Positions 1-30,073 of a stretch of DNA of 30,073 nt are shown in pieces. The notes beneath the pieces are model-generated. The model ran no database searches, was not told the origin of the DNA, and was given only the letters and a program-made list of their open reading frames with translations. The translations under genes were made by a program, and so were the position numbers. Location of the stretch: IMG/VR virus record IMGVR_UViG_3300005471_000041, positions 1 through 30,073 of that record. One strand, 5' to 3'. Each line of letters begins with the position of its first letter. The stretch's first letter is position 1. This DNA is from a virus.

Positions 1-1
1 C

Positions 2-238
2 AATAAGCCAACCGACGCATCGCGACTGGTGATTGATGCTAAGGAGGTACCGCGCTTTCCGGAGGACATCGTTGTTGCGATTCACCATCAGCTCAAACAA
101 ACGCGGACGGATGAATATGAGGCTAAGAAAAAGCCGAAGATTGTGAAGCGGGCAGCAGCTTCCAAAGCATCGACTGCCAAAAAATCGACGAAGAAAAAGT
201 CGTCAAAGAAAGCCCCGAAGCGCGGAGGGAAAAAATAA
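2..238 (+). CDS. Lys-rich C-terminal fragment, gene cut by window edge (possible PRTRC protein E tail)
   Basis: The reading frame is open to the left edge, so the true start lies outside the window; a GTG at 29 is only an internal possibility. The visible 78 residues have an ordinary first half. The last ~30 residues are dominated by Lys, Ala and Ser (runs such as KKSTKKKSSKK), like the basic tails of histone-H1-like or nucleic-acid-binding proteins. The stop overlaps the next ATG (TAATG), so the two genes are translationally coupled. In PRTRC cassettes the gene ahead of protein C is usually protein E, which can end in a Lys/Ala-rich tail. Assignment to E is by position only. Confidence 0.5.
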   Translation, partial: NKPTDASRLVIDAKEVPRFPEDIVVAIHHQLKQTRTDEYEAKKKPKIVKRAAASKASTAKKSTKKKSSKKAPKRGGKK

Positions 239-444
239 TGGGCGTCGTGCGTGTTGAGGGCAAACCGGTGACTGTTCCGGACGCCATTATCGAAGCGGGA
301 ACCGAAGCAATCAGAGCAGCGTTGTCGGTCGACTTTCCTGATCTCGAAAACGCAAAGATCACGATCGATACGGCAGGCCGAGCGCCGGCGATCGTTACCT
401 CGCGAAGCGCGACCGTTGTTAAGAGCGCAATGCCCAAAGGGTGA
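238..444 (+). CDS. Ubiquitin-like small protein, PRTRC system protein C family (Prok_Ub)
   Basis: This 68-residue protein resembles the PRTRC protein C family, placed in the prokaryotic ubiquitin-like group (Prok_Ub). It shows a short N-terminal beta pair (about residues 2-14), a helix (about 15-31), the family-like PDLENA stretch (about 34-39), then two more predicted strands. The C-terminus is Pro-Lys-Gly, and a terminal Gly is what an E1 enzyme adenylates in ubiquitin-like proteins. An E2-like protein and an E1/ThiF protein follow at 2189 and 2952, which is the decisive context. The ATG overlaps the previous stop by one base. The identification rests on pattern and neighbours, since similarity at this length is weak. 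An unrelated beta-grasp or hypothetical protein remains possible. Confidence 0.6.
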   Translation: MGVVRVEGKPVTVPDAIIEAGTEAIRAALSVDFPDLENAKITIDTAGRAPAIVTSRSATVVKSAMPKG

Positions 445-516
445 GACGGTTCTGACGGGCGCCCCGGCGGGAAGCGCAACCGAGGACGGAATGTTCACGG
501 GGTCTATGTTTGGGGG

Positions 517-834
517 TTGCGGCGTGAACGCGCAAAAGTTGGTGACGGGATCAAATTGGAAATCATTCTTGTGTGCGATCCGGTAGATCAGCAATGGCGA
601 GGAGCCTTCAAGTTGGATTACTGGACCACTGGCATGCGGGGCGGCTGTGGCTCGTTACCGTCAGAGCGAGACACGTCGTACCCAACTGAGCGCGATGTTC
701 GACAAGCCATGTACCTGGCAAGTCGTGGACGGTTGATTGAGGCTGCAAAGCTGCACCACACGGAGCCTTTAGTGAATCGATGTGTGAGGCGGCTCGATGA
801 TTGGGCGAGAAGAAGAGCATGCGAGATCTCTTAG
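517..834 (+). CDS. Hypothetical protein, 105 aa
   Basis: No family is recognised. The start is uncertain: a TTG at 517 gives 105 residues, and the frame stays open for some distance upstream without an ATG or GTG. A coding origin is supported by the overlap of its 3' end with the next gene (its TAG falls 13 bases after the ATG at 819) and by a plausible fold. That fold has a strand-rich first half with aromatic residues (FKLDYW) and a helical second half (RDVRQAMYLASRGRLIEAAKLHH). It lies between the ubiquitin-like gene and the E2/E1 pair, so it may be cassette cargo, but nothing visible gives a function. Confidence 0.5.
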   Translation: MRRERAKVGDGIKLEIILVCDPVDQQWRGAFKLDYWTTGMRGGCGSLPSERDTSYPTERDVRQAMYLASRGRLIEAAKLHHTEPLVNRCVRRLDDWARRRACEIS

Positions 835-1067
835 AAGCACTACTCAATGCGCCAGACTACGTCAACCCAGCGATTGCTTTAGCTCAGGAGTTGATGGAGG
901 CAGAAACGCGCGACGACAAAGAAACGATCGCGAGGCTCAGTCGCTCAGTCCGGATCGAGCACGCGATGATCGACGGCGAGGCGGAAGGCATGCGAGTCAT
1001 AGCTGCATTGGCGTCATGCGGTCACTCACCGCCGACAGCTTCAAAGACGGTGCCAGTCGGATTCTAA
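819..1067 (+). CDS. Hypothetical helical acidic protein, 82 aa
   Basis: The ATG at 819 is preceded by a purine-rich GAAGAAGAGC that can serve as a ribosome binding site. A TTG at 801 would add six residues. The first ~65 residues are predicted mostly helical and acidic (RDLLEALLNAPDYVNPAIAL, then ETRDDKETIARL). The tail contains no clear motif. It overlaps the previous gene by 16 bases and is followed after two bases by the next ATG, which fits a compact operon. No family recognised. Confidence 0.5.
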   Translation: MRDLLEALLNAPDYVNPAIALAQELMEAETRDDKETIARLSRSVRIEHAMIDGEAEGMRVIAALASCGHSPPTASKTVPVGF

Positions 1068-1069
1068 CG

Positions 1070-1324
1070 ATGCCCAGCTATCAAATCACTACTGCTCGCG
1101 CAGCATTTACCAAAGCGATCGCTGACCAGAGTTACGCGTGCGCCGGTCAATGCGGCCGCGCTATCGAAAAGGGTTCGGAGTATTTCACCAAGCCATTTCT
1201 CCGAAAAGGAAAAGTGGCGGGAGCTACGCGGCTGCACAACCTTGAAGGCTGTTGGGAATCGTACGACGACAAAGCCACTGATTCTTTGGCAACCCGAAGA
1301 GAGCTACGACGAGAGGGGCGATGA
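1070..1324 (+). CDS. Small Cys-containing protein, possible zinc-binding, 84 aa
   Basis: The ATG at 1070 was chosen because it follows the previous stop by two bases; the longer upstream frame overlaps two genes and is less likely. The sequence reads ...SYACAGQCGRAIEKGSEYF..., then a basic stretch, then HNLEGC. The spacing of two Cys, a later His and a last Cys resembles a small treble-clef or PARP-type zinc site in which Cys-x3-Cys is followed by a Gly-containing turn and an aromatic residue. Metal binding is inferred. The stop overlaps the next start (ATGA). Confidence 0.55.
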   Translation: MPSYQITTARAAFTKAIADQSYACAGQCGRAIEKGSEYFTKPFLRKGKVAGATRLHNLEGCWESYDDKATDSLATRRELRREGR

Positions 1325-2199
1325 TCAAAGCAACTCTTGAAGCATCTCGGATGTATCTCGCCACCCGCGCGCGTGCGCGAACGCCGCTCGGCGCCGCGGA
1401 GTTCCTGGATTACCACGCGACCCGCGAGCGCGAGAGTTTTGATAAGCGGCTGAGAATCACCTTGGAGTGCATGAAGATCTATCGGTTCGCTTTTCCACGC
1501 GAATATGCGCGCTCGGCCTCACCGTATTTTTCCGTTCAGCGCGAGCAGGAGCTCTATCGACTAATCAACACGAAACTGTTTCCTTTGATGTGGGGTGCAG
1601 GCTTTGACCTCGATGCGCACATCAATCGTGACCCACGTTTCTTTTTGCCAGTAATACCAGTCCGAGGATTGCAGCGTTACGTTTGGGAGCCAGGCTGTGT
1701 CGAGCTCGCGAAGGTTGGACCAGCATTCGGACTCGCGCTGGCCCTCCGTCAGTTTCCCGGAGCGTGGGAATTCATGGTTCAAGAATACGGCCTCACGGAT
1801 TGTCCCGATCCAGCGCCACCGCTGGCCGCGGTTGGTTGGACTCTTTACATGTACTCCTGTGCCGTTGAAGACAGCCCGCTTCGCTGGTTCCCGCGTGTGT
1901 TCGAAATGACGTCGTACAAAACCGGCAACACGTGGCTGGACTTACCTCCGATCGGATCCGTCGGCATGGAGTGGTCACTCGAGCAGGTAATGAAACTACA
2001 CCTCATGAAGTCGGCCGCGGTTGATCTGTCGATTGCCGTGACCGCGATCGCTGGCTATCTGGCGTTGGATCCAAAGCCACGAATCAAACGAGCAGTGGAG
2101 ATCTGGAATACGGCAGCGCTGAAAGAACTGCAATCAGGTTTCCAGGGCATGTGCATCGACGAAGAAACAAGGGAGTGGCATCCACAACATGAGCACTAA
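1321..2199 (+). CDS. Hypothetical 292-aa protein in the PRTRC cassette, positional candidate for PRTRC protein F
   Basis: The protein is rich in Trp, Tyr and Phe. About residues 10-60 are basic and helical; a central part (about 90-190) holds repeated aromatic and Pro positions; a helical part (about 205-265) ends in an acidic tail. There is no signal peptide or obvious catalytic motif. It sits directly ahead of the E2-like PRTRC B gene and overlaps it by 11 bases. In other PRTRC cassettes a protein of about this size (F) lies in the stretch before B. The PLAAVGWTLYMYS segment recalls the Trp-rich core of that family, but I cannot confirm homology. It should be read as an unknown cassette component. 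Confidence 0.5.
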   Translation: MIKATLEASRMYLATRARARTPLGAAEFLDYHATRERESFDKRLRITLECMKIYRFAFPREYARSASPYFSVQREQELYRLINTKLFPLMWGAGFDLDAHINRDPRFFLPVIPVRGLQRYVWEPGCVELAKVGPAFGLALALRQFPGAWEFMVQEYGLTDCPDPAPPLAAVGWTLYMYSCAVEDSPLRWFPRVFEMTSYKTGNTWLDLPPIGSVGMEWSLEQVMKLHLMKSAAVDLSIAVTAIAGYLALDPKPRIKRAVEIWNTAALKELQSGFQGMCIDEETREWHPQHEH

Positions 2200-2968
2200 T
2201 GAACGGCTGTTATCGACAGCCTTCGGACTAGACCAGAATCCGGCACTCGAGTTCATGGACGGACAGTTTCGTTTTCGAATGGTGAACTTAGAGGGCGCCG
2301 TTATCGAGCGCTGCATTTCCAGCGAGGCGGTGCGCGAAGCGTTTAGTGGCATCCCGGTCGATTCCGGCTGGTTGCCGCCCGGAATTGTGCGCTGGGGCAA
2401 TGGCAAGTTAGGCGAGTGGTGCGTTGCCTTCATCCCATCCGCGGTTCACGAGATTGAAATGACGCGCGAGCTGACTGCTGAAGACCGTGAGCGTGACACG
2501 GAACGCGGCCGAATGGCGGCTGATAATGCTGCCGCAATTAGTCGGGTCCGTGTAGCGTTGCCCGGCCTGGTGTTTTTCGGTCTCAGCAATCAGTACTACA
2601 TCTGGGCGGTCAAAACGGAGACGTTAAAACCTCACAACGAGATCTATCGCTGCCCGCTGCCAAACGTCGAAGAGACCGGGCTGATCTGCTGGGGTCCTTA
2701 TAACCCGCCGCGCTGCACAACGAAGTCGATCTCGGAAGCTTTCAAGCTCTTCATCAACAGCACCTTCAACAATCACCGTGCTGACGGAAAATCGAAACGC
2801 TTTCGTGAGGACGTGCGGTTGATGTTGACCGAGCTGGCTGCCGCCGGCGGGCCTTATCCAGTGGACGATCTCATGCGGCAGGTGCCACGAGTAGGTATCG
2901 CTCTCGACACGGCAATTCGCGAGTACTTTGAAACGGGGTGCATACGGACACATGAGCAGGCGCAGTAG
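2189..2968 (+). CDS. E2-like ubiquitin-conjugating protein, PRTRC system protein B family (Prok-E2_D)
   Basis: This 259-residue protein matches the PRTRC B pattern. An N-terminal region carries a WGNGKLGEWCVAF stretch (69-81). The core begins LPGLVFFGLSNQYYIWAVK (124-142), followed by CPLPNVEETGLICWG (155-169) and a helix with NSTFNNHRADGKSKRF. The central motif has the layout of a canonical E2 active site, Pro-Asn-Val then Gly-x-Val/Ile-Cys, which makes Cys167 the candidate thioester cysteine and Asn159 its conserved Asn. The family is assigned to prokaryotic E2 group D. Its role would be to receive the small Gly-ended protein from the ThiF protein encoded next and pass it to a target. It overlaps the E1 gene by 17 bases, so the two are probably co-translated. 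Confidence 0.8.
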   Translation: MSTNERLLSTAFGLDQNPALEFMDGQFRFRMVNLEGAVIERCISSEAVREAFSGIPVDSGWLPPGIVRWGNGKLGEWCVAFIPSAVHEIEMTRELTAEDRERDTERGRMAADNAAAISRVRVALPGLVFFGLSNQYYIWAVKTETLKPHNEIYRCPLPNVEETGLICWGPYNPPRCTTKSISEAFKLFINSTFNNHRADGKSKRFREDVRLMLTELAAAGGPYPVDDLMRQVPRVGIALDTAIREYFETGCIRTHEQAQ

Positions 2969-3971
2969 GAGAAACAAGCACAAATCAACGCATCTGGCGC
3001 AGCAGCAAAAACCTGCGCCGCTTCCAACAGCAGAGCCGACTCTGAACCTCGGATACGCGCAGGCCTCAAGAGTTGTGGCGCGAGATTTCCGGCGAGTGCA
3101 GATCGTCGTTGCCGGTTGCGGCGGGACAGGCGCGTACGTGGTCCAACACATCGGCCGCTTAATGCGAGTGCTGTACGACGATCAGCGCGGCGTCAATCTC
3201 GTGCTCGCGGATCCGGATGTTGTTGAGGAAAAGAACGTCGGCCGGCAGTTGTTCTGTGATGCCGAAGTCGGAGTGCCGAAGGCCATCGCGCTGGCGCGAC
3301 GTTACGGCCAGGCGTGGGGTCTCAACACGATGGCTTATCACGGCCAGTACACCGAGAACCTGTTACTCGATGAGATGGACCTCGCGATACTGGTGGGCTG
3401 TGTCGACAATGCTGCCGCGCGCGTGGCTCTTCACGAAACTCTACAACGTAATCCTAACCGCGTGACTCCGAACACGATGCCGCACCTCTGGTGGCTCGAC
3501 TGTGGCAACGCAAAAGATACCGGCCGCGTGTGTCTTGGATCGGCATACACGGACCACCAGGTGGAAGGCGCGTTTTACGGCAAGCACTGCATGGCCCTGC
3601 CATCGCCCGCGCTGCAGTATCCGGATCTGCTCATCCCCCAACGCGACGAACAGCCGGGCGCCGACATGAGCTGCGCCGAATTGCAGATGGCGAATCTCCA
3701 GTCGCTGAATATCAACGCAGCGATCGCGGTGCAGGCTGCCGACATGCTCACGCGTCTACTCGTGACGCACGACTTAAAACGTTATCAGTGCGCGGTGAAT
3801 CTCGCGTCGGGATCGGTGAAGTCGTTCTATTGCACTCCTGACGACGTGGCGCGTGAGATCGACCGCAGTGTTGAGTTTGTTACGTGTCAACCGGACGCGG
3901 TGCCAAGCATCGACGTCGCAAACAATGTAGTGCTGCAACACCTTTCGGAACTGAGGGAGGCAACAGCGTGA
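2952..3971 (+). CDS. E1-like adenylating enzyme, PRTRC system ThiF family
   Basis: This 339-residue protein starts at the ATG at 2952; a TTG at 2928 would add eight residues inside the previous gene. After a basic, disordered ~40 residues comes a Rossmann fold. It has a glycine-rich nucleotide loop GCGGTG (55-60), a strand ending in DPDVVEEKNVGRQ (87-99) with the Asp, Asn, Arg and Gln used by ThiF/MoeB/E1 enzymes for ATP and Mg, Lys110, and the CVDN motif (150-153). Candidate thioester cysteines are Cys241 (in a SCAEL segment followed by a long helix, the usual PRTRC-ThiF position), Cys184 and Cys194. It would adenylate the terminal Gly of the ubiquitin-like protein at 238-444. Its stop overlaps the next start (GTGA). 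Confidence 0.85.
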   Translation: MSRRSRRNKHKSTHLAQQQKPAPLPTAEPTLNLGYAQASRVVARDFRRVQIVVAGCGGTGAYVVQHIGRLMRVLYDDQRGVNLVLADPDVVEEKNVGRQLFCDAEVGVPKAIALARRYGQAWGLNTMAYHGQYTENLLLDEMDLAILVGCVDNAAARVALHETLQRNPNRVTPNTMPHLWWLDCGNAKDTGRVCLGSAYTDHQVEGAFYGKHCMALPSPALQYPDLLIPQRDEQPGADMSCAELQMANLQSLNINAAIAVQAADMLTRLLVTHDLKRYQCAVNLASGSVKSFYCTPDDVAREIDRSVEFVTCQPDAVPSIDVANNVVLQHLSELREATA

Positions 3972-4177
3972 GCAATTACGGAGTATGCAAGGCCCTCGAT
4001 GGTCAGCCGGTGGAGGGCACAACCGAAACGTTGGTCGCGCAACCGGGCTGTGTCTGTGACAACCCGATGGCCGCAATGTTCTGTCCCTTTGGACACATGC
4101 TCGAGTGTCATTATCCGATGAACTGTGTGGACGCCAATTGTTCACATCTACAGCGATACAGATCGGAGGAGGAATAG
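3968..4177 (+). CDS. Cys/His-rich 69-aa protein coupled to the E1 gene, possible binuclear zinc (RING-like) module
   Basis: The GTG at 3968 overlaps the E1 stop. The open frame runs further upstream inside the E1 gene, but the coupled GTG is the sensible start. The protein has seven Cys (7, 28, 30, 39, 47, 53, 58) and three His (43, 48, 60). The core is Cys-x-Cys, eight residues, Cys-x3-His-x3-Cys-His, then Cys-x4-Cys-x-His. That is enough ligands for two zinc ions, and the central Cys-x3-His-x3-Cys resembles the middle of a RING finger. Zinc binding is likely from composition. A role as an E3-like or substrate adaptor for the neighbouring E1/E2 pair is inference from context. A different small zinc ribbon is the main alternative. 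Confidence 0.65.
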   Translation: MSNYGVCKALDGQPVEGTTETLVAQPGCVCDNPMAAMFCPFGHMLECHYPMNCVDANCSHLQRYRSEEE

Positions 4178-4236
4178 TGAAGAAGGTCGGAAGCCGAAAG
4201 CCAGGAAATCGCAAAAATGTACAAGTCTGCGATTAG
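4177..4236 (+). CDS. Possible 19-aa basic micro-ORF with strong ribosome binding site
   Basis: A purine run GGAGGAGG (4165-4172) precedes a GTG at 4177 that overlaps the stop of the Cys/His-rich gene (TAGTG). The product would be a 19-residue basic peptide, MKKVGSRKPGNRKNVQVCD. The ribosome binding site is one of the strongest in the window, yet the frame is very short. It may be a real micropeptide, a coupling leader for downstream translation, or a truncated gene. Confidence 0.3.
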   Translation: MKKVGSRKPGNRKNVQVCD

Positions 4237-4390
4237 TGCGGCTCCTGCGTCGTTTAGCAGCGGCGTGGCTGATGAGGCAATGCTCGATCGTCGAAATCAG
4301 AAAACTTTAAAGAAGGGTATGAAGGCGATTTTTGTAGGGTTATTTTGGCGCGAGGGGCACGCCGGACGACATGGGCCAGTTGAGAGCTAG
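4217..4390 (+). CDS. Possible small protein, 57 aa
   Basis: An ATG at 4217 opens a 57-codon frame encoding a basic peptide with a hydrophobic middle (MKAIFVGLFW). The upstream sequence has no good ribosome binding site, and the frame overlaps both the micro-ORF before it and the better supported gene at 4371. It is listed because it is the only frame covering much of 4237-4370. That stretch may instead be non-coding. Confidence 0.2.
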   Translation: MYKSAISAAPASFSSGVADEAMLDRRNQKTLKKGMKAIFVGLFWREGHAGRHGPVES

Positions 4391-4610
4391 TTCTTATGTT
4401 GTCCGGCAGCCCTCGTTAGTTCCCTTCATTCAAATGCTCAAGTCAGAAATAAAACGCCGGCAGTTACAGTTCGTGGTCCAACTATGGATATACCACTGTA
4501 GTTGTCCGGGAAAAGAGTGGCAACCGGCGTACGACAATTACAAGCTCGACCGACACACCGAAGTCTGTAAGTTCCGCGTACAGGTCGAGAGGGAGTTCCA
4601 GTCGCGATGA
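4371..4610 (+). CDS. Small protein with Cys-x-Cys ... His ... Cys pattern, 79 aa
   Basis: ATG at 4371; the stop overlaps the start of the VRR-NUC gene (ATGA), the strongest evidence for a real gene. A helical basic N-terminal half is followed by YHCSCPGKEWQ and then DRHTEVCKF. The two Cys, later His and last Cys could bind one zinc ion. Small zinc proteins of this type are common in the early/middle region of phages. No family recognised. Confidence 0.5.
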   Translation: MGQLRASSYVVRQPSLVPFIQMLKSEIKRRQLQFVVQLWIYHCSCPGKEWQPAYDNYKLDRHTEVCKFRVQVEREFQSR

Positions 4611-5026
4611 CTGCTGCGCTCGAGCGAGATCATCAGAACAGTTTCTTTGAGTGGCTCCGTGTGAATGAGTCTCAACACCCGATTCTCAAACGAGTCTTTG
4701 CGATCCCGAACGGCGGCAAGCGCGATCGCGCCACCGCGATCGGGATGTACAAGGAAGGTCTCAGAAAGGGAGTGCTCGATATTCACCTGCCGGCGCCGCG
4801 TAATGGCAAGAGTGGATTGTGGATTGAATTCAAAGCCGGCTCGAACACGTTGAGCGATGAGCAGACAGAATGGAAAGCGTTTCTCGAGTTGGAAGGCTAC
4901 GAAGTGCACGTGGTGCGGGATTGGACCGACGCGGCTCGCCTGATTGCAACTTACCTAAATCTTGCGCTGCCGATGCCGTATGCCAGCCCGACTGTTGATG
5001 AGTTTCGACGGAGACGAACTAGATGA
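4607..5026 (+). CDS. VRR-NUC domain nuclease
   Basis: The 139-residue protein is a single VRR-NUC domain, a PD-(D/E)xK-type nuclease fold common in phages and also found in eukaryotic FAN1. Visible motifs are an N-terminal Glu in the first helix, FAIPNGGKR (31-39), GVLDIHLP with Asp58, the catalytic pair GLWIEFK with Glu74 and Lys76, and the following LSDEQ (Gln86). The length is typical for a stand-alone VRR-NUC. In phages it is thought to act as a structure-specific nuclease in replication, recombination or resolution of branched DNA. Both ends overlap neighbouring genes by four bases (ATGA), so it belongs to one translational unit with the flanking genes. Confidence 0.85.
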   Translation: MTAALERDHQNSFFEWLRVNESQHPILKRVFAIPNGGKRDRATAIGMYKEGLRKGVLDIHLPAPRNGKSGLWIEFKAGSNTLSDEQTEWKAFLELEGYEVHVVRDWTDAARLIATYLNLALPMPYASPTVDEFRRRRTR

Positions 5027-5619
5027 CGACTTTGCTTGAAGCAGTTGCAAATCACTGCGACACGTCGTACCTGGCTGGGCTGGCGCAGCAAGTGGCGCAG
5101 CAGTTCGTCAGGTCAATGCCGGCGATGGCAATAACGGACCTCACGCGTCACGTGATGGTCGCGGGACCATCGACGATCCCATATCTGCAACGTTCCGCCG
5201 GCGACGCGCTGATTGCGGCGATTAAAGACCGAGGCGAAAAACCGGCTTTGATTCACGCGCTACGAACGTTGCCGCAGCAGTTTGCATTTTGGAAGTGGTA
5301 CGTCGACGGCCGCTGCGGAAACGTCGCGCAGTCAATGCCAGGCTCGAGTGTTTTCGAGAGTGGAGTGGCAATCGAAATCGACGACGCAAACGAGTGGGTC
5401 GATGTGTTGAGGTTACACGACTGGCACTGGTGTGGACCACAGGACTCGGCCCACTTCAATTACCACGGCCCGCAGGATCCAGCGTTTCACTGCAACTCGA
5501 TCTGGACGTTTCAGCTTGTCTGGAATCGTCATCACCCAGACGACACGTTGCAACCGCTGGGCGTGTTGTCACTGGATACGCTGGCAAAGCTCGAGCAGTC
5601 GCCGGCAGCAGGATTCTGA
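5023..5619 (+). CDS. M15 (VanY-like) peptidase-fold protein with C-terminal repeat domain, zinc ligand missing
   Basis: Residues ~35-145 follow the layout of M15 D-Ala-D-Ala carboxypeptidase/endolysin domains. A helix RTLPQQFAFWKWYVDGRCG (81-99) precedes PGSSVFESGVAIEID (106-120), and a region ending DSAHFNYHG (141-149) matches the usual Asp/Glu-x-x-His-Phe site. In the family signature Ser-x-His-x-x-Gly-x-Ala-x-Asp the His binds zinc. Here that position is Phe111, and the Asp position is Glu118 (Asp120 follows). The C-terminal part (~158-198, SIWTFQLVWNRHHPDD then PAAGF) resembles the tail repeat seen on related bacterial M15 proteins. As a phage protein it would be an endolysin candidate, but with the His lost it may bind peptidoglycan without cutting it. 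Confidence 0.65.
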   Translation: MTTLLEAVANHCDTSYLAGLAQQVAQQFVRSMPAMAITDLTRHVMVAGPSTIPYLQRSAGDALIAAIKDRGEKPALIHALRTLPQQFAFWKWYVDGRCGNVAQSMPGSSVFESGVAIEIDDANEWVDVLRLHDWHWCGPQDSAHFNYHGPQDPAFHCNSIWTFQLVWNRHHPDDTLQPLGVLSLDTLAKLEQSPAAGF

Positions 5620-5621
5620 AG

Positions 5622-5921
5622 ATGCGAGTTGCAACCTGTCAGAAGTGCAACGCTCAAATCATCATGGCGCGACATAAGCGCACACATAAACCTGCGCCGA
5701 TCGAGGTTGAGCCAAGCGACGACGGCAACATTCTGGTGACCGGCGACGAGTACGAAATCGTGCCGGCGGATGAACGACAGAAGGCAAAGGATCGCGGCTT
5801 TGTGCTTCGCAAGAACCACTTCGCCACGTGTGCGTTTGCAAAATCATTTTCTCGAGCGGAGCAGGAGAAACCTCTACCGAAAAATGTAGTTCGCTTTCCA
5901 CTGCGACAGGTACGACGCTGA
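5622..5921 (+). CDS. Zinc-ribbon-like protein, 99 aa
   Basis: The ATG at 5622 lies two bases after the previous stop. The longer upstream frame overlaps the M15 gene and is not supported. The protein opens with ATCQKCNAQIIMARHKRTHK and later has NHFATCAF. Thus Cys-x2-Cys is paired with a distant His/Cys pair, a zinc-ribbon layout, around a small beta region (NILVTGDEYEIVP). Small zinc proteins of this kind recur upstream of phage packaging genes. No specific family is recognised. Confidence 0.6.
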   Translation: MRVATCQKCNAQIIMARHKRTHKPAPIEVEPSDDGNILVTGDEYEIVPADERQKAKDRGFVLRKNHFATCAFAKSFSRAEQEKPLPKNVVRFPLRQVRR

Positions 5922-6434
5922 ATGACGATGGCAGCACTTTCCCCCTTGTACCCTGCACCCAGCGAGGCGCGCGCCAAACGCAGCGGTGGCCGCGGCTTCT
6001 ACCGAGACAGGAACCTCCCCTACGCCGAAAGAAAAATTCAACGCACACCGAACTCGGAACAAGAACTGGGACACGAGCTAGCGATGCTCGCCGACCGCTT
6101 TCCTCAGTTTCGACACTCCCTGAATCAACTGCGTAATCATGTGCTGGTGCAGATGAAGCCGCGCTCCTGGAAGTATCAGAGAGTTTTCAGATGTTTGGGT
6201 GGGGAGCCGCTCTCGGTGGAAGAAATCATGGAGGAGACTGCGCGGGCGGGAAATCCGCGCCATCAATACGAGTCGGCCGGTGTCGAGCGAGCGGCTGTGC
6301 GGGAGATACTCCAGAGCCTTTGCGCCGAAGGCAAGGTAGAACAGTGTAACCATGATGGCGGCAAGCTCAGCGTTCGTCGCAATGGCAGACCTGTAGGAAG
6401 AGTTTACTGGCGGCTGGTGACCGAGAAATGTTGA
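5922..6434 (+). CDS. Hypothetical protein with winged-helix-like C-terminus, 170 aa
   Basis: The ATG at 5922 follows the previous stop directly. Another ATG two codons on is equally possible. The first ~60 residues are Arg- and Pro-rich and probably flexible. Residues ~85-165 look like a winged helix: LSVEEIMEETARAGN, then AAVREILQSLCAEGKVEQ, then a beta hairpin ending VGRVYWRLV. This is the pattern of a small DNA-binding domain used in phage replication initiators or regulators. No direct family match is seen, so DNA binding is inference. It overlaps the next gene by seven bases. Confidence 0.55.
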   Translation: MTMAALSPLYPAPSEARAKRSGGRGFYRDRNLPYAERKIQRTPNSEQELGHELAMLADRFPQFRHSLNQLRNHVLVQMKPRSWKYQRVFRCLGGEPLSVEEIMEETARAGNPRHQYESAGVERAAVREILQSLCAEGKVEQCNHDGGKLSVRRNGRPVGRVYWRLVTEKC

Positions 6435-7039
6435 GCGCGAAAGTCACGGTCAAAGTTCAAGGCAATAAAAACCTCGACAAGCAGACCAGATTTGCTATGG
6501 CGTCGAGTCTCACACTCACTGCGAAGGAGATCCAGGCCGCGACGATCAAAAAGATCGAGGGCTCGTTTACGATTCGCAACAACTGGAATAAGCCGTCGAA
6601 CGCCCTCGGCGTGCGCATTAAGCCAGCCACGAAAGAAAAGCTGGAAACCTGGATTGGTACGGCTGCCGAGTTTCTCCAGAAGTTTGTGCGTGAACCTGAA
6701 GGCTCGATTGTGCTGAAGCTTCCGCGCGGCGAGTTCATTGCCATTCCCACCAGCAACGTCCGTCGAACAAAGCGCGACATCATCCGTGCGACACAGCGGC
6801 CGCAGCGATTACGCGGCAAGCGAGACATCGTGTTGCCGATGAAGTCGGGAAGAGGCCTCGTGTTGTTTCAGGAGCAGGGCCGCGGTGTCAACGCGAAGCG
6901 TGTGGCGCTCTATCTGCTCGTGCCGCGCGCAAAGATTCGCGAGAAGGACGTGCTCTTTGGACCGGCCAAAACAGTGTTCCTGAATCGCTTCACGAAAATC
7001 TATGAAAACCAGTTGAGAAAGGCGTTTGCACCGCGATGA
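6428..7039 (+). CDS. Tail-completion / minor tail protein Z-like protein
   Basis: The 203-residue protein has the look of phage tail-completion proteins related to lambda gpZ: a helical start, NNWNKPSNALGVRIKPATKEKLETWI (~50-75), a beta region around LPRGEFIAIPTSNVRR, KSGRGLVLFQ, LYLLVPRAKI, and a final amphipathic helix FLNRFTKIYENQLRKAF. The order of Asn-Lys-Pro segment, lysine-rich substrate strand and C-terminal helix agrees with that group. Such proteins finish the proximal tail end or join tail to head. It lies ~2 kb ahead of the terminase genes, not in the tail module where lambda keeps Z. The stop overlaps the next ATG (ATGA). Confidence 0.55.
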   Translation: MLSAKVTVKVQGNKNLDKQTRFAMASSLTLTAKEIQAATIKKIEGSFTIRNNWNKPSNALGVRIKPATKEKLETWIGTAAEFLQKFVREPEGSIVLKLPRGEFIAIPTSNVRRTKRDIIRATQRPQRLRGKRDIVLPMKSGRGLVLFQEQGRGVNAKRVALYLLVPRAKIREKDVLFGPAKTVFLNRFTKIYENQLRKAFAPR

Positions 7040-7254
7040 TGAAACACCCAGACCGAGTGAAGTCCGAGTCACTGTTGAAACTGGCTGCTGAGCACGAAGA
7101 GTTAGCCAACAGATGGGCTGAAGAATCACATAAATGGAGGGGTGCGGTTAGTGACGCATATTCCAGCTTATCTGAGGCCAACATGGAGCTAGCCACTGCA
7201 TTGACCAGAGAGTCGCGATCCTTTGAGTCGAGCGCTCAGATGGCTCGCGGATGA
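7036..7254 (+). CDS. Small helical protein, 72 aa
   Basis: The ATG overlaps the preceding stop (ATGA). The sequence is almost entirely helix-forming and rich in Glu, Ala and Ser (ESLLKLAAEHEELANRWAEE), giving one or two amphipathic helices that could form a coiled coil. There are no Cys residues, signal peptide or catalytic motif. No family recognised. Position between a tail-like protein and a Cys-rich protein does not suggest a specific job. Confidence 0.5.
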   Translation: MMKHPDRVKSESLLKLAAEHEELANRWAEESHKWRGAVSDAYSSLSEANMELATALTRESRSFESSAQMARG

Positions 7255-7263
7255 GAAGAATCG

Positions 7264-7489
7264 ATGAGCGAAATCAGTAGACAGCGTCGCTTCGAGATTC
7301 TGGGGGAGCTCAAGGGCACGCTGTGTGTCTGCGGGACGCCCAAACGGCCCGATGACATCCCACTGCCGGAATTGCTATTACGCGTTGCCACCAGCAATGC
7401 GGGGAGCACTTTATCGTAAATTCGGCGCCGGCTATGAAGAGGCGTACGAAGAGTCAGTGAGGTTTTTACAGGAGCGCAAAGCATCGTGA
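7264..7489 (+). CDS. Small zinc-binding phage protein split by a +1 frameshift
   Basis: Two overlapping frames look like halves of one protein. The first (ATG 7264, stop 7417-7419) begins SEISRQRRFEILGELKGTLCVCGTPKRP and then turns into unlikely sequence. The second, in the +1 frame from about 7350, reads MTSHCRNCYYALPPAMRG, then LYRKFGAGYEEAYEESVRFL, and ends at 7489. Joined, they give a ~74-residue protein with Cys-x-Cys and Cys-x2-Cys knuckles and the basic/aromatic tail I associate with a recurring small phage zinc protein. The shift would occur around CGG CCC G (7345-7351). The last codons overlap the GTG of the next gene, so reaching that stop also couples translation. Programmed +1 shift, mutation and assembly error are all possible. 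Confidence 0.6.
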
Positions 7490-8046
7490 AGAACAACGGG
7501 AAACACGTCGGATGGAAAAACAGAATTGTCGGCCACGGTGAAAAGCCGGCAGTCGACTTCAGATTCAACCCACTCAACTATCGTCGTCATCCGGAAGAGC
7601 AGCGAGAGGCGGTGCGCAAGATGCTCGGTCTGGTTGGCTGGGTGACTGAGGTTATCGTCAATCGTCGCACCGGCAATTTGATTGATGGCCAGGCACGCAT
7701 TGAAGAGGCGCTGCGTCAGGACGATCAACAACACATCCCGTTCACGGAAGTCGATCTTTCCCTCGAGGAAGAGAAGGCCGTGCTCGCCACACTCGACCCG
7801 ATGACCGGTATGGCGGAGACGGACCAGGCGGTATTGGACCAGTTGTTGGCTGATACGCGAATTGAGATTCCCGAACTCGATGATCTGCTAATGGAGCTGC
7901 ATGAAGCGGCGCCGGCGCCGAAGAGTCGCACGGTTGAGTTCAAAGAACATCCACCACGAATCGTGATCGAGTGCAGGAGTAAACGCCAGCAGAAAGAGTT
8001 GCTGAAACGATTCGAAAACGAGGGGCTGCAAGCTACAGCTAAGTGA
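7486..8046 (+). CDS. ParB/sulfiredoxin-fold (ParB N-terminal-like) protein
   Basis: The 186-residue protein starts at a GTG overlapping the stop of the split zinc protein. It contains a ParB-N-like domain: FRFNPLNYRRHPEEQREAVRKMLGLVGWVTEVIVNRRTGNLIDGQARIEEAL (25-76) holds the Asn-Tyr-Arg-x-His segment, the GWV...VIVN strand and the family hallmark Asp-Gly-x-x-Arg (here IDGQARIE). It is followed by LSLEEEKAVLATLDPM (92-107), typical of phage versions found beside DNA methylases and terminases. No helix-turn-helix segregation domain is evident, so it is probably not a partition protein. It may act in DNA modification or as a nucleotide-dependent switch before packaging. No methylase gene is visible here. 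Confidence 0.75.
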   Translation: MKNNGKHVGWKNRIVGHGEKPAVDFRFNPLNYRRHPEEQREAVRKMLGLVGWVTEVIVNRRTGNLIDGQARIEEALRQDDQQHIPFTEVDLSLEEEKAVLATLDPMTGMAETDQAVLDQLLADTRIEIPELDDLLMELHEAAPAPKSRTVEFKEHPPRIVIECRSKRQQKELLKRFENEGLQATAK

Positions 8047-8062
8047 ATAGGAGAGACGAACA

Positions 8063-8539
8063 GTGAAGTATCTGCAACGCTGGACCGCGCGACAATCGCG
8101 AGATGAACAGGCGTGGGGTCTTATCATCGAAGGCACCGAAGGGAAGCCGGTCTGGGTAATCATGCCAAGCAAGGAGCTGGACGATCAGGACGCCGCGCTC
8201 ATCATGGCCGCTCACAATGCGGCGGTCGAGAATCGCCCTGAGCGAAGCATTTATCTGAACTCCATCGTAAACACAAGGTTAGAGCCAATAGTTGAAATTG
8301 CTATCGGCCCAGAAGTCGCACACCTTCATGTGAGAGAAGCTCGACAACATTTGATCCAACTCGCGGAAGCAATTGAGGCATCAACGAGCGACTCGCTGCT
8401 TTGTCGTTTCGTCCGCGACTACATCTACCACGGCAAAGATGATGACCAGTGCAAGCAAGCCGTTGGCCATTTGCTGGTGATGTTCCGAGACTTCCGTAAA
8501 GCCCTTAACGAGCCTGTAGTCGAAGCACCGGAGAGTTAA
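8063..8539 (+). CDS. Hypothetical protein, 158 aa
   Basis: GTG at 8063 with GGAGAG (8050-8055) upstream as ribosome binding site. The first ~60 residues look like a small alpha/beta unit (WGLIIEG, VWVIMPSKELDDQDAALIMAAHNAAV). The rest is mainly helical with scattered His and Cys (SDSLLCRFVRDYIYHGKDDDQCKQAVGHLL). No family recognised. It sits immediately before the terminase genes with a six-base gap, a position often filled by small regulators or packaging accessories. Confidence 0.55.
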   Translation: MKYLQRWTARQSRDEQAWGLIIEGTEGKPVWVIMPSKELDDQDAALIMAAHNAAVENRPERSIYLNSIVNTRLEPIVEIAIGPEVAHLHVREARQHLIQLAEAIEASTSDSLLCRFVRDYIYHGKDDDQCKQAVGHLLVMFRDFRKALNEPVVEAPES

Positions 8540-8545
8540 GGCCCA

Positions 8546-9061
8546 GTGGCGCAGACACCGAATAAAACACCAACTCAAAATCCGTTAGGCGACTGGGCCA
8601 ACAACCAGGCGCGGCAAGCAAACATCTCCGAGCTGCATCGTCTGTCAGGACGTGACCGTGCAACAATCGTGAAGTTGCTGGGTGCTGCGGGTGTGAAGCC
8701 GCTGCGAGTCTTCAAAAAGGAAACGTTCTACGATCAGAATGAGGCGATGGCGGTCCTTTCAAGTCCGAGCGGCGCAGTGGCGGATCCGGTTGGCATCCAT
8801 AAAGCGCGCGCACAAAAACTCAATGTCTCCACCGCGCGCGAGTTGCTGAAGCTGCAGCAGGAACGCGGCGAGCTTGTACCGATCGCCGACGTGCGCGAAC
8901 ACGTCTACAACTTCGTTAAGGCGATGCACGATCGCTTCAGGCGTTATGGCAAAGACGCCAGACGGACCCTCAAACTAACAGCCCAACAGGCAAGGCAGCA
9001 CGAAACCGATATCGCCATAATCTTCGATGATCTCAAGCGAGACTACCCCGAAATTAACTGA
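8546..9061 (+). CDS. Terminase small subunit
   Basis: The 171-residue protein starts at GTG 8546 and overlaps the large subunit gene by 35 bases. Residues ~27-60 form a helix-turn-helix (ISELHRLSGRDRATIVKLLGAAGVKPLR) of the kind used by lambda Nu1-type small subunits to bind the packaging site. A linker with KARAQKLNVSTARELLKLQQERGELVPIADVREHVYNFVKAMHDRF is typical of this group, where a charged helix then an 'ELVP' turn precede the oligomerisation helices. It selects the phage genome for packaging and loads the large subunit. The assignment is strong from fold, length and position before the large subunit. Confidence 0.8.
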   Translation: MAQTPNKTPTQNPLGDWANNQARQANISELHRLSGRDRATIVKLLGAAGVKPLRVFKKETFYDQNEAMAVLSSPSGAVADPVGIHKARAQKLNVSTARELLKLQQERGELVPIADVREHVYNFVKAMHDRFRRYGKDARRTLKLTAQQARQHETDIAIIFDDLKRDYPEIN

Positions 9062-11006
9062 CGGCAATCCGGTCGTCATCAACATCTTCAAAGAGGCGAT
9101 TCGCACCGCCATTCCTGACACGCTGCTCACGGTCAGCGAATGGGCGGATACCTATCGCTACGTTTCGCAGGGGCCGCGGCGCGGGCAGCGGTGGAAGATG
9201 TCAACCGTTCCGTACTTCATCGAGCCTCTCAACTGCATTACCGATCCAGGTGTTCGCCGAATCGTTCTTTGGTCCAGCTCGCGCGTCGGCAAGACGGAAG
9301 GCTTCCTGCTCAACGCATGCGGCTACTTCATGCACATCGACCCACTTCCAATAATGCAGCTCCGGCCGACGCTCGACGATGCAAAGCTATTTAGCCGCGA
9401 GCGCTTCAGCGCCTTCATTGAAGAATCGCCGGTGTTGCGGGACCTGGTCGATGACCCGCGCGCGCGCGACAGCGGGAACACGATGCTCTACAAAGACTTC
9501 CTGGGCGGGTACATATTTTTCGTTGGTTCGAACTCGTCGACGGGCTTGCGCGCTCAGGACTTCCGGCTGCTGCAGGCAGATGAAATTGATGACATGGCGG
9601 TGAATGCCGGCGGCCTTGGAGATCCGCTGGATGCCGCTGAAGTGCGCCTGCGCAACTTTGAAATGGAAGGCCTCGCGCTTTCGATGTACGCCTCGAGTCC
9701 GACAATCAAGGGCGAGTCGCGTATTGAAAAAGCATTTGCGGAGTCGGACCAGCGCCACTTCTACGTGCCATGTCTCGGCTGCGGTGAATACCAGGAACTG
9801 CTCTGGGAAAACATCGTGTGGACTGAGCTCGGCTTGCCCCCAAAGGAAGCTTGCTTCCTGTGCCCGATCTGCAAACACGTTGGCCACGAAGATGAGAAGG
9901 AAGAGATGGTGAGGCTCGGTGAATGGCGCGCGCACGCTAAGTCCGACGACACGCCGGGTTTCAAGCTGCTCGGAACTTACTCACCGTTCATCACATGGGG
10001 CGGGATGGCTGAGGCCTTCGTCAAAGCCAGACAATCGAAGTCCGACGAAAAGATGCAGGTGTGGGTTAACTCCACGCTGGGTGAGCTGTGGGAGCCTGGT
10101 GAGTATCTCGAGGAGCAGGAGTACACCTTTCACACGGAAGACTATGGCGGACCAGATAGCCCGTTTGATGTTCCCGCCAGCGCTACGTTCCTCACCTTTG
10201 GTGCCGACGTTCATCCCGATCGCATTGAAGTTGAAACACTCGCATGGGGTAGCCAGGAAGAAAACTGGTCGATCGATTACACAGTGCTACTCGGCAATCC
10301 GGAAGAATACCCGTCAGCGGTGTGGACCGAGTTCGAAGACTATCTCGAGAAGGATTGGCGCCACGAACTTGGCGTTCCGATGAACGTGAGCGCAGGAGCG
10401 ATCGACACGCGTGGTCATTGTACGGACGCCAGCTATAAGTTCGCGTACAAGCATCGTCACAAGAAGTGGTTTCCGATCGCCGGCGCTAACGTGGCCGGCA
10501 AGCCGATTGCTCCTCGCAAACCGTCGCTCGTTGGAAAGCCACGGATCAAGTTGCGCATCGTCGGAACTGAAGCCGCGAAGGATAGGGTCTCCGCAATGCT
10601 TCGTGTTGAGAATGAAGGACCTCGCTATTGCCACGTGCCCACACGGTATGACGAAGAGTGGTTCAAGCAGATGGATTCCGAGCGCCGCATCCGGACACGA
10701 AACAAGCGCGGCTTTTCCGTGTGGGTGTGGGAAAAGAAAAAGCCTGGCGCGCGCAATGAGGCGTGGGACTGCCGCGTGTATAACATCGTCGCCAAAGAGA
10801 TCTGGAATCCTAATGTGCCGGCTCTGCGCGAGCGTCTGCTCAAGTTAGTTGAGAGTCTGAAGACAGAGCGTGTCAAAATTGTAAAGCCGGACCCAGACCC
10901 CGATCCGACAGATGACGGCGAGACCGGCGGCAATCGCCCGCCGCTGCGCTCGCCCGCAAACTTTAGAAAGCCTCAGAGACGCGGTGGATTCATTAAGAAC
11001 TGGTGA
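9027..11006 (+). CDS. Terminase large subunit (lambda gpA-like)
   Basis: This 659-residue protein is the packaging motor and genome-cutting nuclease. The N-terminal ATPase has a modified Walker A, SSSRVGKT (83-90), a glutamine/threonine-rich adenine region before it, and Walker B LLQADEID (181-188). A zinc-knuckle-like insertion has Cys249, Cys252, Cys276, Cys279 and Cys282. The nuclease half starts with FGADVHPDRIEVE (Asp394 as metal ligand) and contains AIDTRGHCTDA. The C-terminal RRGGFIKNW resembles the lambda gpA end that contacts the portal. Length and motif order fit the gpA family. ATG at 9027 is the only reasonable start, within the small-subunit gene. Confidence 0.93.
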   Translation: MISSETTPKLTDGNPVVINIFKEAIRTAIPDTLLTVSEWADTYRYVSQGPRRGQRWKMSTVPYFIEPLNCITDPGVRRIVLWSSSRVGKTEGFLLNACGYFMHIDPLPIMQLRPTLDDAKLFSRERFSAFIEESPVLRDLVDDPRARDSGNTMLYKDFLGGYIFFVGSNSSTGLRAQDFRLLQADEIDDMAVNAGGLGDPLDAAEVRLRNFEMEGLALSMYASSPTIKGESRIEKAFAESDQRHFYVPCLGCGEYQELLWENIVWTELGLPPKEACFLCPICKHVGHEDEKEEMVRLGEWRAHAKSDDTPGFKLLGTYSPFITWGGMAEAFVKARQSKSDEKMQVWVNSTLGELWEPGEYLEEQEYTFHTEDYGGPDSPFDVPASATFLTFGADVHPDRIEVETLAWGSQEENWSIDYTVLLGNPEEYPSAVWTEFEDYLEKDWRHELGVPMNVSAGAIDTRGHCTDASYKFAYKHRHKKWFPIAGANVAGKPIAPRKPSLVGKPRIKLRIVGTEAAKDRVSAMLRVENEGPRYCHVPTRYDEEWFKQMDSERRIRTRNKRGFSVWVWEKKKPGARNEAWDCRVYNIVAKEIWNPNVPALRERLLKLVESLKTERVKIVKPDPDPDPTDDGETGGNRPPLRSPANFRKPQRRGGFIKNW

Positions 11007-11033
11007 GTCGTCTCAAAACATTTTAAGTCGCGT

Positions 11034-11078
11034 CTTCCGCTACCCTCAACATAACCTGTTCGCGAGCTTCATTACACT
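11034..11078 (+). promoter_or_regulatory. Candidate phage promoter, copy 1 of a 24-base repeat plus -10-like hexamer
   Basis: Bases 11034-11057 carry the repeat that begins CTTCCGCTACCCTCAAC. Copies 2 and 3 are at 11867 and 14071. Fifteen bases later comes TACACT (11073-11078), which fits TAnnnT and ends nine bases before the GTG at 11088. A transcript starting the usual ~7 bases after such a hexamer would have almost no leader. No Shine-Dalgarno sequence is present before the GTG. Confidence 0.5.
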
Positions 11079-11087
11079 GCACAGGTC

Positions 11088-11864
11088 GTGCGGTACAAGG
11101 AGCCTCGCAAACTTGAAACCAAACGCGGACGGAAAAAGGCAGAGCAGAACGCCTGGTGTTTTACTTGCCGTCGTCCGATGGCGAAGCATGGACCCAGCTT
11201 CCACTGTTCCGATTGTCATATTTCGACTCGCATTGAATTAAGCGGAGAGAACACTAGTTCGGTGACGCGGATCCCGAAAGCCTCTCGGCTGCCGGAGTAC
11301 CGGCCCTGGTGTGTGCAGTGTCGCGTCCAGATGGCCCGGTTTGCTCGAGAGTCGACAAGGCCAGACTCGTATCGCTGTCGCCGGTGTAGGGCAATGGCCG
11401 CTTCTCACATAGATTCATCCGCTGCCGTCGACAAACAAGAGAAAATTCTGGAGATGATCAAGGCGGGGCACCTCGACAAACAGATTGTCAGGAAGCTGCA
11501 CTGTCACCACCGAACGGTGGCGAGGTTGCGGCTTCAGGTGAGCGACCCGCGCAAGTGTGAGTGTGGCCAACTCCTTCACCACACTAAGAAGTGCCACAAG
11601 CGGCCTGGCTGGCAAACTCTCGCGCGCGACCAAAGGTCTGTGTTTGAAGACTTAATTGTCCGCATTAACCGACGTGTTCCTTTAGCCCTTCCGGAAGAGA
11701 TGCGTGCAGATATTTGTCAGGAGATGTTGTTGGAGGTGGTGAAGGCGACGGATGCCGTTCTTGCCAGGGCGCCGCAGTTCATACGTGATTACAAGAAAAA
11801 ATATCCGTTTCAGTACCACTCCTTTGACGCTAATCCGAGACTCGTAGACCGCATCGCGGGCTGA
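11088..11864 (+). CDS. Multi-zinc-finger helix-turn-helix protein, candidate phage regulator
   Basis: This 258-residue basic protein has two zinc ribbons, Cys24/27 with Cys40/43 and Cys75/78 with Cys97/100. A helix-turn-helix of resolvase or sigma-region-4 style follows (116-150, KILEMIKAGHLDKQIVRKL then RRTVARLR-like HHRTVARLR). A third Cys/His cluster (157-170) precedes a helical tail with RADICQEMLLEVV (206-218), reminiscent of sigma-factor region 2 helices. DNA binding is very likely. It is the first gene behind copy 1 of the promoter repeat and may control the late genes, in the way that small zinc-finger activators such as P2 Ogr do; this is inference. The GTG is chosen because its distance from the repeat equals that of the next gene. 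Confidence 0.6.
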   Translation: MRYKEPRKLETKRGRKKAEQNAWCFTCRRPMAKHGPSFHCSDCHISTRIELSGENTSSVTRIPKASRLPEYRPWCVQCRVQMARFARESTRPDSYRCRRCRAMAASHIDSSAAVDKQEKILEMIKAGHLDKQIVRKLHCHHRTVARLRLQVSDPRKCECGQLLHHTKKCHKRPGWQTLARDQRSVFEDLIVRINRRVPLALPEEMRADICQEMLLEVVKATDAVLARAPQFIRDYKKKYPFQYHSFDANPRLVDRIAG

Positions 11865-11866
11865 AA

Positions 11867-11911
11867 CTTCCGCTACCCTCAACACAACCTTTCATCAACA
11901 ACAGCTAGAAT
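11867..11911 (+). promoter_or_regulatory. Candidate phage promoter, copy 2 of the 24-base repeat plus -10-like hexamer
   Basis: Repeat copy 2 spans 11867-11890 and differs from copy 1 by one base (C for T near its 3' end). TAGAAT (11906-11911), close to the TATAAT consensus, starts 15 bases after the repeat and ends nine bases before the ATG at 11921. The intervening sequence has no Shine-Dalgarno site. Confidence 0.55.
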
Positions 11912-11920
11912 CCCGACCGC

Positions 11921-12436
11921 ATGCAACTCTTCACCAAGGACGTGGAAGCGACGCTCAAAGTCTCGTTCGACTGGTCCGAGGACTTGGCCGAGGGCGAGAC
12001 CATCGAGACGTCCGAATGGACGATATCCGAAGAGCTCACTGTGATTGACGAACCCGACCCCGCGGGCGCTGTAACGACGATCAAGCTGGGCGGCGGCGTC
12101 CTCAATAGCAACTACAAGTGCTACAGCAAAATCACGACGTCGGACGAAAACGTGTTTCGGCGAGCCTTCGGAGTACAAGTCCGCGACGCGGCAACGTTTG
12201 ATCAGCCGGGCGATGCTGAAGCGGCACTGGCCGCGGTGCGCGCAGTTATGCGAGGTACGGCGACCAAAAACCAGAAGGAGTACACCATCGCAAATCGCCA
12301 CGTTGTTCGCTACGACATGACCGAACTGATTGCGCTCGAGAAACGGCTAATTGAGCAAGTCAATCAAGATCGAATCGCCAAGGCAATGCGCCGCGGAGTC
12401 CCGATTGTGAAGAGCGTACATAGTCGGTTCAGGTAA
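11921..12436 (+). CDS. Head-tail adaptor fusion: Ig-like adaptor domain plus gpW/head-joining-like domain
   Basis: The 171-residue protein seems to join two phage modules. Residues ~1-90 (KDVEATLKVSFDWSEDLAEG, then TIETSEWTIS, a TTIKLGGG strand and ITTSDENVFRRAF) match the beta-sandwich found in phage fibre-tail or head-tail adaptor proteins. Residues ~97-150 (DAEAALAAVRAVMRGT, then EYTIANRHVVRYDMTELIALEKRL) have the helix-hairpin-helix layout of gpW-like head completion proteins, including the 'Arg-x-Val-x-Tyr' hairpin. It lies directly ahead of the portal gene, where gpW sits in lambda. The protein probably seals or extends the portal channel. It is the first gene after promoter copy 2. Confidence 0.65.
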   Translation: MQLFTKDVEATLKVSFDWSEDLAEGETIETSEWTISEELTVIDEPDPAGAVTTIKLGGGVLNSNYKCYSKITTSDENVFRRAFGVQVRDAATFDQPGDAEAALAAVRAVMRGTATKNQKEYTIANRHVVRYDMTELIALEKRLIEQVNQDRIAKAMRRGVPIVKSVHSRFR

Positions 12437-12437
12437 A

Positions 12438-14045
12438 ATGGCAATTCAATCTCTCAATCTCGATCTTCCGACGTTCGCCGAGATCCGCCGCGCAAAGAAA
12501 CCGGCCGCTCCGCCGGCGCGATCGATGGCGATGCCCCGTCGTTACGCGCGCACATATCAGGCGGCCCAATCTACAAACCAGAACGCCAGCTGGTCCATGG
12601 CGCAAACTTCTGCGAACCAGGAGTTGAGGCGCGGTCTGCGGCCCATGAGGGCGCGATCGCGCGAGTCGCGTCGCAACGATGCTCTCTTCAAGCGTTTCAT
12701 CTGGATGATGGGCCAGGGAGTAGCGGGTGTTGAAGGCCTGACCCTGAGCGATGTCATCGAAGGTGACAACGAGAACGAACTCGACGCCACGTTCAACGAG
12801 GAGTTCATTAAGGGCTTCACCGAGTGGTCTAAGCCGGAGAACGCTTCGAGCTCAGGAAAGATGTCGTTTGCCGATCAACAGAAGCTTGCCATAGAGATTG
12901 TGTGCTGCGACGGCGAGGTTCTGATTCGCAAACGCCTCGATGTTCCCAATAAGTTCGGATTTGCGCTGCAGTTCCTGGATGTCGCATGGCTCGACGAAAC
13001 GTTCAACACGGTCCTCTCGAACGGGCACCGCGTGTTGATGAGTGTGGAACTCAACGACTTTGACCGGCCGGTTGCCTACTGGCTCACGCGCCCAGCCTCG
13101 GACTTGCTTTATCCGGAATACGGGACAATTGGTCAACGGACGCGAGTGCCAGCGGAAGAGATCTATCACCGCTTCATCGTCGGCGAACATGAAACGCAGG
13201 CGCGCGGCGAGCCACACGGTCACGCGGTGTTAGAGATGCTGCACACTATTCACGGTTATGTCGATGGTGAGCTGTACAAGAATCGCGCGGCAGCATGCAT
13301 CACCGACTACCTCATCCCGCCAAAGAACGATGAATGGAATGAGTTTTACGAGGAGAAAGGGGCGGCTGAAACTCAGGCTGTCGATGGTTTCGTTCCCGGC
13401 GCCACGCGAGAGCTCGAGTCTGCAATGCAGCAAATTCTCCCGCCGGGCTGGGAGATCAAAACAAACGATGTGAACTTGCCATCCGGAAACTTCGCACCGT
13501 TTGTGGAAGGCACGCAACGCTATGTGGCCACTGGTTTGAACGTCCCGTACTTCCGTTTGGCCTCCGATCTGAAAGGTGTCAACTTTACCTCGAGCCGCGC
13601 CGGTGACCAGGAAGCAAAACAGATGTACCGCTACTTTCAACGCTGGTTGAAAGAGCAGATTTGTATTCCAGTAGTCTTCGACTGGGCCAAAGAACAAATG
13701 CTCCGGAAGGTGGTTCCAATTCGGCAGATTGACTATGAGCGATTGGCGCCAACCTTCGATACGCCTGGCTGGGAGTCAGTCGATCCGGAGACAGATGCCA
13801 ACGCCGCGGCGAGCGACATCAATAACTTCATCGACACGCGCACGCGCATCGCAGCCGAAAAGGGCCGCGACTTCCGCAAGGTTGTGCGGAAGCTCGCTGA
13901 AGAACAAAAGCTCCTGAAACAATACGGCCTCGAACTATCTGCCTCGAAGAAGAATTCGTCGGACGCACCTGAAGAGCGAGCGATGTACCGGGCCTTTCGG
14001 CGCTGGCTGAAAGAGCAAGGATCGGTCGAGTCCACATCCGAATGA
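12438..14045 (+). CDS. Portal protein (lambda gpB family)
   Basis: This 535-residue protein forms the dodecameric ring at the capsid vertex. Lambda-family signatures include the basic start RSMAMPRRYARTYQAAQS, QELRRGLRPMRARSRESRRND, the LFKRFIWMMGQGVAGVEGL helix/turn, LAIEIVCCDGEVLI, EEIYHRFIVGEHETQARGEP, and the C-terminal YVATGLNVPYFRLASDLKG, then FTSSRAGDQEAKQMYRYFQ. Length agrees with gpB. ATG at 12438 is one base beyond the previous stop. The C-terminus repeats a 12-residue motif from the wing (MYRYFQRWLKEQ near 396, MYRAFRRWLKEQ near 516). Confidence 0.92.
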   Translation: MAIQSLNLDLPTFAEIRRAKKPAAPPARSMAMPRRYARTYQAAQSTNQNASWSMAQTSANQELRRGLRPMRARSRESRRNDALFKRFIWMMGQGVAGVEGLTLSDVIEGDNENELDATFNEEFIKGFTEWSKPENASSSGKMSFADQQKLAIEIVCCDGEVLIRKRLDVPNKFGFALQFLDVAWLDETFNTVLSNGHRVLMSVELNDFDRPVAYWLTRPASDLLYPEYGTIGQRTRVPAEEIYHRFIVGEHETQARGEPHGHAVLEMLHTIHGYVDGELYKNRAAACITDYLIPPKNDEWNEFYEEKGAAETQAVDGFVPGATRELESAMQQILPPGWEIKTNDVNLPSGNFAPFVEGTQRYVATGLNVPYFRLASDLKGVNFTSSRAGDQEAKQMYRYFQRWLKEQICIPVVFDWAKEQMLRKVVPIRQIDYERLAPTFDTPGWESVDPETDANAAASDINNFIDTRTRIAAEKGRDFRKVVRKLAEEQKLLKQYGLELSASKKNSSDAPEERAMYRAFRRWLKEQGSVESTSE

Positions 14046-14050
14046 ATTTC

Positions 14051-14070
14051 TGGACGCCCAGACGCCCAGA
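14051..14070 (+). repeat. Short GACGCCCA direct repeat abutting promoter copy 3
   Basis: TGGACGCCCAGACGCCCAGA contains GACGCCCA twice in tandem and ends at the first base before promoter copy 3. Its core CCAGACGCCCA (14058-14068) recurs in reverse orientation at 29949-29959. It could be an operator half-site or a dispersed genomic repeat. Confidence 0.4.
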
Positions 14071-14116
14071 CTTCCGCCACCCTCAACATAACCTCAGTTT
14101 TCGCTTGTGTTAATTT
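14071..14116 (+). promoter_or_regulatory. Candidate phage promoter, copy 3 of the 24-base repeat plus weak -10-like hexamer
   Basis: Repeat copy 3 spans 14071-14094 with one difference from copy 1 (C for T at position 8). TAATTT (14111-14116) matches the TAnnnT pattern, starts 16 bases after the repeat and ends nine bases before the ATG at 14126. There is no Shine-Dalgarno site ahead of this start, although the gene encodes the capsid protein and should be highly expressed. Confidence 0.5.
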
Positions 14117-14125
14117 CCAGCGCCG

Positions 14126-16198
14126 ATGGGAGAAACCGCGCAAATCGACCTTAGCGTTCTGATCAACAAGCCTCTTGAGCGGGCAATCAAGCTGTCGAAG
14201 GATGTCGTCGACGTCGAGTCTCGCACGGCTAAGTCGGTGGCAATTACATCTGATGAGCCGATCCTGCACTGGGTTGGGGGCCGCGGATACGCTTATGTAA
14301 TTTTGGACCACAGTCCAAAGTCGATCAACTTTGAGCGATTGAAGGCGAGCGCCCCATTTCTTGAGAACCACGATTACAGATTGCGGCTGGGCCGGCTGCG
14401 CCACTCAGCCAGCGATGGGCATGTGCTGCGAACTGACATCCGCTTTAACAGCAGGCCCTACACCGACGAAGTCTTTGCTGAAATCAATGAAGATCTTGCA
14501 AACGGAGATTCACCCGGAGTATCGACGGGCTTCGAAATCACCTACATCGAAGACAAGATCGAAAATTACATTGACGGCATTCCGGTTGTGCGAGCAACAA
14601 AGTGGACGCCTTATGAGGCTTCGCTCGCGACGATGGAACGGGACTTGAGATGCGGCTTCGGCCGTTGCATCGGTGAAGAGTGGGGTACGGGCCGCCCATC
14701 ATCAATCCAGTCAACTAAGCCGACCAACGAAGGGCCAGAAGCAGCTGACCCGCCAACAACTCCTGAAGTGAGGACCAATACCATGCCTGATCCCATAGCT
14801 CCGCCGGTAACTCCGCCGCCGCCCGCACAGAGTCCACTCGTGATGCTTGAGCAGCGCACGACTGACTATGTGAAGTTTGCCGTGATCTACGGCAACACCG
14901 ACGAACAAAAAGCCGCACTGACAGAAATGGCACGCGAGCATGCGTTGGCCGGCAAGTCAGAAGATGAGCTGAAGGCAACCATCATAGATACGCGCAAGCA
15001 GTGGCAGACCAAGGTGCCGGTCGCGATGCCTCAGCTCAATGAAGCGGAGAAAAAGAAGTACTCCATCTCGCGAGCTATCCTCGCTGACGCGAGTATGCGT
15101 GACCGCGAGCTCCGTGGTGACACGCAGTGTTTTGAGCTCGACGTCTCGCAGGAGATCGAAAAGCGCATCGCTGACAGCGTGCCTGGCTACAAGCCCCACG
15201 GCGGATTTTACATGCCTACCGGCTTGGCGCTGCGAGGCTTGCAACCCATTGACCAGGCGGAGCGATCTGATTTCTACCGGTTCATGCAGCGGTTCATGAC
15301 AATCATGACCCAGCGTGCAGACCTTCTCACGCGTGCCGGTCTGGACACGGCCACCGACACAAAGGGCCAAGAGCTCGTCTTCACCGAGCCCGGGTCATTC
15401 ATCGACCTGCTTCGCAAGAAGGCCATGGTGATCAATCTGGGCGCCACCGTGCTTCCTGGTCTCCAGGGCAATGTGGCGTTCCCAAAACAGATTGGAGCGG
15501 GCTCTTTCACGTGGGTTGGTGAGAATTCCGGCGCCGATGTTGCCGATTCCAACCTCACGTTGGACCAGGTAACACTGTCGCCTAAGACCGGTATGTCGAG
15601 CACCAGCTATTCACGGCAACTCTTACGACAGAGCGTTGTTGATATCGATGGCTTGGTGATGACGGACCTGGTCAAGATTAACGCGCTGGGACTTGACGTG
15701 GCAGCGCTTCACGGATCCGGTGTCGCGCCGATACCGCGTGGCATTTACAACACGTCGGGCATCGGCAGCGTCGCATTTGGTGGCGCAATAACGTTTGCAA
15801 AGGTCGTCGACATGGAGACGGCAGTGGCCGTTGCTGATGCTGATATCGGCACGATGGCTTACCTAACCACGCCAAACGTCCGGGGTACTGCCAAGAAGAC
15901 TCTGGAAGCTGCTGCTGCAGGTTCAAAGATGATCTGGCAGAACGGCGAAATGAATGGTTATCGCGCTGAGGCGACAAATCAGATTTCGAAAACGCTTGGA
16001 GGGGGCGGTGCTGAACACGGCATCGTGCTCGGTGTGTGGGAAGCCTTATTGATTGGCGAGTGGGGAGCGCTGGAGATCATCACGGATCCGTATTCCCTCA
16101 AGAAACAGGGAATGATTGAGCTCACCAGCTTCATGATGGCCGACATTGCCGCGCGTTACGCGGAAGCGTTCTGCAAGGGCACCGGACTCACGCCGTAA
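14126..16198 (+). CDS. Prohead protease fused to HK97-type major capsid protein
   Basis: One 690-residue frame holds two usually separate genes. Residues ~1-175 are an HK97-type prohead protease: ENHDYRLRLGRL (His82), DLANGDSPGVSTGFEI (Ser133) and WTPYEASLATM (Glu165) give the His/Ser pair and conserved Glu. Residues ~185-240 are a Pro/Thr-rich linker. Residues ~240-340 are charged and helical, the place of the scaffolding delta domain. From ~375 on comes the capsid fold: FIDLLRKKAMVINLGATVLPG, the E-loop/N-arm region, AALHGSGVAPIPRGIYN, MAYLTTPNVRG and the C-terminal GVWEALLIGEWGALEIITDPYSLKKQ. The fusion means protease and capsid would be made 1:1 and separated by self-cleavage, unless an internal start (for example ATG near residue 220) supplies free capsid protein. 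Confidence 0.9.
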   Translation: MGETAQIDLSVLINKPLERAIKLSKDVVDVESRTAKSVAITSDEPILHWVGGRGYAYVILDHSPKSINFERLKASAPFLENHDYRLRLGRLRHSASDGHVLRTDIRFNSRPYTDEVFAEINEDLANGDSPGVSTGFEITYIEDKIENYIDGIPVVRATKWTPYEASLATMERDLRCGFGRCIGEEWGTGRPSSIQSTKPTNEGPEAADPPTTPEVRTNTMPDPIAPPVTPPPPAQSPLVMLEQRTTDYVKFAVIYGNTDEQKAALTEMAREHALAGKSEDELKATIIDTRKQWQTKVPVAMPQLNEAEKKKYSISRAILADASMRDRELRGDTQCFELDVSQEIEKRIADSVPGYKPHGGFYMPTGLALRGLQPIDQAERSDFYRFMQRFMTIMTQRADLLTRAGLDTATDTKGQELVFTEPGSFIDLLRKKAMVINLGATVLPGLQGNVAFPKQIGAGSFTWVGENSGADVADSNLTLDQVTLSPKTGMSSTSYSRQLLRQSVVDIDGLVMTDLVKINALGLDVAALHGSGVAPIPRGIYNTSGIGSVAFGGAITFAKVVDMETAVAVADADIGTMAYLTTPNVRGTAKKTLEAAAAGSKMIWQNGEMNGYRAEATNQISKTLGGGGAEHGIVLGVWEALLIGEWGALEIITDPYSLKKQGMIELTSFMMADIAARYAEAFCKGTGLTP

Positions 16199-16246
16199 TC
16201 GGAATCCCTTTTGTTGTTTTTTTACTTTTGGTTCGGGAGGAAAGAA

Positions 16247-16450
16247 ATGCCACCAGTCGAGTTCGCAAACAAAAAGCGCCAGGTCCGCATCAGGTTCGTG
16301 ACCGGCGTACACCATGACGGCGTCGATTACGGTCCTGATTATCCAAAACAGGCCGCCACTGTTGATGAAGCTTCCGCGGCGAGCTATGTGTCGCAGGGAC
16401 GTGCGGTCTACGCCGAAGAGGCACCGCTGAAGGACAAAGGCGGAAAGTAG
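16247..16450 (+). CDS. Small head-region protein, 67 aa
   Basis: ATG 16247 is chosen because GGGAGG (16235-16240) lies six bases upstream; the frame is open further 5' but without a better start. The protein is short, basic at the start and Ala-rich, with VRIRFVTGVHHDGVDYGPDY and DEASAASYVSQGRAVYAEE, an arrangement seen in small phage head proteins that follow the capsid gene. A capsid-associated or decoration role is possible but not shown by any motif. Confidence 0.6.
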   Translation: MPPVEFANKKRQVRIRFVTGVHHDGVDYGPDYPKQAATVDEASAASYVSQGRAVYAEEAPLKDKGGK

Positions 16451-16454
16451 ATCT

Positions 16455-16766
16455 GTGCCGGTCGAGACTGCAGAGGACCTGGCTGCCTTCTTTGATGAAG
16501 ACGATTTTGCCGTCCAGGCAAACATAACTGATGGCGATGATTTCGATATCGACATCTTGGTGATTTTTGATAACGAAACCGAGGGAGTCGACCTGTACGA
16601 GTCGACAGCCGTTGAGGCGGCGGCGCCGAGCTTTCTGGCTGTCACGTCAGAGATTGTCGGCGTAAAGCGAGGCATGGTCGCGACGATCGCGAGCAAGGCC
16701 TACAAGGTCGAACGGATCCGGAAGGTCGCAGACGGAGCCACCAGTCGAGTTGAACTGAGCGAGTGA
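16455..16766 (+). CDS. Head-tail joining protein (lambda gpFII / phage head-tail attachment-like)
   Basis: The 103-residue protein starts at GTG 16455. It reads as a small beta barrel: ANITDGDDFDIDILVIFDNE, then PSFLAVTSEIVGVKRGMVATIASKAYKVERIRKVADGATSRVELSE. The 'rGd.v...g..Y.V......DG...v.L' ending is typical of the gpFII-like group that caps the head completion protein and docks the tail. Its place between capsid and tail terminator genes agrees. Confidence 0.65.
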   Translation: MPVETAEDLAAFFDEDDFAVQANITDGDDFDIDILVIFDNETEGVDLYESTAVEAAAPSFLAVTSEIVGVKRGMVATIASKAYKVERIRKVADGATSRVELSE

Positions 16767-16767
16767 T

Positions 16768-17241
16768 ATGCCCGAGCCGATTCGCCAGAAAGTTGTTGAC
16801 ATCTTGAAGGCCAGGTATGCCGCGATCAGGATTGATAACGGCTATCAAACGGACTTGGGCTTGGGGCCGATCGATGAATGGCCCATCGCTTATCAACAAG
16901 ACGAGATGCCGGCGACTGGAATCTTCGACCTAATCAACAAGACGTTGCAGGCGTTCCCCCTAGAAAAGCGCTCAAACAACGCGCTGTCTTTTCAGACTCG
17001 GATCTTTCTCAGGCGCAACACCGCGCCGGCATTAGCCCGCATGTACGTCGCGGACGTGATGAAGGCGACGATCACGGATCCGGTCACCGGCGAACGTGAC
17101 CCTACGTTTGGCGGGCTGGCGATCGACACGAAGCCGGATGAAGACGGTTTCATTGTTCCCGAGGACACGTTTCAGATCGACGGAGCTGCGGTCAGCTACA
17201 TAGTCGAATTTTTGAGTGAGCCCTTTAACGCTTACCAGTAG
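16768..17241 (+). CDS. Tail terminator-like protein (lambda gpU position)
   Basis: The 157-residue protein starts one base after the preceding TGA. It has an N-terminal helix (IRQKVVDILKARYAAI), an alpha/beta middle and a C-terminal strand SYIVEFLSEPFNAYQ, typical of small proteins that cap the growing tail tube and limit its length. Direct family motifs are not evident; the call rests on size, on the closing 'V.Y....F.EPf' strand common to such proteins, and on the position between head-tail joining and tail tube genes. Confidence 0.55.
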   Translation: MPEPIRQKVVDILKARYAAIRIDNGYQTDLGLGPIDEWPIAYQQDEMPATGIFDLINKTLQAFPLEKRSNNALSFQTRIFLRRNTAPALARMYVADVMKATITDPVTGERDPTFGGLAIDTKPDEDGFIVPEDTFQIDGAAVSYIVEFLSEPFNAYQ

Positions 17242-17253
17242 GAGTCAAACGCC

Positions 17254-18036
17254 ATGGCAGAATTCCCAGAGTATTTCATCGGCACCGGTGATGTGCACTT
17301 CTCTCCACTCGATGCGGACGGCGAGCCAACCAAATGGTTTGGCGTGAAGGAAGTCCCGATGGTTGAGTTCAACGGAAAGGTCGACTTTGCCGATAACTTC
17401 AGCACAGGGAAGGCCGGCCCCAACCTGCAAGACCTGCACGTCGCGATCAAACGCACGGCAACGTTGGCGCTGCAACTAAAGGAGCGTTTGCCGGAGAACC
17501 TCGAGTTCATGCTTCACGGCGAGAGCAGCTCAGAGAACGCCGGTAACGTGAACGTGGCGTTCGATCTGCCAGCGGGTATAGCGGACGGAGACAAGATCAT
17601 GTTGCCCGGCGATCATGTGGGCATTACCAACCTCGTGTTGCATGACTCAGCGGTCGTCGAAGCCGTCCTCGATGCCGACAACTATTCCTTTGACGGCGAC
17701 TCGAGGCTCATCACCTTCATCAGTGTTGCCGGACTCACTCAACCAATTCAGGTCATCAGCTATGCCTACAAGGCAAGTAAAACCACGAAGCTGATGTCGA
17801 AAACACCGCCGGATGTGGCGGTGTTATTCGACGGCATCAATCTGGCCAAACCGGGACAGAAGGTCCGAGCATTCTTCAAGCGCGTCACTTTCGACGCGGC
17901 CGCAAAATTTGCTCTCAAGTCGGGCGGCGATCAGGGGACAGCAACCACAGCCGACAGCAATGACCTGACAGGCGTGGTCCAGTTAAAGCCGGGCGACGAT
18001 CAGTCGGACGGTTACGGCACTTACCAAACTTACTGA
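17254..18036 (+). CDS. Major tail (tube) protein
   Basis: The 260-residue, mostly beta protein carries FIGTGDVHFSPLDADGEPTKWFGVKEVPMVEFNG at the start, which matches the N-terminal pattern of siphophage tail tube proteins. A helical KRTATLALQLKERLPENLEFML segment follows, then a beta-rich half with LVLHDSAVV and IQVISYAYKASKTTKLM, and a C-terminal PDVAVLFDGINLAKPGQKVRAFFKRVTF. The ATG at 17254 lies 12 bases after the previous stop with AGGAG (17241-17245) upstream. It should form the hexameric rings of the tail tube. Confidence 0.72.
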   Translation: MAEFPEYFIGTGDVHFSPLDADGEPTKWFGVKEVPMVEFNGKVDFADNFSTGKAGPNLQDLHVAIKRTATLALQLKERLPENLEFMLHGESSSENAGNVNVAFDLPAGIADGDKIMLPGDHVGITNLVLHDSAVVEAVLDADNYSFDGDSRLITFISVAGLTQPIQVISYAYKASKTTKLMSKTPPDVAVLFDGINLAKPGQKVRAFFKRVTFDAAAKFALKSGGDQGTATTADSNDLTGVVQLKPGDDQSDGYGTYQTY

Positions 18037-18053
18037 AAGGACGATTAACCAGT

Positions 18054-18329
18054 ATGGAATGGGTATTAGCGTTTCTGCCGGTGGGACTTCAAATTCTAGC
18101 AGGAAGATTGATAGCTCGAGACAAAGACTCGGTTGGTGCGGATGACGCACTCGGCCAGGTTCTTATAAACATTTCTCCGATCGTGCCGGAGTTGATCCAG
18201 GGCCGCACGCCAAATCAAAACGCTTCCGATCGCGTATTCGTGGCAATCCATGCCGCGTCGGAGAGCTACCTACTTCAACGCGGGCTCATTAAAGGTGATA
18301 TCGATATCAACGTCTCGTCAACCAAGTGA
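18054..18329 (+). CDS. Hypothetical protein, 91 aa
   Basis: ATG 18054 follows AAGGA (18037-18041). A hydrophobic start (MEWVLAFLPVGLQILAGRLIA) could be a signal anchor or simply a buried helix. The rest is a mixed sequence ending DIDINVSSTK. It lies between tail tube and a membrane/coiled-coil protein. No family recognised. Confidence 0.5.
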   Translation: MEWVLAFLPVGLQILAGRLIARDKDSVGADDALGQVLINISPIVPELIQGRTPNQNASDRVFVAIHAASESYLLQRGLIKGDIDINVSSTK

Positions 18330-18352
18330 ATACCCCGCTGTGTTAGCGAGCC

Positions 18353-18811
18353 ATGAACCAAACCGCGAAACTTGGAAGGTTCCCGATGGATGGCCAGCAA
18401 CTCCTGCACATAGCCGCCTCAAAACTTTTCTCACATAGCTGGCCCATCACCATCGGCAGCGGCGTTGCCTTTCTGGTGACCGAAGCTGCCGCCTGGACAC
18501 ACCCTGCAGTTGTGGCCGTCCTGACGGGAGCCCTCGTTCAGGTATTCATCGCTTTAATGCGCAACTGGTTCACCGAGCGGCGCGAGCTACTCTCGACGTT
18601 GCGCGACATGCTGAGAGAGCAGCGGCAGCATGTTCACGAGATGCTGCTGCAGCGTGAGAAGGAAGAACGCCACTCACTGGCTAACCGCGCGTCAGAAGCA
18701 GAGCTGAAGCTTCATTTGCTGCGAGCCGGCGTCCCATGGGAAGAGCTGCCGAGCACCCCTCCGCTTTACAGGAAACCTGATCAGGAAGGCGATGATCAGG
18801 CTCCCGCCTAA
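18353..18811 (+). CDS. Membrane hairpin plus coiled-coil protein, possible holin-like or accessory protein
   Basis: The 152-residue protein has two adjacent hydrophobic segments (about 31-48 and 51-69, split by a short Thr-His-Pro turn). A long charged helix follows (72-125, ERRELLSTLRDMLREQRQHV and onwards) that is strongly coiled-coil-like, then a Pro-rich tail. Two spans and a charged tail are compatible with a class II-type holin, but the position inside the tail module and the long coiled coil are unusual for one. It could be a membrane-associated accessory gene. Confidence 0.5.
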   Translation: MNQTAKLGRFPMDGQQLLHIAASKLFSHSWPITIGSGVAFLVTEAAAWTHPAVVAVLTGALVQVFIALMRNWFTERRELLSTLRDMLREQRQHVHEMLLQREKEERHSLANRASEAELKLHLLRAGVPWEELPSTPPLYRKPDQEGDDQAPA

Positions 18812-18818
18812 TTAAGCA

Positions 18819-18834
18819 GACCCGTGTGTGGGTC
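18819..18834 (+). other. Short hairpin between tail genes
   Basis: GACCC and GGGTC can pair around a six-base GTGTGT loop in the 69-base gap before the tail chaperone gene. No U-run follows, so a simple intrinsic terminator is unlikely. It may be a processing or stability hairpin. Confidence 0.3.
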
Positions 18835-18880
18835 CGTCATTACCGCTGACTTAAAACGTTTTGAGTTGATAAGGAGAGAG

Positions 18881-19276
18881 ATGGGAAAGAAGAGAATCTT
18901 TGCGACACGCACATTAAAGGAAGTACCGCTCACGTTCGAAAACGAAGAGGGCGAGCGTATCACTGAGCCCTTCACGATCACGTACCGAAGTTACTCGACA
19001 CAGGCCATCGAAGAGATTGAGAAATCATTCGAAGGCGAAGGCGTTCCCTACAGCGTGATGCTGAGCAAGTACGTCGTTTCGATCCTGGACAAAGACGGCG
19101 AGCCATTAACCGACGATGAAGGGAAGGCCGCAGATCTCTCGAATGGCTTCTTTGCAACTATGGAGGTCGTTGAAGCCAAGCGTCTCTTTGAGTTGATTCG
19201 AGCTGACATCTTCCCTCAGACGGCCTCGTCCGTACCTGGAGCCTCTGGATCTCCAGCGGCGGAAAGCGAGGCGTAG
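18881..19276 (+). CDS. Tail assembly chaperone, first part (lambda gpG-like)
   Basis: ATG 18881 directly follows AAGGAGAGAG; the longer upstream frame is not needed. The 131-residue acidic protein (VPLTFENEEGERITEPFTITYRSYS, then helices and DLSNGFFATMEVVEAKRLFELIRADIF) has the small alpha/beta make-up of siphophage tail assembly chaperones that coat the tape measure before tube polymerisation. A short open frame follows in the -1 register, as for lambda G/T, and the tape measure gene comes next. The position makes the call; sequence similarity alone is weak. Confidence 0.62.
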   Translation: MGKKRIFATRTLKEVPLTFENEEGERITEPFTITYRSYSTQAIEEIEKSFEGEGVPYSVMLSKYVVSILDKDGEPLTDDEGKAADLSNGFFATMEVVEAKRLFELIRADIFPQTASSVPGASGSPAAESEA

Positions 19277-19278
19277 CG

Positions 19279-19413
19279 ATGCCCGGGGCCGGGCTCATCA
19301 GTCTGGCCATTCAAATGGGCATGACCCCGCAGCAGTTGATTGACGCAGTCGAGGATGAACCCGAGTACTGGCGCGAGCGATTTTGGATCTACGTGAACGC
19401 CGGCGGCAGGTAA
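19279..19413 (+). CDS. Tail assembly chaperone, second part (lambda gpT position), 44 aa
   Basis: ATG 19279 sits two bases after the gpG-like stop. The product MPGAGLISLAIQMGMTPQQL and onwards ends DEPEYWRERFWIYVNAGGR. It resembles the short second chaperone segments found between G and the tape measure, which often contain a helix with a Met-Thr-Pro turn and a Trp/Tyr-rich end. The frame is open 5' from 19207 in the -1 register relative to G, so a frameshift fusion is possible, but no canonical slippery heptamer is visible in that overlap. An independent start is the simpler reading. Confidence 0.55.
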   Translation: MPGAGLISLAIQMGMTPQQLIDAVEDEPEYWRERFWIYVNAGGR

Positions 19414-19418
19414 GAACA

Positions 19419-22223
19419 ATGGCGATAAACATTCAGGCCTTCAGGCTTAGAACTGAAATCGTAGTCGACAATGCGAAGGCCGGCCCGTCTCTGCGCGCTA
19501 CTGAGCGTGACGTCGACAAGCTGGGCCAGCGGTTCACAAAGCTTGGCACCGAAGTCGACAAGGCACTGAAGGGCAAGGAACTCGGTGCGAAGTTTGGCCA
19601 GTCGTTCTCATCTTCGGCGACGTCTATCATCACCGGTTCGTTTGACTCACTCGGACAAACCCTCGGTTCAGTAATTGGCACTGTCGTCCTGCCTGGCATC
19701 GGCACCGCGATCGGCTCCACCATCGGTAGTGGTGTTGATGCGGCCATGAGCAAGGTCTCGGGCATGATATTGCCGCGGATCCAGCAGGGCATCGAACTCA
19801 ACAAACAACTCGAGCTCACGCGGGTTGAGTTCACAACGTTTGCAGGTTCCGAAAAGGAAGCTGATCGCTACCTCCTCAATCTCAAGAAGCACGCACTCGA
19901 CACTGGCACCAACTTTAACTGGGTGCTGGAGACTTCAGAGCACCTCTACGATCTCACCAACAACCTGCAATTGACGGACACAATTCTCAAGGCGGCGACA
20001 GACCAGGCCGCAGACTTTGGCGGCAAGGCCGAAACGATCGCCAAGGTTGCTGAGGCGCTGGGCCTGATCGCAGAGAAGGGGAGTCTTGCCGGCCGCGAGT
20101 TGAACAAGCTGTACAAACTCGGCATCGATGCAAAGAAGTATCTGTCCGAGGCCACTGGCTGGAGTGTAAAGAAAATCGAGAAGTTGATGGCCGAGAATCG
20201 GATTCGCGGTGACGTTGCTGCCCGGCTGATTGCTGAAGGTATCGAACGCGAGAAGGCGGGCTTTGCCGCGAAGCTCACAAAGACCACGACCGCCGGCGCT
20301 GAAAGAAAATCCGGTGTCCAAATGCAGCTACTGGCAGCTGAGGGCACTGAAAAGGCGACGCAGGCAATCGGAGACTTCAACCGTTCGCTTAACCGAACTC
20401 TCGAGGGGGAAGGCGCCCACCAGTTTGTACAGTTCATCGACCAGACCACGGGCACACTCATCAAGCTGGTGGAGACCGGACTCTCTGCCGGCGTAAACGT
20501 AACCAAGGGCCTGGCTGATGGGATCGCGAGTGGAGACGCGTTCCGTGCTGTTGGCTCCGCTGTCACCTCACTTGGCAATTACGTTGAAAATCAGTTCAAG
20601 AGCTTCTTCGAAATTCAATCGCCCGCCGACTTACCAAGGCGTGAAATCGGCGAGCCAATAGGTGAGGGAATCGCACAGGGAACTACTGACGGCTTCATTA
20701 AACGATTCGGTCAGACAAAGGAAGAAATCGTTGCTGAGCTCGAGCGATTCCTCGAGGACCCGCGCGTTAAAGCATTCTTCGAAGCTATTCGCAAAGCTGA
20801 AGGTGGCGCTCCAAACATCATTGTCGGTGGCAAACGTTTCTCCGACATGTCTCGTCATCCGAACGTCGTCGGCCTGCGCACCGAAAAAGGCCCGAGCACT
20901 GCTGCTGGAAGTTATCAAATTACCGCCAGCAATTGGTACGGACGCAAAGGTCGACCGGGATTGAAGGACCAGCTCGGTCTGCCCGACTTCTCCGCGCACT
21001 CGCAGGAACTCGCGGCGCTGTGGCTCTTCGCGCAACAAAGCGGTGGCGCTGGCCTGCGCGCGCTCATGAGCGGCGATCTCAGCACAGCGATGCGCGTTGC
21101 AGCAAAGGATTGGACCAGCACTCCCGGCTCAAAGATCGGCGGCGGCGGCCAGGTATCTGCGAGCAAGTGGATGGGCTTCTACAACCAGGCGCTGGCGGGT
21201 CTCACGGCCAACGGCAAGCCGGTCACTGATACAAGTCCAATGCCGGTAAACGTCATCAACTGGAAGGTGCCGGACTTCAACAATGCCGCGCGTATATTCG
21301 GCCAACAAAAACCCCAGGACAGTGCACCTGCAACGACGATACCGAGCAATTACGTGCTGCAGCTCGGTGAAGAAGACGCGGCGATCGTCGACGTGATCGA
21401 GAGTAAAGAACAACTCATTCAAGTCGATCGACGCAGCACTTTTGAAATGCGACAGCTCATCAATATGAGCTCGTTGGTCCCTCGTGCCCTGACACCTCTG
21501 ATAGGTGCAGAAAAGGAACACGCCGAGACGGCTATTGCCTTGACGGAGGAATATCACGCTGCCGCGCGCAAGGAGTTGGCCGTTGGCCAGTCGTTCTTGT
21601 CGCAGCTATCAGGAGCTCTGGGCCAGGTCTCGGGGATGATGCCTCAGCAGCAGGTTGGAAAGAAGCGAGGCTTCTTCTCGAAGTTGTTGGGATTTGCGGC
21701 GCCATTTTTGTCGTTCATTCCAGGTATTGGTCCGATCCTTTCACAGGTCGCCGGCATTGCAAGCGCTGGCCTCGCTGGAGACTACGCTGGGATGACGAGT
21801 GGCATCGCTACGGGCCTATCGCCGGGCGGCGTCTTTCGTAGCAGCGGGTCCGGCTCGGGAAATCTTGGGGGCACGTTGTCAGGTGATCTCGAGCGCCGCG
21901 CGATTGGTGGACCAGCCAGGCGGGGCCGAGTGTACTGGACCGGCGAAGAAGGACCAGAGCCATTCATCGCGCCGGTTGATGGTCGTTTTCTTTCTCACCG
22001 CGACGCAATGAGCGCGATGTCGTCACGTGGCGGAGGCCGCAGCGATGGCTATGACCCGTCAGCAATGGCGGCCGCAATGGAACGGTTAACAGCAGCTATA
22101 TCGCGGCTCGAGGGAATTAGCCCTCACGATGTGGTACGCGCAGGAGCACGCGGTCTGATCGACGCATACGATCAGGACGCCGGGTTAATTCGACTGAGTG
22201 GACAACGTCACCGGTTGGCTTAA
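19419..22223 (+). CDS. Tape measure protein with embedded GH104-type lysozyme domain
   Basis: The 934-residue protein fixes tail length and occupies the tube lumen. ATG 19419 is chosen over the upstream in-frame start inside the previous gene. A Gly/Ser/Ile-rich hydrophobic segment (about 65-105) is typical of tape measures, followed by long helices with LYDLTNNLQ and LIAEKGSLAGRELNKLYKLGID. Residues ~448-593 form a GH104-like muramidase: VKAFFEAIRKAEGG (candidate catalytic Glu), then HPNVVG, GPSTAAGSYQIT, NWYGRKG, LGLPDFSAHSQELAALWLF. Such a domain would digest peptidoglycan during DNA entry. A second hydrophobic region (about 740-790) and a basic/Gly-rich tail precede the C-terminus. Confidence 0.88.
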   Translation: MAINIQAFRLRTEIVVDNAKAGPSLRATERDVDKLGQRFTKLGTEVDKALKGKELGAKFGQSFSSSATSIITGSFDSLGQTLGSVIGTVVLPGIGTAIGSTIGSGVDAAMSKVSGMILPRIQQGIELNKQLELTRVEFTTFAGSEKEADRYLLNLKKHALDTGTNFNWVLETSEHLYDLTNNLQLTDTILKAATDQAADFGGKAETIAKVAEALGLIAEKGSLAGRELNKLYKLGIDAKKYLSEATGWSVKKIEKLMAENRIRGDVAARLIAEGIEREKAGFAAKLTKTTTAGAERKSGVQMQLLAAEGTEKATQAIGDFNRSLNRTLEGEGAHQFVQFIDQTTGTLIKLVETGLSAGVNVTKGLADGIASGDAFRAVGSAVTSLGNYVENQFKSFFEIQSPADLPRREIGEPIGEGIAQGTTDGFIKRFGQTKEEIVAELERFLEDPRVKAFFEAIRKAEGGAPNIIVGGKRFSDMSRHPNVVGLRTEKGPSTAAGSYQITASNWYGRKGRPGLKDQLGLPDFSAHSQELAALWLFAQQSGGAGLRALMSGDLSTAMRVAAKDWTSTPGSKIGGGGQVSASKWMGFYNQALAGLTANGKPVTDTSPMPVNVINWKVPDFNNAARIFGQQKPQDSAPATTIPSNYVLQLGEEDAAIVDVIESKEQLIQVDRRSTFEMRQLINMSSLVPRALTPLIGAEKEHAETAIALTEEYHAAARKELAVGQSFLSQLSGALGQVSGMMPQQQVGKKRGFFSKLLGFAAPFLSFIPGIGPILSQVAGIASAGLAGDYAGMTSGIATGLSPGGVFRSSGSGSGNLGGTLSGDLERRAIGGPARRGRVYWTGEEGPEPFIAPVDGRFLSHRDAMSAMSSRGGGRSDGYDPSAMAAAMERLTAAISRLEGISPHDVVRAGARGLIDAYDQDAGLIRLSGQRHRLA

Positions 22224-22691
22224 ATGGAAGAGCTCAACACAGAAGGATTTCTCTTCACGGAAGTCGCCGGCGAGTGGGCTGTGCTGACTGCTGATTTTGG
22301 TGACGGATATCAGGCGGGCGCTCTGGTTGGTGATCCACAAGGTACGCGCACGTGGTCGATCAGAATCGACGTGCTGCCGGGTCAACGCGCAACGCTCGTA
22401 ACTGAACCGGGCGGCGAGACATTGCTGGCCGAATCAGGCGAAGGCATAGGAGTTGAAGCGCAGGCGCGAGCTCAATACCTGTGGAGTTTCTTTAGAGCAC
22501 GTAAGGCTGCCGGCGACGAACCATTTTGGATCGAGACAGAGGATCCGGAGGATGCCGTACGCAAGAAGTATCTAGCCGGCTTTGTCGACCATCGACTCAG
22601 CTTCCAGGTGTTATGTGCAAAGGTCTACTCGGCCGGTCTCATGTTACGACAGAGGCGAGTGGCCGGCGTCGAGTCGCCGGTGCTCGCGTAA
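22224..22691 (+). CDS. Minor tail protein (lambda gpM-like / distal tail)
   Basis: The 155-residue protein starts at the ATG immediately after the tape measure stop. It shows ADFGDGYQAGALVGDPQGTRTWSIRIDVLP, then AQYLWSFFRARKAAGDEPFWIETEDPEDAVRKKYLAGFVDHRLSF with the 'FGDGY...G......W......YLW.FF..R....FW' pattern of distal-tail minor proteins that start the tail tip below the tape measure. Position right behind the tape measure matches lambda M. Confidence 0.7.
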   Translation: MEELNTEGFLFTEVAGEWAVLTADFGDGYQAGALVGDPQGTRTWSIRIDVLPGQRATLVTEPGGETLLAESGEGIGVEAQARAQYLWSFFRARKAAGDEPFWIETEDPEDAVRKKYLAGFVDHRLSFQVLCAKVYSAGLMLRQRRVAGVESPVLA

Positions 22692-22728
22692 CAAAGCCTT
22701 TGGATTGGAAGAAAGGAACGGAACTTAG

Positions 22729-24255
22729 ATGACGAGAAAACTCCATTGTTTAGTGTTGCCAGTCGCGCTAATTGTGCTTTTACCCGTCTTGGCCCATTCG
22801 CAAGTTAAGATCTCATCCCTTCCCGAAACCACCACTCCATCATCGTCGGATGTCTTGCCCATAGTCAGTGGCGGTATCACGAAAAAAGTAACGGTGGCGA
22901 ATTTGTTGGGTGTAGGTCCTTCCGGAACGGTTACTACAAGCGGCAGTCCTGCCAACGGAAATCTTACAAAGTTTTCTGGCACAAACTCGATCACAAATGG
23001 CGACCTGTCCGGAGACGTGACTACAGCAGGTGGACTCGCGACCGCGATCGCCAACAACGTCGTGACCTACGCAAAGATGCAGGACATCTCTGCCGGATCG
23101 AGGCTGTTAGGTCGTGGTGACTCGGGTGCAGGCGACCCTGAGGAGATAACGATCGGCAGTGGTCTGTCGATGACCGGCACAACGCTCTCGGCAACCGGCG
23201 GTGGTACGGTTACTACAACGGGCAGTCCAGCGAGTGGCAATCTCACAAAGTTCTCCGGAAGTAATTCAATCACCAATGCAAATCTTACTGGAGACGTCAC
23301 AACCTCAGATGGCCTTGCCACGACGATCTCCAACGACGCCGTCACTTACGCAAAGATGCAAAACATCTCTGCGGCTTCGAAGCTGCTGGGTCGCGGTGAC
23401 TCGGGCGCTGGTGACCCGCAGGAGATCACCATCGGAAGTGGTCTCTCTATAAGCGGTACGACGCTCTCAGCGACCAGCGGCAGCGGAGCGACCGCGAACT
23501 CAACGACGGGGTCGGTCCCGTATCTATCCGCAACCAACACATTCAGTGACACGCCGCTGTTTCGTGAAGACGCCAACACGCTGGCGCAGAGAAATAGCAC
23601 AACCTCACAGACAACGAACATCTACCAGACCTTCACCGACGCCTCAAATTATTCGCGTCTGGCTGTTTTCAATACCGGTACTGGTTCATTTCAGATAGCG
23701 ACTCAGGCGGCCGGTACGGGCACGCTGCAGCGCCTTGACATCAGAATTGGAGGCTCCCAACCGGCCTATGTCTTCCAAAACAATAACTTCTCCCCCGCGA
23801 CCGATGCTGGCCACTCTTTAGGAACTTCATCAATTCGTTGGAACGGTGTTTTCTCAACCGGGTTCGTGAACGGAGCTTCCAACGGTTACCAATGGTCCGG
23901 AAGAGCGGGGATCTACTCCGAGTCGGCGAGCATAATTCGGATCACTGATGCAAGCGGTGGCGACTCGTCCATTACGCTGCGCTTCGGTGGCACAGCTTCT
24001 AATAGCCCGGCACTTCGACGCAGTAGTGCAAACCTCGAGGCTGTAGTGGCAGACGCCTCAGCCTACACCGCAATGGTGGCATTGAAGCATTGTTATAGCG
24101 GTACAAACGTTTGTGACTTTGCGGGAAGTGGTTCGCCCGAAGGCGTGGTGACTGGGAGCGTCGGCTCAACCTATCGGCGAACTGACGGTGGAGCAGGTAC
24201 CAGTTTTTACGTCAAAGAGTCGGGTAGTGGAAACACGGGGTGGGTTGCTAAGTAA
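22729..24255 (+). CDS. Tail fibre protein with Sec-type signal peptide and tandem 93-aa repeats
   Basis: The 508-residue protein has a basic start (MTRK), a hydrophobic core (~LHCLVLPVALIVLLPVL) and a likely cleavage after Ala-His-Ser (about residue 24): an unusual Sec-type signal for a virion fibre. KISSLPETTTPSSSDVLPIV and GGITKKVTV match common fibre N-terminal motifs. Residues 66-158 and 159-251 are two copies of a 93-residue repeat containing GSPA(N/S)GNLTKFSG, LLGRGDSGAGDP and SGTTLSAT. A central region (FSPATDAGHSLGTSSIRWNGVF) and the C-terminus SPEGVVTGSVGSTYRRTDGG...YVKESG..NTGW are typical fibre sequence. It may be a virion fibre with an odd leader, or a surface-exported protein. 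Confidence 0.75.
   Translation: MTRKLHCLVLPVALIVLLPVLAHSQVKISSLPETTTPSSSDVLPIVSGGITKKVTVANLLGVGPSGTVTTSGSPANGNLTKFSGTNSITNGDLSGDVTTAGGLATAIANNVVTYAKMQDISAGSRLLGRGDSGAGDPEEITIGSGLSMTGTTLSATGGGTVTTTGSPASGNLTKFSGSNSITNANLTGDVTTSDGLATTISNDAVTYAKMQNISAASKLLGRGDSGAGDPQEITIGSGLSISGTTLSATSGSGATANSTTGSVPYLSATNTFSDTPLFREDANTLAQRNSTTSQTTNIYQTFTDASNYSRLAVFNTGTGSFQIATQAAGTGTLQRLDIRIGGSQPAYVFQNNNFSPATDAGHSLGTSSIRWNGVFSTGFVNGASNGYQWSGRAGIYSESASIIRITDASGGDSSITLRFGGTASNSPALRRSSANLEAVVADASAYTAMVALKHCYSGTNVCDFAGSGSPEGVVTGSVGSTYRRTDGGAGTSFYVKESGSGNTGWVAK
22924..23481 (+). repeat. Two tandem 279-bp repeats inside the fibre gene
   Basis: Units 22924-23202 and 23203-23481 encode repeat copies of 93 residues each with no length difference. 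They are clearly similar at protein and DNA level but carry many substitutions, so the duplication is not recent or is under diversification. The periodic Gly/Ser/Thr-rich sequence suits a trimeric beta-fibre shaft. Confidence 0.85.
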
Positions 24256-24258
24256 CAA

Positions 24259-27200
24259 ATGATTTCCGAAGATCCAGACCTCCAGACCAAGCTCACCGCG
24301 CTGCGCGCTATGCAGGCGGAAGGGACAAGCCCGCGAGTCGCGGAACTTTGCCTGATTGAGTGGCCCGCCCCTGATGGTCCAATCTACTACTCGACCCGCA
24401 TCGCCGCGGATCTGCTTGACCGCCCGGAGCTGCTCGAGCGTTTGGATGGTCCGATCGAATCGCGTCTGCGCCAGGGAGTCTTTCTCGATATTCCCAGTTC
24501 CGCCGGCATCAGTGACGACAAGGTTACACTCGACTTCTGGGATGGCGACAACGAGCTCACGCGATTGACTCAGGTGCACGGCGCCGGCGAGCGAGTTGAG
24601 ATCTTCTACTACTTTCCAGACGTGGACTTGATCGTCTCCGAATGGTGGGGACACTGGCAGCCTCCGGACGCGGTGGACATCGATCGCTTCAGGGGAAGTG
24701 CTGAGTCGGGATTTCGCTCGAGCAGTCTCACGGTCCCGTCGCGAGCCTTCTTCACCGGATGCCAGGCGGTGTTTGGCGGTTTGCTTTCTACGCAAACCGA
24801 GATTGACGAAGGTGATTGTCCATATAACGTTCATCTGGGCGGCGCCGCTACCGGCGAAGATCCAGACTATGTGAACAATGCAAACGGCACAATTGGTGCC
24901 GGCGGCGAGTACATAAAAACGAGCGGCGGTCCCGACTGGAATTGTGGTGCGAGTCACAGTGACCCCGTCGTTGACAACGCTGACGCGCGCATTCGCTTTA
25001 CGGTGCTCGGCGGCTACTGCACGGTTGGTTTCTTTATGACCGACAGTCCGCGCAGCGGAAACGTCGATTGCCATGTTTGTCTGCAATTCAATCCTCCTGA
25101 CCACTCAGTAACGATCAAATATGGCAGCACGCAGCTGCGCGCAAACGCTTCCACTTGGGCTCCAGGCAATCAGTTCGAGATTATTCGCCGCAACGGTGTG
25201 TACCGGTTTTACAAACAGGCAGTGGAGTTCGTTGTTGCCGACTGGATTGCCCCTCCGGCAATCACGCCTCTGTATCTCGGCATTGCAGTGCAGTTCGAAG
25301 GCGCCGGTGTTTCCGCGCTTGCGGTGGCGATAGGAGAGGACATAGGAGCAGCGCCCGCGTTTGGGCTACTGAATCCTGACACCGGTCTACCGTTCACAAG
25401 CTGCCCGCGAAACAATATCGCGGCATGTGTGGCTCGTCTGGGTGATTCGAGGTCGTATCTTGCGTTTGACGTCGTCACGGAGTCACACGTCGTGAATGAA
25501 ACGAAGGGACCAAATCTCACAGTGACTTCGCGCGGCAACGTGACGAATCTTAATCGGCCTCTGCGAGTGATAGCCGGCAAACGACACGTCACCGATCTGG
25601 ATCTGCTGACGTTCGTTGCTGAGCCCAACACAAACCATCCAGACCAGGGTTCGGTCAAGACGCTATTCGCGGTCTCCGAGGGGCCATGTCAGTCGGTTGC
25701 GAATGGCAAGGTGAATGGAGCGACTATTGCGCCCCAGCATTCAAACTACCGCACCGGTGAGAAGCGCCAGGGCCAGACTTCGTTCTCTCCAAACGTTCTC
25801 AATTACTCGGGCACAAGCCTGTTTCTGGGTGTAGCTCAGGGCAACTTCAATAGCGCAACCGCAGACGATTTACGGGGCGAGGTCGACGTCGAAGGCTTGA
25901 AGGACGTGCGAGTCTACGAGACCGAAGAGATTTTCTCACAGCAATACACCGCGGAGCGTGGCTGGTGGCTCCTGCACATCCTTCAGAACAAACGATGGGG
26001 CTACGGTTTAGACCCGCGACGCGTGCGCATTGCCGATTTCATCGACCTCGACCACTGGTGCAGAGAAACGGTCTCGGTCAAAGATAAAGACGGCAACGTT
26101 CTGACTGGTCAAAGGACCACTTTCAACGCCGAACTAATTGATCGCACTGCGCAGCAGCAGATTACTGACCTGTGCTTGGCAGGTCGCTTCGGCTTGCCCT
26201 TCCCGCATCGTGGAAAGCTTCGCGTAGTTCCGCTCCGTAGGGCCATCGAATTGTTTTCGCCAGCGATCTTTACGGACAAGGCTTTCTTCGGTGCATTTGC
26301 GCGTGTGCCGAGCAACTTAGAACGTTCTGAGTGGATTGATGCCGTAACCGAGGCGCGCGAAACGTCCACGGAGCTTCTGCTCGAGGAGTGTCGAACGCGT
26401 GTGTCGGACTTATTTGCGTCGGCTGAGTACGAAGCACGCGACCGATCGGATGACGAGTTTGTAACAGACCTGTACATGGCATTTCTGAACCGCGCGCCCG
26501 ACACAATTGGCTTTGCCAACTGGATGGAAACTATACCCATCGAGGGCCGTCCCTTTGTGGTTGCAGGCTTCGCATTTTCCTCGGAGTTTGAACAGCTCTG
26601 CACAGACAGCGATTTACCGACCTTCACGGATCGAGGGCCTGGTCGAAACATCTGTCTTGATCGGCCGTCGAGTGAGGGCGGCAAGTCAACGCTCACTCAC
26701 TCAATTCTATCCGACGCACAGTTGTATAACCGGATTGTCCTCACTTACGACGACACCACACGTCAGAATAGTCAGGTGCCGCTCACCTTTGAAGACGTAG
26801 ATCAGCAGCTCCGCGCGGGCCGTGCCTTTGGTGACACGTCTCGACGTAAAGTTGAAATGGAGTACACGGCCTTCGGCGTCACAGACGTTGGTGAAGCAGG
26901 TCGGCTTGGCAATCTACTGTTGGACCTGGGTGAGTTCGATGAAGGCGGTCTAAAGAACAATCTACGAGTGCAGTTCACAACGTGGTATCTGTTCACCGTC
27001 GACTTGCACAAGTACCAGGTTATTCGAGTCGAGTCCAATAAGCTCGAAGTCATTAACAACATCCGAGAGGACCAGGGCCTGGAGCCGTTCCTATATTTTC
27101 GCATCCGCACCATGCGCCGGTTGCCGGACCTCAGGGTAGAGATCTCCGCGCAGGCTTATCCGACGAAGTACTACGAGGACCTTGAAATGCTGACCGAGAC

Positions 27201-27357
27201 GCCGATTCAGCCACCCTCGGGCTTTCCAGATCCCGATCCTGATGACCCGGACTCACCGGACGGCCGCACGAGAATACCGTTCAACGTTCCTCTCCTCGAC
27301 GTCGGGCACAACGATGACCAGGTCTTCTTCAGGGTAGGAGTTGAGCAACTGTTATGA
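24259..27357 (+). CDS. Tail tip / hub protein (gpL+gpJ-like) with lectin-like and DUF4214 insertions
   Basis: The 1032-residue protein starts at ATG 24259. The N-terminal ~190 residues resemble tail-tip proteins (VTLDFWDGDNELTRLTQVHGAGERVEIFYYFPDVDL, WWGHWQPP). The family motif CPYNVHLGG...GLPFTSCPRNN is split: ~165 residues (about 198-365) of beta-rich, lectin/jelly-roll-like sequence lie between its two halves. Residues ~712-784 (EYEARDRSDDEFVTDLYMAFLNRAPDTIGFANWMETIP...FVVAGFAFSSEFEQL) match DUF4214, a helical domain usually found in surface or adhesion proteins. The last ~230 residues (LTHSILSDAQLYNRIVLTYDD, FTVDLHKYQVIRVESNKLEVI) follow gpJ/hub domains. The protein probably closes the tail tip and contacts the host. 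Confidence 0.78.
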   Translation: MISEDPDLQTKLTALRAMQAEGTSPRVAELCLIEWPAPDGPIYYSTRIAADLLDRPELLERLDGPIESRLRQGVFLDIPSSAGISDDKVTLDFWDGDNELTRLTQVHGAGERVEIFYYFPDVDLIVSEWWGHWQPPDAVDIDRFRGSAESGFRSSSLTVPSRAFFTGCQAVFGGLLSTQTEIDEGDCPYNVHLGGAATGEDPDYVNNANGTIGAGGEYIKTSGGPDWNCGASHSDPVVDNADARIRFTVLGGYCTVGFFMTDSPRSGNVDCHVCLQFNPPDHSVTIKYGSTQLRANASTWAPGNQFEIIRRNGVYRFYKQAVEFVVADWIAPPAITPLYLGIAVQFEGAGVSALAVAIGEDIGAAPAFGLLNPDTGLPFTSCPRNNIAACVARLGDSRSYLAFDVVTESHVVNETKGPNLTVTSRGNVTNLNRPLRVIAGKRHVTDLDLLTFVAEPNTNHPDQGSVKTLFAVSEGPCQSVANGKVNGATIAPQHSNYRTGEKRQGQTSFSPNVLNYSGTSLFLGVAQGNFNSATADDLRGEVDVEGLKDVRVYETEEIFSQQYTAERGWWLLHILQNKRWGYGLDPRRVRIADFIDLDHWCRETVSVKDKDGNVLTGQRTTFNAELIDRTAQQQITDLCLAGRFGLPFPHRGKLRVVPLRRAIELFSPAIFTDKAFFGAFARVPSNLERSEWIDAVTEARETSTELLLEECRTRVSDLFASAEYEARDRSDDEFVTDLYMAFLNRAPDTIGFANWMETIPIEGRPFVVAGFAFSSEFEQLCTDSDLPTFTDRGPGRNICLDRPSSEGGKSTLTHSILSDAQLYNRIVLTYDDTTRQNSQVPLTFEDVDQQLRAGRAFGDTSRRKVEMEYTAFGVTDVGEAGRLGNLLLDLGEFDEGGLKNNLRVQFTTWYLFTVDLHKYQVIRVESNKLEVINNIREDQGLEPFLYFRIRTMRRLPDLRVEISAQAYPTKYYEDLEMLTETPIQPPSGFPDPDPDDPDSPDGRTRIPFNVPLLDVGHNDDQVFFRVGVEQLL

Positions 27358-27596
27358 GCGAGTACCCGGGATTTGACGTCAAGATCGACAACGACGACGG
27401 CACGCACACGCTGTTGCCGCTGCAAACAATTCACGTCTACGACGTCACGAACGATGAGGCTCTCGACGACGTTGCAAGCGATGCGAACGGGTTAGTTGCG
27501 TCTGGCGCGCTCGACGTCGATGCCGGCACGCGCATTCGCTTCAGTTTTAGTCGAGCTGATGGCATCTGCGGCTACTCTGAAGTCTTCACTGTATGA
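27354..27596 (+). CDS. Small tail-tip beta protein, 80 aa
   Basis: The ATG overlaps the hub stop (ATGA) and its own stop overlaps the next ATG. The sequence (FDVKIDNDDGTHTLLPLQTIHVYDVTND, GTRIRFSFSRADGICGY) looks like a small beta-sandwich of the type added to carboxypeptidase-regulatory or Ig-like tail modules. Translational coupling to the hub suggests a tail-tip or fibre-attachment accessory. Confidence 0.55.
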   Translation: MSEYPGFDVKIDNDDGTHTLLPLQTIHVYDVTNDEALDDVASDANGLVASGALDVDAGTRIRFSFSRADGICGYSEVFTV

Positions 27597-28273
27597 ACCT
27601 CGTTGCAAAGCACTCTGGTGGTACGAACCTTGTGGGCCGTCCACAGGCTCGGTCGCCGTGGTACCCAAGCGAGCGCAACAGGCCCGCACAAGTCGAGGTG
27701 TGGTGGCGCTATGAAGGCGAGGTTGCTGCGGCCGCTCGCTTGCTCGGCACGTTTAAGCCTGGCCAGGAAGTCGTTATCCCGCTCAATCCACTCGTGGATC
27801 GCAATATCATTTTGAGCACCATCTCAATCAGCGCCGCGGGCCTACGTTCGGTGAGAGAAATTGCCGATGCTCCTGAAACTCTGCTCGAGTACCAACGTGA
27901 ATCAGCGGCCCCCACGGTGGCGCAGGTCGGAGCGGCTACTCACATATCCATACGTCTGGCTGTTGATGGCTTCTCAACCTTAGCCATCAAGCGCAAGGTG
28001 CGCACGGCCGATGATGAGGCGATGACGACGAACGTTCAGGAGGACGTCACTGAAGTTGCTCCCGGCGCAACCTTGCCACGGTTGATTGACCTGATACGTG
28101 ATGATGGTGGCGCCGGCACACGTACGATCTGGGTGCGTGTGTCCCACTCCTCTGGTGGTCAATTCGGCGCAGAATCGGCCGCGCAATCGTTCACGTATGC
28201 TGATAGCGGCGGTGCCGGAGGCGACACCGGCGATGAGGATCCATTCCCCCACCGTGAATACAACCTCCCATAA
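27593..28273 (+). CDS. Distal tail protein, 226 aa
   Basis: ATG 27593 overlaps the preceding stop. It begins with a basic segment, then VEVWWRYEGEVAAAARLLGTFKPGQEVVIPLNPLVDRNIILSTISISAAGLRS, then beta-rich sequence with WVRVSHSSGGQFGAES and a Gly-rich acidic end. The repeated beta/Ig-like style and location at the end of the tail operon make it a tail-tip or receptor-interaction protein. No family is recognised. Confidence 0.5.
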   Translation: MNLVAKHSGGTNLVGRPQARSPWYPSERNRPAQVEVWWRYEGEVAAAARLLGTFKPGQEVVIPLNPLVDRNIILSTISISAAGLRSVREIADAPETLLEYQRESAAPTVAQVGAATHISIRLAVDGFSTLAIKRKVRTADDEAMTTNVQEDVTEVAPGATLPRLIDLIRDDGGAGTRTIWVRVSHSSGGQFGAESAAQSFTYADSGGAGGDTGDEDPFPHREYNLP

Positions 28274-28297
28274 AAATGCGAAAGGAAGGATAGAACA

Positions 28298-28411
28298 ATG
28301 AACCAATATAGCGAACTGGATCGACTGAACGCGGAGATCGATCGCCGCACGCGCGAGCTGCTCGAGATGCAGAAGCAACGGCTGCGAATCACTCTGCAAC
28401 GTCGTAAGTAA
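28298..28411 (+). CDS. Small coiled-coil protein, 37 aa
   Basis: ATG 28298 is preceded by AAAGGAAGGA (28281-28290), a good ribosome binding site. The 37-residue product (LDRLNAEIDRRTRELLEMQ then basic Arg-rich end) is one continuous amphipathic helix. It is the last gene before the putative terminator. Function unknown; tail-tip or spanin-like roles are not supported by any motif. Confidence 0.55.
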   Translation: MNQYSELDRLNAEIDRRTRELLEMQKQRLRITLQRRK

Positions 28412-28444
28412 ATGGCACGCGGCACCGTGTGTGGACCATGGTGG

Positions 28445-28470
28445 ACGGTACAGTCCGGCCACCCTACCGT
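28445..28470 (+). other. Inverted repeat in the post-tail intergenic region
   Basis: ACGGTA (28445-28450) pairs with TACCGT (28465-28470). An alternative GGAC/GTCC hairpin (28443-28446 with 28452-28455) overlaps it, so the two are mutually exclusive. With the two hairpins that follow it makes 28412-28607 a structured, apparently non-coding region. Confidence 0.4.
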
Positions 28471-28475
28471 GTAGC

Positions 28476-28520
28476 CGCCGTAGGACGGCGAGGTTTTAGG
28501 ACTCGGCGGGTCCTTTCTGG
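28476..28520 (+). terminator. Likely intrinsic terminator made of two hairpins
   Basis: CGCCGT/ACGGCG pair around an AGG loop (28476-28490), followed by AGGTTTT. Next, AGGACTC and GGGTCCT pair (28498-28514, one G-U pair) around GGC, followed by TTCT. Two short GC-rich hairpins each trailed by a brief T-run at the end of the tail operon fit a factor-independent terminator. Confidence 0.55.
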
Positions 28521-28607
28521 CGATCATGCGTTGCAGATAACGCGCTACTTCAATGTCCTTCTAGCGACAGAAAATATTTTTACTTTCATCAACAACGGAG
28601 GTTGACG

Positions 28608-29015
28608 ATGGATTGGTGGTTTTTGGTTGTTGGCGTTCTCGCGATTGTGCTGTGCGTTGGCGGTCCGTTTTTCATGGTTCCATCAGTCTTTCGGAACGTC
28701 CGTAATGTTTACGATCGACGTACTGGGAAGCGAACGCGCACGCAAAAGGCCTCCGCGTTGCTGTATCGATTTAGCAACCGTGCAATCGACGTGGATTATG
28801 ACAAGTCAGAGCAGGACGGCGACGGCATTTGTTTCTCGGCCCACCTCCGACTACCTCTACTAATGCGCCGGTTATCGTGCAGTCACGTTGGGTACTTGGA
28901 ATGGTGCCACCGCTGTGAGCGTCCAATCGGTCCCAAGATTCCTAATGTCCGATCTATCCCACCACCACCACCACCACCTGCGCCGGAGAGCAAACCCTCC
29001 AAAGGAGGTTATTGA
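28608..29015 (+). CDS. Single-span membrane protein with Pro-rich tail, 135 aa
   Basis: ATG 28608 is chosen because GGAGG (28597-28601) lies six bases upstream; the TTG at 28602 is less likely. Residues ~2-24 (WWFLVVGVLAIVLCVGGPFFMV) form one transmembrane helix. A basic region (RNVRNVYDRRTGKRTRTQKA) follows, which by the positive-inside rule puts the rest in the cytoplasm. The soluble part has CSHVGYLEWCHRCERPIG, a possible zinc site, then a run of Pro. The gene stops three bases after the AAAGGAGGT site of the AAA+ gene, so the two are coupled. Unknown family. Confidence 0.6.
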   Translation: MDWWFLVVGVLAIVLCVGGPFFMVPSVFRNVRNVYDRRTGKRTRTQKASALLYRFSNRAIDVDYDKSEQDGDGICFSAHLRLPLLMRRLSCSHVGYLEWCHRCERPIGPKIPNVRSIPPPPPPPAPESKPSKGGY

Positions 29016-29020
29016 TCACA

Positions 29021-29947
29021 ATGCCTTTAGCAAGACAGGCTCGAGGCCTGCGGCCGTTGATGTCACTGCCAACTTTGCCGGTATGTTTGTCTGTCGACGA
29101 TGTACCGCTGCCCGAGTCGTACGCCCCGCCGAGCTGGGCCACCGAGTTGATCAGTGAGTGGGAAAAGGAAAAAGAGTTGCATGCCGCCGGCGCTTATCCG
29201 ACTCAGTCAGTGTTGTTGCATGGACCGTCGGGTGTTGGAAAGACCACTGCAGCAAGGTGGCTTGCCAGGCATCTCAATCTTCCTTTAGTCACCATGCTTC
29301 TTTCAGCAATGGTTGACTCGTACCTCGGCGGCACCGGCAAGAACCTTGAGAAGGCCCTCCGTTTTGCGATGACCACGCCTTGCGTTCTTGTTATGGACGA
29401 GCTTGATGCCGTAGCTGGAACCCGTGAGGCTAAGCACCAGGACGTCGGTGAGATATGGCGTGTCACGAATACGTTCATTCAGTTGATGGACCAGTGGCAC
29501 GGTCAGCCTCGAAACTCACTCTTGGTTGGTACCACGAATCTCGTGAACGCGTTAGATACCGCCATCAGGCGGAGGTTCGAAAAGGAACTCCGGATGTCGA
29601 TGCCGACACAAAGGGAACTATCCGCTTTGGCTGGAGTAGCGGTGCCGACGGACCTTGTAATCAGTCACGCTGATATGCGCCGGCTGGTGCTGCAAGCGCG
29701 TCGACAATCCGTTGTACACAGCTTGGACTATGGCCTCGCTTTAACAGCCTTGATTTCGTCGGTTCCAAAGACTGAGGGCCATGAGAGATCGGCGGCAGGG
29801 GGCAGTGGGTTGACCCTGGCTGAAGTCGAAAAGCAACACATTCTCAGCGTGCTCGGAGCATGTGGTAACAACCAGGTTAGGGCGGCGCGCGTGCTCGAGA
29901 TCGACCGCTCAAAGCTTCAGCGCCGTTTGCGAGATTACAGATCGTAG
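29021..29947 (+). CDS. AAA+ ATPase fused to a Fis-type helix-turn-helix
   Basis: ATG 29021 follows the strong Shine-Dalgarno AAAGGAGGT (29001-29009); a TTG at 29012 is too close to it. The 308-residue protein has a classical AAA+ module: Walker A GPSGVGKT (68-75), Walker B VLVMDELD (122-129), sensor-1 LLVGTTN (167-173) and candidate Arg finger in AIRRRFEKEL (181-190), of the FtsH/CDC48/RarA-like style. There is no GAFTGA loop, so it is not a sigma-54 activator. Yet the C-terminal ~45 residues (LAEVEKQHILSVLGACGNNQVRAARVLEIDRSKLQRRLR) are a Fis/NtrC-type DNA-binding domain. It may be a DNA-targeted ATP-driven remodeler or a transcription regulator. It is coupled to the membrane-protein gene before it. 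Confidence 0.85.
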   Translation: MPLARQARGLRPLMSLPTLPVCLSVDDVPLPESYAPPSWATELISEWEKEKELHAAGAYPTQSVLLHGPSGVGKTTAARWLARHLNLPLVTMLLSAMVDSYLGGTGKNLEKALRFAMTTPCVLVMDELDAVAGTREAKHQDVGEIWRVTNTFIQLMDQWHGQPRNSLLVGTTNLVNALDTAIRRRFEKELRMSMPTQRELSALAGVAVPTDLVISHADMRRLVLQARRQSVVHSLDYGLALTALISSVPKTEGHERSAAGGSGLTLAEVEKQHILSVLGACGNNQVRAARVLEIDRSKLQRRLRDYRS

Positions 29948-29948
29948 T

Positions 29949-29966
29949 TGGGCGTCTGGACGCCCA
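29949..29966 (+). repeat. Perfect 8+2+8 palindrome after the AAA+ gene
   Basis: TGGGCGTC TG GACGCCCA begins two bases after the TAG. Read as RNA it folds to a 7-bp stem with a CTGG loop, but no T-run follows, so a terminator role is weak. TGGGCGTCTGG is the reverse complement of the core at 14058-14068. Confidence 0.5.
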
Positions 29967-30022
29967 GTGCGGTGTTCCGTGGGACGGTGGCGCGTTTCGG
30001 CACAAGAACCAGCTATGGTCAC

Positions 30023-30073
30023 GTGAAGAAAACGATGCTGGTCCACGGCATCCGCGATCGACACAATCGCGAG
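30023..30073 (+). CDS. Possible start of a further gene, cut by the window edge
   Basis: A GTG at 30023 opens a frame (MKKTMLVHGIRDRHNRE...) that runs off the edge. Only 17 codons are visible and no clear ribosome binding site precedes it, so it may be chance. Confidence 0.2.
   Translation, partial: MKKTMLVHGIRDRHNRE

Follow-up and report, generated by a model that had tools for sequence, protein, structure and literature searches.

The window, i.e. the whole stretch of DNA that was analysed, is an entire IMG/VR record of 30 kb (30,073 nucleotides). Its left end carries a putative cassette for conjugation of a ubiquitin-like protein (Ubl). This set of genes belongs, as a non-canonical branch, to the PRTRC cassettes, which Iyer et al. 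(2006; PMC1779556) described as operon type 6d. The following features were assigned, with the source of evidence given in parentheses:

2-238, plus strand: 3' end of the gene that precedes the cassette, truncated at the contig edge (phmmer, hhalign)
238-444, plus strand: predicted ubiquitin-like protein of PRTRC C / Prok_Ub type, 68 aa (profile of outside Ubls; conservation of K67 and G68)
819-1067, plus strand: PxGF protein, 82 aa from the ATG at 819 (TTG at 801 possible), C-terminus VPVGF (relatives)
1321-2199, plus strand: Fx, an all-helical conserved protein of 292 aa in the PRTRC F slot (relatives, AlphaFold)
2189-2968, plus strand: E2-like conjugating enzyme, Prok-E2_D (PRTRC B-like), active-site Cys167 (PF14460)
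2952-3971, plus strand: E1-like activating enzyme of the PRTRC ThiF family, Cys241 as candidate catalytic cysteine (PF00899, TIGR03736)
3968-4177, plus strand: small Cys-rich protein adjoining the E1, not a conserved cassette member (close relatives)
9027-11006, plus strand: terminase large subunit, hallmark for the synteny test (phrog_15, E 8e-194)

An earlier note on this DNA had read a trio of Ubl, E2 and E1 genes from the letters alone, and this trio proved to be real and of PRTRC type. Profile searches proposed there succeeded for the E2 and the E1, while the Pfam models failed for the Ubl. The protein encoded at 2189-2968 matched Prok-E2_D (PF14460; 7e-19, 68.6 bits with a cutoff of 25) and carries PNVEETGLICWG plus Cys167, a residue shared by all 71 aligned homologues. 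Its score against PRTRC_B (TIGR03737) was 51 bits and stayed under the cutoff of 131.45, a point in which the window differs from PRTRC. Sequence searches of the PDB with the E2, and of viral contigs with the E2 as a single sequence, gave no match; relatives in viral contigs were reached only with ThiF and E2 alignments as queries. The E1 matched ThiF (PF00899, 1.2e-10) and cleared the curated cutoff of PRTRC_ThiF (TIGR03736; 148.5 versus 144.75 bits), which it shares with PRTRC. GxGGxG, Asp, Arg, Gln, Lys and Cys241 are conserved in this protein. As had been pointed out, the E2 and E1 genes share 17 bases (2952-2968), and it is exactly here that relatives have the JAB gene.

The 68 aa encoded by the ATG-initiated ORF at 238-444 end exactly in ...MPKG. 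Pfam and NCBIfam models alone gave no match to this protein. With a profile made from 39 Ubls of the Prok_Ub/PRTRC C types, none of which came from the clade of the window, it was the sole significant match among the 368 ORFs of the window (E 5.7e-7), in agreement with the proposal that the small Gly-ending protein is a Ubl; on these sequence profiles it is assigned to the PRTRC C / Prok_Ub type. It shared 42-63% identity with the Ubls of closely related phages, and K67 and G68 were invariant in 47 aligned Ubls. The AlphaFold model of the Ubl, by which the proposed check for a beta-grasp fold was made, was weak (pLDDT 61), a fold search with that model was uninformative, and a sequence search of the PDB gave no match.

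Fx and the PxGF protein are conserved cassette members that were absent from the earlier note. Both were conserved in nine of nine close relatives, and Fx was found in about 65 loci. The PxGF protein is free-standing in the window and in many relatives forms the C-terminal part of a fusion with the Ubl; it matched no family in Pfam or PHROGs. The AlphaFold model of Fx had a pLDDT of 89.4; its best fold matches in the PDB and BFVD were meaningless (E 2.2 and 0.32). The idea that Fx might be a diverged form of PRTRC F or E gained no support, and no similarity to canonical PRTRC F was detected. The protein at 3968-4177, which had been counted as a zinc protein and fourth member of the set, did not keep this place: a homologue was present in only one of the nine close relatives (L015), and no family was matched. 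Upstream of the Ubl gene, relatives encode a large protein (327-1023 aa) that is different from PRTRC E and weakly resembles PRTRC ParB (upstream family aligned by hhalign with ParB residues 17-101, the expected ParB region, E 0.0077). The fragment at 2-238 matched the upstream genes of L050, L009 and L053 by phmmer with E 3e-8 to 3e-7, to which the composition of its Lys/Ala-rich tail may contribute. In L010 a true ParB gene lies upstream of the cassette.

The order of terminase, portal, major capsid and tail genes is conserved and shared with other phage contigs, so that the cassette sits in the genome of a tailed phage (Caudoviricetes), as had been claimed. Homologues of the terminase large subunit, 33-63% identical, were present in other cassette-bearing contigs. 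An assembly join of the left 4 kb, considered earlier as an objection, was ruled out by the collinearity of the window with two other phage contigs, G007 and G001. Relatives measure 37-71 kb; therefore part of the window phage is missing, and the absence of JAB described below holds for the 30 kb record.

The order Ubl(-PxGF)-Fx-E2-JAB-E1 was found in about 55 phage, plasmid and genome loci. In the L009/L050 pair three cassette genes were under purifying selection, with dN/dS values of 0.01 for the Ubl, 0.11 for the E1 and 0.14 for Fx. Comparison among relatives makes the absence of JAB the most informative feature of the cassette. The JAB gene stands between E2 and E1 in L007-L010, L016, L017 and L050. 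In the window, a six-frame scan gave no JAMM motif fitting the JAB pattern in coding context and a JAB profile matched nowhere in the record, in line with the earlier statement that no JAB deubiquitinase is visible. Judged from its sequence, the window phage no longer possesses the JAB protease of its close relatives. JAB was likewise not found in the whole records of L015 and L056, in the MAGs of L086-L088, L091 and L092 and in five complete plasmids, and some plasmid PRTRC operons are also without JAB (PRTRC A). Among the five plasmids, the Vibrio plasmid gave one spurious JAB match, full of stops.

Loss of JAB goes together with a pre-trimmed Ubl. The Ubl of most JAB-bearing relatives runs on past the glycine, whereas that of the window stops at Lys-Gly. 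Across 78 loci, the Ubl was extended in 56 JAB-bearing loci and ended at the glycine in eight; all 14 loci without JAB had a Ubl ending at the glycine and none an extended one (Fisher p 3e-10, uncorrected for kinship). L056, which has no JAB and a Ubl ending in TTKH without the glycine, was left out of this table and may be non-functional or work differently; L066 and L074 were unscored, as no Ubl was found there. The state of JAB changed independently at least three times on supported branches and five times on the best tree. On average, the Ubl tail followed this change in 2.5 of 3 pairs, and a shift in the opposite direction never occurred. Since independent changes are few, a tree-corrected test (a sign test that counts independent pairs) has no chance of becoming significant, and additional plasmids did not raise their number enough. 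In the eight JAB-bearing loci with a Ubl ending at the glycine, JAB must have another role.

These observations probably reflect a phage-borne PRTRC-type Ubl-conjugation cassette that works without a protease of its own. The Ubl would be produced already mature with its C-terminal Gly68 free, would be adenylated by the ThiF-type E1 and would then form a thioester, likely at Cys241, before moving to Cys167 of the E2 and from there onto an amine of a target protein. Fx and the PxGF protein may act as adaptors or regulatory subunits. For most relatives, synthesis of the Ubl as a precursor is proposed (Ubl-Gly-PxGF or Ubl-Gly-tail) which the JAB enzyme is expected to cut; a role of JAB in both Ubl processing and deconjugation was predicted by Iyer et al. 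(2006; PMC1779556). Because the Ubl of the window phage already ends at the reactive glycine, no Ubl-trimming protease would be needed, and with the JAB gene gone no enzyme of the cassette could remove the tag. The glycine-ending modifiers observed in natural JAB-less versions from phages, plasmids and bacteria agree with the prediction from a maturation role of JAB, and the JAB-less form gives a minimal three-gene system for in vitro testing.

With PRTRC (type 6d, PMC1779556) the window shares a predicted Ubl with the conserved Gly, a Prok-E2_D E2 and a ThiF E1 as well as the gene order, a helical protein between Ubl and E2 and a weakly ParB-like gene upstream. It differs in lacking JAB (PRTRC A), in having Fx without detectable similarity in the PRTRC F slot, in the extra PxGF protein and in its residence in a tailed phage. 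Furthermore, no PRTRC E was found in the window, whose left edge is the end of the preceding gene, and an NCBIfam scan of its ten leftmost ORFs revealed no PRTRC protein D. A literature search, with most subscription journals outside its coverage, returned no account of PRTRC-type cassettes in phages.

The benefit for the phage might lie in interference with the host or rival elements, in maintenance or in modification of its own proteins. Tentatively, we suggest that tailed phages use a dedicated Ubl system during infection to mark host proteins, proteins of rivals or those of their own particle, and that in the lineage of the window this tag became permanent through loss of the protease together with pre-trimming of the Ubl. 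A role in anti-phage defence or superinfection exclusion, in which the Ubl is put on structural proteins of rival phages as by Bil in bacteria, is possible but rather doubtful. Bil and CBASS are anti-phage Ubl-conjugation systems (PMC10097602, PMC11354881), and the E1 of the window had partial, weak local matches to the PADLOC E1-E2 models and a weak local match to the BilD model (E 6.5e-6 over 88 residues). However, E2, JAB, Ubl and Fx had no PADLOC match, the E2 did not match the BilB model, and the carriers are phages and plasmids. The Bil set (BilABCD) likewise comprises Ubl, E2, JAB and E1, and its JAB enzyme BilC cuts BilA, freeing its glycine, before conjugation (PMC11354881); it differs in the two Ubl domains of BilA, where the window has a single 68-aa domain, in the larger E1 BilD with an inactive adenylation domain and in possessing JAB. 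CBASS Cap2/Cap3, which also acts in conflict between phages and bacteria, resembles the cassette in its conjugation of E1-E2 type and its removal of JAB type (PMC10097602), but Cap2 is a single protein with both an E1 and an E2 domain and conjugates cGAS, whereas the window has separate E1 and E2 genes and a dedicated Ubl.

Replicon maintenance, as presumed for PRTRC plasmids, is a rather unlikely role: the Ubl would be attached to ParB or to proteins that replicate the element, and the phage would use the cassette in replication or as a phage-plasmid. Canonical PRTRC operons start with ParB, L010 has a ParB gene upstream and the clade of the window a weakly ParB-like one, and G007 appears circularly permuted. 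The ParB similarity in this clade is weak, though, and the window yielded no pair of genes for plasmid replication or partition. That the window, L015 and L056 are decaying remnants which lost JAB on the way to losing the system is improbable; it would fit the loss of JAB and the missing terminal glycine in L056, but in the window and L015 all remaining genes are intact and, at 46-62% identity, retain their catalytic residues, the window Ubl has its end exactly at KG, and entire clades of bacteria and plasmids have kept JAB-less forms. A sulfur-carrier or cofactor/peptide pathway (ThiS-ThiF, MoaD-MoeB or MccB-like) in place of protein conjugation is very improbable, since, although ThiF domains function in such pathways and, among solved structures, MccB, UBA6 and ThiF come closest to the E1 profile, the operon has a dedicated Prok-E2_D with invariant Cys, relatives have a JAB isopeptidase and the scanned neighbours included no rhodanese or biosynthetic enzyme.

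Ubl-conjugation cassettes are thus a conserved part of some phage genomes, cultured ones included, and their targets are open to experiment. The virion proteome of Arash was rejected as evidence of Ubl in particles, as the annotated gp251 and the Ubl ORF are in different frames. Burkholderia phage BgVeeders33, Salmonella phage Arash and Vibrio phage D69 share with the window the clustering of Ubl, E2 and E1; they belong to other phage lineages and have JAB, and D69 differs further in its three tandem Ubl repeats.

The cassette is, by its sequence, a non-canonical PRTRC-type set (ParB-related, ThiF-related cassette) in a tailed phage, predicted to conjugate a ubiquitin-like protein (Ubl) and devoid of the JAB protease (PRTRC A). 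It comprises the following genes:

238-444, + strand: Ubl of 68 aa, recognised by a profile built from 39 Ubls
819-1067, + strand: PxGF protein, small, with a C-terminal PxGF
1321-2199, + strand: Fx, a helical protein in the PRTRC F slot (AlphaFold pLDDT 89.4, high confidence)
2189-2968, + strand: E2 (PF14460, 7e-19)
2952-3971, + strand: E1 (TIGR03736, above cutoff)

Profile searches bore out the trio of Ubl, E2 and E1 proposed in the earlier note. As profile-based assignments, E2 (PF14460) and E1 (TIGR03736) are secure, whereas public models gave no match to the 68-aa Ubl, which was recovered with the 39-Ubl profile. All Ubls of this profile were taken from outside the window's clade, and 238-444 was the sole ORF picked from 368 (E 5.7e-7). 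The active-site cysteine of the E2 is present in 71/71 aligned homologues, Cys241 and the nucleotide-binding residues of the E1 are conserved in the alignment of its homologues, and the terminal Lys-Gly is common to 47/47 aligned Ubls. Since the AlphaFold model of the Ubl, beta-beta-alpha-beta at its start, is of low confidence (pLDDT 61), the Ubl fold rests on homology and not on this model.

Fx and the PxGF protein, which the earlier note had overlooked, were both kept in 9/9 close phage relatives. No fold match for Fx was obtained in the PDB or in a viral structure library. Its place between Ubl and E2 is likewise held by a helical protein in the PRTRC operons (type 6d) of Iyer et al. 2006 (PMC1779556). 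In many related loci, Ubl and PxGF domain form a single protein of ~144 aa, joined at Lys-Gly; L030, L031 and L033 each harbor one cassette with two tandem Fx paralogues. The Cys-rich protein 3968-4177, previously counted as the zinc protein of the cassette, was rejected as a member, as among close relatives it recurs in L015 alone. Low dN/dS values between the closely related loci L009 and L050 (Ubl core 0.01 over 65 codons, E1 0.11, Fx 0.14, PxGF 0.17, JAB 0.22, E2 0.31; TerL 0.27 for comparison) demonstrate that the cassette is kept by selection, the Ubl most strongly. Ubiquitin is likewise strongly conserved by selection.

The cassette belongs to a real phage gene set. Genes for terminase, head-tail joining, portal, major capsid, major tail, tape measure and fibre follow from 8.5 kb rightwards, all on the + strand like the cassette. 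Its claimed position next to phage structural genes was confirmed by six close relatives, in which a TerL homologue and the cassette share one contig, and by the phage contigs G007 (41.3 kb) and G001, with homologues of which most window ORFs are collinear over nearly the full length, a stretch that begins with the Ubl and takes in terminase, portal, capsid, tape measure and fibre. The window spans a complete IMG/VR record (30,073 bases), itself probably a fragment. In G007 the JAB halves are split between the two contig ends, suggesting a circularly permuted, near-complete genome, the frame of the halves not being continuous across the bare join. The protein encoded at 7486-8046 is similar to phage ParB-like and methyltransferase-linked families (phrog_620, phrog_498) and about 71-74% identical to homologues in L009, L050 and G007. 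At the right end, 29012-29947 encodes an AAA ATPase (PF00004, 3e-27) bearing a Fis-type HTH at its C-terminus, of which G007 and G001 yielded no counterpart.

Of the results, the association between JAB and the Ubl tail is the most useful, as it opens to direct test the two-decade-old prediction that JAB both matures the Ubl and takes it off its targets (Iyer et al. 2006, PMC1779556). Relatives L007-L010, L016, L017 and L050 carry a JAB gene (PRTRC A-like, HSH...S..D motif) between E2 and E1; in the window this position is taken by a 17-base overlap of E2 and E1, and the whole record yielded no JAB, in agreement with the earlier note. L015 and L056 also lack JAB. The Ubls of the window (PKG) and L015 (TPKG) end exactly at the glycine; those of JAB-bearing members of the window's clade extend beyond it. 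Further JAB-less loci are a Chloroflexota clade (L086-L088, L091, L092), Pseudomonas megaplasmids and plasmids (L104, L113, L125, L129), and loci of Aeromonas (L109), Vibrio (L110), Alteromonas (L124) and Deinococcus (L115). In every one of these bacterial and plasmid loci the Ubl ends exactly at the glycine, and whole-genome or whole-plasmid searches of those tested revealed no JAB elsewhere. Among 78 loci, JAB accompanied an extended Ubl in 56 and a glycine end in 8, while JAB-less loci had a glycine end in 14 and an extension in none (Fisher p 3e-10, inflated by kinship). As its Ubl (7848-8057) ends TTKH, with no terminal glycine, L056 was excluded from the count; its E2 nevertheless retains the active-site cysteine. 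The E2+E1 tree requires at least three changes of JAB state on supported branches, and the best tree five; averaged over independent pairs, the tail follows JAB in 2.5/3 and the reverse never occurs, three pairs being too few to reach sign-test significance. Between its Ubl and PxGF genes, L015 encodes an HExxH protein (about 6140-6660; PhageMetallopep PF18894, E 1e-15).

Such a pattern would be expected if an extended Ubl requires JAB for its maturation, whereas a pre-trimmed one can do without it. The closest experimental precedent is the maturation of BilA by BilC, which frees its glycine (PMC11354881); in Bil the maturing JAB enzyme is present, whereas the window has none. The eight JAB-bearing loci with glycine-ended Ubls suggest a second JAB role, presumably deconjugation. 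For the window we infer a Ubl that would be ready on synthesis, and its putative conjugation would leave a tag not reversible by any cassette enzyme.

The cassette may serve maintenance of the element in a PRTRC-like manner, a ParB gene standing upstream in L010 and a weakly ParB-like one in the window's clade. Alternatively, it may modify the phage's own proteins, or interfere with rivals or host in a Bil-like manner. As a lead to its role, the virion proteome of Salmonella phage Arash (OQ632216) lists Gp246, Gp247 and Gp248 with 95, 430 and 369 spectra (PMC10585845), identified here as E1, JAB and E2; its authors considered that abundant enzymes may merely be carried along. Arash harbors an unannotated 66-aa Ubl ORF (L005:107-307) ending GTKG, which overlaps the annotated gp251 in a different frame. 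Gp251 in the virion list was therefore rejected as evidence for Ubl in particles, and this mismatch calls for caution with the virion table.

Viral loci numbered 42 by E1 and 13 by E2 alignment, the sets overlapping, and 39 genome loci were obtained from these alignments; about 55 of the viral and genome loci show the order Ubl(-PxGF)-Fx-E2-JAB-E1. The genome loci, some of them on plasmids, come from hosts such as Chloroflexota, Cyanobacteriota and Acidobacteriota. Among cultured phages, BgVeeders33, Arash and D69 carry full sets that are more distant. The 33 kb Burkholderia phage BgVeeders33 (OK665841) encodes PRTRC C (Prok_Ub match 1.8e-27), E2, JAB and ThiF (L003:2782-6705), mostly annotated as hypothetical proteins. 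In Vibrio phage D69 (OZ195729), one Ubl gene (L004:2385-3176) of three tandem repeats, each ending GTKG, precedes the E2, JAB and E1 genes and is a putative phage poly-Ubl precursor; the D69 E1 is also carried by D148 and D181. L011, L012, L013 and L093 form a separate distant family, in which E2 and E1 genes stand as compact pairs and the profiles used detected no JAB; its members lie in viral contigs and one MAG labelled Deltaproteobacteria.
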